DNA of 64,000 nucleotides, from the NCBI GenBank assembly GCA_019638285.1, contig JAHBUB010000002.1, forward strand, positions 62,001-126,000. The letters run 5' to 3'. The notes under the pieces are model-generated. The model saw nothing but the letters and a program-made list of their open reading frames with translations. It made no database searches and was not told the origin of the DNA. This DNA is from Cyclobacteriaceae bacterium. GTDB taxonomy: Bacteria > Bacteroidota > Bacteroidia > Cytophagales > Cyclobacteriaceae. Below, one piece after another: positions 1 to 64,000 of the stretch (its first letter is position 1; the number at the start of each line of letters is the position of its first letter). The position numbers were made by a program, and so were the translations under genes.

Positions 1-102
1 ATGTATGGCCTTGGCTTACCGGATAAAGTGCTTAAAAAAATATATTATAAAAACGCGTTGAAGCTCATCCCGAGTATTGACAAGACATTATTTCCTGATT
101 AA
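1..102 (+). CDS. C-terminal end of a probable amidohydrolase (partial)
   Basis: The window opens inside a reading frame that runs from base 1 to a TAA at 100-102; the ATG at base 1 is probably internal. The visible residues, including LPDKVLKKIYYKNALKLIP, resemble the last helix of TIM-barrel metal-dependent amidohydrolases, which typically end in a 'K(I)YYxNALKLxP' segment. No catalytic residues are in view, so the assignment rests on this tail only. The next gene starts 40 bp downstream on the same strand. Confidence 0.5.
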   Translation: MYGLGLPDKVLKKIYYKNALKLIPSIDKTLFPD

Positions 103-142
103 TCGTAATTCTGTTTTAGGCGGTGGAGAGATCATATAAAGA

Positions 143-592
143 ATGAAGTTCAAATCGTATTGGCTCTTTGTATTGGTTTGTTTGGCGAGCTGTGTTCCCA
201 AAGAGCAGGTTGTATTGCGTGCTATTGAAAACGTAGAGTTGACCCCAGGGACAGGCGTTGACCCTATTTTGAAAGCAGATGCCCGTTTTTATAATCCGAA
301 TAAAATCAGAATGAATGTGAAGGCTATCCAGCTTGATGTTTTTATTGATGGGAAAAAGTCAGCGCGGGTAGATCAAAAGCTTAGATCTGTAATAAAGGCT
401 CAAGAGGAATTCACGCTTCCCTTAGAAGTACAATTGTCTATTAAAGAAATAGGTTTAGTAGATGCCCTGCTCGGATTGTTTGGAGGGAAGAAATATCTAC
501 TACACTATAAAGGCCATGTTAGGGTAACCGTAAAAGGCTTTCCGCTGAAAATCCCCGTTGATTACACAAAGGAAGTCAGATTGAGAATTTAG
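143..592 (+). CDS. LEA type 2 family lipoprotein
   Basis: A 149-residue protein with a lipoprotein signal: positive N-terminus (MKFK), a hydrophobic stretch and the lipobox LASC with Cys17 as the lipidated residue. The mature part has the alternating beta pattern and the 'F(Y)NPN' motif (ARFYNPNKIRMNVK) of the LEA14/water-stress-hypersensitive-response domain. Such proteins are a single immunoglobulin-like beta sandwich, and in Bacteroidota they are predicted to sit on the envelope. No enzymatic function is expected. The family call is from the NPN motif and size; the biological role is unknown. Confidence 0.65.
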   Translation: MKFKSYWLFVLVCLASCVPKEQVVLRAIENVELTPGTGVDPILKADARFYNPNKIRMNVKAIQLDVFIDGKKSARVDQKLRSVIKAQEEFTLPLEVQLSIKEIGLVDALLGLFGGKKYLLHYKGHVRVTVKGFPLKIPVDYTKEVRLRI

Positions 593-645
593 ACACTGTT
601 TTTATACAAAACATTCATTGTTAACTTGTAGATAATTACTTTTCA

Positions 646-1542
646 ATGACTGAGGCAGGCTTTTTTTTCTTAGCATTTCTTCTATTACTCGTAATTATCT
701 TACAAGTAAGAGCTTATTATATCCTTAAAAAACAGAACAGTGTTATCACACGGCAGAGCCTTGAAATTCAAAAACAAAACGAGGTTTTGGCAACGCAAAA
801 TCAGCAACTCCATGATTTGAATGTAGAGAAGCAACAAATTATAGGTGTCGTATCCCACGATTTAAAAGGCCCTTTTAATCGAATTTTTGCGCTAACACAA
901 CTCATGAGTTTTTCCGGAGATAATTTGACAGACGAACAAAAGGAATACATTGGGAAAATCCATCAAATTGCTGTGGATGGTTTAAACATGGTACGGAACC
1001 TTCTGGATAGCAGAAAAATTGAGGAGGAGATTTTAGATCTCGAACTTGAATCGATTGATCTGGAGCCTTTGGTTTTCTCTTTTGTTAAGAATTATAAGAC
1101 GGTTGCGCAAAGGAAAAAAATTGAACTCATCTTCATAAGCTCAGACAATGTGAAGGTTGTTGCTGACCGCCTTTACCTTAGCCGTATTCTTGATAATTTG
1201 GTGTCTAATGCGATCAAATTTTCAGAACAGGGAAAACGGGTAACAGTAACCATTGAGAACAAACAAGAGAATGCGCTCTTATCGATAAGGGATGAAGGTC
1301 CAGGGATAAGTGAGGAGGAGCAGAAGAAACTTTATTTAAAATTTCAAAAACTAAGTGCAAAACCTACAGGAGGTGAGAGTTCCACAGGACTTGGACTGGC
1401 GATTGTAAAATCGCTTGTGGAAACAATGGGCGGAAGCATCACCTGTAAGAGTAAGCTAGGCGAAGGCGCTGAATTTATAGTTACACTAAAAAGTCCGACT
1501 CACTCTAATCAAACAGATAGTAATCATCTTCCTTTCCGCTGA
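646..1542 (+). CDS. Membrane-anchored sensor histidine kinase
   Basis: A 298-residue kinase. One N-terminal membrane segment (about residues 5-23) is followed by a short coiled coil rich in Gln/Glu (30-65). The HisKA dimerisation domain carries the phosphorylated His71 in VVSHDLKGPFNRI. The HATPase_c domain shows the N box (LSRILDNLVSNAIKFSEQG), G1 (DEGPGIS) and G2 (STGLGLAIVKSLVETMGG). There is no periplasmic or PAS sensor domain, so the signal probably enters through the membrane or the coiled coil. Its 3' end overlaps by 38 bp the end of a receiver gene on the opposite strand, the most likely local partner, although convergent pairing is atypical. Confidence 0.9.
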   Translation: MTEAGFFFLAFLLLLVIILQVRAYYILKKQNSVITRQSLEIQKQNEVLATQNQQLHDLNVEKQQIIGVVSHDLKGPFNRIFALTQLMSFSGDNLTDEQKEYIGKIHQIAVDGLNMVRNLLDSRKIEEEILDLELESIDLEPLVFSFVKNYKTVAQRKKIELIFISSDNVKVVADRLYLSRILDNLVSNAIKFSEQGKRVTVTIENKQENALLSIRDEGPGISEEEQKKLYLKFQKLSAKPTGGESSTGLGLAIVKSLVETMGGSITCKSKLGEGAEFIVTLKSPTHSNQTDSNHLPFR

Positions 1543-1885
1543 GGATTGCCTCCAGGGAATCAATTACATTTTCGTCTTTGATTACATAGTCCCTTACCCC
1601 TTTTTGAATAAAGCTCAACACCATATTGCCATCATCCAGCGCGCTGAGCATAATTACTTTAGTCGTGTCTCCTATTTTATCTTTTATTTTTTCATAAAGC
1701 TCAATGCCACTCATACCCGGCAATTTGTAGTCAATGATGAATGCATCAGGCAGCTTTCCATTGGCCGCCATAAGGGCATCCTCAGCAGTGGAAAAGGTAC
1801 TGACCTGATATTCAGAATTCTGACCCAAGGCCTTTCTTACGAACTCAGCGTATATCTCATCATCCTCAATCAAAAAGATTTTCAT
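1505..1885 (-). CDS. Single-domain response regulator (CheY-like receiver)
   Basis: A 126-residue stand-alone receiver. The acidic pair is in KIFLIEDDE, the phospho-acceptor Asp in FIIDYKLPGMSG, the switch Ser in MLSA and the conserved Lys in YVIKDE. It has no output domain, so it must act by protein contact or as a phosphorelay intermediate. The ATG at 1883-1885 begins the first receiver strand; a longer upstream reading would add 27 residues without domain homology. It ends inside the 3' end of the convergent histidine kinase, so the two mRNAs are antisense over 38 bp. Confidence 0.85.
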   Translation of the reverse strand: MKIFLIEDDEIYAEFVRKALGQNSEYQVSTFSTAEDALMAANGKLPDAFIIDYKLPGMSGIELYEKIKDKIGDTTKVIMLSALDDGNMVLSFIQKGVRDYVIKDENVIDSLEAILSGKEDDYYLFD

Positions 1886-2073
1886 GCGCCTTTCTATAAT
1901 TTTGGGTCGTGCAATATATAATAACGTAATAACGTTTGAACGATTCCAGCACCTAAAATTAGTCAAAAATGGCCATTTTAGGTGCTTCTTTTTCCATTCA
2001 TATCGTTTAGCTGGTTACATCTTGGAATAAATAGACTTTCCTTCTATATTCCTGAACCTAATCCAAGCGTTCA

Positions 2074-3807
2074 ATGAAACCTCAAAATTTCCTATTTGCC
2101 ATAATGGCCCTTGTCATGGTCCAATGCACCCCCGGGAATCAAAAAACCAAACTAAAATTTGCTATTTCCTTTACAAAGGAGATGTCGGAGCAAGCTCAGG
2201 ATGGTCGTTTGCTAATTATGCTATCAAATAATGATGCCAGTGAACCTCGGTTTCAAATTAATGACGGGCTAAATGGTCAATTGGTGTTTGGGATAGATGT
2301 AGAGGGTCTTTTACCAGGCCAGGAGGTTTTTATTGATGAGACTGCTTTCGGGTTCCCCTTCGGGAGCATAGCAGATATTCCTGCCGGAACCTATTATGCA
2401 CAAGCTTTGATTAACCGCTATGAAACATTTAATCTAAAGACAGGCCAGACGGTAAAACTTCCTCCAGATCGAGGAGAAGGGCAGCAATGGAATAGAAAAC
2501 CAGGTAATTTTTACAGTACACCTCAGAAAGTAGAAGTTGATCCCGCGAATGGGAGCATCATCAATATTAAAATGGACCAGCAAATACCTCCGGTAGAGGA
2601 ACCCAAAGACACAAAGTACATCAAGCATATAAAGATGCAAAGTGATTTACTTACTGAGTTCTGGGGAAAGCCCATGTATTTGGGTGCGCATGTACTTTTA
2701 CCGGAAGGATTTGATGAACATCCTGAAGCAAAGTATCCATTGATGATATACCACGGACATTTTCCAAGTGATTTTGGAGGATTCAGAACGGATCCACCAG
2801 ACCCAAAGATGGACACAACAGACTATAGCCCCCGTTTTGGGATTTATGGATACAAAAAACTTGAGCAACAAGAAGCCTATAATTTTTACCAACAATGGAT
2901 CAGTAAAAAATTTCCCCGATTTATTATTATAGAGATTCAGCATCCCACCCCCTATTATGACGACTCTTATGCCGTGAACTCTGCCAGTATGGGTCCATGG
3001 GGAGACGCCATTATGAAAGAGTTGGTGCCAGCACTAGAAAACAAATTCAGAGGTATTGGAGAAGGCTGGGCAAGATTTACGTATGGAGGTTCTACCGGAG
3101 GTTGGGAGGCGCTTGCTGTGCAAATGTTTTATCCAGATGATTTTAATGGGTGCTTTGCAGCCTGTCCTGATCCTATTGACTTCAGGTCATTTTCTCTAGT
3201 GGATATTTATAAGGATAAGAACGCCTATTTCTACGATAGCGACTTCAAAAAACTTCCGAGACCAGCACACCGGGACCACTTGGGTCAGATTCAAAGTACC
3301 ATGGAGGAAGCCAACCATCTTGAATTGGCTTTGGGCACCAAAACCCGGTCAGGACAACAATGGGATATTTGGGAGGCCGTGTACTCGCCACAGGGAGAAG
3401 ATGGATATCCAAAAAGAATTTTCGATAAACTCACCGGTGATATTAATCCTGAAGTTGCCGCCTACTGGAAAGAGCACTATGATTTGCGCTATATTTTAGA
3501 AAGAGACTGGGCTACGCTTGGCCCAAAGCTCGAAGGCAAAATTCACATTTACTGTGGAGACATGGATAACTACTATCTGAACAATGCAGTGTATCAGATG
3601 GAAGAATTTCTCAAGAAAACCGACACTCCTTTTTATAAAGGAGAGGTCGATTACGGAGACAGGGCCGAGCATTGTTGGAATGGAGATCACGTAAACCCTA
3701 ACTACATTTCAAGGTTGCGCTATAACACCATGTACCTTCCTAAAATTTTAAAACGAATTTCGGAGAGCGCACCTGCGGGAGCGGATCTGAAAAGTTGGAG
3801 GTATTAA
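2074..3807 (+). CDS. Esterase-like alpha/beta-hydrolase lipoprotein
   Basis: A 577-residue exported protein. The N-terminus MKPQNFLFAIMALVMVQC fits a lipoprotein signal with Cys18 lipidated. After a beta-rich N-terminal part of about 170 residues comes an esterase-D-like alpha/beta hydrolase: the nucleophile elbow is TYGGSTGGWEAL (G-x-S-x-G), with candidate acid in CGDMDNYY and candidate His in AEHCWNGDH near the C-terminus. The substrate cannot be told from the sequence; carbohydrate esters or peptides are possible. It stands alone between the receiver gene and convergent pdxJ (no gap after its stop). Confidence 0.6.
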   Translation: MKPQNFLFAIMALVMVQCTPGNQKTKLKFAISFTKEMSEQAQDGRLLIMLSNNDASEPRFQINDGLNGQLVFGIDVEGLLPGQEVFIDETAFGFPFGSIADIPAGTYYAQALINRYETFNLKTGQTVKLPPDRGEGQQWNRKPGNFYSTPQKVEVDPANGSIINIKMDQQIPPVEEPKDTKYIKHIKMQSDLLTEFWGKPMYLGAHVLLPEGFDEHPEAKYPLMIYHGHFPSDFGGFRTDPPDPKMDTTDYSPRFGIYGYKKLEQQEAYNFYQQWISKKFPRFIIIEIQHPTPYYDDSYAVNSASMGPWGDAIMKELVPALENKFRGIGEGWARFTYGGSTGGWEALAVQMFYPDDFNGCFAACPDPIDFRSFSLVDIYKDKNAYFYDSDFKKLPRPAHRDHLGQIQSTMEEANHLELALGTKTRSGQQWDIWEAVYSPQGEDGYPKRIFDKLTGDINPEVAAYWKEHYDLRYILERDWATLGPKLEGKIHIYCGDMDNYYLNNAVYQMEEFLKKTDTPFYKGEVDYGDRAEHCWNGDHVNPNYISRLRYNTMYLPKILKRISESAPAGADLKSWRY

Positions 3808-4521
3808 CTATTTCAACTCTCTTAAATAAAGTTGAATTGTATTTTCTAAACCAAAATAGAGCGCATCACTGATTAGGGCGTGCCCTATGGAGACTTCATC
3901 TAACCAGGGGATACTGGTTCTTAAATACTTAAGGTTATTAAGGTCAAGATCGTGGCCGGCATTTACACCAAGTCCGGCCACCTTTGCGATTTTTGCCGCT
4001 TCCAGATATGGCTTTATCGCCAGCTCCTTATCCATAGAATAACCCAAAGCATAAGGCTCCGTGTAAAGCTCAATGCGATCGGCACCTGTTTCAGCAGCAG
4101 CCTTCACCATTTTTGGATCGGTTTCTACAAATAACGAAACGCGGCCAGCCGATTTTTTCAAGGTGGCAATGACGTCCTTAAGAAATTCCCGATTTTTTAA
4201 GGTATCCCAGCCTGCGTTGGAAGTGAGTACATTGGGTGGGTCAGGCACCAGTGTAGCCTGCTCTGGTCTTATTTCTGTAATCAACTGAAGATAACGAGCG
4301 TCAGGGTAGCCTTCTATATTGAATTCTGTTTTCACCACCTTCTTAAGCTGCAACACATCTTCGTAGCGAATATGCCTTTCATCGGGTCGAGGGTGCACGG
4401 TGATACCTTGGGCTCCGAAGGCTTCACATTCTTGAGCAACCTTTACCACGTTAGGATTATTTCCACCCCTTGCATTTCGGAGTGTGGCAATTTTATTAAT
4501 ATTGACGCTAAGACGTGTCAT
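3808..4521 (-). CDS. pdxJ: Pyridoxine 5'-phosphate synthase
   Basis: A 237-residue TIM-barrel enzyme that condenses 1-deoxyxylulose 5-phosphate with 3-amino-1-hydroxyacetone 1-phosphate in the DXP-dependent route to vitamin B6. The N-terminus [17 protein letters not shown] and the segment [12 protein letters not shown] are diagnostic of PdxJ, as are the acidic FVETDP and the closing NAGHDLDL. Length matches the family (about 240). It is divergent from the YqeY gene (67 bp between start codons), so the promoters probably share that gap. No other B6 genes are in the window. Confidence 0.95.
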
Positions 4522-4588
4522 GAATTTTCTTAGGATTATTGATGTATACTATCTGGGCATAAATTTACACCACGAAATTGGAAAGGAT

Positions 4589-5041
4589 ATGAGCTTGAAA
4601 CAACAAATTGATAAAGACATCAAGACCGCGATGTTGAATAAACAAAAAGAAGAGTTATTGGCGCTTAGGGCTGTGAAATCAATGATCCTTTTAGCGGAAA
4701 CGGAAAAGGGAAGATCGGGCGAATTGAACAAAGAAACAGAAGACAAATTGCTGATGAAAGCAGCCAAACAACGCAAAGAGTCTGCTGATATTTTCAAAAA
4801 GGAAGGCAGGGAGGATTTGTATGAAAAGGAGGCATTCGAATTAGAAATTATTTCCAGGTACCTACCCAAACAACTTTCGGTTGAAGAAATAACTGAGGAA
4901 GTAAAAAAAGTAATAGGCCAAGTGGGTGCATCTGGTCCACAGGATATGGGCAAGGTGATGGGCGCTGCTACAAAAGCAATGGCAGGAAAGGCAGACGGAA
5001 AAGTGGTTTCTGAAATTGTAAAAAAACTTCTTGCTTCTTGA
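4589..5041 (+). CDS. GatB/YqeY domain-containing protein
   Basis: A 150-residue cytoplasmic protein of the YqeY family, related to the C-terminal tRNA-binding helical domain of the amidotransferase subunit GatB. Visible marks are the start MSLKQQIDKDIKTAML, the central basic helix AAKQRKESADIFKKEGR and the closing GKVMGAATKAMAGKADGK. The precise role is unknown; a tRNA-related function is inferred from GatB. The ATG at 4589 gives the family-length protein; an in-frame upstream extension overlaps divergent pdxJ and is not family-like. Its TGA overlaps the TTG start of the next gene. Confidence 0.9.
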   Translation: MSLKQQIDKDIKTAMLNKQKEELLALRAVKSMILLAETEKGRSGELNKETEDKLLMKAAKQRKESADIFKKEGREDLYEKEAFELEIISRYLPKQLSVEEITEEVKKVIGQVGASGPQDMGKVMGAATKAMAGKADGKVVSEIVKKLLAS

Positions 5042-5544
5042 ACAAGCTCGATATTTTTATCGCTTTAGTGCTATTATGGGGCGCATATCGCGGATATAAG
5101 GATGGGTTTTTGATGGGGCTTATCTCCCTCGTAGCCATTGTGTTGGGGGTTTTTGGCGGATTTAAATTGATGGGTGAAGGAATGCTCTTTTTGCAACGAG
5201 AGTTTAATGCGGATGCAAGGGTATTACCTTATTTGTCGTTCCTCTTTATTTTTATTCTTATTGTAGTCGGGGTAACCATTATTGGGAAATTATTGAAAGC
5301 CAGTATTGGCAAAACCATTCTGGGGACAGTTGATGAAGCGATGGGAGCAATATTGGGTGTTTTCAAGTGGCTCTTTATGTTGAGTGTAATGTTGTGGATA
5401 CTTGATTCACTGGAATGGAGCCCGGGATCTGATTGGACTGACAATTCTATCTTATATCCTTATGCCACATTATTCGCCACTGAGCTTGCCGGATGGGTTT
5501 CGGGGGTTTTGCCTTTTTTCAAAGAAACCTTCAAGCAGTTCTAA
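5038..5544 (+). CDS. CvpA family membrane protein
   Basis: A 168-residue inner-membrane protein with four predicted membrane segments (about residues 5-20, 25-45, 65-85 and 100-120). The opening LDIFIALVLLWGAYRGYKDGFL is typical of CvpA (colicin V production) proteins, which are linked to envelope homeostasis. Translation appears to start at TTG (5038-5040), overlapping the TGA of YqeY as TTGA, which implies translational coupling. A small hairpin followed by eight T residues lies over its stop codon. Confidence 0.85.
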   Translation: MNKLDIFIALVLLWGAYRGYKDGFLMGLISLVAIVLGVFGGFKLMGEGMLFLQREFNADARVLPYLSFLFIFILIVVGVTIIGKLLKASIGKTILGTVDEAMGAILGVFKWLFMLSVMLWILDSLEWSPGSDWTDNSILYPYATLFATELAGWVSGVLPFFKETFKQF

Positions 5545-5559
5545 GGTTCGGTTTTTTTT
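5526..5559 (+). terminator. Possible intrinsic terminator after CvpA
   Basis: AACCTT (5526-5531) and AAGGTT (5543-5548) form a 6 bp stem with an 11 nt loop, followed after three bases by a run of eight T (5552-5559). The left arm lies within the last codons of the CvpA gene. The stem is AT-rich and short, so termination may be partial. Confidence 0.4.
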
Positions 5560-5586
5560 GTTTACTTAAAGAAAATTAAAACAATA

Positions 5587-6339
5587 ATGGCATTAGTGGT
5601 CAAAGAAAAAAGTGGATTTAAGTATGTTGATGAGGGCCAGGGGCCAACATTAATGCTTTTACATGGTCTATTTGGGGCATTAAGCAACTGGGAGGAGGTA
5701 ATCACAAGGTTTTCACCAAATTTTCGGGTAATAATCCCCATGCTGCCCATTTACGAAATGCCAATAAAAGAGGCCGGACTAGAGGGCTTGCGGAAATTTG
5801 TAGAAGATTTTGTGGAAGTAATGCAACTACAAAATATGATTATTATGGGGAATTCATTGGGCGGCCACGTGGGCATTTTGTACACACTCAACAATAAAGA
5901 GAAAGTAGATAAACTGGTGCTTACAGGGAGTTCAGGGTTGTTTGAAAACACAATGGGCGGCTCCTACCCTCGAAGGGGTAGCTATGATTACATCAGAGAG
6001 CGCGTGGCCTATACTTTTTACGACCCAAATGTGGCCTCTAAAGAGCTGGTAGATGAAGTTTTTGAAACAACCAAAAGCATTCCAAAGTGCATGAGGATAG
6101 TGGCCATTGCCAAGTCAGCACAAAGGAACAACCTGGCAGCAGAATTACCGAACTTAACGATCCCAACTTTGTTAGTTTGGGGACTAAACGATACCATTAC
6201 ACCGCCTATGGTGGCCCATGAATTCAATAGATTAATACCCAACTCTGAATTAAAGTTTATAGACAAGTGCTGTCATGCTCCCATGATGGAGCATCCTAAG
6301 GAATTTAATGAATTGGTTCAGGATTTTTTAATGAATTAA
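5587..6339 (+). CDS. Alpha/beta-fold hydrolase
   Basis: A 250-residue cytoplasmic hydrolase without signal peptide. The oxyanion segment is LLHGLFGALSNW, the nucleophile Ser is in MGNSLGGHVG, the acid is in WGLNDTITPP and the catalytic His in CCHAPMMEHP, so the triad is complete. The short cap region (residues 120-180) gives no substrate clue. It is followed after 1 bp by the CBS protein gene, suggesting co-transcription. A carboxylesterase or C-C hydrolase are both possible. Confidence 0.8.
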   Translation: MALVVKEKSGFKYVDEGQGPTLMLLHGLFGALSNWEEVITRFSPNFRVIIPMLPIYEMPIKEAGLEGLRKFVEDFVEVMQLQNMIIMGNSLGGHVGILYTLNNKEKVDKLVLTGSSGLFENTMGGSYPRRGSYDYIRERVAYTFYDPNVASKELVDEVFETTKSIPKCMRIVAIAKSAQRNNLAAELPNLTIPTLLVWGLNDTITPPMVAHEFNRLIPNSELKFIDKCCHAPMMEHPKEFNELVQDFLMN

Positions 6340-6340
6340 A

Positions 6341-7006
6341 ATGGTTGCATCCGATATTATAAACTTAATGATCCCACCACTGAAGGCTTCTGACGATGCC
6401 CACAAGGCAATGGTGTGGATGGAGGAATTCCGATGCAATCATTTACCGGTGATAGAGAACAATCACTTGCTTGGGTTCATTTCTGAAGGCATCATTCTGG
6501 AAGGCAATGACATAGAAAAAAAACTCTCTGACTTTAAATTGGTAGGAAAACAGTGTATAGTCAGCAGGGATTCGCACTTCTATGATATTTTGAGAATTGC
6601 AGGAGACCACAAGCTGCAGTTGGTAGCAGTTATCGATGAGGAGGGTGAATATGAAGGAGTGATTGCGGTGCAAGACATCATGACTTCATTTGCACAGTCG
6701 GCAGCCGTGCAAACCCCCGGTGGCATTCTTATCATTTCCCTCGCGCTTATAGACTATTCACTGGCAGAAATAAGCAGGCTGATAGAAGAAAACAATGCGA
6801 AAATTCTAAGTAGTATTGTGGTTGAGGATCCTTTGGACAATAGAAAGATCAAGCTTACTATTAAAATAAATCAATTGGACCTAACAAGAATTGTAGCTAC
6901 CCTCGAGCGCTTCGAATATAAAATAATAGGTCGTTATCAGGAAGATAAAAAGGACTTCGAAGACAAGGACAGAATTGACATGTTAATGAGGTACCTGAAT
7001 ATCTAG
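6341..7006 (+). CDS. CBS-pair protein with C-terminal ACT-like domain
   Basis: A 221-residue cytoplasmic protein. Two CBS motifs span about residues 1-60 and 70-125 (HLPVIENNHLLGFIS and LVAVIDEEGEYEGVI). The C-terminal part (130-200: IISLALIDYSLAEISRLIE, then IKLTIKINQLDLTRIVATL) has the beta-alpha-beta pattern of an ACT-like domain. CBS pairs usually bind adenine nucleotides, so this is a candidate nucleotide sensor. The gene lies directly upstream of NAD kinase, a pairing I believe is common in Bacteroidota, and may modulate it; that is inference. Confidence 0.8.
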   Translation: MVASDIINLMIPPLKASDDAHKAMVWMEEFRCNHLPVIENNHLLGFISEGIILEGNDIEKKLSDFKLVGKQCIVSRDSHFYDILRIAGDHKLQLVAVIDEEGEYEGVIAVQDIMTSFAQSAAVQTPGGILIISLALIDYSLAEISRLIEENNAKILSSIVVEDPLDNRKIKLTIKINQLDLTRIVATLERFEYKIIGRYQEDKKDFEDKDRIDMLMRYLNI

Positions 7007-7043
7007 CATAAAACCAAAGACCTTTTATCTTGACCCAACCATC

Positions 7044-7919
7044 ATGCGAATTGGAATTCACGGAAAAGAAGCAAAAGGACAACAGATAAAATTCATTGAG
7101 AATTTTCTGGAAACGCTTGTTTCAAACAAGGTTGATCTAAGCATATCTTCCAAATTTTTGAAGTATCTAAAATCTGCCCGTTTATCAAAACTTAAACTAA
7201 AATCGTTTGATCTTGGCGATAACCTTAAGCAACTCGATGCATTTATATCATTGGGAGGAGATGGTACATTGCTGGATTCAATTACTTATTTAGGTAAGAA
7301 TGAGACGCCAATAATGGGGATTAATACGGGTAGGATGGGCTTTCTGTCTACCATCAGCCGAGATGAAACAGAGAAGGCGTTGGAGCATTTATTAAATGGC
7401 ACTTTTCAAACTGATTCACGTGCGGTACTTACCTTAGAATCTGACAAGAAACTTTTTGATGGATTGAATTTTGCCCTGAATGATTTTACAATCATAAAGA
7501 AGGACACTTCCTCAATGATTAACATTCATGTTTTCGTGGACAAGGAGTTGCTCAACTCCTATTGGGCAGATGGAATCATTGTATCTACACCTACTGGCTC
7601 AACAGGGTATTCATTAAGCTGTGGAGGCCCACTATTGTATCCACGCTCTGAAAGTTTTGTGATTACTCCGGTGAGCCCGCATAACCTCACGGCAAGACCC
7701 ATTGTAATTTCAGATGACTCTGAAATAAGCTTTCGTATAGAAGGCCGCAGCAAGAAGGTTCTTATTTCACTGGACTCAAGAGTGGAGTCAATTGATGAGT
7801 CGGTAAAATTGAAAGTAAAGAAGGCAAAATTTGGTGTACAGTTAATTCAAATGCCTGGCCAACACTACTTCAAAACCCTAAGACAGAAGCTACACTGGGG
7901 ATTAGATATAAGAAATTAA
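7044..7919 (+). CDS. nadK: NAD kinase
   Basis: A 291-residue enzyme that phosphorylates NAD to NADP. The catalytic GGDGT motif is present in ISLGGDGTLLDSI, and the second family motif is in INTGRMGFLS, with NDFTI and the glycine-rich STPTGSTGYSLSCGGP that binds substrate. Length is normal for bacterial NadK. It follows the CBS protein by 37 bp. A TAGATTTG element (7926-7933) sits just after its stop and may serve the next gene. Confidence 0.95.
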   Translation: MRIGIHGKEAKGQQIKFIENFLETLVSNKVDLSISSKFLKYLKSARLSKLKLKSFDLGDNLKQLDAFISLGGDGTLLDSITYLGKNETPIMGINTGRMGFLSTISRDETEKALEHLLNGTFQTDSRAVLTLESDKKLFDGLNFALNDFTIIKKDTSSMINIHVFVDKELLNSYWADGIIVSTPTGSTGYSLSCGGPLLYPRSESFVITPVSPHNLTARPIVISDDSEISFRIEGRSKKVLISLDSRVESIDESVKLKVKKAKFGVQLIQMPGQHYFKTLRQKLHWGLDIRN

Positions 7920-7925
7920 TTTTAA

Positions 7926-7933
7926 TAGATTTG
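7926..7933 (+). promoter_or_regulatory. Possible -7 promoter element
   Basis: TAGATTTG matches the Bacteroidota -7 consensus TAnnTTTG and lies 22 bp before the ATG of the DUF6089 gene. No clear TTG -33 element is found at the expected distance, so confidence is low. Confidence 0.3.
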
Positions 7934-7955
7934 TGGTTGGCAAATTCTCTTTCTT

Positions 7956-9011
7956 ATGAGAAAATTATGGTTGGTGGTACTTTCTTTGTCACTGTTGATA
8001 ATAGTGACACCTGAGGCTCAAGCCCAGTTGAACAGAAAGTCGATAAAGAAGAACAATAAACGCATTGCGAGTTATCGAGGGAGAAAAGCTGCTTTCGGAA
8101 AAGAAAAGAGATATACTTCATTGGGCGTCTCTGTTAATGCTGTCAACTATTATGGAGACCTTGCACCACGCCCTCAGCGTATAAGTACAGACATATCTTT
8201 TACCCGCCCAGGCCTAGGTCTCTCTTATACCTATCGCTTTGGTCCTAGGTATACTATAAAAGGAGAATTTATGTATGCCACGCTAAGGGGCTCCGATGCG
8301 ACCTCAGCAGACTCCGGTGACTTGCAAAACGGAATATACAGATACCAGCGGAATTTGTCTTTTAGAAACAGGGTCAAGGAGTTGTCGGTAGTGGCCATAT
8401 TTGATCTCTTTGAGAATCAATCTACCTATATAAGCAGGGTACGATGGACGCCCTATGCATTTTTGGGTATTGCGGCTTTTCATCATAACCCTCAGGCGAA
8501 GGCTCCGGCCACAGACTTAAGTGGCAATCCGCTGCCAGAAGCAGGGCAGTGGGTGGATTTAAGAAAACTGGGAACGGAAGGACAATACTCAATACTGCTT
8601 GATACCGATGTTAATTCAGGTATAAAACCTTATAAACAATTTCAGATGGCAATACCATTTGGGATTGGTGCTCGTTTTAGATTCAATGAGGTAATGGATC
8701 TATCTGCAGATATTGGGTTCAGATATACATTTACCGATTACTTAGACGATGTAAGTCAGAACTATGTTGATCTTGATAAACTAAATAGTCCATTGGCACA
8801 AGCTATGTCATATCGAACCAATGAGTTGGCGGGTTATCCAACCAATCCCATTCCTTCAACTTTGGCGGGAGTGAGTGTGCAGGCAGGCTATGGAAGTGAG
8901 TTTAGAGATAACATGCGGGGCAGTAAGTCTGACAGAGACATATACATGGTTACCAGCGTCAGACTTTCTATTATTCTTGGGGCCACTTTCCACAAAGCAA
9001 AATTCAGATAA
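7956..9011 (+). CDS. DUF6089 family outer-membrane beta-barrel protein
   Basis: A 351-residue exported protein. A Sec signal ends at AQAQ (about residue 24). A basic linker (KSIKKNNKRIASYRGRK) precedes repeated amphipathic strands such as LSYTYRFGPRYTIKGEF and ADIGFRYTFTDYLDDV, ending in an aromatic/basic strand. This pattern and the 'VNYYGDLAP' motif fit the DUF6089 family of small Bacteroidota outer-membrane proteins. Function is unknown. It forms a tandem with the following DUF6089 gene, between nadK and the uppS-bamA genes. Confidence 0.8.
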   Translation: MRKLWLVVLSLSLLIIVTPEAQAQLNRKSIKKNNKRIASYRGRKAAFGKEKRYTSLGVSVNAVNYYGDLAPRPQRISTDISFTRPGLGLSYTYRFGPRYTIKGEFMYATLRGSDATSADSGDLQNGIYRYQRNLSFRNRVKELSVVAIFDLFENQSTYISRVRWTPYAFLGIAAFHHNPQAKAPATDLSGNPLPEAGQWVDLRKLGTEGQYSILLDTDVNSGIKPYKQFQMAIPFGIGARFRFNEVMDLSADIGFRYTFTDYLDDVSQNYVDLDKLNSPLAQAMSYRTNELAGYPTNPIPSTLAGVSVQAGYGSEFRDNMRGSKSDRDIYMVTSVRLSIILGATFHKAKFR

Positions 9012-9014
9012 TTG

Positions 9015-9716
9015 ATGCTAAGGATAGGCGCTATGGGGGTGATCCTTATTACTGGATTAAGTTTTTCTCCTTCAGCCTTTTCTCAAATTTCACAGCGTTC
9101 CGAATTAGGTTTTGGTATTGGCACCTTCACCTATACAGGGGATCTTTCACGCACTTATAATTTCTCTAATTCGCGCCCAGCGGCTACCGCTTTTTATCGC
9201 GCCAACATCAGTAAAGTAATCAGCTTTAAAACAGCACTCACCGGAGGGAAGGTGGCGGCATCAGATAAAAGGACGCCCATTGATGCCTTTGCCAGGCAAC
9301 GCGATGCTTCTTTTAATATATTTTTATTAGAGGGCTCTGCTACGTTTGAATATCATTTCCTTGATTGGAGAGATGATAAAAGAAGATTAAGGTTTACTCC
9401 CTATTTATTTGCCGGTATTGGGCTCTTCGGTATTTCAGGCGTGCAAACAAAGCCAGCCGAATATAGCAATGTGCAGGTCAGTATCCCTCTTGGTGGTGGA
9501 ATGAAATACGTCCTTAATCCCAAATGGTATCTTGCCTTTGAGTTGGGGATTAGGAAAACATTTTTTGATTATCTGGATAACATTTCGGAAGAGAACCCGG
9601 CTTTTAAAAATTATCAATACGGCAACAAGTATGACTATGATAATTATTTTTTTACTGGCTTTTCAATAACCCGCACCTTCTATGATATTCCGTGTGCAAC
9701 AAACCCTTACCGATAA
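9015..9716 (+). CDS. DUF6089 family outer-membrane protein (second copy)
   Basis: A 233-residue exported beta-barrel protein with signal peptide ending SAFSQ. It shares with its neighbour the family motifs 'GxFxYTGDL' (GIGTFTYTGDLSRTYNF) and 'LGIRKTFFDYLDNI', so the two are diverged paralogues. The ATG at 9015 is preferred over an adjacent TTG at 9012. Only 3 bp separate it from the upstream paralogue, so they are probably co-translated. Confidence 0.8.
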   Translation: MLRIGAMGVILITGLSFSPSAFSQISQRSELGFGIGTFTYTGDLSRTYNFSNSRPAATAFYRANISKVISFKTALTGGKVAASDKRTPIDAFARQRDASFNIFLLEGSATFEYHFLDWRDDKRRLRFTPYLFAGIGLFGISGVQTKPAEYSNVQVSIPLGGGMKYVLNPKWYLAFELGIRKTFFDYLDNISEENPAFKNYQYGNKYDYDNYFFTGFSITRTFYDIPCATNPYR

Positions 9717-9770
9717 TATTGAATTGCGTATTAATGTCATCAGGCTATATTTTGGAGGGATGGTGACTGC

Positions 9771-9802
9771 TTGTGAAAAGTTTGAAAAATAGGCTATTTT
9801 TG
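9771..9802 (+). promoter_or_regulatory. Bacteroidota-type promoter for uppS
   Basis: TTG at 9771-9773, a 21 bp spacer and TATTTTTG at 9795-9802 match the -33/-7 promoter pattern of Bacteroidota. Transcription would begin within a few bases of the GTG start codon of uppS (9810), suggesting a leaderless or nearly leaderless mRNA. Confidence 0.55.
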
Positions 9803-9809
9803 CTCCCCT

Positions 9810-10553
9810 GTGGCCTCTTTTAAGCAAGATATAAACCCTAATAACTTGCCTCGTCATATCGCTGTTATCATGGATGGTAATGGAAGATGGGCGAAAAGAA
9901 AGGGTGCTGCCCGTATTTTTGGACATCGCAATGCAATCCAGGCAGTAAAAGATGTGACTGAAGGATGTGGAGAGCTGGGCATTAAATACCTGACCCTATA
10001 CGCTTTTAGTACAGAAAATTGGGGGAGACCTAAAGAGGAAGTTGATGGTTTAATGGAATTGTTAGTGAATACATTAAAAAAAGAGATTAATTCGCTCCAT
10101 GAAAATCAGGTGAGACTGAAAACAATTGGGGATATTGGTCATTTGCCCAGAGCATGTCAGGATAACTTGCAAGAAGCAATAGTGGCCACGAAAGATAACC
10201 CTGGATTAACGTTGATTTTGGCACTGAGCTATAGTGGAAGATGGGAAATAGTAGAAGCAATCAAGGCCATAGCCAATGATGTAAAGAATGGCAAAGTGGA
10301 CGTGAATGCAATTGGTGAAGAATTAATTTCGGGATACATGAAAACAAAGGGTATACCTGATCCTGAATTGTTAATAAGAACAAGCGGAGAAATGAGAGTG
10401 AGCAATTTTTTACTTTGGCAAATAGCATATACCGAACTGTTCATCACTAAAACATTATGGCCCGATTTCCGAAGGGAAGATTTGTATGAGGCCATTTGTG
10501 CCTACCAAACCAGGGATAGGAGATTTGGAAAGGTAATAGAAACAACTGCGTAA
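9810..10553 (+). CDS. uppS: Isoprenyl transferase (undecaprenyl diphosphate synthase)
   Basis: A 247-residue cis-prenyltransferase that makes the C55 lipid carrier for peptidoglycan and other envelope polymers. HIAVIMDGNGRWAKRKG holds the catalytic Asp and the diphosphate-binding residues, and RTSGEMRVSNFLLWQIAYTE is the C-terminal family signature. The start is GTG at 9810; the family needs the residues before NLPRHIAV, so later starts are unlikely. The bamA gene begins 4 bp after its stop. Confidence 0.95.
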   Translation: MASFKQDINPNNLPRHIAVIMDGNGRWAKRKGAARIFGHRNAIQAVKDVTEGCGELGIKYLTLYAFSTENWGRPKEEVDGLMELLVNTLKKEINSLHENQVRLKTIGDIGHLPRACQDNLQEAIVATKDNPGLTLILALSYSGRWEIVEAIKAIANDVKNGKVDVNAIGEELISGYMKTKGIPDPELLIRTSGEMRVSNFLLWQIAYTELFITKTLWPDFRREDLYEAICAYQTRDRRFGKVIETTA

Positions 10554-10557
10554 GCTG

Positions 10558-13275
10558 ATGAAGAGAATTTTACCCTTTGTTTTATTGTTTTTTCTTTTGG
10601 TAATCCATACCGCTAAGGGGCAGTTTAGAAGGAATAAAACACAGGAAAATGTGCCCCTGACAGAGAACTCACTCAACTATGCCAATCCTGTAGAATATAC
10701 TATCGGAGGAATAGAAGTGACAGGACTAAATGTTCTCGATAAAAGTGCAATGGTCTCCCTTACCGGGCTTAAGGTTGGGGATCAAATTAAAATACCAGGC
10801 GAGAAGATTGCAGGCGCAATTCGAAAATTATGGAAGCACGGCTTAGTTGGTGATGCCTCTATTCTGGTAGATAAAATTGAAGGAGGCAATGTTTTTCTTA
10901 CCATCGCCTTAACGGAACGGCCCAGGCTAATAGACTTTTACTTTACAGGGATAAGCAAATCACGGGAATCCTCATTGAAGGAAGAGCTTACCCTCATCAG
11001 GGGCAAAATTGTTAACGATGCAATGATTCGCAATACTGAGCTATCCGTTAAAAAATTCTTTTCAAAGAAAGGATTTCTTAATACAGAGGTGAAGGTAATA
11101 CAAGAAGCAGATACCCTTAACAGGGGCGGTGTTAAAGTAAGAATCAATGTAGACTTAAACGCGAAGGTTAGGATACACGATGTGATTTTTGAGGGAAATA
11201 AGGAAATCCCTTCAGCCAAGCTGAAGAAGAAGTTAAAGAAGACCAAAGAACACGCCAGAATCACCCTGCACCGTACTATTTTGAGTAGTATTCTGGGCTT
11301 TAGACCTAGTCAGTTAAAATTGAGAGCAGATACCGTCCAAGAGTCATCATGGAGACAAGTAAAGGAGTTTATCAATGACAACATTAAGCTCAATGTGTTT
11401 GCCTCTTCTAAATTCATTGCCTCTGAGTTTGAAGAAGACAAGAAGAAAATCATAAGTTACTACAATTCTCTGGGGTACCGAGATGCGGAGATCATAAGCG
11501 ATACCACTGTCAGGCACTCAGACAACAGCATTGATGTTAAAATTCAAGTGAAGGAAGGGAGAAAGTATTACTTCAGAAACATTAACTGGACGGGCAATTA
11601 CATTTATAGTTCTGCCGTATTAGACAGGATTCTTGACATTAACAAGGGAGATGTGTACAACAAAGAACTTATCGATAAGAAGACCAATTTCAATCCAAAG
11701 GGGCCGGATATTAGTGGTCTTTATATGGACGATGGATACTTGTTTTTCCGGGTAAATCCAGTTGAAGTAGCGGTAGTAGGCGATTCCATTGATATTGAAA
11801 TGAGGATTTTTGAGGGTGAACAAGCGACCATCAAAAATGTGTGGATAACAGGAAATGAAAGAACCAGTGAGCATGTAATCCGCAGGGAATTGAGCACGGT
11901 TCCTGGTCAAAAATTCAGGAGGTCGGACATCATACGGACGCAACAGCAGCTGTCTCAAATGGGATTTTTCAATCCACAAAAAATTGGGCAAGATATACAG
12001 CCCAACCCTTCAGACGGAACAGTCGATATAGGATGGAAGCTGGAGGAACAATCCAACGATCAGATTCAACTCTCTGGAGGTTGGGGAGGTGCGTTTGGCT
12101 TTGTAGGTACAGTGGGTCTTACGTTTAATAATTTTTCAATCCGAAATGTTCCGGATTTAAAAAAATGGAAACCTCTTCCTACGGGTGACGGGCAAAGGCT
12201 TTCGCTAAGTGCGCAAGCCAACGGTGCTTCTTACCAGAGCTATAGCTTTTCATTTACGGAGCCGTGGCTTGGCGGGAAAAAGCCTAATTCATTTACCGTT
12301 GCACTGAATCATTCAGTTTCTAGGCTACCCACCTCTCTTTCTTACGAGATTGATGACAAAGTATCTTTAAAGCAACGCGGAGTTACCATCGGTCTTGGAA
12401 GAAGGCTGGAGTGGCCGGATAATTACTTTTCTCTTACCAACTCACTCTCCTTTCTTGAGTATAGGTATAAAGGAAACTATTTTCAATCCAATGTTCTTCC
12501 TGAAAAAGGAACAACGTATAGTATAAAACTCGAAACAGTAATAGCAAGGAATAGTATTGATAGCCCCATGTATCCTACTCAGGGATCCACCATTTCATTA
12601 AGTGCAGCACTTACTCCTCCATGGTCTCGATTAAGAAATGATAGTTATTTGCAGGATATCAACAAGCAGTTTCAGTGGATAGAAATGCACAAATGGATGT
12701 TTGATTCCAAATTCTACCTTAAGCTAATAGGGAGTTCAAAGCCGGAAGGCCGCAGCCTTGTGCTGGAAACAAAAGCACATTTTGGGTTTATAGGACAGTA
12801 CAATAAATCACTTACACCTAGCCCATTTGAGCGGTTTCTGTTAGGGGGTGATGGATTAGCCGGTGGATTTAATTCGTATGTATTGGGTCAGGATATTATT
12901 GGACTTAGGGGTTATGAAAACAATAAGATAACCCCTCCTTTCTATGCCAGAAGAGGCTCAAGCGCCCAGGCAAATAAAATTGAAGGAGGAATTGTGTATG
13001 ATAAATTTGGCGTAGAGTTGAGATACCCGATATCTCTTAGCCAGGCTGCTACTATTTATGTGCTCTTATTCGGTGAAGGCGGTAACAATTGGGACAATTA
13101 TTTAGACTTTAATCCGTTTCAAATCTACAAATCGGCTGGGGTAGGGGCTAAAATATTTATGCCTGCTTTTGGACTTATTGGGATAAACTGGGCGTATGGT
13201 TTTGATACGTTGCCTGGTGCGACCCAAAAGAGCGGTGCTCAATTTCACTTTACCATTGGCCAGCAAATCAGATAG
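10558..13275 (+). CDS. bamA: Outer membrane protein assembly factor BamA
   Basis: A 905-residue Omp85 protein, the central subunit of the machinery that inserts beta-barrels into the outer membrane. A signal peptide (MKRILPFVLLFFLLVIHTAKGQ, in part) precedes about five POTRA repeats (residues 45-480; for example VTGLNVLDKSAMVSLTGLKV and VWITGNERTSEHVIRREL). The C-terminal barrel (500-905) contains the conserved loop-6 motif as LRGYEN and ends with IGQQIR. It is larger than the E. coli protein, as usual for this phylum. Two OmpH/Skp genes follow immediately, giving an insertase-plus-chaperone unit. Confidence 0.95.
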   Translation: MKRILPFVLLFFLLVIHTAKGQFRRNKTQENVPLTENSLNYANPVEYTIGGIEVTGLNVLDKSAMVSLTGLKVGDQIKIPGEKIAGAIRKLWKHGLVGDASILVDKIEGGNVFLTIALTERPRLIDFYFTGISKSRESSLKEELTLIRGKIVNDAMIRNTELSVKKFFSKKGFLNTEVKVIQEADTLNRGGVKVRINVDLNAKVRIHDVIFEGNKEIPSAKLKKKLKKTKEHARITLHRTILSSILGFRPSQLKLRADTVQESSWRQVKEFINDNIKLNVFASSKFIASEFEEDKKKIISYYNSLGYRDAEIISDTTVRHSDNSIDVKIQVKEGRKYYFRNINWTGNYIYSSAVLDRILDINKGDVYNKELIDKKTNFNPKGPDISGLYMDDGYLFFRVNPVEVAVVGDSIDIEMRIFEGEQATIKNVWITGNERTSEHVIRRELSTVPGQKFRRSDIIRTQQQLSQMGFFNPQKIGQDIQPNPSDGTVDIGWKLEEQSNDQIQLSGGWGGAFGFVGTVGLTFNNFSIRNVPDLKKWKPLPTGDGQRLSLSAQANGASYQSYSFSFTEPWLGGKKPNSFTVALNHSVSRLPTSLSYEIDDKVSLKQRGVTIGLGRRLEWPDNYFSLTNSLSFLEYRYKGNYFQSNVLPEKGTTYSIKLETVIARNSIDSPMYPTQGSTISLSAALTPPWSRLRNDSYLQDINKQFQWIEMHKWMFDSKFYLKLIGSSKPEGRSLVLETKAHFGFIGQYNKSLTPSPFERFLLGGDGLAGGFNSYVLGQDIIGLRGYENNKITPPFYARRGSSAQANKIEGGIVYDKFGVELRYPISLSQAATIYVLLFGEGGNNWDNYLDFNPFQIYKSAGVGAKIFMPAFGLIGINWAYGFDTLPGATQKSGAQFHFTIGQQIR

Positions 13276-13277
13276 AA

Positions 13278-13811
13278 ATGCGATCATTTCCGCTAATTTT
13301 AGCATTTATTATTTTCGGCCTGGATTTTGCGAATGCTCAGAAGTTCGGTTATGTGGATACGGACTTTATTCTGAGCAAAATGGCCGATTATAAAAAGGCG
13401 CAGGATGAGATAGATCGTTTGTCGGCTGCCTGGCAGAAAGAGATCGAAGAAATGCAAATAGGAATCAAAGGAATGTACAATGCTTTTGAAGCTGAACAGG
13501 TACTGCTTACTGAGGAAATGAGGAAGGACCGGATGGCAGAAATTGAGAAGAAAGAGGCTGAACTGAAAGAGTATCAGAGGAAAGTGTTTGGATTTGGAGG
13601 GCTGTTTTTTTTGAAAAAACAAGAATTGATTAAACCTTTGCAGGACAAGGTGTTTGATGCAGTAGAAAAAGTAGCTAAGTCGAACAGATTGGCAATTATT
13701 TTTGACAAGGCGGGTGAGTTAGTCATGATTTACACAGACCCGAGGCATGACTATACCGATTTTGTTTTAGAGGAACTTGGATTAGGAGACCCCAATGATC
13801 AGATCAAATAA
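13278..13811 (+). CDS. OmpH/Skp family periplasmic chaperone
   Basis: A 177-residue exported protein starting 2 bp after bamA. The signal peptide ends near ANAQ. The mature part begins KFGYVDTDFILSKMADYKKA, the OmpH start motif, and continues with long charged helices (about 50-120) that form the tentacles of Skp-type holdases. It probably carries unfolded outer-membrane proteins to BamA. The central segment FGGLFFLKKQELI is more hydrophobic than in the next paralogue. Confidence 0.9.
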   Translation: MRSFPLILAFIIFGLDFANAQKFGYVDTDFILSKMADYKKAQDEIDRLSAAWQKEIEEMQIGIKGMYNAFEAEQVLLTEEMRKDRMAEIEKKEAELKEYQRKVFGFGGLFFLKKQELIKPLQDKVFDAVEKVAKSNRLAIIFDKAGELVMIYTDPRHDYTDFVLEELGLGDPNDQIK

Positions 13812-13830
13812 CTAAATACAATTTAATACG

Positions 13831-14385
13831 ATGAGAAACTTTTTAATTTTATTCCTTATTGGATGCACGAGTTTTGCAGCTCAAGCTCAAACACCCGCCC
13901 AGAAAATAGGGTACGCTGATTGGGATTATATTTTTAGCCAATTGCCGGAATACAAACAGATCGAAGCGGAGATGAAAACGCATGGTGACCAACTCCAGAA
14001 TCAGCTTCAGGCAAAATACAAAGACTATGAAACTAAATTAAAAGCTTATCAGGCAGGTGCAGCTGCTATGGTAGATGCGGTTAGAAGAGACAAAGAAACC
14101 GAGCTAACCCAACTGCAGGAAGGTATTCAGAAGTTTCAGCAAGACGCGCAAGCCTCTATTCAAAATAAGCAGGACCAACTGATGAGCCCTGTCTTTAGCA
14201 AAGTGGGAAAGGCAATTGAAGACGTGGCGAAAGAACAGGGATATTCATTTATTCTTAATCCTCAACTTATAGGAGGTGGAGACATTTTACTTTACAGTGA
14301 CGAGAAATTTGATATTTCAGATCTGGTATTAAAGAAAATGGGTATAACCCCAAAACCCCGACCTGTTGCTGATAAAACAAACTAA
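13831..14385 (+). CDS. OmpH/Skp family periplasmic chaperone (second copy)
   Basis: A 184-residue paralogue of the preceding gene. The signal ends at AQAQ, the mature start KIGYADWDYIFSQLPEYKQ is the family motif, and a Gln/Ala-rich helical hairpin (about 55-130) follows. The last strand (QGYSFILNPQLIGGGDILLY) belongs to the trimerisation core. It closes the envelope operon; an intrinsic terminator lies 25 bp downstream. Confidence 0.9.
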   Translation: MRNFLILFLIGCTSFAAQAQTPAQKIGYADWDYIFSQLPEYKQIEAEMKTHGDQLQNQLQAKYKDYETKLKAYQAGAAAMVDAVRRDKETELTQLQEGIQKFQQDAQASIQNKQDQLMSPVFSKVGKAIEDVAKEQGYSFILNPQLIGGGDILLYSDEKFDISDLVLKKMGITPKPRPVADKTN

Positions 14386-14410
14386 AGGTGTTTAGTTTGT
14401 AAATACTTAG

Positions 14411-14436
14411 ACCCTGCTAATTGGCAGGGTTTTTTT
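14411..14436 (+). terminator. Intrinsic terminator of the uppS-bamA-ompH operon
   Basis: ACCCTGC (14411-14417) and GCAGGGT (14424-14430) form a perfect 7 bp stem with the 6 nt loop TAATTG, followed by a T-run through 14436. This is the clearest rho-independent terminator in the window. Confidence 0.9.
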
Positions 14437-14451
14437 ATTCATCTTTCGGCT

Positions 14452-15354
14452 ATGCGTATTTCAACGATCATTAAGGGCCAAACAATAGGAATTGTTGCTC
14501 CTGCCCGTAAAGTAGACCATCAGAAACTATTTGAGGGGATACGAATAATTGAATCCTGGGGATTGGAAGTGGAAATTGGTAAGTACTGCTTTGAAAAGGA
14601 CAATGCTTATTTGGCGGCTAAGGATGCGGAGCGACTGAGGGATTTACAGTATATGCTAGACAGTGAATCCGTGAATGCAATCTTTTGTGCAAGAGGTGGC
14701 TACGGCACTACACGCATTGTTGATCAATTGGATTTCAGGAGTTTTATTAAGCAACCAAAATTGATTTTAGGGTTTAGTGATATTACGGCACTCCACCTCA
14801 AGCTTCATCGGTTGGGAGTGCAGAGTATCCATGGTTGTATGCCCGTGCAGTTTTCAAATCCAGATTACTTTAATTCTATTGAAAGCCTGAAGCACCTTTT
14901 ATTTTCTGATCAAGCAGACGAAATTTTAGCTGATGCAAATCAACACAATAGAGAGGGTGAAGCAACAGGAATCATTATTGGTGGGAATTTATCTTTACTG
15001 GTTGATTCTCTTGGTACGCCTACCGAACTGGATACCGCAGGCAAAATATTGGTAGTGGAAGAAGTGGACGAACAGCTTTATAAGATCGATCGGATGTTTA
15101 CTCAACTGAAGCGCGCGGGAAAACTTTCCCAACTTGCAGGATTGATAGTTGGTCACATGACTGGTTTAAAGGATACTGAACTGCCTTTTCACCAGACAGC
15201 GGAGGAACTGATTTTAGACAAGGTTTCAGAATTTAAATTTCCTCTGGGGTTTGGTTTCCCCATAGGACACGAGCCGCCTAATTTGCCATGGCGCCATTCT
15301 TCTCTTTCCCGGCTGGTGGTTACTAGTAATCATTCGAGGCTTACTTTTGAATAA
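14452..15354 (+). CDS. LD-carboxypeptidase (peptidase S66)
   Basis: A 300-residue cytoplasmic serine peptidase that removes the terminal D-Ala from muropeptide tetrapeptides during wall recycling. Family marks are GIVAPAR near the N-terminus, ARGGYGTTR, the nucleophile Ser in GFSDITALHL, the Glu in VVEEVDEQLYKIDRM and the C-terminal GHEPPNLPW with the catalytic His. No signal peptide is present, as in LdcA. It starts shortly after the upstream terminator, so it must have its own promoter. Confidence 0.9.
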   Translation: MRISTIIKGQTIGIVAPARKVDHQKLFEGIRIIESWGLEVEIGKYCFEKDNAYLAAKDAERLRDLQYMLDSESVNAIFCARGGYGTTRIVDQLDFRSFIKQPKLILGFSDITALHLKLHRLGVQSIHGCMPVQFSNPDYFNSIESLKHLLFSDQADEILADANQHNREGEATGIIIGGNLSLLVDSLGTPTELDTAGKILVVEEVDEQLYKIDRMFTQLKRAGKLSQLAGLIVGHMTGLKDTELPFHQTAEELILDKVSEFKFPLGFGFPIGHEPPNLPWRHSSLSRLVVTSNHSRLTFE

Positions 15355-15355
15355 C

Positions 15356-15841
15356 TCAGTCTTTGTTCATTGAAAGGATTACATCCTTTTTTGCCATCCT
15401 TACCCCAACAACATATTTAAAATTAACCGTTCCATCTGATTGAGTGTTTGTAATGGGGAGGGTGTAAATCAAGGAGTCTTTCCCAATTTTTTGAATATTG
15501 TCTACAAGCTCAAAGTCAGCCGCGGCTTCGTATGCTTCCATCAATTGTTGTTCAATCCCCATTAGTTGTGGGTCTCCGAGAGAAAGCACATGAATCCTTA
15601 CGTGGTACTTTTGTTGAAGCTCGTTTTTAAGTTGCGCATTTAGAGGTGATGAATCCAGTTTTTTTATCTCTTCGGAAATACTTCTCCCATACTGAAAAGC
15701 AGCCTCTGTTATTTCTGCGTCAGAAATTTTAACAATTTCGTGGGCTTTCTTTTCATCCCACATTTTCTTTTTTTGCTCCTCTGTCAGTTTCCCCTGGCAT
15801 GCAAAAACGATCAATAGGAGTATGGGCAACAGCTTTCTCAT
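15356..15841 (-). CDS. Lipoprotein of unknown function (DUF3365-like)
   Basis: A 161-residue protein with a lipoprotein signal (MRKLLPILLLIVFAC, Cys15 lipidated). The mature part is helical and charged at first (LTEEQKKKMWDEKKAHEIVK), then an alpha/beta domain with VRIHVLSLGDPQL and a strand-rich end (VNFKYVVGVRMAKKDVILSM). This resembles DUF3365/Tll0287-type sensory domains, but the haem-binding motif sometimes seen there is absent. It is convergent with the LD-carboxypeptidase (1 bp between stops). Confidence 0.5.
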   Translation of the reverse strand: MRKLLPILLLIVFACQGKLTEEQKKKMWDEKKAHEIVKISDAEITEAAFQYGRSISEEIKKLDSSPLNAQLKNELQQKYHVRIHVLSLGDPQLMGIEQQLMEAYEAAADFELVDNIQKIGKDSLIYTLPITNTQSDGTVNFKYVVGVRMAKKDVILSMNKD

Positions 15842-15928
15842 AAAGCAAGTTCTTTATTTCCCAAAGGTAGCTTTGAGAGAGTCATGCTCAAACCTTTTGG
15901 GCAAATAGGCTGGCTCAAAGTCAATTAC

Positions 15929-15936
15929 TAACTTTG
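15929..15936 (+). promoter_or_regulatory. Possible -7 promoter element of prfA
   Basis: TAACTTTG fits TAnnTTTG and ends 18 bp before the prfA ATG. No TTG lies at the optimal -33 spacing. Confidence 0.35.
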
Positions 15937-15954
15937 CCTCGCATTTTTTGAAAT

Positions 15955-17022
15955 ATGATTAGAAAACTAGAAGAAATAAATGGTCGATTTGAGGAGGTAG
16001 GCCAGCTGCTTATGCAGCCCGATTTGATAAAGGATCAAAAGAAGTACACACAACTGAGCAAAGAATATCGTGATCTTGAAAAGGTGGTTTCAAAATACAA
16101 GACCTATCTGGGGATATTGAATAGCTTAAAGTATGCCAAAGAGGTATTGGAAAAGGAGAAAGATCAGGAGCTGAGAGAACTGGCAAAAATGGAATTGGAA
16201 GAGCTGATGCCCAAGAAAGAAGCTATTGAAGAGAGCCTAAAGATGCAGCTTATGCCTAAAGACCCCAATGATTCAAAAAATGCGATTTTGGAGATTAGGG
16301 CTGGCACAGGAGGAGACGAGGCAGCCATCTTTGCGGGTGACATTTATCGTATGTATGAGCGCTATTGTGATAACCATAAATTGAAGCTTACGGTACTTGA
16401 TGTAACGGAAGGAACTGCAGGTGGATATAAGGAAGTAATTAGTGCTGTTGAAGGAGAGGGGGCATACGGATTGCTTAAATATGAATCAGGTGTGCATCGC
16501 GTGCAACGCGTGCCGGATACCGAAACACAGGGGCGAGTGCACACTTCAGCCGCTTCTGTAGTGATATTACCCGAAGCAGAGGAAATAGATGTAGAAATCA
16601 ACCCTGCTGATATTGAGGTGCAGACATCTCGTTCAGGGGGAGCGGGGGGTCAGAATGTAAACAAGGTAGAAACCAAAGTACAGATGACGCATAAGCCTAC
16701 TGGAATCGTAGTCACTTGTCAGATAGAGAGATCCCAATTGGGCAACCGGGAGAGGGCCATGCAGATGTTGAGGACAAAGCTCTATGAGATGGAGGTTGAG
16801 AAACAGGCTAATAAAATTGGTGCAGCCAGAAAATCACAGGTACGAAGTGGAGACCGCTCCGAAAAAATAAGAACTTACAATTACCCTCAAAGTAGGGTTA
16901 CCGATCATCGCATTGGGTATACCCAGCATAATTTACCGGCTGTTATGAATGGGGAAATAGATGAGTTTGTTGAAAAACTAAAAATAGCTGAGACAGCCGA
17001 GCGAATGACGGAAGCAAAATAA
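15955..17022 (+). CDS. prfA: Peptide chain release factor 1
   Basis: A 355-residue class I release factor that reads UAA/UAG. The GGQ loop is in [15 protein letters not shown]. The tripeptide-anticodon (PxT) position lies in [18 protein letters not shown], where x is Asp. The N-terminal coiled coil (about 20-100) and the C-terminal SRVTDHRIG complete the family layout. An 8 bp inverted repeat (17019-17037) holds its stop codon and that of the convergent lipoprotein gene. Confidence 0.95.
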
Positions 17023-17037
17023 CTAAGTTTTAGTTAT
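17019..17037. repeat. Inverted repeat built on two convergent stop codons
   Basis: ATAACTAA (17019-17026), loop GTT, TTAGTTAT (17030-17037). The left arm contains the prfA TAA and the right arm contains the complement of the TAA ending the LPP20-like gene. It has no adjacent T-run, so at most it is a weak bidirectional 3' structure. Confidence 0.6.
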
Positions 17038-17578
17038 CTGCTTCGTCTGCTTTTTTGATTTGTTCGTCAAGTATTTCGTCAATGATTTTCATCTGTCGCT
17101 CGTCTATGGTTTGATCGACTTTGGCCTGCTTCTTCATGTAACGGAACATGGCGTTCTTTTTAATTTCATAAGCGATAAAGACAGTATAAGATTTTGTCTT
17201 TTCGTTATAGTATTTCTCCTGCCCCATTTTCCTAAGATCAGCAATTTGGGTGTTCATGGTTTGCCTCACCAGACTTTGAAATTTGTCAGCCACATCAGTA
17301 CCTCTTTCATTTTCTCTTTGACCCAGATATTGGTCAGCGACCTGTTTCATGGTGGTGTTTACTTGACCTGCCAATTGTGCCTTTGCCGCAATATCTGCTT
17401 TTCCCAAAGCAATGTTTTCTTGAGAGCTTTCCCCTTTCCCGGTACCTCTAAACCAACGATTGTTTGATTCGTAGGTATTTCCCCTAAAAGGCTCACGCAC
17501 TTTTTTGCCAAATGGACTGGACGAACAGGAGGCCAATGTGGCAATTGCACTGATTAAGATAATAGGAAGATATTTCAT
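17030..17578 (-). CDS. LPP20-like lipoprotein
   Basis: A 182-residue lipoprotein (signal ending LASC). The segment WFRGTGKGESSQENIALGKADIAAKAQLA and the following helix match the LPP20/'flagellar assembly T' type fold, in which small proteins bear a GxG...A(x)AxAxLA pattern. The C-terminus is strongly charged (KQAKVDQTIDERQMKIIDEI). Role unknown; probably anchored facing the periplasm. It converges on prfA. Confidence 0.6.
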   Translation of the reverse strand: MKYLPIILISAIATLASCSSSPFGKKVREPFRGNTYESNNRWFRGTGKGESSQENIALGKADIAAKAQLAGQVNTTMKQVADQYLGQRENERGTDVADKFQSLVRQTMNTQIADLRKMGQEKYYNEKTKSYTVFIAYEIKKNAMFRYMKKQAKVDQTIDERQMKIIDEILDEQIKKADEADN

Positions 17579-17618
17579 GAGTTTAAAAGTTAAAATCTTG
17601 ATCTAAAAGTACGAAAAA

Positions 17619-18341
17619 TTATGCCAGACTTGAACGTATGACCAGTTGCCATCGAAATGCCCATTTCCACTGAAGGGAGTAGTTTTTAATCCCGGCTTCT
17701 TTTAATATGGATATTATATCGGATCTGTGAAATGACCGCAGCACAGAAACGGGAGCGTCAAATTGTACCATGGGGGATTTTGAAAACCATTTGGTGAGTA
17801 GCCGAATAGAATGATAGGCGAACCAATGTCGGTGAAGATCGTTAATCACAATCCCAATTCGGCTTTGTTTTACTATTGAGCTGATGAGTTGCGCTAACTC
17901 TTGATTGTTAAAATGATGTGTAAATAATGTGGCCACAATGATATCGTATTTAGTTTTCTGAAAGTCTTCAGAAAATACATTGTGTGTTTGATAGCTTATT
18001 TCCTTAAATGCTTTGGTATTGTTCTTTGAAAATTCAATGATGTTGGGGTTGGCATCAATGCCAGTCAGCATTAGATTAAGTTTTTGTTTTTTCCCCCACC
18101 AGGCAATTTCTTTTAGTATGTCGCCACCACCACAACCAATGTCAGCGATGGTGATTTTATTGCTGCCTTCGGTCTTTTCTAATGCTAATCTCTTTATTCC
18201 GCTTATGGTTACAGCATTTCCACCCAGCCATCTGTTAATGATCTCCAATTCCCTCAAAGTTTGATTCACCACTTCACCGGAGCATTGAAGGTCATCCATT
18301 ATTTCAACTGTTTCTGCGCGTTGAGAAAACCTTGTTGTCAT
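17619..18341 (-). CDS. SAM-dependent methyltransferase of the type III PKS cluster
   Basis: A 240-residue class I methyltransferase. Motif I is ITIADIGCGGGDILKE, the acidic ribose-binding residue is in LTGIDANPN, and YDIIVATLFTHHF is motif II/post-I. The gene starts 2 bp after the stop of the type III PKS gene on the same strand, so the two are almost certainly co-transcribed and this enzyme probably O- or C-methylates the polyketide product. That parallels the srsA-srsB logic of Streptomyces phenolic lipids (established for that system, inferred here). Confidence 0.8.
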   Translation of the reverse strand: MTTRFSQRAETVEIMDDLQCSGEVVNQTLRELEIINRWLGGNAVTISGIKRLALEKTEGSNKITIADIGCGGGDILKEIAWWGKKQKLNLMLTGIDANPNIIEFSKNNTKAFKEISYQTHNVFSEDFQKTKYDIIVATLFTHHFNNQELAQLISSIVKQSRIGIVINDLHRHWFAYHSIRLLTKWFSKSPMVQFDAPVSVLRSFHRSDIISILKEAGIKNYSLQWKWAFRWQLVIRSSLA

Positions 18342-18343
18342 AA

Positions 18344-19447
18344 TTAATTGTATTCAATCGATAGAATGAGGCTTTCAAAGGTAAGACCTGGGCCAAATCC
18401 AAAACTCAAAATCTTTTTATTATGATCTTGTGGAGAGAGTTGCTGATAAATCTCTTGTAAAACAAAGAGCACGGTAGGGGATGACATATTTCCATGCTTT
18501 TTCATTACTGAGTAAGAAAACCGGTTGTCAGACTTTTTCAGGCTGAGCTCACTTTCAACGGCCTCAAGAATTTTTTTACCTCCAGGATGTATGGCATAGT
18601 AATCAATGTCTGTCATTTTGATCTGATTGGCTACTAAAAGAGAAGCTGTTAAAATTTTTATTCCATGGCGAATTACCTCTGGCACATAAGTGGATAGTTT
18701 CATTTCAAACCCAAAGTCGCCAATAGACCACGCCATTTCATCAATACCACTAAGAGCAATATCACAAAAAGACTTTCCTACTTTTAAACTTTTGCTTTTT
18801 CTTGGTAATGACTCTAGCAATAAGGCTGCCGACCCATCTGCAAAAATTGCGTTGGCCAACTTGTTATCTTCTGTATTTTCTTTTTGAAAATGAATACTGC
18901 ATAATTCGGTACAAACAATTAAAACCTTTGCGTTTGAACTTTGTGAGCAAAATGAATCAGCAACACGAATGGCATTAAAGGCTGCATAGCACCCCATGAA
19001 ATTGATACTGGTTCGTTGAATTGTAGCGTTGAGGCGTAGTTCATTTACGAGTGCCAGATCTAAACCAGGAGCAAACATTCCTGTGCAGCTTACTACAATA
19101 AGGTGAGTGATTTCCTTGTTATTAAAATCATGAAGACCTTTCAAACAATTGAAGACGGCATCTTTGCTGATGTTAATCGCTTGGTGTTGGTATAATTCCA
19201 TCCTGGATTTGGTAGAAGGAAAGGGCTCGAAGTTTTTTGAATTGGGAAAAAATTTGTACAATTCAGGGTTTCCATAATCTTCTAAAACGGTATATCGGGT
19301 TTCAATCCCCGTAGCGCGATACAATACTTTGAGTTGTTGTGCTTCTTCACGATTAAGCTGCATGGCCTTTATCATAAAATCTGCAATCTGACTTTGCCTG
19401 AATTTATGAAGTGGATTTGAGGTACCAATAGAGGTGATGTAGCCCAT
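18344..19447 (-). CDS. Type III polyketide synthase (chalcone synthase-like)
   Basis: A 367-residue homodimeric ketosynthase that extends an acyl-CoA starter with malonyl-CoA and cyclises the chain to a pyrone, resorcinol or phloroglucinol. The full Cys-His-Asn triad is visible: Cys121 in VVSCTGMFAPG, His287 in YAIHPGGKKI and Asn320 in KKHGNMSSPT, plus the C-terminal GFGPGLT signature. The starter unit cannot be deduced; bacterial relatives often use long fatty acyl chains. The UbiA gene is divergent across 50 bp and the methyltransferase follows at 2 bp. Confidence 0.9.
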   Translation of the reverse strand: MGYITSIGTSNPLHKFRQSQIADFMIKAMQLNREEAQQLKVLYRATGIETRYTVLEDYGNPELYKFFPNSKNFEPFPSTKSRMELYQHQAINISKDAVFNCLKGLHDFNNKEITHLIVVSCTGMFAPGLDLALVNELRLNATIQRTSINFMGCYAAFNAIRVADSFCSQSSNAKVLIVCTELCSIHFQKENTEDNKLANAIFADGSAALLLESLPRKSKSLKVGKSFCDIALSGIDEMAWSIGDFGFEMKLSTYVPEVIRHGIKILTASLLVANQIKMTDIDYYAIHPGGKKILEAVESELSLKKSDNRFSYSVMKKHGNMSSPTVLFVLQEIYQQLSPQDHNKKILSFGFGPGLTFESLILSIEYN

Positions 19448-19497
19448 CTATCAATATAAACCAAAATAAACTAACTTAGTTGAAATAGTTTCCAAAT

Positions 19498-20397
19498 ATG
19501 TTTTCATTAAGCACCTGGCTTCACCTTCGTTTTCCCTTTTCCTTTTTTTTAATGCCCGTGTATTTTTTTGCTTTAGGCCACTCTCCTAACTTCACGGAAT
19601 CCAGAATTGTATGGTCCTTCTTAATTATTCACCTGCTGCTTTATCCAGCCAGCAATGGGTATAACAGCTATTTTGATAAAGATGAAAAAAGTATTGGTGG
19701 ACTGAAAAATCCACCCCCTGTAAAAAAGGGACTTTATTTTGTTTCGCTGATGATGGATATTGCAGCCATTCTATTGGCATTAAAAATAAGTGTTCTTTTT
19801 GCTTCGATGTTATTTATTTATGGTCTTGCATCAAAAGCCTATAGCCATCCTTCTATCAGGTTGAAGAAGATGCCTATTTTGGGTTGGCTAGTAACAGGAT
19901 TCTTTCAAGGTATTTTTACTTTTCTAATGTGTTATGAAGGTATTAATGCTTTTGGAATTTCTGGTTTATTAAAATCCGATATTTTGATTCCGGCTGCCTT
20001 AACGAGTATCATGCTATTGGGAAACTATCCTATGACTCAGATTTATCAGCATGAAGAAGACAGAAAAAGAGAAGACAAAACATTGAGTATTCTATTAGGA
20101 ATTAAGGGGACATTTATATTTACCGCCATAGTATTTGCCACAGCAACTTTGGGGTTTGTGTTATATTTTAAATTTTATTTTAATATTAAATACGCCATAA
20201 TTTTTGTGGCTTTTCTTGCCCCCGCTCTTCTCTATTTTTTCGTTTGGTTTACTCAATCTCAGAAAAATATTGCAGTTGTAAATTATTCACGAACAATGTG
20301 GCTCAATTTTATTTCGGCCCTTTCTCTCAACGGATTTTTCATTTATTTTTTCCTCGATTTCAGTCAGGTGATACAAGCTGTAAAAGCAGGATTTTAG
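19498..20397 (+). CDS. UbiA family prenyltransferase
   Basis: A 299-residue integral membrane protein with about eight to nine membrane helices. The first Asp-rich region is ASNGYNSYFDKDEKSIGG (NxxxD core) and the second is YQHEEDRKREDKTLS, positions that bind the Mg-diphosphate of a prenyl donor. It transfers an isoprenoid chain to an aromatic or similar acceptor. Placed between the type III PKS (divergent) and the FAD oxidoreductase (convergent, 1 bp), it probably prenylates the polyketide-derived ring. The donor could come from the prenyl diphosphate synthase at 58-59 kb; that is inference. Confidence 0.85.
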   Translation: MFSLSTWLHLRFPFSFFLMPVYFFALGHSPNFTESRIVWSFLIIHLLLYPASNGYNSYFDKDEKSIGGLKNPPPVKKGLYFVSLMMDIAAILLALKISVLFASMLFIYGLASKAYSHPSIRLKKMPILGWLVTGFFQGIFTFLMCYEGINAFGISGLLKSDILIPAALTSIMLLGNYPMTQIYQHEEDRKREDKTLSILLGIKGTFIFTAIVFATATLGFVLYFKFYFNIKYAIIFVAFLAPALLYFFVWFTQSQKNIAVVNYSRTMWLNFISALSLNGFFIYFFLDFSQVIQAVKAGF

Positions 20398-20398
20398 C

Positions 20399-21514
20399 TT
20401 ATGAGAATGGTTTTCCGTGTGATTTGGAGATAAGATGCTGAGCCAGCGGCTTAAAGTTTTGTGCCAATCCTACCGCCAGGTTGGAGGTGAAAGTAGATCC
20501 AAAGAGATGTTGCAATTGTCGGCCTACACGCAAACGTGCTGCAAATTGTTCTTGCCATTGTTTGGTGTAAGAGGATTCAAGTGTTTCTCTGGACGTGGAT
20601 TCGTTTTTACAATAGTGTACAATGTGACCTGAAAGAATTTTGGAAGAATGAATGGCCATGGCCATTCCATTGCCGCATAATGGAGTAATCATACCGGCAG
20701 CATCACCCGCCATAAGTATATGATTTTCTACTGGCCTTTTTGTCTCAAAGGAGATTTCATTGATTGTCTCAGGCGGGACGAAAACAAACTCAGCATTTTT
20801 AAAAATGTTCTTCAGAAAAGAATTCTTAAAAAGAATTTGCTCTTCCAGTGCCTGGATGCTTCCCGTCTCTTTAAGATTATCTCTGTGGCTCAGATAACAT
20901 AGGTTTGAAAGACCATTTTCAACATTGCTGATTCCGCAATAACCATCTTTAAAATTGTGTAAGGCAATGAGGTCATTAGCGTGTTCATTTCTTACATGAT
21001 ATTTCACCCCTATGTAGGGAGATCTTTTTTTTATAAAAGACCGATTCATTTTAATGTCTAATAAAGATCGTTTTCCATAAGATCCGACAGCAACATCGGA
21101 AGAAAACGATTTTTTATTTGTAGAAAGGGTAAACTGGTTTTCCTGAAAGTGAATTTTATTCACTTCTGCATTTTGATGAACCTCTACCCCCACCTTAATT
21201 GCTTTTTGACATAACCAATTGTCGAAGCTGTACCTACTGATGCCAAAGCCGCCCAGATCTAATGGTAGTGTAACCGATTTTCCATTGACTGAAGTGAGTT
21301 GAAACCTCTTTATTTGCGCTGGATGAAACTCTTCCGGATATAAATTCAGGGATTTTAGAAAGGGGATTGTTTCGTTAGAAATATATTCGCCACATACCCT
21401 ATGAAACGGATAAAGTCTTTTTTCAAAAAGCTGAACAGGAATATTTTCCCGCACCAGCTGAATGGATGTCAGTAGTCCTGAGAGCCCTCCCCCAATTATG
21501 GCGACTTTTTTCAA
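20399..21514 (-). CDS. FAD-dependent oxidoreductase (geranylgeranyl reductase/hydroxylase type)
   Basis: A 371-residue flavoprotein. The N-terminal Rossmann motif is VAIIGGGLSGLLTSIQL with Glu in LFEKR, followed by HRVCGEYIS, typical of the geranylgeranyl reductase-like branch. The second FAD motif is LMAGDAAGMITPLCGNGMAM. Such enzymes either reduce isoprenoid double bonds or hydroxylate aromatic rings. In this cluster either ring hydroxylation (toward a quinone) or saturation of the prenyl tail is possible. The gene is convergent with UbiA. Confidence 0.85.
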   Translation of the reverse strand: MKKVAIIGGGLSGLLTSIQLVRENIPVQLFEKRLYPFHRVCGEYISNETIPFLKSLNLYPEEFHPAQIKRFQLTSVNGKSVTLPLDLGGFGISRYSFDNWLCQKAIKVGVEVHQNAEVNKIHFQENQFTLSTNKKSFSSDVAVGSYGKRSLLDIKMNRSFIKKRSPYIGVKYHVRNEHANDLIALHNFKDGYCGISNVENGLSNLCYLSHRDNLKETGSIQALEEQILFKNSFLKNIFKNAEFVFVPPETINEISFETKRPVENHILMAGDAAGMITPLCGNGMAMAIHSSKILSGHIVHYCKNESTSRETLESSYTKQWQEQFAARLRVGRQLQHLFGSTFTSNLAVGLAQNFKPLAQHLISKSHGKPFS

Positions 21515-21663
21515 TTCAAATATTGATTTTCAGCGCTAAAACAATGTTGTGGAAAATATGTGGATATTGATGGGATACTTTTCGCTTACTTCATGTTATA
21601 AACTTAACTCAAATCGGTTACCGTAGAACCAGAGAGGAGATAAAAAGACGTCTAAAGTTGATT

Positions 21664-22143
21664 ATGCAATCAGAAATAAAAAATAAGAGAGTTTTTCAAG
21701 ACCTGAACGTTTTATTGGTCGGAAATAATCCCATTGAGTTGGGTAAAGTTTTTGATAATCTTCGGAGTGTAGGCGGAAGCCGGATTTTAACTGAGATTGC
21801 TTTTGACATAAGGACCATTTTTGAACGATTGGTAAATTTTCATCCTCACTATATCCTGATTGATGACAACATTGGTAAAGTAGCATTAAAGAATGCTGTG
21901 AAAATGCTTGGTAAAGATCGGAAGACGAAAAATGTCCCCATTGCTATCCTTAAGAACTCCAATTACGAAGAGGTGTTTAGTGTGGGCGTAATGGATTATA
22001 TTCTTAAAGAAAATATTAACGGACAGTCTTTGTACATCGCCCTTACAAATTCTTTAAAATTTAGAAGAACACAGATTTACCTGTACAAGGCACTGAAGAA
22101 AAGAAAGCAGCAATTGAAAAGGCTGGCAAATAGTCATATTTGA
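21664..22143 (+). CDS. Degenerate receiver-domain protein
   Basis: A 159-residue protein with a receiver-like fold. The position of the phospho-acceptor is kept (YILIDDNIG) and the conserved Lys is in DYILKENI, but the acidic pair of the first strand is replaced (LLVGNNP instead of a DD pair), so Mg-dependent phosphorylation is doubtful. The C-terminus is a basic helix (YKALKKRKQQLKRLAN). The ATG at 21664 is preferred over an in-frame TTG at 21658. It ends by overlapping the convergent protease gene. Possibly a phosphorylation-independent adaptor. Confidence 0.65.
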   Translation: MQSEIKNKRVFQDLNVLLVGNNPIELGKVFDNLRSVGGSRILTEIAFDIRTIFERLVNFHPHYILIDDNIGKVALKNAVKMLGKDRKTKNVPIAILKNSNYEEVFSVGVMDYILKENINGQSLYIALTNSLKFRRTQIYLYKALKKRKQQLKRLANSHI

Positions 22144-23369
22144 TTAACGAGCCGGAACTCAATCTTTATTCTTGCTCCGCCTCTGTTCACTTCAACCACT
22201 ACACGTTTTCCTTCCTTAGAACTGAAAATTCCATTGATGTTATTTAGATCCATATTTTGGACGGATGTTCCGTTGATGGATGTGATCAGGTCACCTTCCT
22301 TTAACCCCGCCCGCTCCGCAGGAGACCCACTTCTTATATGGGTTATTTCGAAAGTTCTCAATCGGGCTCCTTTGGCCTTTATAGTAATCCCGCCCATGTC
22401 ATAGTTAAACTTTTTCTTGTAGTCTGCATTCCTTTTGATATAAATCTCCTCACTGGGATAATTGAAAATTAAGCTAAAGCGACTAAGAACCTCACCCCCA
22501 ATGGATCCATTCCGGTGGATGGATCCGTCATTAAAAACGGCATCCGTATAACTTCCGGGATCGGGAAAGCTGGCAATTATGTCTTCGATTTTGTATTCAC
22601 CCAACTCCAATTCATTGATTCTTCCAATCCGTCCATTGATTTCACCACCAAGACCTCTTCCAATAATGCTTTCCAGATTCTTTTGAGGTACGCTGATCCT
22701 TGGATCAGATTCGGATTCAAGTACCAATCCATGGCTGGCACCAGTGTCGATCAGTAACTTTACGTTAAGTTTTGTACTATCATTGAGTTTAATCTTGGCC
22801 AATACGAAGGGCTTAGTGTCTTCCACTTTCATTTTTAGAGTCTGGTACCTCCTCTTTTTCTTAAAATGCTCCGGAGAAAGAAGGACAATTCTCTTTTTAT
22901 GATAATCCATACGGACTATGAACCGACTGAATAGTTCATAACCTAAGATACCATGAACCTCTGCTCCCAAATAATTTCGAAGCTCGAGGTAATCTTTTTC
23001 AAGAACCAGCATAGAGTGACCTTCACCGTGCACTCCCGGCAAATCCAACGTGACGTTATCTGTCACATAGGTATTTATCAATTTTTCGCCACCTGGCCCC
23101 GAAATAGAAATTTCCTTTGAATAATTGAGGCCTAAAATATCGCTGTATGTTTTTTGTGTCAGTACAGTTGTGCGTACACCGGTATCCAGAATAAATTTAA
23201 GAGGGGCTTGATTATTGAGAACAACAGGAATCACCACCAGGTTATTCATAATTTCAACAGGAATGATCACCTTCCTTTTGTTGCCTTCAACTCTAAAGCC
23301 AGAATACTGCGAGAAGCAGCATATTGTGGAGGCAAACAGTAAAATATAAGACAGTATAATTTTCGGCAT
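22134..23369 (-). CDS. Exported aspartyl protease with two DTG motifs and PDZ domain
   Basis: A 411-residue exported protein with signal peptide ending CCFSQ (about residue 21). Two retropepsin-like lobes follow, with catalytic motifs FILDTGVRTTVL (near residue 60) and LLIDTGASHGLVL (near 205). A C-terminal PDZ domain (about 325-405) contains IRSGSPAERAGLKEGDLI and ITSINGTSV. Most retropepsins have one DTG and dimerise; two lobes in one chain could make a monomeric active site. Substrate unknown; probably periplasmic. Confidence 0.8.
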   Translation of the reverse strand: MPKIILSYILLFASTICCFSQYSGFRVEGNKRKVIIPVEIMNNLVVIPVVLNNQAPLKFILDTGVRTTVLTQKTYSDILGLNYSKEISISGPGGEKLINTYVTDNVTLDLPGVHGEGHSMLVLEKDYLELRNYLGAEVHGILGYELFSRFIVRMDYHKKRIVLLSPEHFKKKRRYQTLKMKVEDTKPFVLAKIKLNDSTKLNVKLLIDTGASHGLVLESESDPRISVPQKNLESIIGRGLGGEINGRIGRINELELGEYKIEDIIASFPDPGSYTDAVFNDGSIHRNGSIGGEVLSRFSLIFNYPSEEIYIKRNADYKKKFNYDMGGITIKAKGARLRTFEITHIRSGSPAERAGLKEGDLITSINGTSVQNMDLNNINGIFSSKEGKRVVVEVNRGGARIKIEFRLVNQI

Positions 23370-23408
23370 AGGCGCACCAAAGATTCTAAACTATTGAAAA
23401 TTAAGAAT

Positions 23409-23951
23409 TTAAACGGTGAGCGCGCCTAGTTTGGCTAGTAGACTTTGGGGTATTTTTTCAACAATGAGCATATCCATATTGCTTTGCTGAAGAAATCCCT
23501 CCTCCACCATGGTATTCATTTGAGCGTGGAGATGGTCAAAAAAAGAATTAATGTTAAGTAAGCCTACAGGTTGTGTAATAAGTCCAAGCTGTTTCCAGGT
23601 AAGGATTTCAGCAAGTTCGTCAAGGGTACCCCAGCCTCCAGGGAGGGCAATAAATGCATCTGAAAGATCGGCCATTCTTTTCTTTCTTTCGTGCATGCTT
23701 TTAACTACCTCTAACTGAGTTATGGCTTGGTGGCCAAATTCCTTTTTCATCAGAAAATCAGGGATTACACCAATTACTTTGCCACCTCCAGCCAAAACTT
23801 CATCAGCAATAATTCCCATGAGGCCGATATTTCCACCTCCATAGACTAAGCTGCAGTTGGATGCTAAAAGTGCCTGACCCAGAGCGCGGGCTGCTTCTTT
23901 ATAGATAGAACGATCGCCTTGGCTTGAACCGCAAAAAACACAGACATTCAT
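23409..23951 (-). CDS. LOG family nucleotide phosphoribohydrolase
   Basis: A 180-residue cytoplasmic protein of the 'lonely guy' family. Diagnostic motifs are VFCGSSQGDRSIY, VYGGGNIGLMG, HERKKRMADLSDAFIALPGG and GTLDELAEILTWKQLG; the last two form the PGGxGTxxE active site. Enzymes of this group hydrolyse nucleoside 5'-monophosphates (AMP or cytokinin ribotides) to base and ribose 5-phosphate. Its role in bacteria is uncertain. It stands alone on the minus strand. Confidence 0.9.
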   Translation of the reverse strand: MNVCVFCGSSQGDRSIYKEAARALGQALLASNCSLVYGGGNIGLMGIIADEVLAGGGKVIGVIPDFLMKKEFGHQAITQLEVVKSMHERKKRMADLSDAFIALPGGWGTLDELAEILTWKQLGLITQPVGLLNINSFFDHLHAQMNTMVEEGFLQQSNMDMLIVEKIPQSLLAKLGALTV

Positions 23952-23976
23952 AGGGAGTAAAACTCCTCAGGACACT

Positions 23977-24084
23977 TCAATGCTTTACATCATGCTCATT
24001 TTTGCTAACCATCTTGTTGGGGAAGACCCATGGTGAAATGATGGCAAGTACAAAAAGAGTTATTACGATTGAAATTACTGGCAT
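23977..24084 (-). CDS. Possible 35-residue single-pass membrane protein
   Basis: An ATG at 24082-24084 opens a 35-codon frame: a hydrophobic segment MPVISIVITLFVLAIISPW followed by a polar charged tail (NKMVSKNEHDVKH). The shape is that of a small bitopic membrane protein. The same frame extends upstream to 24285, but the extra residues look random. It lies 25 bp upstream of the LOG gene on the same strand. No recognised family. Confidence 0.3.
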   Translation of the reverse strand: MPVISIVITLFVLAIISPWVFPNKMVSKNEHDVKH

Positions 24085-24232
24085 ATTATTCTTGCTTTTA
24101 ACTTGAAAGGTAAAGTTAATGACATACTTTGAAATCCACATAATTGAAGGGAAAAAGTTGAGACTGCAACCATTTCTCACAATAGTGAGTTTAATTGAAT
24201 AAGGCGATTTTTGCCTGCAAAACGAAAATTGC

Positions 24233-24784
24233 ATGAAGAGATTTTTGATTGTTACTGGGGTTCTTTTATTGATCATATTGGGCATTTATGCCTATAATCG
24301 ACTTTACTATACAAAAACGTTTAGCCCTGAGGCTACAGCCGAATACAATCAAAACGGAAATCATCTTTCTGTTTTCTATAATAGGCCTTATAAAAATGGA
24401 AGGGTAATATTTGGAGGGCTCGTTCCTTATAATGTCGTTTGGCGAACAGGTGCAAATGAGGCAACGGTATTTAAGACCAATACAGACCTCGTTATCAAGG
24501 GAAAACAATTGAAGGCAGGGACCTATTCACTATGGACGATACCGGGAGAGCAAACCTGGAAAGTTATTTTCAATAGTGAGAGTGGGCAATGGGGGATTGA
24601 TTTCAATGGAGAGGCCAACAGAAATCCTGAAAAGGATGTGCTTACTGTAGAGGTTCCTTCATTAACACACAATAAGGAGTTTGAACAGTTTACAATTTCA
24701 ATTGAGCAGGTGGGTGAAGATATGGAGCTTATTTTATTGTGGGACAAAACCATTATAGCAGTGCCCATTAGTGTCAGTCACTAA
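24233..24784 (+). CDS. DUF2911 domain-containing protein
   Basis: A 183-residue protein with an N-terminal membrane anchor or signal (LIVTGVLLLIILGIYAY) and a beta-sandwich domain. FGGLVPYNVVWRTGANEAT and LKAGTYSLWTIPGEQTW are the DUF2911 signature. These proteins are common in Bacteroidota and are thought to be envelope-associated; no activity is established. It is convergent with the OmpA/PD40 protein gene (3 bp between stops). Confidence 0.85.
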   Translation: MKRFLIVTGVLLLIILGIYAYNRLYYTKTFSPEATAEYNQNGNHLSVFYNRPYKNGRVIFGGLVPYNVVWRTGANEATVFKTNTDLVIKGKQLKAGTYSLWTIPGEQTWKVIFNSESGQWGIDFNGEANRNPEKDVLTVEVPSLTHNKEFEQFTISIEQVGEDMELILLWDKTIIAVPISVSH

Positions 24785-24787
24785 AGA

Positions 24788-26494
24788 CTACTCAATAACA
24801 ATTACTTTTACCTTCGTTTTTCTGTTTTCTGGAATCGATTCAGGTATTGCCTTATTGCTGTAACTGAGATTTTGCGCGGTTACGCCCTCCTTCAAAAGAA
24901 AGGCGATGATGTTTTTGACTTGTGCTTGCGTTCGATTATTGTGATAGGTCTTTTTAATTGCTATTGAGTCTACAAGTATAATCTTGAAAGCGGTTTTTCT
25001 TACAGCATCAATTTGAGACATAAAAGTTGTGTCTATTGCCATGGCACTGGAGTCTGATTGTACCTCCGCTAAAGCACTTTGTTCATTAATTGCAATAAGT
25101 AAAGAATCTAATTTTACAGTGTCCACGACCTGCCTTGAAACAGAATAGTGGAGAGTATCAATAATAATTTCTGTCAAATCGGGATCGGATGGAATGGAAT
25201 CGGTGCGGTAGCCATGGAGTGTTACGTCTAACAAAAATTTGATATCGGGATTTCCTTTTACCATCCTACTTAGTCTGCGTAGACTTTGAGTAGAATTGGA
25301 GGATAAGCGGGAGGAGTTCGCCTCAAAATCTATTCCCAACGCCAAAGTGGTTCCCTTGGTAAGTGGTTTTATCTCTGCTTCCACTTTGTCAGACACAGGC
25401 ACATCAGTGGTGAAGTCATAGGTTTTGGAATAGAAAGTATAGTTATCTTTTTCCGGTTCAATGGAGAGCTCATATCGATCGCCCTCCTTTAAGAAGAAGG
25501 TGAATGTTCCATCCTTTTCTGGCCGTCCATTGTATACTCTTTTCTGATCCTTCTGGCCGAAAACCGCAATGTATGGTGAAGAAGGATTTTCCAATCCGGA
25601 AATGACCCCTTCAATTTTCACAGTTGCCTTTGGTTTGAGATCCGAAGGGAAGAGCAACTCTACAATTTCGGTGGTTCTGGGGCCGGCCTGGTCTTTGAGG
25701 AGATACCTGCCCTGAGACGAAGCACTCACAAATTGGTCGTCTTTTGCTGTATTGGCAAAGGAAAGGGGTACAGGATGAGACCAACTTGATCCTTCCAGTC
25801 TAGTGAGGTAAAGATCCATTCCTCCTTTGTTTTCTGGGAATTGGTCAGATGAAAAGATGAGCGTTTCGCCATCCCCAAGAATTCTTGGAGTTTGTGAATT
25901 TCCGGTATTGATGTAATCAGGCAGCGCTATCGGCTCTTCCCACTTTCCAAGACGAGATTTTTTAGACACCATTATTTTGCATCCGGAAGCACTTTTTTGG
26001 GTCATGGTTTCACATCGCATAAAGTATAGCGTGGATTCGTCAGGAGTCAGGGATGGGCAGGCCTCTTGTCCAAGACTGTTTATTGGAAGACCCATGTTAA
26101 CAGGTTCGGCCCAAAATGTCCCGCGTAACTGACTTACCAGAATATCAAATCCTCCCAGCCCGCCAGCCTTTAAGCTAGATAGGTACATTGTTTTTCCATC
26201 GGCACTCAATGCAAATCCTCTTAAAAAGGTGAGTCGATTATTTACTGTTTTAGGCATCATCACAGGGTCTCTCCAATTCACCGCGTCTTTTTTTGTGGCA
26301 TAAAAAAGGGTCAATTGGTTTTCGTCAGCATTGTCTGAAACAAAAATGAGAGAATTACCGTCAAGACTTATGTACGGAGCGCTCACATTAATAGAAGGAT
26401 GATTTATAGTTAAAGGAAGTTTTCTCAACTTTGCCTGGCCCAAACAATAGGAGCATGTAAACAGGAGGAACAGAAGATTGAGTAACTTATTCAT
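24788..26494 (-). CDS. PD40-repeat protein with interrupted OmpA-like domain
   Basis: A 568-residue exported protein (signal ending CLGQ). The N-terminal 270 residues carry WD40-like PD40 strands (for example SLDGNSLIFVSDNADENQ and LTPDESTLYFMRC) forming a propeller. A carboxypeptidase-regulatory-like beta domain follows (about 290-375). The last 187 residues resemble an OmpA peptidoglycan-binding domain: IDFEANSSRLSSNSTQSL at its start and NNRTQAQVKNIIAFLLKEGV plus NRKTKVKVIV at its end, but with about 85 extra residues between and without the usual GHTD motif (HGYRTDS instead). Start at 26494 gives the signal peptide at the N-terminus. Confidence 0.7.
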   Translation of the reverse strand: MNKLLNLLFLLFTCSYCLGQAKLRKLPLTINHPSINVSAPYISLDGNSLIFVSDNADENQLTLFYATKKDAVNWRDPVMMPKTVNNRLTFLRGFALSADGKTMYLSSLKAGGLGGFDILVSQLRGTFWAEPVNMGLPINSLGQEACPSLTPDESTLYFMRCETMTQKSASGCKIMVSKKSRLGKWEEPIALPDYINTGNSQTPRILGDGETLIFSSDQFPENKGGMDLYLTRLEGSSWSHPVPLSFANTAKDDQFVSASSQGRYLLKDQAGPRTTEIVELLFPSDLKPKATVKIEGVISGLENPSSPYIAVFGQKDQKRVYNGRPEKDGTFTFFLKEGDRYELSIEPEKDNYTFYSKTYDFTTDVPVSDKVEAEIKPLTKGTTLALGIDFEANSSRLSSNSTQSLRRLSRMVKGNPDIKFLLDVTLHGYRTDSIPSDPDLTEIIIDTLHYSVSRQVVDTVKLDSLLIAINEQSALAEVQSDSSAMAIDTTFMSQIDAVRKTAFKIILVDSIAIKKTYHNNRTQAQVKNIIAFLLKEGVTAQNLSYSNKAIPESIPENRKTKVKVIVIE

Positions 26495-26630
26495 GCCACG
26501 AATTTGATCATTTAAAATTAAAAGCAAATTCATTGCCATGAAGTCAAAATCTCTAAACTTTTAATGAAACTTTGGGAACTAGGTTGTATCTTAGTTTTTT
26601 ACAACAAAAAAATTTAAACCGGAGAAAATA

Positions 26631-27374
26631 ATGATTCAAGTAATACCCTCTATTGCCATAAGAAAGGGCAAGGTGGTGAAAATGAGGAAAGGTGACCCGA
26701 CTAGTGAGAAGGCATATGATGAGAATCCACTTGATCTGGCCAAAAGATTTCAGGATAGCGGCATAGAAATAGTGCATCTTGTAGATTTGGATGGGGCGGA
26801 AAAGGGCTCTCCAAAAAATTACCACGTCCTCGAAGCGATGTGTGCTTATACAGACTTGAAAGTAAATTTCACTGGCGGGGTGTCAACAGACGGAGACATT
26901 GGTAAGGCGTTTGAGCATGGAGCTTCTCAGATTACAGTTGCAAGTATTGCTGTTACCAACCCTCAGTTGTTTACTTCGTGGCTGATTTCGTATGGTAGGG
27001 AAAAGGTTGCATTGGGGGCGGACGTTACCGACATTAAATCTAAACAAATAGTCTTTCGTAGCTGGCTAAAAAAATCTGAAATAACCCTTTATGATCATAT
27101 TCAGCAATTCTATGAAGATGGTCTTAAATATGTGAAATCAACAGACGTATCAAGGGATGGGGTATTGGAAGGACCTGCTTTTTCATACTATGAAGAGATT
27201 ATTTCAAAATTTCCTGACTTGCAGATTTTGGCAAGTGGCGGTGTAAGAGGGCTTGATGACATTAAGAGATTGAATGATCTCGGACTGTATGCCGTTATTT
27301 TTGGTAAAGCGTTTTACGAAGGTGTTTTGAAACTGAAAGACCTGGAGCATTTTCTGGCAAAAAGCGATAAATAA
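26631..27374 (+). CDS. HisA-like TIM-barrel protein lacking the first catalytic Asp
   Basis: A 247-residue protein clearly homologous to HisA, the ProFAR isomerase of histidine synthesis. Shared segments are VHLVDLDGAEKGS, STDVSRDGVLEGP, LASGGVRGLDDI and AVIFGKAFYEG. However, the general-base Asp of HisA (IPAID in the family) is Ala9 here (VIPSIAIRKGKVV), and the first phosphate-binding GGG is TGG. The second catalytic Asp (GADVTD) and the Thr (STDVS) are retained. No other his gene is in the window. It is therefore more likely a paralogue with another or altered activity than the pathway enzyme. Confidence 0.75.
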   Translation: MIQVIPSIAIRKGKVVKMRKGDPTSEKAYDENPLDLAKRFQDSGIEIVHLVDLDGAEKGSPKNYHVLEAMCAYTDLKVNFTGGVSTDGDIGKAFEHGASQITVASIAVTNPQLFTSWLISYGREKVALGADVTDIKSKQIVFRSWLKKSEITLYDHIQQFYEDGLKYVKSTDVSRDGVLEGPAFSYYEEIISKFPDLQILASGGVRGLDDIKRLNDLGLYAVIFGKAFYEGVLKLKDLEHFLAKSDK

Positions 27375-27476
27375 TCGATCAGCTTATTTAAAGAGCTGTA
27401 ATAATTAAAATCTGAGACGCAGCACTTCACCAGGCATTGTACGAAATACAAGACTGCCTTCTTTATGGCTAAAATG

Positions 27477-27680
27477 CTACGCTAGCATTTTTAGCTCATT
27501 GTTCTCATCGTTCAGTGCCTTGCGGATTTCTTTTAGAGTTTCTTGCTTTAGCTCATAGTAGTCTCGTTTTTTGCGGGGTTTGTTAAGAAGCCTTTTAATG
27601 TAAAGCAAAACCTGCTCTGCTTGTAGTCCGTTAAGCTCCTCCAAGGATGCCTGAATGGCGATTTTGGGTAAACTTTTCAT
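27477..27680 (-). CDS. Small helical protein, antitoxin-like, unknown function
   Basis: A 67-residue, strongly helical and charged protein: SLEELNGLQAEQVLLYIKRL then a basic linker (NKPRKKRDYYE) and a second helix (TLKEIRKALNDENNEL). Size and composition resemble antitoxin-type or small regulatory proteins, but there is no toxin-like gene beside it: downstream is the convergent HisA-like gene and upstream an empty 196 bp. I do not recognise the family. Confidence 0.5.
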   Translation of the reverse strand: MKSLPKIAIQASLEELNGLQAEQVLLYIKRLLNKPRKKRDYYELKQETLKEIRKALNDENNELKMLA

Positions 27681-27876
27681 TTGCTTAGAGTTACTTCAAC
27701 TAATAACGTAAAATAAGGCGTAGGGGTTCGGGAGGTTTGTGTCGCTCAAGCAGAAAATGAAACCAATGTAATTTTAAATCAAGAACGTATGTGTCTTTTT
27801 GAATATTTGCTACCTGCATCAGGCAGGATGACCCTGGGTTTCAGTTTAGGTAAAACCTATTTTAGTATGGATTTGA

Positions 27877-28263
27877 TTAGTTCTTTAACAACGTCAAAAT
27901 ATTTTCCTCACTCACGGGCTTGGTCATATAATGATCGATGCCAAGGTTTTTAGCTCTTTTTATGTCATCAGGATTCATCGATGAGGTGAGTACTACAATG
28001 AGGATATTTTCCTTTTTGGGGAAGTCCAATTTTTTAAACGCGTCAATGAATTGAAAGCCGTCCATTATAGGCATGTTGAGATCCAGAAAAATAATATCCG
28101 GTATGGCAATATCGCCCTGGAAATAACTGTTGAACAAATCCAGCGCCTCTTGTCCATTAAGTGCAGAGTGTACTACTTTGGCAATGCCCAGGCGGTTTAA
28201 GGTGGACTCTGTTATAAAATTGCAGATTTCATCATCATCTACTAACAGAACACTTTTCTTCAT
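27877..28263 (-). CDS. Single-domain response regulator
   Basis: A 128-residue CheY/Rcp1-like receiver with every key residue: acidic pair in LLVDDDEICN, phospho-Asp in FLDLNMPIMDG, Ser/Thr in VVLTSS, and Lys in YMTKPVS. 'LTSSMNPDD' is typical of Bacteroidota stand-alone receivers that act with hybrid kinases. It has no kinase neighbour. Upstream (27681-27876) I see no gene, only a 5 bp hairpin (CCTGC/GCAGG) without a T-run. Confidence 0.9.
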   Translation of the reverse strand: MKKSVLLVDDDEICNFITESTLNRLGIAKVVHSALNGQEALDLFNSYFQGDIAIPDIIFLDLNMPIMDGFQFIDAFKKLDFPKKENILIVVLTSSMNPDDIKRAKNLGIDHYMTKPVSEENILTLLKN

Positions 28264-28407
28264 GAGTCACAATTGTTCTGCAAAGATGATTTATATTTAT
28301 CTTAGACTGGCCGTTAAAGAGGACATTAATTTTTTAGAAAGCCCTACTTAACATTTTCAAACTAATGGAAACCGTCTGAACTTGAATTCCTTAACTAAGG
28401 TGAAGCA

Positions 28408-30096
28408 CTATCGGTAGTGTGTGACCACGAAATCATACGCATTTTCAAAACAAATTTTTCTGGCAAGGTTTTCTGGCGATTGATTATTAAACCACTTCGG
28501 TCTTTCTCTTTTCATACCGTGAAGTATTTGAATCAAATCTTCCTCTAATTTGCCCATATCGAGCACTGTAGCGTATCCTGTTAATGGATTGTTTGCTCCG
28601 TCAAACCCGGTGGCGATGCACAGAATATCCCATATACGCATGGGGTTCGGCAAGTGATAATCAAAGGGAATGTGAATGAATTGCTCCAGTGTGCGTGCCA
28701 ACAGATTTTTGGTGCGTTTTCTTTCAATATATGGCAGTGGCAAATTGGGCAACCAGAACTTTTGATAAAATCCGAGAAGTTCTTGATCCAGTGAGATCCC
28801 AATCAACCCCTCACTGTCATGTATTTCAATTACATCTTCATCACAAAGATTAATGTTCCAGGCTTTAAATCCTTGAACGCGGAAACTATCGTTTTCTTTG
28901 CCGTTTTTCGTATTCTCAATTTGGGTGTCCAGCCTGTCAATTCCTGAGTAGCCTACCTGACTGGCAATTACAGGAATTTTTGAAATTGCATTTTCGGGTT
29001 TGCGATTGAATGGACGAATTATGGTTTTATAGAAATTCTGGCGAGAGGCGGCACTCATGTGCTTTACATCAATAAGTATACGTTTAGATCCAGTATTTTT
29101 TAAATCATCATCCAATCCCAGAAGTTCATTCATCACATCGTAAGTTGCATTCTTAAGAACCCCTTTATCCATATTTTTATGCTGGTCGTAGACATACTTC
29201 GACACAAAGGGCAAGCTATGTGCATGGCCGCAAAGCGTATTGTTGAAGTGGCCCGCAAAAGTGATATAGAAGGGTGTGTGCTCCCACCTTTTAAGCGTAG
29301 AATCGTCCAAAGCTTCCTCCCCTTTCAATTGCCTGATGCGGCTTTTTAACTTACCAATACTCACATCTTTGGGTCTGCCTCCCGATCTAAGGAAATCATC
29401 TTCTGGATTGCCTACACCTAAAGCGTGTATGCCCTCCAAAGTAAGGACTATAATTACATCGTCATTGTCTGGGCGTAGGCGATACAGCACATCGCCTCCA
29501 TTCTGTGCGAGTTGATAAACCCCCTCCCAGGTGCGATAAGGACCATGCGGAACTAATTGAAGTTTATGCGGGGTGGTTACTTTTTCACCCGATTTACTTA
29601 GGTAAAATTTATACTCTTGTTTTAGTTCTTCAAAGTAATCGTAATGGCCATTTTGTAGATACTTAATTCGTTCTAATGGTAGATTCACAAACCTATTTTG
29701 GATGAATTCAAGTTCAGATTTTTTAACTTTTTCCATTCCAGGTTGCGTCTTCATCAGCTTTATCAGCCATTCCATCGCTTGGTCTTCTCCATCAGCATGA
29801 ATGCGATTGAAATAATCTCTAATAATTTGTTTGCATATAAGACCTGCGCTGTTGCCATAGAAATAGCCTTTCTCAATGGGATATAAGGACGCAAACATAA
29901 GCTTGACACGCGCTTGTGTACTTTTTACTAGATCACACTGGCTGTAACCTCTGGCTTGCCGGCCCCTTCTCTGCTCCTCCAGATTTGATTGTGGGATTTG
30001 CCATGGATTCAGCGGAAGTTTATCAACTCCGTCTAAGGCCATTACTGATGAGTTGTATGCCACTTTACCCGGATAACAATGAAAGTCAGCGTACAT
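28408..30096 (-). CDS. Divergent M19 (membrane dipeptidase)-like hydrolase
   Basis: A 562-residue protein without a signal peptide. Spaced motifs echo the M19/renal dipeptidase metal site: ADFHC at 3-7, EGIHALG at 221-227, FAGHFNNTLCGHAH at 280-293, IDVKHMS at 342-348, VIASQVGYSG near 377, GLIGISLD near 430 and ATGFDGA near 495. The protein is much longer than typical M19 enzymes (about 350-400), with extra N-terminal and central segments, and the second-His region has Gln (ASQVG) where M19 has His. Its gene starts 1 bp after the stop of a degenerate receiver gene, so the two form an operon. Confidence 0.6.
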   Translation of the reverse strand: MYADFHCYPGKVAYNSSVMALDGVDKLPLNPWQIPQSNLEEQRRGRQARGYSQCDLVKSTQARVKLMFASLYPIEKGYFYGNSAGLICKQIIRDYFNRIHADGEDQAMEWLIKLMKTQPGMEKVKKSELEFIQNRFVNLPLERIKYLQNGHYDYFEELKQEYKFYLSKSGEKVTTPHKLQLVPHGPYRTWEGVYQLAQNGGDVLYRLRPDNDDVIIVLTLEGIHALGVGNPEDDFLRSGGRPKDVSIGKLKSRIRQLKGEEALDDSTLKRWEHTPFYITFAGHFNNTLCGHAHSLPFVSKYVYDQHKNMDKGVLKNATYDVMNELLGLDDDLKNTGSKRILIDVKHMSAASRQNFYKTIIRPFNRKPENAISKIPVIASQVGYSGIDRLDTQIENTKNGKENDSFRVQGFKAWNINLCDEDVIEIHDSEGLIGISLDQELLGFYQKFWLPNLPLPYIERKRTKNLLARTLEQFIHIPFDYHLPNPMRIWDILCIATGFDGANNPLTGYATVLDMGKLEEDLIQILHGMKRERPKWFNNQSPENLARKICFENAYDFVVTHYR

Positions 30097-30097
30097 T

Positions 30098-30514
30098 TTA
30101 GTTCAGTTGATCAGTCTTGGGATCAATTCCCATAAAACTCTGAATTGCCCGGGTGCGTTCATGGGCGTTAATTAGTTCAGAAATGCCATCCAGCCCACCC
30201 CGATGAATGCTGGCTTTCAATTTCTTCATAATTGGTTTATAATCTTTGTCTGGTGTCTGATCTAAAAAGACTACTGACGTGTTAACATTGAAAGAGAAAT
30301 TACGAATACCCCTTACCATTTCTATACCTGTGATCACCGGCAAATCAATGGCGCTGATAATAAGACTGAAACTCTCTTTGCGCGCAGCCAGTAAACCGTC
30401 AAGTCCACTTTGAGCCACGTGAACCAACCAGCCCGCATAATCAAATTGCTTCTTAATATCATTTGCCATCGAAATTTGCCGATGTACCACAAGCACCCTC
30501 AAGTATTCATTCAT
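30098..30514 (-). CDS. Pseudo-receiver protein lacking the phospho-acceptor
   Basis: A 138-residue receiver-fold protein in which the chemistry has been lost: the first-strand acids are replaced (VLVVHRQIS), the phospho-acceptor position is Ala (LIISAIDLPVITG, where the family has an Asp before 'hxLP'), and the Lys/Pro corner is absent. The fold-shaping segments (GYD-like core, VITGIEMVRGIR) remain. It can only act by a phosphorylation-independent contact. It is translationally adjacent to the M19-like hydrolase, 1 bp upstream. Confidence 0.65.
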   Translation of the reverse strand: MNEYLRVLVVHRQISMANDIKKQFDYAGWLVHVAQSGLDGLLAARKESFSLIISAIDLPVITGIEMVRGIRNFSFNVNTSVVFLDQTPDKDYKPIMKKLKASIHRGGLDGISELINAHERTRAIQSFMGIDPKTDQLN

Positions 30515-30644
30515 CTACACTAAACCTATTTTACAAGATGGATCCAATTAAAATGTGTTTCTTGGAGGTTGGCACGAGACGTTTTCCCAATTTTGGAAAA
30601 GCTTGTTTTTTGACTTATTTGAAGGTTTTATTTTGACCTACTAT

Positions 30645-30678
30645 AAGGATATCCTTAAGAATTTAAGGAAATCTTTAA
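30645..30678. repeat. Tandem near-palindromic sites, possible operator
   Basis: AAGGATATCCTTAA (30645-30658) contains the perfect 12 bp palindrome AAGGATATCCTT. AAGGAAATCTTTAA (30665-30678) repeats it with 12 of 14 bases identical, 20 bp apart, about two DNA turns. The pair lies between the end of the NarL-type regulator gene and the start of the pseudo-receiver gene, 131-164 bp before the latter. No T-run follows, so it is not a classical terminator. Confidence 0.5.
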
Positions 30679-30685
30679 AATGACA

Positions 30686-31333
30686 TTAAATCAAAAGTCC
30701 GTTTTCATAGGCAAATTTGATCATGCCCACGGTATTACGAACCCCCAATTTTTGTTGAATATGAGCTTTATGGGAATGAATTGTTTTTTCGGAGATATTG
30801 AGCCTAACACTTATTTCTTTTAAGGAGTGTTCTTCACAAATGAGTCCGAAAATTTCTTTTTCGCGTTCACTCAATTCTGCCATTTTAGAGAAGAGAGGTT
30901 TTTCAGATCTTAGTGAAATGCTCTTACGCATTACTGAAGAGATTAAATCGTTATGATAAAAATCCTTCTCATATACTGAAAGTATGGCCCGCTCCAATTC
31001 ATCAGGGTTAGTGTTCTTAAGCAAAAAGGAGTGTACCCCCATCTCCAACATATGCAACATAAACTTTTCGCTATTGTGTTGAGTGAGCACAATGATTTTT
31101 AGATCGGGGTATTTGGGGATTATGTATTCTGCCGTTTCTACTCCATTCATTATGGGCATTTCCAGATCCAGCAATATCACATCTGGCTTTTGTTTGCCAA
31201 GGAGTTGTATCAATTCTTTACCATGCTGCACTTCCCATACTTCCCCTACCTTTCGGAAGGTTTTGAGCAGGCGCACCATGGCTTTTCTGAAAAGATTGTG
31301 ATCGTCTACGATACAAACGTTGATGCTGCTCAT
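30686..31333 (-). CDS. NarL/LuxR-type response regulator
   Basis: A 215-residue two-domain regulator. The receiver has CIVDDHNLFR, phospho-Asp in ILLDLEMPIMNG, Thr in VLTQH and Lys in FLLKNTNP. The LuxR-type helix-turn-helix (about 150-210) reads LSEREKEIFGLICEEHSLK, then LNISEKTIHSHKAHIQQKL. Its start overlaps the stop of the downstream-oriented kinase gene by 4 bp (ATGA), so the pair is co-translated. It may bind the tandem palindromes just past its 3' end. Confidence 0.9.
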   Translation of the reverse strand: MSSINVCIVDDHNLFRKAMVRLLKTFRKVGEVWEVQHGKELIQLLGKQKPDVILLDLEMPIMNGVETAEYIIPKYPDLKIIVLTQHNSEKFMLHMLEMGVHSFLLKNTNPDELERAILSVYEKDFYHNDLISSVMRKSISLRSEKPLFSKMAELSEREKEIFGLICEEHSLKEISVRLNISEKTIHSHKAHIQQKLGVRNTVGMIKFAYENGLLI

Positions 31334-32106
31334 GAATAAATTAAAGGTAGCATTACTGAAACAACAGTCCCAGAGGGTTCGTTTTTTTTTAATGTTAATT
31401 CGCCTCCCAGTAAGGCTACCCTATTCTCCAGGTTATAAAGACCCAATCCGTGCCTTCCGGGAATCTTATTTTTTATGCTTGATAAATCAAACCCCAGGCC
31501 ATCATCGGCAATGGTAAAGAAAAGACTGTTTTTTGTCCACAGAAAATTTACATCGATTTGTGGTGCGTGTGAGTGTTTGAGAGAATTGGTAGTTGCCTCC
31601 TGCACTATCCTGTAAACTAATAACTCCTGATCTTTATCCAACGAAAGCCTTTTGCCCTCTTCATTATAAGAAACGGTTGTTGTTTTGTGCAATGAAAGGC
31701 GCTCACACATTTCTTGCAAGGATTGGAAAAGACCGAAATTCTCTAATGTAGAGGGCATCAAATCCCATGATATTTTTTGTACAGATTCATGGGTTTTATC
31801 TACGAGCTGAATAAGCTCAGAGAAATCATTGTTAGATTGACTACTAAGGCCAATGCGAAGAGTCATTAGCATCATTCCTACGTCATCATGCAAGTCTTTT
31901 GATATGCGCCTGCGCTCATTTTCCTGCATCTCCAGCGCTATCCTGAGCATTTTTCTCTGGTAATCAATCTCTAGGCGCTGTTTTTTGACCTCCTCTTGCA
32001 TCCTCTTTTTCTGGTAGAAAACCACAAACAGAATAGCCACCACTCCTATTAGCAGCAGTACGGTTACGCCAACGATTAGGAGAGTTATTTGAGGGTTTCC
32101 ATTCAT
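31330..32106 (-). CDS. NarX/DesK-type sensor histidine kinase
   Basis: A 258-residue kinase of the HisKA_3 class. One membrane helix (ITLLIVGVTVLLLIGVVAIL) is followed by a coiled coil and the phospho-His in ERRRISKDLHDDVGMMLMTL. The HATPase domain has VQEATTNSLKHSHA (N box), DDGLGFD (G1) and GRHGLGLYNLENRV (G2). The ATG at 32104-32106 puts the membrane helix at the N-terminus; an upstream in-frame start would add 23 residues. No extracellular sensor domain. It pairs with the overlapping LuxR-type regulator. Confidence 0.88.
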   Translation of the reverse strand: MNGNPQITLLIVGVTVLLLIGVVAILFVVFYQKKRMQEEVKKQRLEIDYQRKMLRIALEMQENERRRISKDLHDDVGMMLMTLRIGLSSQSNNDFSELIQLVDKTHESVQKISWDLMPSTLENFGLFQSLQEMCERLSLHKTTTVSYNEEGKRLSLDKDQELLVYRIVQEATTNSLKHSHAPQIDVNFLWTKNSLFFTIADDGLGFDLSSIKNKIPGRHGLGLYNLENRVALLGGELTLKKNEPSGTVVSVMLPLIYS

Positions 32107-32311
32107 GGATGAAGTGTAATCAATTACAAGATAAGGTGGAATTTTCAAAAGAAGGAAATTGATCTTTGATCCCATTATTAAAAGTAAGCTCTTATTTCAT
32201 TAATCGGGATGATACATTGGCTCAGAACCCTCTAGCATACAACGGTACACGCAAGCTTAACCCCATAAAGAAAAATCCAATGTTAACAACAAGACTTTAT
32301 CAGTGCAACGC

Positions 32312-32319
32312 TATATTTG
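32312..32319 (+). promoter_or_regulatory. Possible -7 promoter element of the PLP enzyme gene
   Basis: TATATTTG matches TAnnTTTG and lies 31 bp before the ATG at 32351. The expected -33 region reads GTTAAC rather than TTG. Confidence 0.4.
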
Positions 32320-32350
32320 TTCGTCCTTGATAGCCCAAACCCATTAAAAG

Positions 32351-33478
32351 ATGAAGCTAAAATTTTCGAAATTGACTCAAAGTGTACATGCCGGGTCTCC
32401 CGGTGACCCGCTCTACGGGGGGGTTGTAAATCCGATCTACCTGTCATCTGCTTATGATTATGAAGATACGGTCAGGTATCCAAGATACTACAATACGCCC
32501 AATCAAGTAGCAGTGGTTGAAAAAATTGCAGCCTTAGAGAACGGAGAGGATGGGATAGTTTTTAGTTCGGGAATGGCAGCCATTATGACTTCCATATTTG
32601 CTCTAGTGAAATCAGGCGATCATATTATTTTTCAAAATGACCTTTATGGAGGTACTCACCACGCAGCGCTGCATGAGCTCAATCGTTATGGAATAACATA
32701 TTCGATGGTGGATGCCACCGAGCCTCAAAATTTTGAAAAAGCAATTCGTAAAGAGACCCGAATAATATACATAGAAACGCCCTCTAACCCACTTCTGAAA
32801 ATTACTGACATTAAGAAGGTGGCAGCGATTGCCAAAAAGCATAGCGTTACTACTATTATTGACAATACATTTGCGTCACCTGTAAATCAGAACCCGATTG
32901 ATTTTGGAATCGACATAGTAACACATAGCGGCACTAAATATATTGGTGGTCACAGCGATTTGTGTTGCGGGTTAATGGTGTCTTCAAAAAAGCTAACCAA
33001 TAAAATAAAAACAAGTGCCATGCATTTTGGCGGCAGCCTTGATGCACAAATATGCTACCTGGTAGAACGAAGCATGAAAACCATTGTGCTTCGTGTTAAT
33101 CAGCAGAATCGCAATGCAATGACCATTGCCCGTTTTCTGGAGTCAGAGAGCAAAGTGGGAAAAGTTTTTTATCCGGGATTAAAAACGCATCCTCTTCACA
33201 ATGTTGCAAAAAAGCAAATGACCGGTGGTTTTGGAGGAATGCTTTCGTTTGAGTTAAAGGGTAGTCCGGATCAATTCATGAAAAAACTGAAGTACATTAA
33301 ACGGGCCGTAAGCTTGGGAGGAGTGGAGAGTACCATTAATTCCCCGATGAGAACATCTCACGCTAAACTTACCCCTGAAGAACGTAAGGCGGCAGGTATT
33401 AGCGATAAACTATTGCGCTTTTCAGTGGGTATCGAGGATTCTTCTGACTTAATTAATGATATTAAGAGGGCATTATAA
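32351..33478 (+). CDS. Cys/Met metabolism PLP-dependent enzyme (cystathionine gamma-synthase/lyase family)
   Basis: A 375-residue fold-type I PLP enzyme of trans-sulfuration. Family features are the FSSGMAAIMTSIFALVKSGD segment, YIETPSNPLLKITD, the PLP-binding Lys in THSGTKYIGGHSD, and the C-terminal SLGGVESTINSPMRTSHA with RFSVGIED. It could be cystathionine gamma-synthase, gamma-lyase or methionine gamma-lyase; sequence alone does not separate them reliably. It is monocistronic. Confidence 0.88.
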   Translation: MKLKFSKLTQSVHAGSPGDPLYGGVVNPIYLSSAYDYEDTVRYPRYYNTPNQVAVVEKIAALENGEDGIVFSSGMAAIMTSIFALVKSGDHIIFQNDLYGGTHHAALHELNRYGITYSMVDATEPQNFEKAIRKETRIIYIETPSNPLLKITDIKKVAAIAKKHSVTTIIDNTFASPVNQNPIDFGIDIVTHSGTKYIGGHSDLCCGLMVSSKKLTNKIKTSAMHFGGSLDAQICYLVERSMKTIVLRVNQQNRNAMTIARFLESESKVGKVFYPGLKTHPLHNVAKKQMTGGFGGMLSFELKGSPDQFMKKLKYIKRAVSLGGVESTINSPMRTSHAKLTPEERKAAGISDKLLRFSVGIEDSSDLINDIKRAL

Positions 33479-33569
33479 GTCGGGTCAACCCACAAATTTA
33501 ATTCTGAAGGATCATATGCATATTACTTTATAGAGGTATGCCCATCTCATATACGCCTTCAAAATTTAA

Positions 33570-34091
33570 TCACTTTAACTCTACGATAATCTCGATTTCA
33601 ACAGCAATGTTGCCAGGTAAGGCATTCATACCTACTGCTGAGCGCGCGTGCTTTCCATTGTCGCCAAACACCTCTACCAACAAATCGGAACAGCCGTTGA
33701 TTACTTTTGATTGATCTTTGAAGTCTGAAGTACAGTTGACCATACCCAATACTTTGACAACGCGCTTCACTTTGTTGAGGCTTCCCAGTTCCGCCTTCAT
33801 GGTTGATAGCAATGCGATGCCAGCCTGGCGTGCAGCATCATAACCTTCTTCGATGGTCATATCTTGTCCTACTTTTCCGGTAATGCTTGTACCATCTGAT
33901 CGGCTAGGTCCATGCCCTGAAAGATAAAGCAAGTTGCCAGTGCGTACGGCCTTTACATAATTGGCAGTAGGCGTGGCGGGTGGAGCCAACTTAATGCCCA
34001 GTTCTTCCACCTTTTTATCATAATCTACTTTCTGTGCAAACGAGTAAACAGTAAATAGAAACAAAGAGGCTAGCGTCAACAAATATTTCAT
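33570..34091 (-). CDS. Exported RidA/YjgF family protein
   Basis: A 173-residue protein with a clear Sec signal (MKYLLTLASLFLFTVYSFAQ) followed by a RidA-like domain. Family segments are GNLLYLSGHGP, the segment with GYDAARQAGIALLSTMKAEL, and ARSAVGMNALPGNIAVEIE, which keeps the Arg that binds the imine substrate carboxylate. Cytosolic RidA removes reactive enamines/imines; an exported version must act on something in the periplasm. The ATG at 34089-34091 starts the signal peptide. Confidence 0.85.
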   Translation of the reverse strand: MKYLLTLASLFLFTVYSFAQKVDYDKKVEELGIKLAPPATPTANYVKAVRTGNLLYLSGHGPSRSDGTSITGKVGQDMTIEEGYDAARQAGIALLSTMKAELGSLNKVKRVVKVLGMVNCTSDFKDQSKVINGCSDLLVEVFGDNGKHARSAVGMNALPGNIAVEIEIIVELK

Positions 34092-34227
34092 AGGGTAAGG
34101 ATTATTTTCAAATTCCAAGATAAAGAAAATTAAGAAAGATAATGTGAGTCAGCATCAGATTTACATGTATAATTCTTTGTAGAAAATTGCGACTTTTACC
34201 AGTCACTTTCAGTTAATTTTTTCATCT

Positions 34228-34806
34228 ATGAGAGAAAAAAAGCGTTGTGCCTGGTGCTTGGGATTTGATCAATACATTGAATACCATGATACAGAGTGGG
34301 GCGTTCCTGTACACAATGACCGGAGACATTTTGAGTTTCTTATTTTAGAAGGAGCTCAAGCAGGTTTAAGTTGGGCAACAATTTTAAAGAAGAGAGAGGG
34401 CTACCAAAAGTTATTTGCAGACTTTGATCCGGAAAAAGTAGCTCAATTCTCAGAGACAAAAATTGAAAAGTTGTTGCTAAACCCCGCGATTGTAAGGAAT
34501 AGATTAAAAGTAAATGCGGCTGTTAATAATGCGAAGCGATTTCTGGAAGTGCAAAAAGAATTTGGCTCGTTCGACAGATACATTTGGCAATTTGTAGGAG
34601 GCAAGCCCATTGTAGGTAAACGAGAAATAATGGCGGAGGTCCCCGCGACAACCAAAGAATCAGATGCGTTGAGCAAAGATTTAATTAAACGCGGATTTAA
34701 ATTTGTGGGAAGCACAGTAATTTATGCACACATGCAAGCCTGCGGATTAGTGAATGACCATTTAACCGATTGTTTCAGGTTTAAGGAAACAAAAGATCTA
34801 AAATAA
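34228..34806 (+). CDS. tag: DNA-3-methyladenine glycosylase I
   Basis: A 192-residue base-excision repair enzyme that removes 3-methyladenine. RCAWCLGFDQYIEYHDTEWG at the N-terminus and VYAHMQACGLVNDHLTDCF at the C-terminus hold the Cys/His ligands of the zinc snap. EGAQAGLSWATILKKREGY is the helix-hairpin-helix region unique to Tag. Its 3' end overlaps the convergent LysE gene by 9 bp. Confidence 0.95.
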   Translation: MREKKRCAWCLGFDQYIEYHDTEWGVPVHNDRRHFEFLILEGAQAGLSWATILKKREGYQKLFADFDPEKVAQFSETKIEKLLLNPAIVRNRLKVNAAVNNAKRFLEVQKEFGSFDRYIWQFVGGKPIVGKREIMAEVPATTKESDALSKDLIKRGFKFVGSTVIYAHMQACGLVNDHLTDCFRFKETKDLK

Positions 34807-35409
34807 ATATTTGACAAAGGCATAAATGCCCAATACCAATAAGGTAAATCCAGGAATACGTTTTACCATTTTGCTATTCTTTACATAACGCGCCAGTTTT
34901 TTGGCCATCAACGCAAACAACGTCAATAAAATCATAGCACCTACGGAAGTGCCAAAAATATAGCCGTGCAGGAGCCATGCCGATGACAGATCAAGCCAGC
35001 CCTGTGCTTTAAGGTAGGCGGTAACACCAATCCAGAATGGAATGGCCATGGGGTTGAGAATACTTAAGATCAGACCTCTGCGAAATCCGCTTTCGCTGAA
35101 TTTTAAGGAGAAGTTGGTCGGCTTTTCAGCGGACCATAGATTAAGGATGCCGATGGCCACCATTACCAGGGCGGTAATTAGTTGAAAGTTTTGGATTATC
35201 ATGGGGGAAGAGGTGATCCAGCTTTCAAACTCCACACCTATCCACGCATAGGGATATTCTATTATCGATACTGACAGTGCAAAACGAAGTGCGGTTTTTA
35301 CTTTGCCTTCGAGGCCCAGTTGTAATACGGAAAGGTTAAGTGTACCCGGGGGGATAGAACCTATAAAACTAAAAAATGTTCCAATGAGGAAAGCGGCTAG
35401 TATTTCCAT
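34798..35409 (-). CDS. LysE family amino-acid exporter
   Basis: A 203-residue inner-membrane protein with six predicted helices. The N-terminus FFSFIGSIPPGTLNLSVLQL carries the LysE/RhtB PPG motif. The central SILNPMAIPFWIGVTAYL is the second family motif. It exports amino acids or related small metabolites. Its ATG overlaps the TAA of the frameshifted ATP-grasp gene by 1 base, indicating an operon with that gene and DinB. Confidence 0.82.
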   Translation of the reverse strand: MEILAAFLIGTFFSFIGSIPPGTLNLSVLQLGLEGKVKTALRFALSVSIIEYPYAWIGVEFESWITSSPMIIQNFQLITALVMVAIGILNLWSAEKPTNFSLKFSESGFRRGLILSILNPMAIPFWIGVTAYLKAQGWLDLSSAWLLHGYIFGTSVGAMILLTLFALMAKKLARYVKNSKMVKRIPGFTLLVLGIYAFVKYLF

Positions 35410-36433
35410 TACGATGTAGTTACTGCTTTAAATCGCTTGTACACTTGCTTGCCCTCTCTCCATGGAAGGTACGGCACCCCTCGTTTGTGGTTTGTGACAC
35501 TGATATTGTAAAGGGTGCGCCAATGCGTAAACAAATAACCTATGGCTTTGAAAAATGAAGCGCCTGGTTGATAAATATGTGAGGGCTCTGCTCCGCAGCC
35601 GTTTAATTCCATCACCATGATTTTACCATTTTCAAGATCTTGGAGTGAAGCAACCCTTAAATCATATCTCCAAAATAAATCCAGGCACCTGCTTGCTGAT
35701 CTGATCAAAGGAAGCAGATAGCTTTTCGGTGATCAAATGATTTTGATCAAGAAATGTGGTGCCCAGGCAATGATTTCCAATAGAAACTAATTCTATTTCC
35801 TCACCCAAAGCAGGCACCGACTTCAATTGATTCACGTAAGTATTTTTCAATATACTCCATTGAAGTTTAGCGCGATCTTTATTTAAAATAAGTTCTTGCA
35901 ATGTGCTTTCGCCATCACCTTTTACTTTTAACATTTCTTTTCTGGTGATGGATGTGACTTCTCCGTTTTCTTTTTCTGGATGTCTCGCATAAAACACGCT
36001 GAACTCTAATGGTAAACTTACATAAGCCTGTACGATAAAATCCCATTTGGCGCTGGCGACATACTTCCTTAAATCTGCTTCGGATCTAATTTTTTTTACC
36101 ATCCACCCTCTTTCACCTAGATCAGGTTTAAAGATGAGGGGAAAGGAGAGCCTTTCACCCTTCAATCTTTGAATTACAGATTCGGATGTTGTAGGATGAT
36201 GGATCAGTAAGGATTTGGGTTGATAAGCTTCTGGTATTTTTTGAAGGACGCTGTATTTTGATTCACCAAACATGCCTCCGGTGAGAATACTTGGATTAGC
36301 GGCTGAAAAAAAAAAGTAAGGATCGGGCTCTAATCGAAAGCCAAAGCCAATAGACAATGATTGGAGCCTGAATGATTCCAAAAGGCCAATACTCCCAGCT
36401 TTTTAGTTTAATAAAAAATTTGCTTCTCAACAT
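35409..36433 (-). pseudogene. ATP-grasp (D-Ala-D-Ala ligase-like) gene broken by two frameshifts
   Basis: Three reading frames together encode one ATP-grasp protein. The N-terminal frame starts at ATG 36433 (MLRSKFFIKLKSWEYWPFG... RARSLL), a membrane-proximal anchor. After a T10 tract (coding strand, 36306-36315) the continuation SAANPSILTGGMFGESK is in another frame, containing LIFKPDLGERGWMVKKI and FIVQAYVSLPLEFSVFY. At a TTTT near 35670 the frame changes again to YDLRVASLQDLENGKIM and MELNGCGAEPSHIYQPG. Each break is repaired by removing one T; the span of 1025 nt then becomes exactly 341 codons (340 residues). Either a true pseudogene or homopolymer sequence error. Confidence 0.8.
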
Positions 36434-36459
36434 TTGATTGCCAAAACCCATACTGCTAA

Positions 36460-36978
36460 TCAGCGAGAAATTACTACTGAAGATTCTTTGTAGCGGATGG
36501 TGGAGGCAGCTATGCCAAAGTCTGGAGGAAGTAAAACATAGGCCGCAATTTCTTTAAGCCCAATTTTCATAATGGCCATGTGGTGAACAGTATGTTCTAT
36601 GTTGTAGGTGAGCTCACGGAAATAATTGGTTTGCATCTTTACGCTTTCTTCACTTTCAAGTTCGTATCCCACTTCAAGCATAAGCGCAAAATCTTCTTTT
36701 TTACCGGAAATAAATTCTTTGATTCGATGAATGGTTAACAAGGCAACTGACTTGTCGCTTTCCATAAGTTTGTCGTGCGGTCTTCTGTCGTAATTCACCA
36801 CTCCTTTACTACAGCCGGACTCAAGACAAAGAAAAAACTCGAGGGTGTGCCTGAGGTGCTGCCCAACACTTGCGTTTCCGAGCGATGGGCACGGCAGTGA
36901 AAAGTCCTTTTCTTCAATTTGCTCCACAACAGAGTTCAATTGAGACAAAATGGAACAGGAGGCCTTAGCTAGTTGCAT
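36460..36978 (-). CDS. DinB family protein
   Basis: A 172-residue four-helix-bundle protein of the DinB/YfiT-like superfamily. The three metal-binding His positions are suggested by VGQHLRHTLEFFL and YNIEHTVHHMAIMKIGL. Members are metal-dependent thiol or nucleophile transferases or have no known activity. It lies 26 bp upstream of the start of the frameshifted ATP-grasp gene on the same strand, so the three genes DinB, ATP-grasp and LysE probably form one transcription unit. Confidence 0.8.
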   Translation of the reverse strand: MQLAKASCSILSQLNSVVEQIEEKDFSLPCPSLGNASVGQHLRHTLEFFLCLESGCSKGVVNYDRRPHDKLMESDKSVALLTIHRIKEFISGKKEDFALMLEVGYELESEESVKMQTNYFRELTYNIEHTVHHMAIMKIGLKEIAAYVLLPPDFGIAASTIRYKESSVVISR

Positions 36979-37030
36979 AAATATTTAGGTCAAGGGGCAA
37001 ATATATCTTAATAAGTACTTTGTAATCAGT

Positions 37031-37484
37031 CTATTGTACTATTTTCTTCCAGTTTTGATCCGCTTCTGATTTCAAATCCTTTTCGTTCTTGTTCCAATCT
37101 GTGAGTGTATTGTACCCCGCAAAATTGTAGAACAGATAAAGTTGGCCGTTTAGGATCTTATAAGTTTTAGGATTAATCTTCACCTGATTCACCAATAGCA
37201 TAGGCGCACCATCCACCATAAGCCGGCTCATAATTGTCTTGGCTGGTCTTGAATTTGTCGAGATTGGCACGGCTGCTAAACCAATAGGTAATATTTTTAT
37301 ACGCATAACTAAACTCATGCTTGCCTTTCTGTGGGTTGTTCGAAAAGTAACAGACAGGATCATACCCCTCTATCGCTAATGACTTTTTAACATTATAATT
37401 CTTTATTCTGGAGGTTTCAGTTTGGGCATTAGAAGTTGATGCAATGCATAAACTCACCAAAAGGACAATCATTAACAGTCTCAT
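37031..37484 (-). pseudogene. YHS domain exported protein with a frameshift
   Basis: The first frame (ATG 37484) encodes a signal peptide (ending SNAQ) and a YHS domain: AIEGYDPVCYFSNNPQKGKH, ITYWFSSRANLDKFK, YGGWCAYAIGESGE, then stops. The second frame continues the family sequence as VKINPKTYKILNGQLYLFYN and ends WNKNEKDLKSEADQNWKK. Homologues read GEKVxxxPxT across this point. The change is explained by loss of 8 bp between two GGTGAA copies (inferred); restoring them would give a 153-residue protein, normal for the family. Confidence 0.75.
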
Positions 37485-37595
37485 CGTGTATGGTTTGCAG
37501 AAGAAATAATTTTGCTTTGGGAATTTTAGTAAACTAACGAGACAGGAGCAATTTTTGATTCCTTGAATTGGCCCATTTGCTCTCTATAGACCAGA

Positions 37596-38072
37596 TTAGT
37601 GGGATATTTTCTTAATAATACCCCAAACGAGGTCAGGCTCAAAGCCCTTCATAATGGCATAACGGGCAACCTTATCTTTCTTTTTAAATAGATTATCCTC
37701 TTCAGTTACAGCCCACTTTTTTTCAATTAATGTTGTCAGCACATTTTTATAGTCCTGATCATCGATTTCGTTCATTCCGATACTGATACATCTGCTTGTA
37801 AGGCCGTGGCTTTCAAGTTCCCTTTCTATCTTTTGCCTGCCCCATTTTTTCACACGAAATTTTCCCCCTGCGTATGATTTTGCAAAGCGTTCCTCGTTCA
37901 AAAAGTCTTCAGTGATGAGCCGGGTGAGCAGATCTTCTACTTCACTTCCCCACAAACCATAGCCGTAGAGTTTGTTGCGCACTTCCTTGTGTGAGCGCTC
38001 CTGATAAGCACAATAGTGGTATATCTTTTGAAGGGCCTGTTGAGGAGTTAATTTCTGTTTCCGCGTTTCCAC
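37596..38072 (-). CDS. recX: Regulatory protein RecX
   Basis: A 158-residue helical protein of the RecX family, which binds RecA filaments and modulates recombination. Three tandem three-helix repeats are seen, with the typical AYQERSHKEVRNKL, LITEDFLNEERFAKSYAGGK and RFRVKKWG-like KFRVKKWGRQKIERELESHG. The C-terminal MKGFEPDLVWGIIKK fits the last repeat. recA is not in the window. It is solitary on the minus strand. Confidence 0.88.
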   Translation of the reverse strand: METRKQKLTPQQALQKIYHYCAYQERSHKEVRNKLYGYGLWGSEVEDLLTRLITEDFLNEERFAKSYAGGKFRVKKWGRQKIERELESHGLTSRCISIGMNEIDDQDYKNVLTTLIEKKWAVTEEDNLFKKKDKVARYAIMKGFEPDLVWGIIKKISH

Positions 38073-38129
38073 AAAACAAAGTTGCTAAGCTTGTGTACAG
38101 AAATCAATAAGAAGAAGGTATTCTTGCCT

Positions 38130-38606
38130 CTATTGCTTAATAAAGCCTTTGGTTCTTAGAATGCTGGTGACAAACTTCCTTTCATTTTCACTGTTGAAAA
38201 TTTTAAAAGGGAGGTAAATCAATTGAGCCTTGTTTACCATGAGCAAGAAATAATCTTTTCCGATTTGGGCTTTTTTAATTTGATCCCACTTCATAGGCAT
38301 GCCCTCGCGGGCACTCAATTTGATTAACACTTGCTGACTATTGATTTCGTAGGACAACCTCTCAAAAAGCATTTTTCCTTGCTCCAACTGAGTGACGCCA
38401 TAAAACTGTATCCACCAAAAAAGCAAGTAAAGGCCAACACCAATAAAGGCACCAATAAACCACCAAATACTGGGTATCCAGACATAACCCAGGCAGATTG
38501 CAATTACAATCAGGCCCACCCACCATTGCTGCTTTAAAATATTGCGCATGGCAAGTTTGATATAACTCTTCTTTTCTAATCTATAATTTTTGGTCTTTAC
38601 GATCAT
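38130..38606 (-). CDS. YcxB-like membrane protein
   Basis: A 158-residue protein with two adjacent membrane helices (WWVGLIVIAICLGYVWIPSI and WWFIGAFIGVGLYLLFWW) and a C-terminal PH-like domain (YEINSQQVLIKLSAREGMPM, then WDQIKKAQIGKDYFLLMV and QLIYLPFKIF). This layout and the closing 'hxLPxxxF' motif are characteristic of the YcxB family of unknown function. No operon partner is evident. Confidence 0.7.
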   Translation of the reverse strand: MIVKTKNYRLEKKSYIKLAMRNILKQQWWVGLIVIAICLGYVWIPSIWWFIGAFIGVGLYLLFWWIQFYGVTQLEQGKMLFERLSYEINSQQVLIKLSAREGMPMKWDQIKKAQIGKDYFLLMVNKAQLIYLPFKIFNSENERKFVTSILRTKGFIKQ

Positions 38607-38667
38607 GTTATTGGGAGTGATAGAAAATGAGGGGCAAAATTAGGTGCTTTAACTGAGGCGTAAAAAT

Positions 38668-39531
38668 TTATTCAAACACTTTAAGGCTCAAATCAAGGCT
38701 TTTGACAGAATGAGTAAGCGCGCCTACTGATATAAAGTCTACACCACACTCGGCCACATCCCGAAGGGTCAATTCTGTAATGCCACCACTGGCTTCTGTT
38801 TTGTACTCACCTTTTATTATGGCCAAGGCCTCCCTCATCAGTTGCGGACTCATGTTATCCAGCATAATTACATCTACCCCTCCCACCCGAAGCACTTCTT
38901 TCACTTCTTTAAGGGTACGTGTCTCTACTTCTATCTTTAGTTTTTTATTCTGGTTTATTAGATAAGCTTTTGTGTTGGTAATTGCCTTTTCAATTCCTCC
39001 AGCCATATCAATATGATTGTCCTTCAACATGATCATATCATATAGCGCATACCGATGGTTGAGTCCGCCACCTATTAGCACCGCCCACTTCTCCGGCAAC
39101 CTGAAGTTGGGAGTGGTTTTTCTGGTATCCATCAATTGGGCAGAGGTGCCCTTAATTATTTCGCAGAGCTGATGGGTGTAGGTAGCGATGCCACTCATGC
39201 GTTGCATACAATTGAGCACAAGGCGCTCTGTAGATAGCAGCGACCGGGATGAGCCCTCTACTGTAAAAGCAATTTCTCCCCTTTTTATTGTATCCCCGTC
39301 CCTTTTTTGAAGGTTGATAATGAGGGCAGGGTCATAAAACCGAAATATTCTTTCAGCCAGTTCTACGCCAGCAATAATACCATCCGCCTTAACTAATAGT
39401 TTAGCCTTGTTGGTAGCATGAGCAGGGATAGCTGCCAGTGAAGAGTGGTCTCCCTCCCCAATGTCTTCTGTCAAGGCAGAAGCAATAAATGTTGTTAGGG
39501 CTTTGTCTGTAAGGTAGGCAGGGCGGATCAT
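38668..39531 (-). CDS. nadC: Nicotinate-nucleotide pyrophosphorylase (quinolinate PRTase)
   Basis: A 287-residue enzyme converting quinolinate and PRPP to nicotinate mononucleotide in de novo NAD synthesis. Signatures are EDIGEGDHSS, LNCMQRMSGIATYT, DTRKTTPNFR, GGGLNHRYALYDMIMLKDNH, IEVETRTLKE and VDVIMLDNMS, with SGGI and ISVGALTHS at the phosphate site. Its start overlaps the stop of the DUF4783 gene by 4 bp (ATGA). nadA and nadB are not in the window. Confidence 0.97.
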   Translation of the reverse strand: MIRPAYLTDKALTTFIASALTEDIGEGDHSSLAAIPAHATNKAKLLVKADGIIAGVELAERIFRFYDPALIINLQKRDGDTIKRGEIAFTVEGSSRSLLSTERLVLNCMQRMSGIATYTHQLCEIIKGTSAQLMDTRKTTPNFRLPEKWAVLIGGGLNHRYALYDMIMLKDNHIDMAGGIEKAITNTKAYLINQNKKLKIEVETRTLKEVKEVLRVGGVDVIMLDNMSPQLMREALAIIKGEYKTEASGGITELTLRDVAECGVDFISVGALTHSVKSLDLSLKVFE

Positions 39532-39935
39532 TCCTTCACGAAGCTGATTTCATGAATCAGGTAGGAGGCTCCAATTTCTTTTACCAGCATGAGCACATTG
39601 TAACTGTCATTATTGCTCACATATCTGCCGATAGCAAATTGTTGTCCGCCTTTTGAGGCTCCTTTGTGTACGATAGTGAAGCTAGTGGCTGGATGCCTTT
39701 TGAAGAAATCACGAAAAACAAATTCGGCTTGTGCTTTACTATAAGTATTCACATTGCCTTCGATGTTGATCTCCACATTCTGATTCAGATGCTTCGACAT
39801 TTCCTTTGCGCTCCCCGTTTTGATTACGTCCTTGATGGGGTCAAAAATGGCATCCTGAGCATATGAATGCTGTAATGCCACACAAAACGCAAGCACAACC
39901 ACCAACCCAACAATTTTTACTCTCCGGTACTTCAT
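39528..39935 (-). CDS. DUF4783 domain-containing exported protein
   Basis: A 135-residue protein with a Sec signal (about residues 8-26, ending HSYAQ). The mature domain begins AIFDPIKDVIKTGSAKEMSK and has NVEINIEGNVNTYSKAQAEF and FFKRHPATSFTIVHKG, a compact NTF2-like alpha+beta pattern typical of DUF4783. Function unknown. It is translationally coupled to nadC through a 4 bp overlap; that linkage may be only organisational. Confidence 0.8.
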   Translation of the reverse strand: MKYRRVKIVGLVVVLAFCVALQHSYAQDAIFDPIKDVIKTGSAKEMSKHLNQNVEINIEGNVNTYSKAQAEFVFRDFFKRHPATSFTIVHKGASKGGQQFAIGRYVSNNDSYNVLMLVKEIGASYLIHEISFVKE

Positions 39936-40065
39936 TTCAAATGATTACTGACCAAAATTATGCCATTAAACGATATCACCTAAATATAAACTAATATATC
40001 CCGAACCTAACACCTGTTAAAACTGTAATTGGACTGAATAACAGGGATAATCCTCATCGTAGGGT

Positions 40066-40073
40066 TATATTTG
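40066..40073 (+). promoter_or_regulatory. Possible -7 promoter element of gpmI
   Basis: TATATTTG matches TAnnTTTG and lies 18 bp before the gpmI ATG at 40092, giving a predicted 5' leader of roughly 10-14 nt. No TTG is found at the -33 position. Confidence 0.4.
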
Positions 40074-40091
40074 TCGCCAACAATAGCAATT

Positions 40092-41618
40092 ATGAATTCG
40101 AAGGTTTTGCTCATGATTTTGGATGGGTGGGGTATTGCTAAAAACAAAAAAGTATCTGCAATAGACCATGCCCACACGCCTTACATAAAATCTTTATACG
40201 AAAAATATCCAAATGGTAAGTTAGAGGCCTCTGGGCTTGCAGTAGGGCTCCCTGCCGGGCAAATGGGAAATTCCGAGGTGGGCCATATGAATATCGGGGC
40301 AGGGCGGGTTGTTTATCAGGATTTAGTAAGGATTAATAAAGCCGTAGTGGAGAAAGAGCTGGACAACAACCCTGTTCTTTTGGAATCATTTAAATATGCC
40401 AAGGAGAACAATAAACAAGTTCATTTGATGGGGTTAGTTTCAGAGGGTGGCGTCCACTCTCATCTCAATCATGCCAAAGCCCTTTGCACCATTGCAAAAG
40501 ATAATGGAGTTGAAAACTTGTTTGTTCATGCCTTTACCGATGGCAGGGATACAGACCCTAAAAGTGCTGTTGGATATTTAACCGACTTGCAAGATCACAT
40601 GAACAAGACCACAGGCAAGTTGGCAAGTGTGGTAGGAAGGTACTATGCGATGGATAGGGACAAACGATGGGGGCGGGTGAAGTTGGCCTATGATGCGATG
40701 GTGAACGGAATTGGAGAGATGTCGAATGATCCAATTGCAGCGATTGAAACATCATATAAGAATGGGGTAACAGATGAGTTTTTGAAGCCCATTATTGCTG
40801 TAAACCCATCGGGAAAGCCACTGGCGGTTATAAAGGAAGGAGATGTAGTAATCTGTTTTAATTTCCGAACAGATCGTGGTCGACAAATTACAATGGCACT
40901 TACGCAGCAGAATTTTGCTGAGCAAAATATGCACACCCTGCCGCTTTATTATGTGACACTCACCAGTTATGATGACTCGTTTAAAGGAGTTAGAGTAATC
41001 TTTGAAAAGGATAATCTTCGAAATACACTGGGTGAGGTACTTTCAAAGATGGGAAAAAGACAAATACGAATAGCAGAAACTGAAAAATATCCACATGTCA
41101 CTTTCTTTTTTTCTGGTGGCAGGGAAATACCTTTTGAGGGGGAGTCGAGAATTCTTTGCCCATCCCCTAAAGTAGCAACCTATGATTTGCAACCTGAAAT
41201 GAGCGCGAGGGACATAAGGGATAAAATTATTCCAGAGTTGGAGCGTAAATCTGCAGACTTTATTTGCCTCAACTTTGCAAATCCTGATATGGTTGGCCAC
41301 ACGGGAGTGTTTGGTGCCGGGATAATCGCCTGCGAAACAGTGGACCAATGCAATGAGGCGGTCACTGAGGCAGCCCTCAAAAATGGCTATACCATAATTA
41401 TAATTGCAGATCATGGTAATGCAGATATCATGATCAACGAAGATGGATCTCCAAATACTGCCCACACCACCAACCTGGTGCCATGTATAGTGGTATCCTC
41501 AGACTATAAAGGCAGGGTAAAAGATGGTAAACTGGGAGATCTGGCCCCCACTATTCTCACTTTGATGGGAATTCCCATTCCATCCGAAATGACAGGTAAT
41601 GTGTTAATAGAATTGTGA
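40092..41618 (+). CDS. gpmI: 2,3-bisphosphoglycerate-independent phosphoglycerate mutase
   Basis: A 508-residue Mn-dependent glycolytic enzyme interconverting 3- and 2-phosphoglycerate. The phosphatase-like domain opens with LLMILDGWGIA; the catalytic Ser is in MGNSEVGHMNIGAGR. HAFTDGRDTDP and GRYYAMDRDKRW bind substrate. NFANPDMVGHTG and ADHGNADIM supply the metal ligands. The ATG at 40092 starts the domain directly; an upstream TTG would add seven non-conserved residues. Its TGA overlaps a GTG just before the next gene's ATG. Confidence 0.97.
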   Translation: MNSKVLLMILDGWGIAKNKKVSAIDHAHTPYIKSLYEKYPNGKLEASGLAVGLPAGQMGNSEVGHMNIGAGRVVYQDLVRINKAVVEKELDNNPVLLESFKYAKENNKQVHLMGLVSEGGVHSHLNHAKALCTIAKDNGVENLFVHAFTDGRDTDPKSAVGYLTDLQDHMNKTTGKLASVVGRYYAMDRDKRWGRVKLAYDAMVNGIGEMSNDPIAAIETSYKNGVTDEFLKPIIAVNPSGKPLAVIKEGDVVICFNFRTDRGRQITMALTQQNFAEQNMHTLPLYYVTLTSYDDSFKGVRVIFEKDNLRNTLGEVLSKMGKRQIRIAETEKYPHVTFFFSGGREIPFEGESRILCPSPKVATYDLQPEMSARDIRDKIIPELERKSADFICLNFANPDMVGHTGVFGAGIIACETVDQCNEAVTEAALKNGYTIIIIADHGNADIMINEDGSPNTAHTTNLVPCIVVSSDYKGRVKDGKLGDLAPTILTLMGIPIPSEMTGNVLIEL

Positions 41619-41620
41619 CG

Positions 41621-42199
41621 ATGAAATTTAGTCTGATTGTTATTATTGGGGCATTGGTAATAGCCTCTTGCGAGAGCAACAATGAGGTTGCTAAAAACTA
41701 CTTTGACATTGACAGCCTTATCGATCGCCAATTGGCTTATCTGGAAGAGAATGGCGCAAGATTATCCAAGACAGCGTCAATTGACTGTGCTACAGACACG
41801 ACCACTTTTAATCCAGACAGTGCCTCCTGGGCAAAAGAGCTAGAAGTATTTCGTCACCTTGATATAATTAATAAGCCCATCTATGCAGATGCATATAAGG
41901 TAACAGACGGTGTAAAGGACATAAACAGTAATTTGATTGTGCGAAGTTTTATAGCGAAAAGGGATATCCCTGTAAAAAACTTAAAACTTTATTATCAAGA
42001 CAGTCCAAAAAAGCTTAGAAAACTGGACGCGACATTAAGCGAGCAAAATTCACTCTACTATACTACGCGGAAACTTTCTATTGTGTTGGAAGACATTAAC
42101 AAGCAAATGGTTATTTCCAGCTATGATGTAAGGGGAATTCAAAAAATGACTCTACGCGATAGTGTCAGATTTTCCATCTCTTCGAAGGTTATTTATTAG
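41621..42199 (+). CDS. Lipoprotein of unknown function
   Basis: A 192-residue protein with a lipoprotein signal (MKFSLIVIIGALVIASC). The mature region begins with charged helical text (NYFDIDSLIDRQLAYLEENG) and continues as a beta-rich domain (LIVRSFIAKRDIPVKNLKLY, VLEDINKQMVISSYDVRGIQ). I do not recognise the family. It follows gpmI directly; an in-frame GTG at 41615 overlaps the gpmI stop and could also serve as start, so co-translation is likely. Confidence 0.65.
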   Translation: MKFSLIVIIGALVIASCESNNEVAKNYFDIDSLIDRQLAYLEENGARLSKTASIDCATDTTTFNPDSASWAKELEVFRHLDIINKPIYADAYKVTDGVKDINSNLIVRSFIAKRDIPVKNLKLYYQDSPKKLRKLDATLSEQNSLYYTTRKLSIVLEDINKQMVISSYDVRGIQKMTLRDSVRFSISSKVIY

Positions 42200-42238
42200 A
42201 ATATAAATTGTTACATACATTACTTTTTTAAAACAGGC

Positions 42239-44023
42239 ATGGAAGAGCCATTGACCGAAGGAGATAAAAAGCCAAAATTAACTCGCTCCGGATTTCAAAA
42301 ACTGATTGGCATATTTAAATTTATTAGTCCCTATCGCTGGACCTTGTTACTTGGGATTCTATGTTTAATGCTCTCAAGCATTACGCTGCTCTCATTCCCA
42401 TACTTTGCAGGAAAATTATTGGATGTAGCGTCTGGAAAGGGCGGCTTTATTCTTACAAGCATTAATCAGATTGCATTTGCCCTGCTTGCAATCTTAATTG
42501 TACAAGGCGTCTTCTCTTTTATAAGAGTTTATACGTTTGCTATCGTAAGCGAACGAACATTGGCAGACATTCGGCTGTCTGTTTATCAGAAAATGCTTTG
42601 GCTTCCGCTTACCTTTTTTGACAAGAGGCGAATAGGGGAGCTGATCAGTCGAATTACCTCAGACGTAGGGATTTTACAAGATGCCTTTACAGTTACTCTG
42701 GCTGAGCTGCTTCGGCAGGTAGTGGTACTTATTGCTGGCACTATTGTCATTTTTGTACTAACGCCTAAGTTAGCACTATTCATGCTGTTGACTTTTCCTG
42801 TTTTGGTAGTAGCAGCTTTATTTTTTGGAAAGTTTATCAGAAAACTCTCGAAAAAAACTCAAGACCAATTAGCCGCTACCAATGTGATTGTGGAAGAAAC
42901 CCTACAGTCGATTACAGTAGTCAAATCCTTTACCAATGAGTTGTTTGAAGTGACTCGTTATAAGAAATCTTTGAAGGAGGTTGTTCGCATTGCACTCCAT
43001 GCTGCCAAATACAGGGGTGTATTTATATCCTTTACCATTGTAGCCTTATTTGGTGGTATTGTGGCAGTGAGCTGGTATGGTGCATTTCTAGTTCAGGCCA
43101 ATGAAGTTACAGTAGGTGAGCTATTTTCGTTTGTGCTCTACACCACCTTTATAGGCGGATCCATTGCAGGACTCGGGGACATCTACAGTCAACTGCAAAA
43201 GTCAATTGGTGCCTCGGAGCGTATCATGGAAATCTTGGCTGAGGTGGACGAAAAGGATGAATCTAAAAGCACCCTAAAGCTGGAGGGTAAAATACAATTT
43301 GAAGAGGTAACGTTTTCCTACCCTACCCGGGCTGATTTACCAGTCTTAAAGAAAATAAATTTAGAAATTAAGGCGGGACAGAAAGTGGCATTGGTGGGAC
43401 CAAGCGGGGCGGGAAAATCAACCATTACCAGTTTACTGCTGCGCTATTATAAACCGGGCGGTGGCCAGGTACTAATAGATGAAAAGCCTGCTGAAGCCTA
43501 TAAACTTTCAGCATACAGAAGCAATATTGGTGTTGTTCCACAAGAAGTAATCTTGTTTGGTGGGACTATCAAAGAAAATATTGCGTACGGAAAACCCAAT
43601 GCGACTGATGCAGAAATAGAGGATGCGGCAAGAAAGGCAAACGCACTTGACTTTATTCTTTCTTTTCCCGAACAGATGAATACGCTAGTGGGGGATAGAG
43701 GGGTAAAACTCTCGGGAGGACAGCGTCAAAGGGTGGCTATTGCCAGGGCAATTCTTAAAAATCCTACCATTTTAATTTTGGATGAGGCCACGTCTTCTCT
43801 CGATGCAGAATCCGAAAAACTGGTACAGGATGCATTGGAGAACTTGATGGAAGGACGCACCACCATTATCATTGCTCATAGGCTAAGCACCATTCGAAAA
43901 GTGGATAGAATATTGGTGATCAAGGAGGGTATTATCGCTGAATCAGGCTCCCATGATGAACTTACCAATCGGAATAATGGTATTTATAGTAACTTGCTCA
44001 AATTGCAGTTTAACGAGGGTTAA
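42239..44023 (+). CDS. ABC transporter, ATP-binding and permease protein (MsbA/Lipid exporter type)
   Basis: A 594-residue half-transporter that works as a homodimer. Residues about 25-330 hold six membrane helices; the nucleotide-binding domain has Walker A GPSGAGKSTI, Q-loop VVPQEVILFGGTIKEN, signature LSGGQRQRVAIARA, Walker B ILILDEATSSLD and the H-loop IIAHRLSTI. The short soluble N-terminus and overall shape resemble MsbA-like lipid or drug exporters, but the substrate is not identifiable. The Fur-family gene begins 3 bp after its stop. Confidence 0.92.
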   Translation: MEEPLTEGDKKPKLTRSGFQKLIGIFKFISPYRWTLLLGILCLMLSSITLLSFPYFAGKLLDVASGKGGFILTSINQIAFALLAILIVQGVFSFIRVYTFAIVSERTLADIRLSVYQKMLWLPLTFFDKRRIGELISRITSDVGILQDAFTVTLAELLRQVVVLIAGTIVIFVLTPKLALFMLLTFPVLVVAALFFGKFIRKLSKKTQDQLAATNVIVEETLQSITVVKSFTNELFEVTRYKKSLKEVVRIALHAAKYRGVFISFTIVALFGGIVAVSWYGAFLVQANEVTVGELFSFVLYTTFIGGSIAGLGDIYSQLQKSIGASERIMEILAEVDEKDESKSTLKLEGKIQFEEVTFSYPTRADLPVLKKINLEIKAGQKVALVGPSGAGKSTITSLLLRYYKPGGGQVLIDEKPAEAYKLSAYRSNIGVVPQEVILFGGTIKENIAYGKPNATDAEIEDAARKANALDFILSFPEQMNTLVGDRGVKLSGGQRQRVAIARAILKNPTILILDEATSSLDAESEKLVQDALENLMEGRTTIIIAHRLSTIRKVDRILVIKEGIIAESGSHDELTNRNNGIYSNLLKLQFNEG

Positions 44024-44026
44024 TCC

Positions 44027-44440
44027 GTGCGAATTCAAAGACAAATATTAAAAGAATCTAACCTGCGATCGACCCCCAGTCGATCAAAGATTCTGGGATT
44101 ATTCCTTCATAACCCCCATGCGCTTTCTTATTCTGATATTGAAAAAGAAGTGGCCCCCTCATTCGACAGAGTAACCGTCTACAGAACTCTAAAATCCTTC
44201 CTTGACAAGGGGATTATTCACAAAATATTGGATGATTCGGGGGGATTGAAATACGGGCTATGCAGTGATCATTGCACCAACACTGAGCACCAGCATGACC
44301 ATGTACACTTTAAATGCACCCAATGTGGCCAAACAAGCTGCCTGGATGAGGTCGAAATCCCGGCATTTGACTTGCCGGGAGGCTATAAAATAGAGGAGGT
44401 AAATCTTTTAATCCAGGGGACTTGCCCAAGTTGCCGGTAG
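44027..44440 (+). CDS. Fur family transcriptional regulator
   Basis: A 137-residue metal-responsive repressor (Fur/Zur/PerR superfamily). The winged helix is in LRSTPSRSKILGLFLHNPHA and FDRVTVYRTLKSFLDKGIIH; the metal region has HQHDHVHFKCTQCGQTSCLDE and the second Cys pair GTCPSCR. The start is GTG at 44027. Which metal it senses cannot be told; the next gene is TerC, a family that includes Mn exporters, and feoAB lies at 49-51 kb, so Mn or Fe control is plausible. Confidence 0.9.
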   Translation: MRIQRQILKESNLRSTPSRSKILGLFLHNPHALSYSDIEKEVAPSFDRVTVYRTLKSFLDKGIIHKILDDSGGLKYGLCSDHCTNTEHQHDHVHFKCTQCGQTSCLDEVEIPAFDLPGGYKIEEVNLLIQGTCPSCR

Positions 44441-44499
44441 GTGGTTTCTTTTTAACAATTAGCAGTATTCAACACGCATGTAAGTTTTGCGGATTAGTT

Positions 44500-44507
44500 T
44501 ATATTTG
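44500..44507 (+). promoter_or_regulatory. Possible -7 promoter element of terC
   Basis: TATATTTG fits TAnnTTTG. Transcription would start near 44514, immediately upstream of the long hairpin at 44524-44570, placing that hairpin in the terC 5' leader. Confidence 0.4.
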
Positions 44508-44523
44508 TCCCCATAAAACTTTT

Positions 44524-44572
44524 AAAAGAGGTGATTACATGCTTTGTTTGGAATGTTAGTCACCTCTTTTTT
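44524..44572 (+). promoter_or_regulatory. Leader hairpin enclosing a six-codon ORF, or fur terminator
   Basis: AAAAGAGGTGA (44524-44534) pairs perfectly over 11 bp with TCACCTCTTTT (44560-44570) across a 25 nt loop, and T continues to 44572. The left arm contains GAGGTGAT, a strong Shine-Dalgarno-like sequence, placed 3 nt before an ATG (44539) that opens the frame MLCLEC with a stop at 44557-44559, exactly filling the loop. The right arm resembles the 16S anti-SD tail. It may be a conditional terminator or attenuator of terC, or simply the terminator of the Fur gene. Confidence 0.6.
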
Positions 44573-44595
44573 ACTCAAAAACTATAGAAAGGCAA

Positions 44596-45567
44596 ATGTT
44601 TGTATTCTCCCTGTTCCGAAATAATAATCAGGCTGAAACCATTCTATTTGCTGTATTTGCGGCTGTAATTGTCCTTTTCTTACTTATAGATCTGGGGATT
44701 TTTAATAAGAAAGCCCATAAAATTTCCACAAAATCAGCATTATATCAGTCCATTTTTTGGGTAATAATAAGTACTGCTTTTGGCTACTTGGTATACAAGT
44801 ATGATGACAGGGGAGCTGATGCGTCATTAGAATATTTTTCCGCCTACCTCACAGAATATGCTTTATCGGTGGATAACATCTTTGTTATCCTTCTTATATT
44901 AAAGTACTTCACTGTAAAGGAGGAGTATTACCACAAAATTCTTTTTTGGGGAATATTAGGAGCAGTAGTTTTCAGGGGGATCTTCATTTTTGTTGGTGCT
45001 CTATTTATAGCCAAGTTCCACTGGATACTGTACGTGTTTGGTGTGTTTCTAATATATTCCGGAATTAAAATTTACTTTGAAGACAGTGACGAAAAAATTG
45101 ATCCTGAGAAGAATCCAATACTAAAACTTTGTAGAAAATACCTTCCGATGGCCAAAGGAGATACGGAGGGAAAGTTTGTGATAACAAAGCCCAAGCTTAT
45201 GTTCACAGAGTTGTTTTTAGTAATTGTACTTATTGAAACCACAGATTTAATTTTTGCGGTAGACTCTATTCCGGCTGCGTTTGCGATAACACAAAATGAA
45301 TTTTTAATTTATACATCCAACATTTTTGCGGTGCTTGGCCTTAGGGCGATGTTTTTCCTATTGGCCGGTATTATCGACAAGTTCTATTTGTTACAGAAGG
45401 GCCTTTCCATTATCCTGTTCTTTATAGGGGCTAAAATGCTTATGGAAATATTTGAAATACATATACCGATTACATTGTCCTTTACGGTGATATTGCTCAC
45501 GCTTACCTTGTCTATCATATTTTCCGTGCTGGTTCCAAAGAAAAACAAATCGGGCGAGTTGGTTTAG
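44596..45567 (+). CDS. TerC family integral membrane protein
   Basis: A 323-residue inner-membrane protein with about nine helices. Family motifs are LLIDLGIFNKKAHK, EYALSVDNIFVILLIL and IETTDLIFAVDSIPAAFAIT; the acidic residues in the last two are thought to bind metal. TerC/Alx-type proteins export Mn or help metallate exported enzymes (established for some members). The insert in the middle (EDSDEKIDPEKNP to GDTEGKF) is typical of Alx. Its stop overlaps the convergent LETM1-related gene by 4 bp. Regulation may involve the leader hairpin upstream. Confidence 0.9.
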   Translation: MFVFSLFRNNNQAETILFAVFAAVIVLFLLIDLGIFNKKAHKISTKSALYQSIFWVIISTAFGYLVYKYDDRGADASLEYFSAYLTEYALSVDNIFVILLILKYFTVKEEYYHKILFWGILGAVVFRGIFIFVGALFIAKFHWILYVFGVFLIYSGIKIYFEDSDEKIDPEKNPILKLCRKYLPMAKGDTEGKFVITKPKLMFTELFLVIVLIETTDLIFAVDSIPAAFAITQNEFLIYTSNIFAVLGLRAMFFLLAGIIDKFYLLQKGLSIILFFIGAKMLMEIFEIHIPITLSFTVILLTLTLSIIFSVLVPKKNKSGELV

Positions 45568-46835
45568 TTACCACCCAGCGTTTCAGAAAAGACACTTGAA
45601 GGAAGAATCTTCAAAAGTACAGGCAGTGTAAGATATCGCTGGGGCAAAGAGATAACTACAAAGGTGGGAATGGTTTTTAGTACAGTAAACATTAGCATTT
45701 GTACTTTTTGCTTTTCCTCCTCGGACAGTTCTCCTATTTTTGCTTTGCGCAGAAGGGCCATCAGCGCTTTGCTTTCCTTTACCTCTCCTACAATTCTGCT
45801 TTTATTGTTTTCGGTAAGCTTGGTCAACCTCTTAATGAATCTCTCGCTTATCTCATTATAATCTTGCTTGTTTTGCAGATAGCCCAACTGCTCCCAGTGT
45901 TCCAGTACAAAGCCCTCAATGGCAATCATACTGTTTTCCAGATCATCATCCTTAAAGTCCAGATAATGGCATAAGCGGACTAGAAACTCACTCTCTTGAT
46001 CTTCTATTTTTTTATCCGCCCAGATGGTGAGGATGGCCATCTCAAGGAAATATTTTTTTAAGAGCCATGAATTATTGGTGGGCAAATTGATGGATTCTAA
46101 ATCAACACCACTTTCAAATATTTCTACTGCCTCTCTCTTTTTATCTGATGAAAGCCCAGCACTCTGTAAGAAGAAGTCAAGTAATCGTCTTTCTTCAAAT
46201 TCAATTTTTTTATTAGCATGTGCTGCGACTGCTATGATTTTCACTACTGAAAAGCGCAACTCCTCACGTTCATATTTGAAAAAATCAGAGACAATCCGAT
46301 CCGCATTGGTGTGAATCCACTGGCCAAAAATGAATATATCAAGAAAAAGTAAGCTGTTGTGAAAAAATTGCATCCAAAAATTTCCACTGTAGTCTGCTGT
46401 TCTTTCAATCCTCTTATCAAGGATTTTTTCAGCCAGCTCAAGTGGTGTTTTTTTCCTTCCAAAGAATGACTTGGAGGGCGTTGCTAATTCAGGAAAAACG
46501 TTATTATAAAAACTACCAATACTTTCCAGTGTTTTTGTCATTAATCTGGAGAGTTCCTCGGGGTCTTTCACTGGCTTATCGTGAAAAAGCAGTGAACTAC
46601 TGATCAGGCTTTCGGCCAAGAGCAATTTCATTTTGTCCTTTTCATTCAGTTGCTCATTCTCAGGGTTATCAAGCACGTCTACTGCATGACCATACATAAG
46701 CCCTGTAGGTTGAATAAGACGATATAAGGACTGTTCAGGATGTGATGCCTTTCTTTTTTCTGAAGTCAACTCTCCCAAGATGTCTTTGCGGAAGTCGAGA
46801 TATTTTTTTAGCCAACCCTTTTCACTTGATTTCAT
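45564..46835 (-). CDS. LETM1-related, TerB-like protein
   Basis: A 423-residue protein resembling the 'LETM1-related biofilm-associated' proteins of Bacteroidota. A TerB-like helical domain occupies about residues 190-300 (AVAAHANKKIEFEERRLLDF and ILTIWADKKIEDQESEFLVR, both with the acidic metal-site pattern). The C-terminus (350-423: IGELSEEEKQKVQMLMFTVL and LPQRYLTLPVLLKILPS) is like the membrane-adjacent part of LETM1. No signal peptide. The function in bacteria is not established; adjacency to TerC suggests ion homeostasis. Confidence 0.7.
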   Translation of the reverse strand: MKSSEKGWLKKYLDFRKDILGELTSEKRKASHPEQSLYRLIQPTGLMYGHAVDVLDNPENEQLNEKDKMKLLLAESLISSSLLFHDKPVKDPEELSRLMTKTLESIGSFYNNVFPELATPSKSFFGRKKTPLELAEKILDKRIERTADYSGNFWMQFFHNSLLFLDIFIFGQWIHTNADRIVSDFFKYEREELRFSVVKIIAVAAHANKKIEFEERRLLDFFLQSAGLSSDKKREAVEIFESGVDLESINLPTNNSWLLKKYFLEMAILTIWADKKIEDQESEFLVRLCHYLDFKDDDLENSMIAIEGFVLEHWEQLGYLQNKQDYNEISERFIKRLTKLTENNKSRIVGEVKESKALMALLRKAKIGELSEEEKQKVQMLMFTVLKTIPTFVVISLPQRYLTLPVLLKILPSSVFSETLGGN

Positions 46836-46904
46836 CTGGGATCAAATTTTGCATCAGTCTGAAAAGATATGAAAAAAACCATTTATATACAGGAGCAGCC
46901 TGTG

Positions 46905-47414
46905 CTATGGCTTTGGAAGGCCTAATCCTTCAAGTTCAGAGGCTGTGGCCAGCACGCTTTCTTTCATACTTTCTTTATACTTGTCGAGCCGCTTGGCTAA
47001 GGTTTTATCCATAGTACCAATGATTTGAGCAGCAAGAATTCCAGCATTTTTTGAACCATCAAGGGCAACGGTGGCTACTGGCACACCTCCTGGCATTTGC
47101 AGTATTGAAAGTATAGAGTCCCAGCCATCTATGGAGTTAGATGATTTAATAGGTACGCCTATTACCGGCAAAGATGTCATGGAAGCTATCATTCCTGGTA
47201 AGTGAGCGGCACCCCCAGCTCCTGCTACAATTACTTTAAGGCCCCTGCTTCTGGCTGAGCTGGCGTATGCCATCATTCGCTCAGGAGTGCGGTGCGCAGA
47301 CACAATGGTAATTTCGAATGGCACTTTCATCTCTGAGAGAAAGTCAGCTGCCTTTCTCATTACAGGTAAGTCTGATTGGCTACCCATGATAATTCCCACT
47401 ATAGGCTTACTCAT
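46905..47414 (-). CDS. purE: 5-(carboxyamino)imidazole ribonucleotide mutase
   Basis: A 169-residue class I PurE that moves the carboxylate of N5-CAIR to give CAIR in purine synthesis. GIIMGSQSDLPVMRKAA, VSAHRTPERM, AGAGGAAHLPGM and PVIGVPIKSS are the family motifs; the His in SAHR is catalytic. Its start overlaps the purK stop by 4 bp (ATGA), so purKE is one operon with the order purK then purE. Confidence 0.97.
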   Translation of the reverse strand: MSKPIVGIIMGSQSDLPVMRKAADFLSEMKVPFEITIVSAHRTPERMMAYASSARSRGLKVIVAGAGGAAHLPGMIASMTSLPVIGVPIKSSNSIDGWDSILSILQMPGGVPVATVALDGSKNAGILAAQIIGTMDKTLAKRLDKYKESMKESVLATASELEGLGLPKP

Positions 47415-48562
47415 GCTATTACTTTAAGGTTGTCTTTTACAAAGTTGGCTTTCTTCCTTAAACTTTCTATGTTGTTATCCACAATTGTTACATGGCCCAT
47501 TTTTCGAAATGGTTTTGTTATTTTTTTGCCGTAGAGATGAACATGAACCCCCTCTACAGCCAACACATCCTCTAAACCTTTATATTTTGCTTCTCCTGTG
47601 AACCCTTCTTCGCCCAACAAATTGACCATGATACTGGGTGAACGCATTTTTGTACTCCCTAAGGGTTGATTTAGTATGGCTCTAAGGTGCTGTTCATATT
47701 GTGAGGTCTCGTTGGCTTCAATGGTTTGGTGTCCGCTATTGTGGGGCCTCGGAGCCACCTCATTTACCAACACTTCTCCTTCCTTAGTCACAAACATTTC
47801 TACTGCCAGAATGCCTACTAAACCTAGCTGTTCAATTACTTTGCGTGCTATTTGGTCGGCCTTCTGCTGAATTGCTTCATTCAGGTCGGCTGGAGCAGAC
47901 AGGTGTTCTACCAGATTTTTTTCAGGATGAAATTTCATTTCAACGGCAGGATACGAAACAACATCTCCGTTTTCGTTTTTTGCTACAATAACTGCTATTT
48001 CCTTATCGAAAGGAATCAATTTCTCTAATAAACCAGGGGCATCAAAAGCCTTTTCCAGGTCTTCCTCCTTTCGAAGTATTTGTACGCCCCGTCCATCATA
48101 GCCTTCTTTGCCAAGCTTATTCACTGCAGGCAAAAAAGAACGATGATCCATCACCTCACTTTTATTTTCTGTAAGAATAAATTCAGCTGTTGGGATTTCA
48201 TTGTCAACGAAAAACTGTTTTTGTGTGCGTTTGTCCTGAATCAATGCTATGACGGAGGGCTGGGGGAAAACCCTCTTCCCCCTTTTCTCTAACTCGAACA
48301 ATGCCTGCGTATTCACATTTTCAATTTCGATGGTGATTAAATCACAGGTTTCTCCGAATTGAATAACGGTATCGTAGTCAGTAAGCTTACCTACTTTAAA
48401 TGGCGCAAGTTGATGGCAGGGCGCGTGGACGTCAGGATCCAGTATTGAAAACGAAATATTTAAATCAATGCCAGATTGAATGAGCATGCGGCCAAGTTGA
48501 CCTCCGCCTAAAACACCTAGGGTAAAGTTATTCTGATAATATTGTGGCTTCATTGGAGCCAC
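47411..48562 (-). CDS. purK: 5-(carboxyamino)imidazole ribonucleotide synthase
   Basis: A 383-residue ATP-grasp enzyme that carboxylates AIR with bicarbonate and ATP to N5-CAIR. It opens with LGVLGGGQLGRMLIQSG; KLGKEGYDGRGVQIL binds ATP, and EMFVTKEGEVLVNEVAPRPH with NSGHQTIEA is the PurK hallmark. The intact ATP-grasp fold contrasts with the broken ATP-grasp gene at 35.4-36.4 kb. It is first of the purKE pair. Confidence 0.97.
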   Translation of the reverse strand: MAPMKPQYYQNNFTLGVLGGGQLGRMLIQSGIDLNISFSILDPDVHAPCHQLAPFKVGKLTDYDTVIQFGETCDLITIEIENVNTQALFELEKRGKRVFPQPSVIALIQDKRTQKQFFVDNEIPTAEFILTENKSEVMDHRSFLPAVNKLGKEGYDGRGVQILRKEEDLEKAFDAPGLLEKLIPFDKEIAVIVAKNENGDVVSYPAVEMKFHPEKNLVEHLSAPADLNEAIQQKADQIARKVIEQLGLVGILAVEMFVTKEGEVLVNEVAPRPHNSGHQTIEANETSQYEQHLRAILNQPLGSTKMRSPSIMVNLLGEEGFTGEAKYKGLEDVLAVEGVHVHLYGKKITKPFRKMGHVTIVDNNIESLRKKANFVKDNLKVIA

Positions 48563-48600
48563 AAACCTATTAATAATTTATTGGACAGGAACCATGATGG

Positions 48601-48984
48601 CTAGAGGTATTTCAATTGTTTTGCCAGTGACACCACATCGTTAAATTCAATTTTTGCCTGACGAACAGAATATAACAGAAGGCGAACCTCCTTTACATGC
48701 ACCCTGCCGTCAGCTTCAGACATTTTGTATAAATGAACGAAGGCATTTAATTTTTCCTCATTGGAGCAGAGATTTAAGTAGTCTATTCCAGATTGGTAGA
48801 TCTCTTTTTCTTCTTTGTTAATAACGTCTTTTTCAAATTCTATTAGCGTGGCTTCAGGAATACCTTCATGCTGTTTTACTTTATTCAGCGCTTCGTTCTC
48901 ACTGCTATCAACAATGCCATCGGCATTCATGAGAAGACGCATGAGGTACAGGACTCCAAGGTGATAGTTTTTATTATGGCCCAT
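48601..48984 (-). CDS. TerB-like protein
   Basis: A 127-residue helical protein with the TerB fold: YLMRLLMNADGIVDSSENEA and LYKMSEADGRVHVKEVRLL form the duplicated acidic metal-site helices (ADGxxxxxE). The ATG at 48982-48984 gives this compact domain; an upstream in-frame start would add 27 unconserved residues. TerB domains bind divalent metal and associate with membrane TerC in several bacteria. Here the terC gene lies 3 kb away, with a second TerB-like domain in the gene beside it. Confidence 0.75.
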   Translation of the reverse strand: MGHNKNYHLGVLYLMRLLMNADGIVDSSENEALNKVKQHEGIPEATLIEFEKDVINKEEKEIYQSGIDYLNLCSNEEKLNAFVHLYKMSEADGRVHVKEVRLLLYSVRQAKIEFNDVVSLAKQLKYL

Positions 48985-49174
48985 AAGGTAGTTAAACCCA
49001 TAAATATAATCAGAATCAGGACTTATGAAACAAAATATAGGATGATGAAAATGGGGCTTATGCATAAAAATTTCTGAAGCTTCGAGTTAAGGCAATGCCC
49101 CTAACGGGTCTTGATGCCTGTAAACCTGTGGTTTTAAAACCGAATCAATGAGAAAAACAGATGCTTTAGACTAA

Positions 49175-51283
49175 CTATGAAAAAAGTTGATACACGATAA
49201 GCGCAGAAAAATAGGCGAGCGCAGTCATATATACCAATTGTATCATCGGCCATTTCCATCCGTTGGTTTCTCTCTTTACAACGGCCAGTGTGCTCATACA
49301 CTGCATGGCAAAAGTGTAAAACACCAACAGTGAAAGACCGGTAGCAGTGGTAAATCGAGGGCCCCCTGTGTCCGGATTTATCTCTGCTTTTAGCCTGCTT
49401 TTTATAGTGGTTTGATCCTCCGTATTGCCCACACTATATATTGTGGCCATGGTGCCTACAAACACCTCTCGGGCGGCAAAGGATGTAATCAAAGCAATTC
49501 CAATCTTCCAGTCGTATCCCAATGGAGCAATAGCGGGCTCAATGGCCTTTCCAATAATTCCTGCATAGGAATGTTCAAGCCGATAGGCCATCAATAAATT
49601 CTCACGCTCGTCTGGGGCTGCAAGATGATTTTGAATTTGCTTATCTATTACAGTTTCGGCTTGGCTCATTTGCTTTTCTGGGCCATAGCTAGCCAGTACC
49701 CATAAGACAATAGAAACAGCCAAGATTATTTTGCCGGCTTCAAACACAAAGGTTTTTGTTTTACTCACAATGGTGTGCCCTACATTTGACCATTTAGGCA
49801 TCCTATAGGTGGGCAACTCCATGATCAAATAACTTCTTTCATTGGATTTGACAATCCATTTCATCACTACCGCAGAGATAATGGCTGCTGAAAATCCAAG
49901 CGCATATAGCCCCATTAATACAAGCCCCTGATAGTTAAAGAAACCAAATAGTTTATCGTCTGGAATGATAAGTGCTACTAAAATTGCAAATACGGGCAAT
50001 CGGGCGGAGCAGCTCATGAGAGGAGTTACAAAAATAGTGATCAGTCGGTCTTTCCAGTTTTCTATAGTACGCGTGGCCATTATTGCCGGGATAGCACATG
50101 CCCACCCAGAGATTAACGGCACGACACTTTTTCCACTCATGCCAAATTTGCGCATGATTTTGTCCATCAAAAACACCACCCGCGACATATACCCGGTTTC
50201 TTCCAAAACCGCAATGAATGCAAATAAAATGGCAATTTGGGGCACAAAGATGAGTATGCCTCCTATACCAGGAATGATCCCCTGCGTAATCAGATCAAAG
50301 AACGGACCTCTGGGAAATACATCCTTCAAGAGGTTGCTGAGGTTGGCGAAGGTAGAATCGATAAAGTCCATGGGTGCCTGTGCCCATGCAAAAATGGCTT
50401 GAAAGATTAAAAAAAGAACACCAAAAAAAATGAGGTAGCCCCATACTTTATGGGTTAACACCTTATCAATGCGATAAGAGAGCCGCTTCCATTCTGTGTC
50501 TGCGGTTTTTAAAACTATTTTGCTCAGTAAATCCTGAATGTATTGATAACGAATGATGGTTTCTGCGCCCTGATATTTGCCTGGGAAAAATTCGTGCTCG
50601 TTGGCCAGTTTGCCAATGAAAACTTTATCGTTCTTATCTAAAAATGTAAGATTTTCTACTTGTTGAAGGTATTGATATGCTTCATAGCTTGACTCAAGTT
50701 TGAAGTGGTGCCTGACCCCTTCTACAGCCGGGAGAATTTCTTTATCGATAGGATAGATTTTTTGTTTTGAAACCGGGATGTGACCTATCAATATTTTTTT
50801 TAGCTTTTCAATACCCTGACCAGTTCGTGCATTGACAAGGACAACGGGTAAATCCAAATTGATAGAAAGTTTAATCACATCAATGCTCTGTCCTGACTTA
50901 GCGGCTAGATCCACCATGTTGAGTACGAGAACAACAGGCAATCTTAAATCGATAAGCTGCGTAAGAAGCAACAATGAACTTTGTAAATTGGTAGCATCAG
51001 CAACCAGGACTACTTTATTGGGGAAGTAATTATTGCGTCTGTCCGAAAATATCTCAGCAACAATTTTTTCATCCAGTGATCGGGGGTAGAGACTATAGAT
51101 GCCAGGCAAGTCGATTATTTCTGCCATGGTATTTTCATCAAGACGAGTTGTTCCCGTCTTCTTATCAACGGTTACCCCTGGAAAATTTCCTGTTTTTTGC
51201 TTCAGCCCTGTGAGTTGATTGAAAAGTGATGACTTTCCTGAGTTAGGCTTCCCTGCTAATGCGATCTTCAACCTTTCCACCAA
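49175..51283 (-). CDS. feoB: Ferrous iron transport protein B
   Basis: A 702-residue GTPase-coupled ferrous iron transporter. The N-terminal G domain has GKPNSGKSSLFNQLTG (G1), GNFPGVTVDKK (switch I), DLPGIYSL (G3) and LNMVDLA (G4). The membrane part (about 285-700) has two Gate domains; the region GMSGKSVVPLISGWACAIPA and LMSCSARLPVFAILVALI hold conserved Cys/polar residues, and SFAAREVFVGTMATIY is a late family motif. feoA lies 8 bp upstream on the same strand. Confidence 0.96.
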   Translation of the reverse strand: MVERLKIALAGKPNSGKSSLFNQLTGLKQKTGNFPGVTVDKKTGTTRLDENTMAEIIDLPGIYSLYPRSLDEKIVAEIFSDRRNNYFPNKVVLVADATNLQSSLLLLTQLIDLRLPVVLVLNMVDLAAKSGQSIDVIKLSINLDLPVVLVNARTGQGIEKLKKILIGHIPVSKQKIYPIDKEILPAVEGVRHHFKLESSYEAYQYLQQVENLTFLDKNDKVFIGKLANEHEFFPGKYQGAETIIRYQYIQDLLSKIVLKTADTEWKRLSYRIDKVLTHKVWGYLIFFGVLFLIFQAIFAWAQAPMDFIDSTFANLSNLLKDVFPRGPFFDLITQGIIPGIGGILIFVPQIAILFAFIAVLEETGYMSRVVFLMDKIMRKFGMSGKSVVPLISGWACAIPAIMATRTIENWKDRLITIFVTPLMSCSARLPVFAILVALIIPDDKLFGFFNYQGLVLMGLYALGFSAAIISAVVMKWIVKSNERSYLIMELPTYRMPKWSNVGHTIVSKTKTFVFEAGKIILAVSIVLWVLASYGPEKQMSQAETVIDKQIQNHLAAPDERENLLMAYRLEHSYAGIIGKAIEPAIAPLGYDWKIGIALITSFAAREVFVGTMATIYSVGNTEDQTTIKSRLKAEINPDTGGPRFTTATGLSLLVFYTFAMQCMSTLAVVKRETNGWKWPMIQLVYMTALAYFSALIVYQLFS

Positions 51284-51291
51284 AAATTAAA

Positions 51292-51525
51292 TTAATTAAG
51301 AATAGAAATCATGGCAGCCTCTTCCAAGCGGAGTGTTATATCATAGCCTGAAATAGTTACGCAGATAGGATCACCAAAAGGGGCCTTGAAATTGAATTTT
51401 ACCACTGATCCGGGCAAAAAACCCATCTCAAGGAGTTTATTTGAAAGCTCCTGAGAGACAAATCCTGCAATTACTGCCGTTTCGCCTGGCACCATCTGAG
51501 CAACACTTTTGGCAAGATCTGCCAT
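51292..51525 (-). CDS. feoA: Ferrous iron transport protein A
   Basis: A 77-residue SH3-like protein that assists FeoB. The features are GETAVIAGFV, the LLEMGFLPGSVVKFNFKAP segment characteristic of FeoA, and a closing strand ISGYDITLRLEEAAMI. An AT-rich, partly palindromic stretch (TTTAGATTAAATTAAA, 51531-51546) immediately upstream of its start might bind an iron regulator; this is weak evidence. It is divergent from the 46-residue gene at 51611. Confidence 0.92.
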   Translation of the reverse strand: MADLAKSVAQMVPGETAVIAGFVSQELSNKLLEMGFLPGSVVKFNFKAPFGDPICVTISGYDITLRLEEAAMISILN

Positions 51526-51564
51526 TTTTATTTAGATTAAATTAAAACTGCGTGAAGATAATTG

Positions 51565-51596
51565 TTGGGGCTGAGATAAACCATGTTTTACCTTAG
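51565..51596 (+). promoter_or_regulatory. Candidate promoter for the 46-residue protein
   Basis: TTG (51565-51567), a 21 bp spacer and TACCTTAG (51589-51596; one mismatch to TAnnTTTG) place a transcription start about 8 nt before the ATG at 51611. Confidence 0.4.
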
Positions 51597-51610
51597 GTTG
51601 TTCTCATATC

Positions 51611-51751
51611 ATGGGAAAAAAGAAAGCAAAATTGGAGAAAGAAGCCTCAAAAAAACAGAAGCTAAATGTCGAGAAGATGGAGCCTGAAGAAAAAGAGAAG
51701 TATGTGGGGCTACCAAACCGGGATTTGAAGAAGAATCTGGGCTGCGGTTAA
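51611..51751 (+). CDS. Small basic protein (46 residues), unknown function
   Basis: ATG at 51611 opens a 47-codon frame ending TAA at 51749-51751. The product is Lys/Glu-rich (MGKKKAKLEKEASKKQKLN) with a distinct C-terminus GLPNRDLKKNLGCG. A compositionally non-random tail with a single Cys between glycines suggests a conserved function, and I believe similar short proteins occur in other Bacteroidota. A promoter-like TTG-N21-TACCTTAG precedes it. It is divergent from feoAB and converges on murF-alr (2 bp). Confidence 0.6.
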   Translation: MGKKKAKLEKEASKKQKLNVEKMEPEEKEKYVGLPNRDLKKNLGCG

Positions 51752-51753
51752 GA

Positions 51754-54210
51754 CTAGATACTCTCTGCAAAAAACACACGCTTCACCCTCTCACTGGTGT
51801 TGGTTAGAATTTCGTAAGGGATCGTGTTTGCTTGTGCGGCTACTTCATAAATAGAATTGTCCTTTCCAAAAATAATAACCTCATCCCCCTCAACTACTTC
51901 AGCAATGTGGGTTACATCCACCATGGTCATATCCATGCATACATTGCCCACGACAGATGCTTTTTTGCCCCTTATACTTACTCGACCTGCCCCATTTCCA
52001 AAACTTCTGGAGTAGCCATCTGCATATCCTATGGCGATAGTGGCAATGATTATGTCATTCTGTGCCACTCCCAATCGGCCATAGCCAATAGAATCGCCCG
52101 CGGCTACTTTTTTTATCTGTGAAACAACAGTTTTAAGAGTGGCCACCGGCAGAACTTTGTCTCTAAACTCACCTGTTGGATCAATACCATAGAGGCCAAT
52201 GCCGAGCCTGACCATATCAAGTTGGTACTCCGTAAGGCGTAAAATCCCACTGGAGTTAAGAAGATGTCTAATAGGGGTAATTTTCAGACCATTTTTTATT
52301 AAATCCAGCCCTTTATTATATCGGTTGGCCTGCAGTGTCGAGAAATCATCATGTGCTGAATTATCAGCTCCAACCAGATGGGAGAAAACGGAGGCGACTG
52401 TCACATTACTATTCTTAGAAAGAATTTTTATCACTTCTCCCAGTTCATTGATTTCAAAACCCAACCGATGCATTCCTGTATCAATTTTTAAATGAATGGT
52501 ACAGGGTCGCCCATTTAAATTTTCTACCAGCGCGTTGAGGAGGGGCAAACTGTGAATTTCCGGCTCCAGATGCCGGTCGAGCATTATATCCCAGCTGTCT
52601 TTGCCCGGGTTCATCACCATGATGGGCAAATGGATATTGTGGTTTCTTAACTCAACTCCCTCGTCTACATAGGCCACTCCCAAATAATCCACTTGGTGAT
52701 ATTGTAAGAGGCTTGCGATTTCGTTACTTCCACTTCCGTAAGCAAGCGCCTTTACCATCACCATTAATTTTACTTTAGGCTGAAGCAAAGACCGAAAGAA
52801 GTTGAGATTATGTACCATAGCACCCAGGTCCATTTCCATGGTGGTACCATGAATTTTTTTCTGAAGGAGTCTTGTAATTCTTTCAAATTGAAATACTCTC
52901 GCACCCTTTACAAGAATGGCTTCTTGCGAGAAAGAATTCCAATTCACGTCTTTTAGAAAATCTTCTGTAGTTATATAAAACTGAGAATCAAGAGACGAAT
53001 CGTTAAATAGGTTTTGATGTGAATAAAAACCAAATCCTATTCCAATAAATTTTTGAATATGTTTTTCCTTAAGAACATGAGAGACTTGTTGCGATAATTC
53101 ATCAAGGGTTAATCCGGATTGTAGTATGTCTGAGAGTATCAGTGTTTTCTTTGGCATATTAATGCCTTCCAAAAAATCTAAACTGATGCGCAAACCACCC
53201 AGATCGTTATTGTAAGTGTCGTCTATTATCTGGCAATGATTAATTCCCTGTTTCAACTCTAGTCGCATGGGAATAGCGCGTAATTGATCTATTTTTTCCT
53301 GGATTTCAGATGCCGAGTAATCCAAGTGCAAAAGCACCATTATGCAGTGCATCACGTTTTCACGGGAGGCCGCATTAACAAATGGGAGTGTAAGATGGAG
53401 GTTTCCAAATTTGCCTGATAATGAGACTGAATCAACATTACTGAACTCAAGTAAAACATTGGCGCCTTGATTTTCTCCCCAACTGATCAATTCCTGAAAT
53501 GATTTTTTTTGTCTGGTGATTTCATCATTTATTGTGGCATAGTCGTGACAATAAATGATGGTTTTGCACGATTGGAATAATTTAAGCTTTTCAAGTAGTT
53601 TTTCGTGAGAGGAGGAGAAACCCTCATCATGTGCAGTGCCCAACATAGTAAAAACGCCAATAGAAGGCTGAATTATTTTTTGTAGTGCTTCCATTTCGCC
53701 AGGTAGGGAAATGCCAGCCTCAAATATTCCCAACTCATGCATTGAATTCATTTGCCAAACAGAAAGGGGTACGCCTACTTGCGAGTTATAACTCCCAGGA
53801 TTTTTAACGCATTTGAACTTTGGTGAAAGCAATTGATACAGCCATTCTTTCACGGTTGTTTTCCCATTACTTCCTGTGATACCCACTACCGGATAATTGA
53901 ACTGGTTGCGATGGGTGGTTGCTAAGGTTTGAAGAGCGACTGTACTTGATGCTACTTTTATAAAACTTGCTAATGGATATTTTTCAATCGCGATATCCTG
54001 TTCTACTATGAATAACCTTATTCCCTGCTCATAAGCGGTTGCGATATGTGTATGGCCATCATTCCGCACTCCCTTTATTGCAAAAAACAAACTTCGCGGA
54101 GAAGCAAATAATTTACGGCTGTCGATGAGAAGATATTCAACGATTTCATCTTTGGCCAGTTGTAGCATCTGGCCTTTTAATACACTTGGGAGTTGCGAAA
54201 AGGATAACAT
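51754..54210 (-). CDS. murF-alr: MurF-alanine racemase bifunctional enzyme
   Basis: An 818-residue fusion. The N-terminal half (about 1-450) is UDP-MurNAc-tripeptide:D-Ala-D-Ala ligase, with the ATP loop GITGSNGKTTVKEWL and IIDDTYNNDLGGLRISLDFL. The C-terminal half (about 455-818) is a fold-type III alanine racemase: the PLP Lys is in MVMVKALAYGSG, IDTGMHRLGF follows, and the catalytic Tyr region is DSIGYGRLG. Coupling D-Ala supply to its ligation is a known arrangement in Bacteroidota. The tRNA-binding-domain gene lies 2 bp upstream. Confidence 0.95.
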   Translation of the reverse strand: MLSFSQLPSVLKGQMLQLAKDEIVEYLLIDSRKLFASPRSLFFAIKGVRNDGHTHIATAYEQGIRLFIVEQDIAIEKYPLASFIKVASSTVALQTLATTHRNQFNYPVVGITGSNGKTTVKEWLYQLLSPKFKCVKNPGSYNSQVGVPLSVWQMNSMHELGIFEAGISLPGEMEALQKIIQPSIGVFTMLGTAHDEGFSSSHEKLLEKLKLFQSCKTIIYCHDYATINDEITRQKKSFQELISWGENQGANVLLEFSNVDSVSLSGKFGNLHLTLPFVNAASRENVMHCIMVLLHLDYSASEIQEKIDQLRAIPMRLELKQGINHCQIIDDTYNNDLGGLRISLDFLEGINMPKKTLILSDILQSGLTLDELSQQVSHVLKEKHIQKFIGIGFGFYSHQNLFNDSSLDSQFYITTEDFLKDVNWNSFSQEAILVKGARVFQFERITRLLQKKIHGTTMEMDLGAMVHNLNFFRSLLQPKVKLMVMVKALAYGSGSNEIASLLQYHQVDYLGVAYVDEGVELRNHNIHLPIMVMNPGKDSWDIMLDRHLEPEIHSLPLLNALVENLNGRPCTIHLKIDTGMHRLGFEINELGEVIKILSKNSNVTVASVFSHLVGADNSAHDDFSTLQANRYNKGLDLIKNGLKITPIRHLLNSSGILRLTEYQLDMVRLGIGLYGIDPTGEFRDKVLPVATLKTVVSQIKKVAAGDSIGYGRLGVAQNDIIIATIAIGYADGYSRSFGNGAGRVSIRGKKASVVGNVCMDMTMVDVTHIAEVVEGDEVIIFGKDNSIYEVAAQANTIPYEILTNTSERVKRVFFAESI

Positions 54211-54212
54211 TT

Positions 54213-54545
54213 TTAGAACAATCGGGCTCCGTTTGGGACAGGTTTATCAACGGTGGTAAGAACTACATTTCCGTCATTGTCAGGAAAGCCCGTCACCAGT
54301 ACTTCGGACATAAATGAAGCAATTTGCTTGGGGGGGAAATTGACCACGCAAGCCACCTGTTTGCCCTTAAGCTCCTCCAGACGGTAAACTTTCGTTATTT
54401 GGGCGCTTGACTTCTTAATACCCAATTCAGGCCCCAAATCGACCCAAATCTTAAAAGCAGGCCTTTTGGCCTCTAAAAAAGGCTCGACCCGGACAATTGT
54501 GCCTAATCTTATATCAATTTTATTGAATTCATCCCATGTAATCAT
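54213..54545 (-). CDS. csaA: tRNA-binding (CsaA-like) protein
   Basis: A 110-residue OB-fold protein of the CsaA/EMAP-II type. [20 protein letters not shown] is the family start, [20 protein letters not shown] the core, and [20 protein letters not shown] with VPNGARLF the end. CsaA has chaperone and export-related activity in Bacillus; a tRNA-binding role is also possible. The ATG at 54545 gives the usual length of about 110; an upstream in-frame ATG would add 15 residues. Upstream of and same strand as murF-alr. Confidence 0.88.
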
Positions 54546-54635
54546 CATCAAAATTTCATAATTTAGAGGCCCTAACCTTAATTTGCTCAAGTTACAAATG
54601 AAGGTCGAGAGGGTACAAAAGAAGGTAGAGAGAAT

Positions 54636-54989
54636 ATGAATAGCAAATTACCATATATCCTTGCAGTCTGTACAGTTGGTTGTGTTGCTTTGTTTTCGCA
54701 AGAAGCAGTGGCCCAGGATGGCGCTTATCCTCCTCGTAATTTTCAGGAGCCAAGCTATCAGGAACTGAACCTTAACGAGGATAAGTCATTGATATATGAT
54801 GTCAGTGAAAGTAGGCCTTCAAGGTCAACTCCAAAAAGCATCCAACGGGATTCTACTTCACTCAATTCTATGAAGCCAAAGGCAAATAGAAAATCCAGTG
54901 TTGAGAAGAAGGAAGAAGATCCATTGTCTTTTAATTTTCTCTACTACATCATTCAGAAGTATAAAATTTCTGACATCGTAGATCAATAG
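54636..54989 (+). CDS. Exported protein of unknown function
   Basis: A 117-residue protein with signal peptide ending AVAQ (about residue 27). The mature part is polar and probably disordered ([35 protein letters not shown]), ending in an aromatic, more ordered tail [20 protein letters not shown]. No family recognised. The next gene on the same strand is also a small exported protein; the two could be functionally linked. Confidence 0.6.
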
Positions 54990-55071
54990 CAATACGAAGC
55001 CACATTTTCCTTTTATTAAGTTAATTATTTTTTTCTGGAGTTTTTCTCCCGGGATAAGCTGTGCTCAGAAT

Positions 55072-55560
55072 ATGGATAACTTAAGGGTTGAATTAGAAGA
55101 TATTAATGAGTCATCTCTGCGTCTTCGGCAAAATGTAATGCCTACGATTAATCGTTTTGGTTACGAATCCCCACAAATGGATTCATTGAATTCATTAATT
55201 CAGAATTATGATTCATTGGCGCTGATCAAAGTAGAAAATATTATTTCAACATATGGTTGGCTTGGAAAATCTAAAATAGGTGATTGGGCTAACTCAACTT
55301 TGTTCATAGTTATTCAGCATGCACAGGATAATAGTATTCGCGAAAAGTTTTATCCTTTATTGGAAGAATCAGTAAAAGAGGGAGAATCCAGGAAATCAGA
55401 TTTGGCCACCATGAAAGACAGGATTTTAATTGAAAATGGCCAACCACAGATCTATGGAACTCAAACCAACAACCTGGGGCAGCTGTTTCCTGTTGAAAAT
55501 AAAAATAAGCTTAATAAAAGACGAAGACAAGTGGGATTAAAAAAGATTAAGAGCAATTAA
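55072..55560 (+). CDS. Exported protein of unknown function, start uncertain
   Basis: A 162-residue helical protein counted from the ATG at 55072 (MDNLRVELEDINESSLRL). The frame stays open upstream and encodes a convincing signal peptide, IKLIIFFWSFSPGISCAQN, directly before that Met, beginning with ATT AAG at 55015-55020. No ATG, GTG or TTG is available there. So either the protein starts at a rare ATT, or an ATG was mutated or misread. The mature part has GWLGKSKIGDWANSTLFIVI and a basic C-terminus (KRRRQVGLKKIKSN). Confidence 0.6.
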   Translation: MDNLRVELEDINESSLRLRQNVMPTINRFGYESPQMDSLNSLIQNYDSLALIKVENIISTYGWLGKSKIGDWANSTLFIVIQHAQDNSIREKFYPLLEESVKEGESRKSDLATMKDRILIENGQPQIYGTQTNNLGQLFPVENKNKLNKRRRQVGLKKIKSN

Positions 55561-55577
55561 CGGATTGATTCGTTAAT
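55556..55577. repeat. Inverted repeat over convergent stop codons
   Basis: ATTAACG (55556-55562), an 8 nt loop GATTGATT, and CGTTAAT (55571-55577). It includes the TAA of the exported protein gene and the complement of the stop of the RluA-family gene. No T-run follows on either side. Confidence 0.6.
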
Positions 55578-56604
55578 GATACTTCACGTAGTGCTCCCAC
55601 TTTTCTATCACATCCTTAAAATCTTGAGGTAGTTCAGAGTCGAACTCCATTCTTTCTTTTGTAATGGGATGTTCAAAACCAAGGGTCTTAGCATGAAGCG
55701 CCTGGCGGGGCATGATTTTAAAACAATTGTCAACGAATTGTTTGTACTTTGAAAAGATTGTTCCTTTTACAATTTCACTACCGCCATAGGTGGCATCATT
55801 AAAAAGCGGGTGACCCAAGTATTTGAGATGGGCACGGATTTGATGCGTACGACCAGTTTCGAGTTTGCATTCGACTAGGCTTACGTATCTCAATGTTTCC
55901 AATGTTTTGTAGTGGGTGATGGCTGTACGACCATTGTCACCTTTAGGAAAGGCTGAGGTAATTCTCCTATCCTTCAGGCTTCGTCCCACATTTACATTTA
56001 TAGTACCCTGCTCTGGATCAGGTTCACCCCATACCAATGCCCAGTAAGTTCTGTCAATACTATGATCGAAAAACTGTCGGGCTAAACCAGTTATGGCTTT
56101 TTCTGATTTGGCAATTACCAAAAGGCCTGATGTGTCTTTATCAATACGGTGTACCAGCCCAGGTCGCCCTTCGTTGCCTGGCATCACCGGTAGGTTTTGA
56201 AAATGGTAAGTGAGGGCGTTTACCAACGTACCACTCCAGTTTTGGAATGCAGGATGCACCACCATGCCGGCTGCCTTATTTACTATCAACAAGTGATCAT
56301 CTTCAAAAATAATATTGAGCGGAATGTTCTCTGGCTTTACTTCGGTGTCTCTGGGCGGTTCAGGAAGGGAAACGGTAATAATGTCGTGAGGACGAACTTT
56401 GTAGTTGGGCTTTGTGGTCTTCTCATTCACCTTCACAAAGCCACCTTGGATGCCGTCCTGCAGCTTGTTTCGGGTAACATTAGGAAGCCGTGCATTCAAA
56501 AATTTATCAAGGCGAATCGGTCCTTGTTTGGGATCAGCCACAATCCGATAATGCTCAAACAATTCGTCATCTTCATTATCGTCATATTGCTCCACTTGTT
56601 CCAT
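55573..56604 (-). CDS. RluA family pseudouridine synthase
   Basis: A 343-residue rRNA/tRNA modification enzyme. An S4-like RNA-binding domain (about 28-95: IRLDKFLNARLPNVTRNKLQ) precedes the catalytic domain, with the Asp in GLVHRIDKDTSGLLVIAKSE. KLETGRTHQIRAHLKYLGHP and GDxxYGG-like DATYGG follow. The N-terminus is acidic (EQYDDNEDDELFEHY). The ATG at 56604 is preferred over an in-frame TTG two codons upstream. RluD is the nearest functional guess. Confidence 0.9.
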   Translation of the reverse strand: MEQVEQYDDNEDDELFEHYRIVADPKQGPIRLDKFLNARLPNVTRNKLQDGIQGGFVKVNEKTTKPNYKVRPHDIITVSLPEPPRDTEVKPENIPLNIIFEDDHLLIVNKAAGMVVHPAFQNWSGTLVNALTYHFQNLPVMPGNEGRPGLVHRIDKDTSGLLVIAKSEKAITGLARQFFDHSIDRTYWALVWGEPDPEQGTINVNVGRSLKDRRITSAFPKGDNGRTAITHYKTLETLRYVSLVECKLETGRTHQIRAHLKYLGHPLFNDATYGGSEIVKGTIFSKYKQFVDNCFKIMPRQALHAKTLGFEHPITKERMEFDSELPQDFKDVIEKWEHYVKYH

Positions 56605-56771
56605 GCCCAAAATTACACAATAGCGATGTCTGGACTGCTATTCTCTGGTAGTGAAATAAGAAGTGGTAGTGAGAATTGATTGAGAATGAGAATTCAAATC
56701 TTTCATTGTTCTGGTTCTCACTGGGATAGTTATATAAATCGTTAGTATTTTCGCTATAGATAATAACTACT

Positions 56772-57653
56772 ATGACTTCGGGGTTTTTAAGATCTTTGAT
56801 AGGACTTCTTTTTTTACTTCTCACATTTTGTACAAGCAGAGAGCGCAATGACTTGTTTGAAAAGGCTGAAGGCAGAGGTGAGGTATCAGCTGTTTTGGAG
56901 GAGGCATCAACCTTAGTAGCCAGTTTTGGTAATCCAGGTAAGCTTTGGACACTCAATGACAGTGGAAATCCCGCAGAGATCTTTCTGATAAATGATAAAG
57001 GAGCGATTGAAATGACCTGTAAACTAAATAAAGTTAATAATCGTGATTGGGAAGACATTGCCATCGGCCCCGGTCCCAATGACAGCACAAAATACCTTTA
57101 CATAGGTGAAATAGGAGACAACAATGCGAAATATGATTTCAAGTATTTGTACCGGGTAGTAGAGCCCATCTTTCGGGGTGATAAGAAAATATTTCTTGAA
57201 AAAATTGACACGCTCGTAGTGAGTCTTCCTGATGGTAAAAGGGACATGGAGTCTATTACTATTGACCAAAATACGGGTAATCTATATTTGATCTCAAAGA
57301 GAGAGGAACATGTAAATCTTTACAGGGCGCCTGCCGGTTCCCTTGTTGCCAGGGATACTATTGTGCCTGAGAAAATAGGGACATTACCTTTATATCAAGT
57401 GGTGGCAGTAGATTTTACATCGGATGCGAAAGAACTCTTGGTTAAAACGTATGATGGAATTTACTACTGGGAAAGACCAGACAGCCTTTCGATCCAACAA
57501 GCCTTACTAACGGATCCAATTAAGCTTGACTATAGCCGAGAGCCACAGGGGGAGTCTATTGCTTGGGCTTTGGATGACAGTGGGTTTTACACCTTGAGTG
57601 AAAGTATTGATAATAAAAGAGCTACTCTGTATTTCTACAAAAGGGCTAAATAA
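56772..57653 (+). CDS. Beta-propeller-like lipoprotein
   Basis: A 293-residue protein with a lipoprotein signal (LIGLLFLLLTFC, Cys about residue 20). The mature sequence has blade-like repeats: LWTLNDSGNPAEIFLINDKG, NNRDWEDIAIGPGP, YLYIGEIGDNNAKY, DMESITIDQNTGNLYLISKR and ESIAWALDDSGFYTLSE. The WEDIA and GDN motifs recur in exported Bacteroidota proteins of unknown role that look like six-bladed propellers. It may bind ligands or act as a phytase-like/esterase-like enzyme, but no catalytic residues are assignable. Its 3' end overlaps the next gene by 8 bp. Confidence 0.6.
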   Translation: MTSGFLRSLIGLLFLLLTFCTSRERNDLFEKAEGRGEVSAVLEEASTLVASFGNPGKLWTLNDSGNPAEIFLINDKGAIEMTCKLNKVNNRDWEDIAIGPGPNDSTKYLYIGEIGDNNAKYDFKYLYRVVEPIFRGDKKIFLEKIDTLVVSLPDGKRDMESITIDQNTGNLYLISKREEHVNLYRAPAGSLVARDTIVPEKIGTLPLYQVVAVDFTSDAKELLVKTYDGIYYWERPDSLSIQQALLTDPIKLDYSREPQGESIAWALDDSGFYTLSESIDNKRATLYFYKRAK

Positions 57654-58212
57654 AAACCGGACGTCTTTTCAGAATTTCCCTGATCTCCGGAGGGCCTGTA
57701 AAATGATTGCCAATAAAGTCATCCAAGATACCAAGGCTTTTTGCGGATAACAGCTGCATGATTTCATCCTGAACTTCGCCACTAAGCGCGTAGGGAAATT
57801 GATTAATTGTCATGTTTGCGCCATTGCACATGGCGTAAATAGAATACTCAGCAGATTGATTTACATCACTTTCGTTAACGACACAATGATTAAGGAGCTT
57901 GTTAATATCTGGTAGGCCATCAAGTCTGGGATGCGTCTTATTTTTAAGGTGCTCCCTCATGTAGTTTTCAATACGATGGCGTGATTCTTCAGAAAGTTCC
58001 ATGTGCATTTTGCCAGCACATTCAAGGCACATGGCATATTCAAAAATGATTTCTTTGGTGCCCAGTGATGGATAGTTCTTAATTGCCTTCTCTACTACAT
58101 ATTGTTTATCAGCGAGCAGCTGATTACACATCATACAGGCTTGAAAAGGCTGATGGGTTTCTGAATTATAAAATTCTTCAGGTATGGGCAAGTCTGATTC
58201 AGTCCGGTTCAT
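57646..58212 (-). CDS. Cys-rich protein of unknown function
   Basis: A 188-residue cytoplasmic protein with two Cys pairs, ACMMCNQLL and AMCLECAGKM, about 37 residues apart, suggesting a zinc knuckle or ribbon. The rest is helical and acidic (MELSEESRHRIENYMREHL). A third Cys-containing region is NKLLNHCVVNES and IYAMCNGANM. No family recognised. Its start overlaps the stop of the prenyl diphosphate synthase gene by 1 bp, so they are co-expressed. Confidence 0.55.
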   Translation of the reverse strand: MNRTESDLPIPEEFYNSETHQPFQACMMCNQLLADKQYVVEKAIKNYPSLGTKEIIFEYAMCLECAGKMHMELSEESRHRIENYMREHLKNKTHPRLDGLPDINKLLNHCVVNESDVNQSAEYSIYAMCNGANMTINQFPYALSGEVQDEIMQLLSAKSLGILDDFIGNHFTGPPEIREILKRRPVFI

Positions 58213-59180
58213 TAAGAGATGCGATCGATCAAATTCAATGTATATTTTTTTAGTTCCTCCTTCTTTCTTTCGCTTACATTCAATTTATTGAGGCGTGATA
58301 GTCCGCGGTTAAAATAGAAATTTATCTTTTGTTCGGTGTGATCACTCACCCCTAAGTGATCATAAATTGCGGTGACAGCTTTTACTTTTTCTTCTTTATC
58401 AAATTGAGTGGAGGTAATTAATTTGTTGAGTTCACTTTTATTTTTACCATGCGCCTTGTCCAATGCGGTGATTAATAAGAATGTTTTTTTATTGGCAATG
58501 ATGTCTCCACCCACTTGCTTTCCAAATTTCTTCCCATCACCGAATACATCTAACCAGTCATCTTTCAATTGAAATCCGATACCAATGTCAACACCAAAAT
58601 CGCGAAGGGCTTTTTGATCTTTAGAAGGGGCATGTGCAAGGATTGCACCAAACTCTAGACTAAAGCCGAGTAACACTGCGGTTTTTTGTCGAATCATTTG
58701 AATATATTGTTCTTCCGAAACAGACTTCATTTTTTCAAATTCCATGTCCCATTGCTGCCCTTCACACACTTCTGCAGCGCACGCATTGAATTTTGAAAGC
58801 ACTTCTTTAAGCAACCCGTTCTCCACTTTTAATAATTGGTCATACACTTTTACCAACATAACATCACCTGCAAGTATAGCGGTATTGACATTCCATTTTT
58901 CGTGTACAGTTTTACTTCCTCTCCGAATTGGGGCATTGTCCATGATGTCGTCATGAAGCAAAGTAAAATTGTGAAAGGCCTCAATTGCAGTAGCCAGTGG
59001 TACAATGCGGCTGGCGTTTATTTTATATAGCGAATACGCAAGTAATGTTAACAATGGGCGCAGTCGCTTGCCTCCCAAACTCATGATGTATCTGATAGGA
59101 TCGTATAGTGTTGACGGGGCTGATCCGAATTTTTGATTTTTGATTTCAGCCTCAATCCATTGCAAATAGGTCTTGCTCAT
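58212..59180 (-). CDS. Polyprenyl (trans-isoprenyl) diphosphate synthase
   Basis: A 322-residue all-helical synthase that elongates isoprenyl diphosphates. The first Asp-rich motif is LLHDDIMDNAPIRRG and the second is FQLKDDWLDVFGD, both complete. GGKRLRPLL binds the diphosphate and VCEGQQWDMEFE is a typical mid motif. Product length (C15-C40) cannot be read reliably. It may feed the quinone pool or the UbiA of the type III PKS cluster at 19.5 kb (inference). It lies 16 bp after rnr on the same strand. Confidence 0.92.
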   Translation of the reverse strand: MSKTYLQWIEAEIKNQKFGSAPSTLYDPIRYIMSLGGKRLRPLLTLLAYSLYKINASRIVPLATAIEAFHNFTLLHDDIMDNAPIRRGSKTVHEKWNVNTAILAGDVMLVKVYDQLLKVENGLLKEVLSKFNACAAEVCEGQQWDMEFEKMKSVSEEQYIQMIRQKTAVLLGFSLEFGAILAHAPSKDQKALRDFGVDIGIGFQLKDDWLDVFGDGKKFGKQVGGDIIANKKTFLLITALDKAHGKNKSELNKLITSTQFDKEEKVKAVTAIYDHLGVSDHTEQKINFYFNRGLSRLNKLNVSERKKEELKKYTLNLIDRIS

Positions 59181-59196
59181 TTAAAAATATCTAAAA

Positions 59197-61344
59197 TTAA
59201 ATTTCTATGGAGAGGTCAATTAATCTTCTGGCGATATCTGTTTTTTTAATCCTGACATTCACACTATCACCTAAGCGATATATTTTTTTTCTTCTTCTTC
59301 CAATGATTCTGAAGTTTCGCTCGTCAAATTCGTAAAAATCATCTGTCATATCAGAGAGGCGAACCATGCCCTCACACTTAGTTTCTATTATTTCAACGAA
59401 GACGCCAAAGTCAGTGACACCAGTAATAATGCCTTCATAAACCTTGTCGGTTGCCATGCTCATAAACTCCACCTGCTTGTATTTGATGGAAGCCCGCTCT
59501 GCATCAGCCGCTCTTTTCTCCCGCTCAGAAGAGTGTACACACTTTTCCTCGTAATCTTTTTTGTTCACCGATTTACCACCATCCAAATAATGTTGTAATA
59601 ATCGATGCACCATCATATCGGGGTACCTTCTGATGGGAGAAGTAAAGTGCGTGTAATGAGGGAAAGCCAGGCCGAAATGACCTTTGGCGTCTGTGGTATA
59701 TTTGGCTTTTGACATCGCCCTAACCGCAAGCTGCTGGAGTACGTTTTGTTCTGGTTTACCTTCTATGTCTGCCATTAATTTATTGAGCGACTGAGAGATG
59801 GCAGTATCTTCGATGTTTAATTTGTGACCAAATTGTTTTGCAAACTGAGCGAAGTCCAGCACTTTCTCCGGATTGGGATGATCGTGTGTACGGTAGACAA
59901 AGGTATTTTTATCTTCTCCTTTTTTCATTTTGAAAACATAGGTGGCCACGGCCTTGTTAGCCAACAACATAAACTCTTCAATTAGTTTGTGTGCATCTTT
60001 TCTTACTTTCGGAACAACTTCCAAAGGTTTGCCTTTTTCGTCAAGTCGAAATTTTACTTCTGTAGTTTCAAAATTCACAGCTCCTTTTGCAAACCGGTCC
60101 TTTCTTAATTTTAGGGCGATTTGATTTAGTAACTGAAGCTCCTTTGCCAAGCCTCCAGCAGCGCTTTCTATCTGCTCTTGTGCTTGTTCATAAGCCAATC
60201 GATAATCAGAATGAATTACAGTTCTACCAAACCACTCACTGTAGACTTTGGCTTTATCATCTATCTCAAACAAAGCACAAAAAGTGAGTTTATCTTCATT
60301 GGGCCGTAAAGAGCAAAGTTGATTTGACAATCTTTCGGGAAGCATGGGGACGGTTCTATCCACTAAATAAACTGATGTGGCCCTGTCAAAGGCATCCTTG
60401 TCCAGAATACTGCCGGGTTGTACATAGTGGCTTACATCAGCAATATGTACTCCCACCTCGTAATGGCCATTGTCAAGTGCACGAAAAGAAATAGCATCAT
60501 CAAAATCTTTCGCATCTTCTGGATCGATGGTAAAAGTGAGCACATCTCTGAAATCTCTTCTTTTTTTAAGTTCTGCCTCTGAAATTTCTTCCTTAATACT
60601 TTCTGATTCCTTTAGCACATTGGGATCAAAGCGAAAAGGCAAATCAAATTCAGCCATGATAGAATGTATCTCAGCTTCATTCTCCCCTGTTTTACCCAAG
60701 ATCTCAATTACTTTAGCCTCTGGATTTCGATCAGGCGTAGCCCATTTTGTTACTTCAAAGACAACTTTATCATTGGTCTTTGCATTGTTAATGTTTTCCT
60801 GATATATGAAAAAATCCTGATAAATCTTTTTGTAATCTGGAACAATAAAAGAGTAATTGGGGGATACCTCTATCCGGCCCACAAAACGTGTGCGAGCCCT
60901 CTCAATTACCTTAGTCACTTTTCCTTCAGGGCTTGCTCCCTTTCGTGAAGAAAAGATGCTTAGTTCTACAATATCTCCATGAACGGCAGACCCGAGATCG
61001 CGGGATTTTACATAAATATCTTTGTCCTGACCCTCTACGATTACATAAGCAAACCTTGGATTTACATGATCTACCCTGCCTGTCAATGCTATGGATTCCT
61101 TAATGCTGCGATAGGTCCCATTTCCCAGTTGTTGAATTTTTCCTTCCTCTTCAAGCTGATCGAGAATGCGATATAAATCGGTTAATAGTGTTTTCTTCTT
61201 TATCCCCAACTCTTTGGCAATTTGTTTGGTGCTGTATGCCTTGCCCACCGTATTCTCCAATAATGAAAGAATGGAAGCGTGTATACTGCTTCTTTCCTTT
61301 TTATTTTTTTTATCTTTTATCTTTTTAAATAGTTTTTTACTCAT
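59197..61344 (-). CDS. rnr: Ribonuclease R
   Basis: A 715-residue processive 3'-5' exoribonuclease. An N-terminal winged-helix segment (about 22-75: KAYSTKQIAKELGIKKKTLL) is followed by cold-shock domains, the RNB catalytic domain with TIDPEDAKDFDDAISFRALD (catalytic Asp cluster), and the C-terminal S1 domain (YEGIITGVTDFGVFVEIIE). RNB motif ASVYLVDRTVPMLP-like TSVYLVDRTVPMLPERLSNQ and YTHFTSPIRRYPDMMVHRLL are also present. It overlaps the upstream exonuclease gene by 8 bp. Confidence 0.95.
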   Translation of the reverse strand: MSKKLFKKIKDKKNKKERSSIHASILSLLENTVGKAYSTKQIAKELGIKKKTLLTDLYRILDQLEEEGKIQQLGNGTYRSIKESIALTGRVDHVNPRFAYVIVEGQDKDIYVKSRDLGSAVHGDIVELSIFSSRKGASPEGKVTKVIERARTRFVGRIEVSPNYSFIVPDYKKIYQDFFIYQENINNAKTNDKVVFEVTKWATPDRNPEAKVIEILGKTGENEAEIHSIMAEFDLPFRFDPNVLKESESIKEEISEAELKKRRDFRDVLTFTIDPEDAKDFDDAISFRALDNGHYEVGVHIADVSHYVQPGSILDKDAFDRATSVYLVDRTVPMLPERLSNQLCSLRPNEDKLTFCALFEIDDKAKVYSEWFGRTVIHSDYRLAYEQAQEQIESAAGGLAKELQLLNQIALKLRKDRFAKGAVNFETTEVKFRLDEKGKPLEVVPKVRKDAHKLIEEFMLLANKAVATYVFKMKKGEDKNTFVYRTHDHPNPEKVLDFAQFAKQFGHKLNIEDTAISQSLNKLMADIEGKPEQNVLQQLAVRAMSKAKYTTDAKGHFGLAFPHYTHFTSPIRRYPDMMVHRLLQHYLDGGKSVNKKDYEEKCVHSSEREKRAADAERASIKYKQVEFMSMATDKVYEGIITGVTDFGVFVEIIETKCEGMVRLSDMTDDFYEFDERNFRIIGRRRKKIYRLGDSVNVRIKKTDIARRLIDLSIEI

Positions 61345-62059
61345 TCTCTGCGTGTGTGATATTTTTCTCGGCTATCAATGGCTGACCTTTCAGGCGAAGG
61401 TAAAGTTGGGCGACAGCCACAACATCACCCACGCAATACACTGATATTTTTTTCAAATCTCCTTCTTTGTAGTACACCTGATTAACCTGACTCCCATCCA
61501 TAACACCTTTGCTGGTAGGAATGTTAAAAAGAGCTGCCAATAAATCGAGGGAAGTATAATGTTTATAGTCTCCAAATTTCCATAGCTCTAACGTATCGAT
61601 GTGTTGAATGTCCCATGGCTTTTTTCCACTCAAGTCTAGCACCTCCGGGAGCATGATGCTATTCACTAACATTCTTCTGCTTATATACGGAAAATCGAAT
61701 TCTTTTCCATTGTGGGCGCATAACCTGGTGGTTGGCCCCAGCTTTTCCAAAAGTTGCTTGAACCCGGTCAGAAGCTGGGCTTCGTTGTGGGAGGTAAAAT
61801 ATTTTGTTCTTAACCCAAGTTCTCCTGTATCATTTTCAACAAGTAAGCCCACTGCAATAGAAACGATTTTTCCGAATTCAGCATAGATTCCGGCCCTTGT
61901 ATTATATAGGTCTTCATCAGTTTGATTTTCTTCCCGTTTGAAAAAGCCAACTTTTCTTTTCCATTGTGCCTTCAATCGATCATCGAGTTGGCTGTAATTT
62001 TCAGAAACGGCTACGGTTTCGATATCAAGAAAAAGAATATTATTTAACCCGGCATTCAT
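61337..62059 (-). CDS. PolB-like 3'-5' exonuclease
   Basis: A 240-residue ribonuclease H-like nuclease of the 'predicted 3'-5' exonuclease related to PolB' group. ExoI is NILFLDIETVAVSE, ExoII is LCAHNGKEFDFPYI, and ExoIII is YCVGDVVAVAQLY with the final Asp. The KPWDIQHIDTLELWKFGDYK segment also fits. It may act on DNA or RNA; its 8 bp overlap with rnr suggests a joint role in nucleic-acid turnover. Confidence 0.85.
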   Translation of the reverse strand: MNAGLNNILFLDIETVAVSENYSQLDDRLKAQWKRKVGFFKREENQTDEDLYNTRAGIYAEFGKIVSIAVGLLVENDTGELGLRTKYFTSHNEAQLLTGFKQLLEKLGPTTRLCAHNGKEFDFPYISRRMLVNSIMLPEVLDLSGKKPWDIQHIDTLELWKFGDYKHYTSLDLLAALFNIPTSKGVMDGSQVNQVYYKEGDLKKISVYCVGDVVAVAQLYLRLKGQPLIAEKNITHAENE

Positions 62060-62163
62060 AAGTGCAAATTACGTTAATCCTCATTACAAATTGTATTTAT
62101 GTATTCTGAGAATATTATACTTTACTTTGTGTTTTCAAAAAAATATGAACATATTCTTTTTCC

Positions 62164-63072
62164 ATGATTTCCTTTAAACACAAGGTATTTTTTGAAGTAG
62201 CACAGCAATTGAGTTTTACAAAAGCGAGCCAGGCATTGTATATCAGTCAACCTGCTATTAGCAAACACATTCGGTTGTTAGAAGAAGAATACAAAACAAG
62301 TCTTTTTGAGAGGCGAGGAAATTCTATTGCGCTCACAGAAGAGGGGACGATACTGTTTAATTTTATTGTCCGTGGTCAGGCATTGGAAAGGCAGTTGGAG
62401 CTTGAACTAAACACACATCGGGATCCGACAGAGATCAAAGGGGACCTTAAATTGGGCACAAGCACTACAGTGACCCTATATATTGTACCCCCCGTGTTAT
62501 CAGGTTTTAGAAAGAAATACCCAGACGTTAGAATTAGCTTATTTAACCGAAATAGTGAAAATATATTGATAGCTCTTAAGGAGCGTGAAATAGACCTGGG
62601 CATAGTGGAAGGAAAAGGTAAAATAGGTCAGGTAAAAAGCGAACTTTTCTTAACGGACGAGGTCTTACCAGTATGCTCAGCGCGCAGTGGTCTGGCAAAA
62701 AAGCCAAGAATTGAAATTAAGGATCTTCTTGGTATTCCGATCGCGCTTCGAGAGAGAGGATCAGGCACACTGGCTACGGTGAAACATTCGCTGAGCGGGA
62801 AGGGGATTAAGTTGAACGATCTGAATATTAGCATGCGCCTGGGAGGAACAGAGGCGCTTAAAAATTTTCTTTTGGCAGATGACAGTCTGGGGTTTTTACC
62901 CGCAAGGGCTGTGGCCAGAGAATTGGCTTCCGGAGAACTTGTAAGAATATTCATTGATGATCTTACGATCACCAGACAATTTTATTTTGTGCAACGACAT
63001 GGAGATGAGAATCGTGGCTTAAATGCCTCTTTTATAAAATTCTCTAAAAACTACTATAACATTAAGTTATAG
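62164..63072 (+). CDS. LysR family transcriptional regulator
   Basis: A 302-residue LTTR. The winged helix-turn-helix is FFEVAQQLSFTKASQALYIS, QPAISKHIRLLEEEYKTSLF. The effector domain (about 90-295) has GDLKLGTSTTVTLYIVPPVL, and LKEREIDLGIVEGKG, plus RERGSGTLATVKHSLSGKG, the CysB/CbbR-like anion-binding loop. It may respond to a small anion or acid. The neighbour downstream is threonine synthase on the same strand, but no clear target is indicated; upstream is divergent exonuclease. Confidence 0.9.
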   Translation: MISFKHKVFFEVAQQLSFTKASQALYISQPAISKHIRLLEEEYKTSLFERRGNSIALTEEGTILFNFIVRGQALERQLELELNTHRDPTEIKGDLKLGTSTTVTLYIVPPVLSGFRKKYPDVRISLFNRNSENILIALKEREIDLGIVEGKGKIGQVKSELFLTDEVLPVCSARSGLAKKPRIEIKDLLGIPIALRERGSGTLATVKHSLSGKGIKLNDLNISMRLGGTEALKNFLLADDSLGFLPARAVARELASGELVRIFIDDLTITRQFYFVQRHGDENRGLNASFIKFSKNYYNIKL

Positions 63073-63143
63073 GCAATAAAAAAACTGTATTGGTATTAGA
63101 ATAGAGGCTCCGTTACTTTTGAGCTTAAGCTTTTGAAATCGAT

Positions 63144-64000
63144 ATGGTAGTAAAAGAAAAAAAATCACTCGTTGCGTTTTTACAATGTTCTGGCTGCGGT
63201 AAAACTTATTCAGTGAATGAGTTACAAACATTTGCAGACTGTGATCAATGTGGAAAGAGTCCTTTGGTAGCCCACTATGATCTTTCGGATGGATTTAACA
63301 AAGATGAGATCAATCAAAAAGAACGGTCCATGTGGAGGTATCAGGGAATGCTACCTGTATTGGATGAAGCAAATATTGTAAGCCTTGGTGAAGGCTGGAC
63401 TCCCATGCTTCTTGCCGATCGTTTGTCGGCAAAGTATGGCATGAGAGAATTGCTGATAAAGGATGAATCAGCCAACCCAACAGGTTCTTTCAAAGCCAGG
63501 GGCTTGAGCATGGCGGTTTCCAAAGCCAAAGAGTTGGGAGTAGAGTGCTGCATAGTGCCCACTGCCGGCAATGCAGGAGGCGCTCTAAGTGCTTATTGTG
63601 CCAAGGCGGGAATGAGGGCTATTGTGGTAATGCCACGTCACACACCAGAAGCTTTTAAAAAAGAATGCCGCTATTTTGGAGCGGAGTTAATTGAAGTGGA
63701 TGGGCTTATCAGCGACTGTGGGAAAAAAGTGGCAGAAATAAAATTAACTACAGCTTGTTTTGATGTTTCTACCATGAAAGAGCCGTATCGTCTGGAAGGG
63801 AAGAAAACCATGGGGTATGAAATTGCTGAGCAGCTTAATTGGAGACTGCCGGATGTGATTCTCTACCCAACAGGAGGAGGGACTGGACTGATCGGAATGT
63901 GGAAAGCATTTCATGAGATGAAAGAATTAGGTTGGATAACAAGCCGTTTACCCCGAATGGTTGCAGTGCAATCAGCGAATTGCAATCCAATTGTTCAGAT
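63144..64000 (+). CDS. thrC: Threonine synthase (partial, 3' end outside window)
   Basis: ATG at 63144 begins a frame that runs off the window (285 codons seen). The N-terminus has a zinc-ribbon-like CSGCGKTYS and CDQCGKSPLV, as in archaeal/cyanobacterial-type threonine synthases. SLGEGWTPMLLADRL, the PLP-binding Lys in NPTGSFKARGLSMAV, TAGNAGGALSAYCAKAG, and YPTGGGTGLIGMWKAF are ThrC signatures. It converts O-phosphohomoserine to threonine. Threonine dehydratase-like proteins share the fold, but the zinc ribbon supports ThrC. Confidence 0.85.
   Translation, partial: MVVKEKKSLVAFLQCSGCGKTYSVNELQTFADCDQCGKSPLVAHYDLSDGFNKDEINQKERSMWRYQGMLPVLDEANIVSLGEGWTPMLLADRLSAKYGMRELLIKDESANPTGSFKARGLSMAVSKAKELGVECCIVPTAGNAGGALSAYCAKAGMRAIVVMPRHTPEAFKKECRYFGAELIEVDGLISDCGKKVAEIKLTTACFDVSTMKEPYRLEGKKTMGYEIAEQLNWRLPDVILYPTGGGTGLIGMWKAFHEMKELGWITSRLPRMVAVQSANCNPIVQ

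Follow-up and report, generated by a model that had tools for sequence, protein, structure and literature searches.

The four adjacent genes at 17619 to 21514 of the window (the whole 64,000-nucleotide stretch of Cyclobacteriaceae DNA analysed here) encode a methyltransferase, a type III polyketide synthase (PKS), a UbiA-family prenyltransferase and a FAD flavoprotein, and there is good support for a single pathway in which these enzymes make a prenylated polyketide. We put the probability at roughly 55% that this is a dedicated membrane-lipid pathway, in which an alkylresorcinol would be prenylated by UbiA, methylated and probably hydroxylated. The first-pass annotation had also proposed a single route to such a product; its unity is borne out by a co-occurrence of the genes that is independent of their distance and by a natural UbiA-PKS fusion, whereas its core, methyl position, prenyl length and hydroxylation or reduction step are predicted.

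Organization of the locus

All four reading frames are open and the genes are intact:

17619..18341, minus strand: class I SAM methyltransferase, 240 aa (Pfam Methyltransf_31 and Methyltransf_25 above cut-offs)
18344..19447, minus strand: type III PKS, 367 aa (Pfam Chal_sti_synt_N and Chal_sti_synt_C above cut-offs)
19448..19497, no strand: 50-bp gap between the divergent starts of PKS and UbiA, a possible regulatory region
19498..20397, plus strand: UbiA-family membrane prenyltransferase, 299 aa (Pfam UbiA above cut-off)
20399..21514, minus strand: FAD flavoprotein, 371 aa, TTG start (Pfam FAD_binding_3 above cut-off)

The intergenic gaps of 2, 50 and 1 bp agree with the tight packing (1-50 bp) described in the first-pass annotation, which also proposed a divergent promoter at 19448-19497. 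The divergent arrangement does recur, in 85 PKS/UbiA pairs with a median gap of 50 bp (loci L033-L172, partly redundant, with starts taken from the ORF caller), but a sigma-70 scan, which does not cover Bacteroidota promoters, gave 0 matches inside the gap and 14 in total against a shuffle mean of 13.3.

PKS and UbiA are co-inherited irrespective of distance

Among the 194 genomes sampled from the order Cytophagales, matches to the PKS were found in 142, to UbiA in 143, to the flavoprotein in 133 and to the methyltransferase in 124, and all four genes were matched in 116. PKS and UbiA occurred together in 139 genomes, PKS alone in 3, UbiA alone in 4 and neither in 48 (Fisher p = 6e-37). This association is not explained by linkage, because in 74 of these 139 genomes the two genes sit on separate contigs or are separated by more than 20 kb, and because their agreement (158 of 165 genomes) exceeded that in all of 5000 within-family shuffles (at most 156); the shuffles used the 165 genomes with a family assigned and left out the other 29, which have none of the four genes. 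Furthermore, UbiA was encoded elsewhere in 48 of the 49 genomes whose PKS is isolated, with no partner within 6 kb. At the level of the phylum, UbiA was detected at E ≤ 1e-12 in 47 of 296 genomes, and all 47 fall within the 83 that have the PKS (E ≤ 1e-50); UbiA was missing at that threshold from 36 of these 83. The conservation of the genes together, on which the first-pass annotation had made its proposal depend, thus holds in the order (139/194) and in the phylum (47/47 UbiA genomes with PKS). Single genomes depart from the pattern: G151 has a PKS (44% identity) without UbiA, and G029 and G059 have the methyltransferase, the flavoprotein and a different PKS without UbiA. No family of a fifth gene (acyl-CoA ligase, prenyl synthase or transporter) recurred across lineages in the fetched flanks, where other recurrent neighbours were confined to single lineages. 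In the literature, no description of the four-gene set in Bacteroidota was found among the matches listed.

UbiA and PKS are joined in a single 652-aa protein with no internal stop in four genomes, all belonging to the same genus, and the fusion gene lies near carotenoid-type genes, for example those for phytoene synthase and lycopene cyclase (Pfam, one genome). The fusion suggests that UbiA may take its substrate straight from the PKS. UbiA and PKS are functionally linked, and the reaction that joins them would be prenyl transfer. That unrelated genes lie side by side by chance is scarcely credible: the genes are indeed scattered in many genomes, but the dispersed copies still co-occur, as the isolated PKS genes do with a UbiA elsewhere, and this distance-independent co-occurrence together with the fusion rules chance adjacency out. 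Separately, the UbiA of genome G436 appeared in one search as a 686-residue open frame, whereas ORF calling gave a 317-aa ORF directly preceded by a stop; we claim no fusion there.

Relation to UbiA-less cassettes and other known systems

The planctomycete MT-FAD-PKS operon (MT, methyltransferase) and the cyanobacterial hidABC genes combine, like the window set, a type III PKS with a class I methyltransferase and a FAD oxidoreductase, and the Cys-His-Asn triad of the PKS in this kind of cassette is present in the window PKS. According to PMC10896814, alkylresorcinols are the products of the planctomycete operon PKSs and of HidC; the paper leaves open what the flavoprotein of the planctomycete operon does. 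Among the hierridin and planctomycete systems, sequence comparison covered that of Paludisphaera (a planctomycete) alone; its PKS is 34% identical to the window PKS, and its methyltransferase and flavoprotein share their best NCBIfam models with those of the window, from which they are distant at 22-24% identity (24% for the flavoprotein). The three-gene planctomycete/hierridin composition lacks a prenyltransferase, whereas the window set has a co-inherited UbiA. PMC8086630 describes, in Raphidiopsis, one hierridin-like cluster that includes a prenyltransferase. A Psychrobacter plasmid carries a PKS (45% identity), a flavoprotein and a methyltransferase with no UbiA among the listed neighbours (the plasmid alone was seen), and UbiA gave no match in the plasmid collection at E ≤ 1e-6. 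Judged by gene content, the prenyltransferase is an addition to an otherwise UbiA-less kind of alkylresorcinol cassette that is already known.

Other systems share parts of the set. The phenolic lipids of Streptomyces srsABC are made with a PKS, a methyltransferase and a flavin hydroxylase, enzyme types that the window set would share; to our knowledge, srsABC has no UbiA, unlike the window. The BpsA/BpsB-type alkylpyrone pair consists, like the neighbouring genes here, of a type III PKS and a methyltransferase, and a Stenotrophomonas PKS-methyltransferase pair, presumably akin to BpsAB, has an isoprenylcysteine-type methyltransferase instead of the class I enzyme of the window. In plant cannabinoid biosynthesis, a resorcinol core is built by a type III PKS and is then prenylated by a UbiA prenyltransferase. 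The window set would share this logic of a fatty-acyl resorcinol core followed by UbiA prenylation, although the likeness is one of logic and not of homology-based membership; the set is bacterial, adds a methyltransferase and a flavoprotein, and has no dedicated cyclase among its recurrent neighbours.

The PKS is probably an alkylresorcinol synthase

The catalytic triad of the window PKS is Cys153/His287/Asn320. The first-pass annotation had correctly named His287 and Asn320 but had taken Cys121 as the catalytic cysteine; in the alignment with PKS18, Cys153 (in NFMGCYA) matches Cys175, the catalytic cysteine of that enzyme according to PMC6274091, and Cys121 (in CTGMFAPG), another conserved cysteine, matches Ser143. 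All 138 aligned PKS rows keep the three triad residues, but the rows are partly redundant (L033 stands for the window, and the pairs L034/L104 and L035/L115 each come from one contig), and Trp240 was present in 136 of these partly redundant rows. Met249 follows Trp240 by nine residues at the cyclisation pocket, a distance equal to that between Gly284 and Met293 of ArsC; the likeness to ArsC and ArsB was drawn from published residue spacing and not by direct alignment. According to PMC6274091, a Trp in ArsB directs resorcinol formation and ArsC has Gly284/Met293. No ArsC entry was found among the matches listed (best 60 of 109, best 60 of 76, and 2 of 2). Trp240 is consistent with an alkylresorcinol product, and together with the kinship to alkylresorcinol cassettes it leans towards a resorcinol core.

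Alternatively, the PKS might lactonise its chain to an α-pyrone, which UbiA would then prenylate. We consider this unlikely, although PKS18, which makes pyrones, ranks among the best PDB matches listed, and PKS11, also a pyrone synthase, has a Trp in what appears to be the same motif (MGWD versus MAWS), so that Trp240 is no proof of a resorcinol. The Trp240/Met249 spacing, the kinship with a planctomycete PKS of the alkylresorcinol-making kind (identity and common cassette) and the fact that the two rows without Trp240 form a UbiA-less clade all speak against a pyrone. We also tried DpgA (3,5-dihydroxyphenylacetyl-CoA synthase), which was rejected at 152 bits against an NCBIfam equivalog cut-off of 425. 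On these sequence features, the window PKS is probably an alkylresorcinol synthase.

UbiA forms its own subfamily

The window UbiA, with the motifs N56-S-Y-F-D60-K-D62 and Q184-H-E-E-D188, forms its own subfamily and is distinct from the CyoE, MenA and PRK12872-type homologues of the host genome. Its best NCBIfam models include ChlG, and no MenA model matched at E ≤ 0.001. Assignment as MenA (menaquinone pathway) or CyoE was rejected on the lack of a MenA-model match and on the presence of both genes elsewhere in the genome, where the host MenA scores 304 bits on TIGR00751. Ser57 and Gln184 were found in 109 and 110 of 111 partly redundant UbiA rows, respectively, at positions where the host MenA and PRK12872-type proteins have Asp, and these replacements make the activity of the protein uncertain. 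If UbiA were no aromatic prenyltransferase (acting, for example, in cyclisation or as a scaffold), the product would be a hierridin-like unprenylated phenol. We regard this as distinctly improbable in spite of the altered Asp motifs, since N56, D60, D62 and D188 were each conserved in 110 of the 111 rows (partly redundant), and since the host heme O synthase homologue also has no Asp at either aligned place. The heme O synthase family transfers farnesyl. In the reading that we favour, UbiA would prenylate the PKS product.

Methyltransferase and flavoprotein

The best NCBIfam model for the methyltransferase was PRK06202, at 150 bits and thus below its cut-off of 243; the Paludisphaera methyltransferase scored 232 (also below 243) and that of Deinococcus 335. 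The enzyme would methylate the phenolic core. For the flavoprotein, the best models were geranylgeranyl (GG) reductases, namely the superfamily TIGR02032 (81.9 bits, below the subfamily cut-off of 158.8) and BchP-ChlP, and the protein has VCGE and GDAAG motifs, which we take to be GG-reductase-like. In the same pathway, such an enzyme could saturate the isoprenoid tail that UbiA has attached, much as ChlP works together with ChlG, and yield a phytyl-type phenolic lipid; the ChlG match of UbiA fits this as well. We hold it to be a minority possibility, because TIGR02032 also matches flavoproteins of cassettes without a nearby UbiA (L052, 121 bits; Paludisphaera, 116; Paracoccus, 110; L092, 107; Psychrobacter, 49), four of the five scoring above the 82 bits of the window protein, so that a protein of this superfamily need not act on a prenyl substrate, and assignment by best model is weakened. 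In addition, PRK08244/UbiH-like monooxygenases, all below model cut-offs, adjoin PKS and methyltransferase in Deinococcus radiodurans and in L086, a genome of another class. As an aromatic-monooxygenase-like protein fills this slot in other cassettes, the flavoprotein is probably a ring hydroxylase, with a prenyl reductase as the less likely alternative.

Proposed pathway and its meaning

In the pathway that we favour, the PKS would extend a long-chain fatty-acyl starter with three malonyl-CoA and close it by aldol condensation to a 5-alkylresorcinol. UbiA would then transfer an isoprenoid chain from the cellular polyprenyl diphosphate pool to the resorcinol ring, probably taken straight from the PKS, and the methyltransferase would place a methyl group on the ring or on its oxygens. 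The flavoprotein would most likely hydroxylate the ring, and the product would be an alkyl-hydroquinone bearing a methyl group and a prenyl chain; the resorcinol core, the length of the prenyl chain and the reaction of the flavoprotein are all putative. The genes are conserved widely, mostly in single copy and often at dispersed sites, a pattern that looks more like that of a membrane component than of a strain-specific antibiotic. More tentatively, two-tailed methylated hydroquinones or quinones, with a fatty alkyl and an isoprenoid chain, may be a widespread membrane lipid class of Cytophagales and their relatives, produced by a PKS and a UbiA that act as in cannabinoid synthesis and that in one genus have become a single bifunctional enzyme, and serving as structural or redox lipids beside menaquinone. 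If the proposal is true, the genes for a prenylated phenolic lipid not yet described are present in most of the sampled Cytophagales genomes (the 139 of 194 with PKS and UbiA). The UbiA-PKS fusion would in that case unite resorcinol synthesis and prenylation in one existing enzyme, useful for meroterpenoid and cannabinoid-type chemistry.

Composition and integrity of the gene set

The set comprises four genes:

17619-18341, minus strand, class I methyltransferase (MT)
18344-19447, minus strand, type III polyketide synthase (PKS)
19498-20397, plus strand, membrane prenyltransferase (UbiA)
20399-21514, minus strand, flavoprotein (FAD)

All four genes were intact, with intergenic gaps of 2, 50 and 1 bp, and their Pfam families agreed with the enzyme names of the first-pass annotation. 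That annotation had taken Cys121 of the PKS as catalytic; the triad is instead Cys153/His287/Asn320, and Cys121 is a different conserved cysteine. The closest flanking proteins had no Pfam match or were of unrelated kind. The assembly (3.98 Mb, 85 contigs) is 99.4% complete. The titles of 80 named PKS loci specify Cytophagales groups or stop short of an order (Bacteroidetes, Bacteroidia). The nearest PKS relatives among them came from MAGs of Flammeovirgaceae (86%) and Cyclobacteriaceae (83%). The PKS of the former (locus L093, 6001-7101) reads as two ORFs, owing either to a broken reading frame or to a misassembly of the MAG.

Co-inheritance in the order and the phylum

To the survey of 194 Cytophagales genomes we applied thresholds of E<=1e-15 (PKS and UbiA), E<=1e-20 (FAD) and E<=1e-12 (MT), and obtained matches to PKS in 142, UbiA in 143, FAD in 133 and MT in 124. 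PKS and UbiA occurred together in 139 genomes, PKS only in 3, UbiA only in 4 and neither in 48; of the 147 genomes that matched at least one gene, 116 had all four. Among the PKS-only genomes, G029 and G059 carry a distant PKS of about 30% identity, which leaves G151 as the one true exception. Because relatedness inflates co-occurrence counts, labels were shuffled within families for the 165 genomes with a listed family, the other 29 (none of the four genes) being left out. Agreement with PKS presence, seen in 158 genomes for UbiA, 152 for FAD and 143 for MT, was reached by 0 of 5000 shuffles in each case, so the earlier expectation that these neighbours are conserved together holds across the order. 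PKS and UbiA look like the core of the set, because 23 genomes keep both while a match to MT (12), FAD (4) or both (7) is missing, which may also reflect divergence past threshold or an incomplete genome.

PKS and UbiA lay within 6 kb in 64 of the 139 genomes, and >20 kb apart or on separate contigs in 74, from 11 families; 15 of these 74 pairs share one contig, and pairs on separate contigs of draft assemblies could in principle still adjoin. Furthermore, in 49 genomes no MT, FAD or UbiA gene lay within 6 kb of the PKS; UbiA was elsewhere in 48 of these, and all three in 32. Co-occurrence of the set is not due to linkage alone.

In the phylum survey (296 genomes, 12 of them Cytophagales; UbiA at E<=1e-12, PKS at E<=1e-50), all 47 genomes with UbiA were, by hand count, within the 83 with PKS (Fisher p=3.6e-32, ignoring kinship), and 36 of the 83 had no UbiA at this cut-off. 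A family of another class has 26 genomes that carry a UbiA only 27-36% identical to that of the window, never adjoining PKS. Four of these proteins were checked (E<=1e-6), and they matched the window's UbiA and none of its genome's three other UbiA proteins.

Gene orders and a UbiA-PKS fusion

Gene orders at PKS loci (ORF calling missed the PKS in one of the 80 named loci and called none in four of the 60 chosen loci of surveyed genomes)
FAD> <UbiA PKS> MT>: 42/80 named loci
<UbiA PKS> MT>: 20/80 named loci, some ended by a contig edge
Variant arrangements: remainder of the 80 named loci
Co-directional UbiA-PKS-MT-FAD operon: 13/60 chosen loci, the most frequent order

A single protein of 652 residues with no internal stop unites UbiA and PKS in four genomes of one genus, and both Pfam domains were found in the one genome scanned. 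The four fusions are 77-99% identical, so they probably derive from one event; in a fifth genome of the genus the two genes directly abut. The cluster neighbours in these five genomes, by a Pfam scan of one, are a MerR regulator, an amine-oxidase-family protein (perhaps CrtI-like), a phytoene synthase, a NUDIX protein and a lycopene cyclase, which hints modestly at an isoprenoid context. Across lineages, the flanks of the fetched loci contained no recurrent fifth gene. Taken together, these results demonstrate an intact four-gene set that is co-inherited across the order and partly across the phylum, with a natural UbiA-PKS fusion.

Predicted product and enzyme roles

The best PDB matches of the PKS were Steely1 and PKS18, and Trp240 aligned with PKS18 Leu266, listed in PMC6274091 as lining the acyl tunnel. 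The same review describes Trp281 (ArsB) versus Gly284 (ArsC) as switching resorcinol/pyrone formation, together with ArsC Met293; window Met249 lies nine residues past Trp240, a spacing equal to that of ArsC Gly284/Met293. Trp240 was kept in 136 of 138 aligned rows, the two others (loci L052 and L092) belonging to a UbiA-less clade that groups with a Stenotrophomonas PKS in a tree with long branches and many open forks, used for rough grouping alone. A resorcinol core is likely from these residues, and only likely because PKS11, a pyrone synthase, apparently carries the same Trp.

The combination of PKS, MT and FAD is also carried by plasmids of Psychrobacter, Deinococcus radiodurans, Paracoccus and Paludisphaera, where the listed neighbouring genes include no UbiA. 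The PKS of the Psychrobacter urativorans Antarctic plasmid (L173, 5989-8812, with FAD and MT genes) is 45% identical to the window's; its placement among Bacteroidota sequences in the tree suggests gene transfer into Gammaproteobacteria. PKSs of a planctomycete three-gene operon yielded alkylresorcinols when expressed, and one MT probably C-methylates, the flavoprotein's role being left open in PMC10896814. The window flavoprotein had the GG-reductase superfamily as its nearest model, and the main rival reading is that it reduces the prenyl chain. We prefer ring hydroxylation, because flavoproteins of UbiA-less cassettes match that model too (5 of 6 tested) and aromatic-monooxygenase-like proteins fill the slot in Deinococcus (the sixth) and at locus L086.

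By sequence, the window UbiA forms a subfamily of its own and is not close to any of the genome's three other UbiA proteins, namely CyoE, MenA and a PRK12872-type protein. N56, D60, D62 and D188 were each kept in 110 of 111 partly redundant rows. One Asp per metal-binding motif is replaced throughout the subfamily, by Ser57 (109/111) and Gln184 (110/111); both sites are Asp in MenA and in the PRK12872-type protein. Such replacements are unusual for aromatic prenyltransferases. Activity is nevertheless plausible, since Asp is likewise missing from both aligned positions in the genome's heme O synthase homologue. One of the genome's two polyprenyl synthase genes lies in the window outside the cluster:

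58212-59180, minus strand, polyprenyl diphosphate synthase

Its best models were of short-chain/GGPP type, with scores under cut-offs, and it is a possible donor source for UbiA.

In the proposed pathway, the PKS would form an alkylresorcinol core, which UbiA would prenylate, MT methylate and the flavoprotein, on the preferred reading, hydroxylate. Hierridins are described as products of PKS, methyltransferase and oxidoreductase (PMC8086630), and by this description the cyanobacterial cassettes resemble the window set in enzyme types. We do not class the set as of hierridin kind, because its composition differs and two of its enzymes fall under model cut-offs. Among the literature matches listed, in a scope without most subscription journals and preprints, no paper treats the four-gene set in Bacteroidota. 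By analogy, the set probably works like an alkylresorcinol cassette plus a cannabinoid-like prenylation step. L052 and L092, in genomes without UbiA, pair the different PKS clade with MT and FAD of 36-46% identity to the window proteins, a natural contrast for product type. G144, a genome of the window's genus given as 100% complete, matched none of the four genes, a concerted loss; it is a natural comparison strain for the set.
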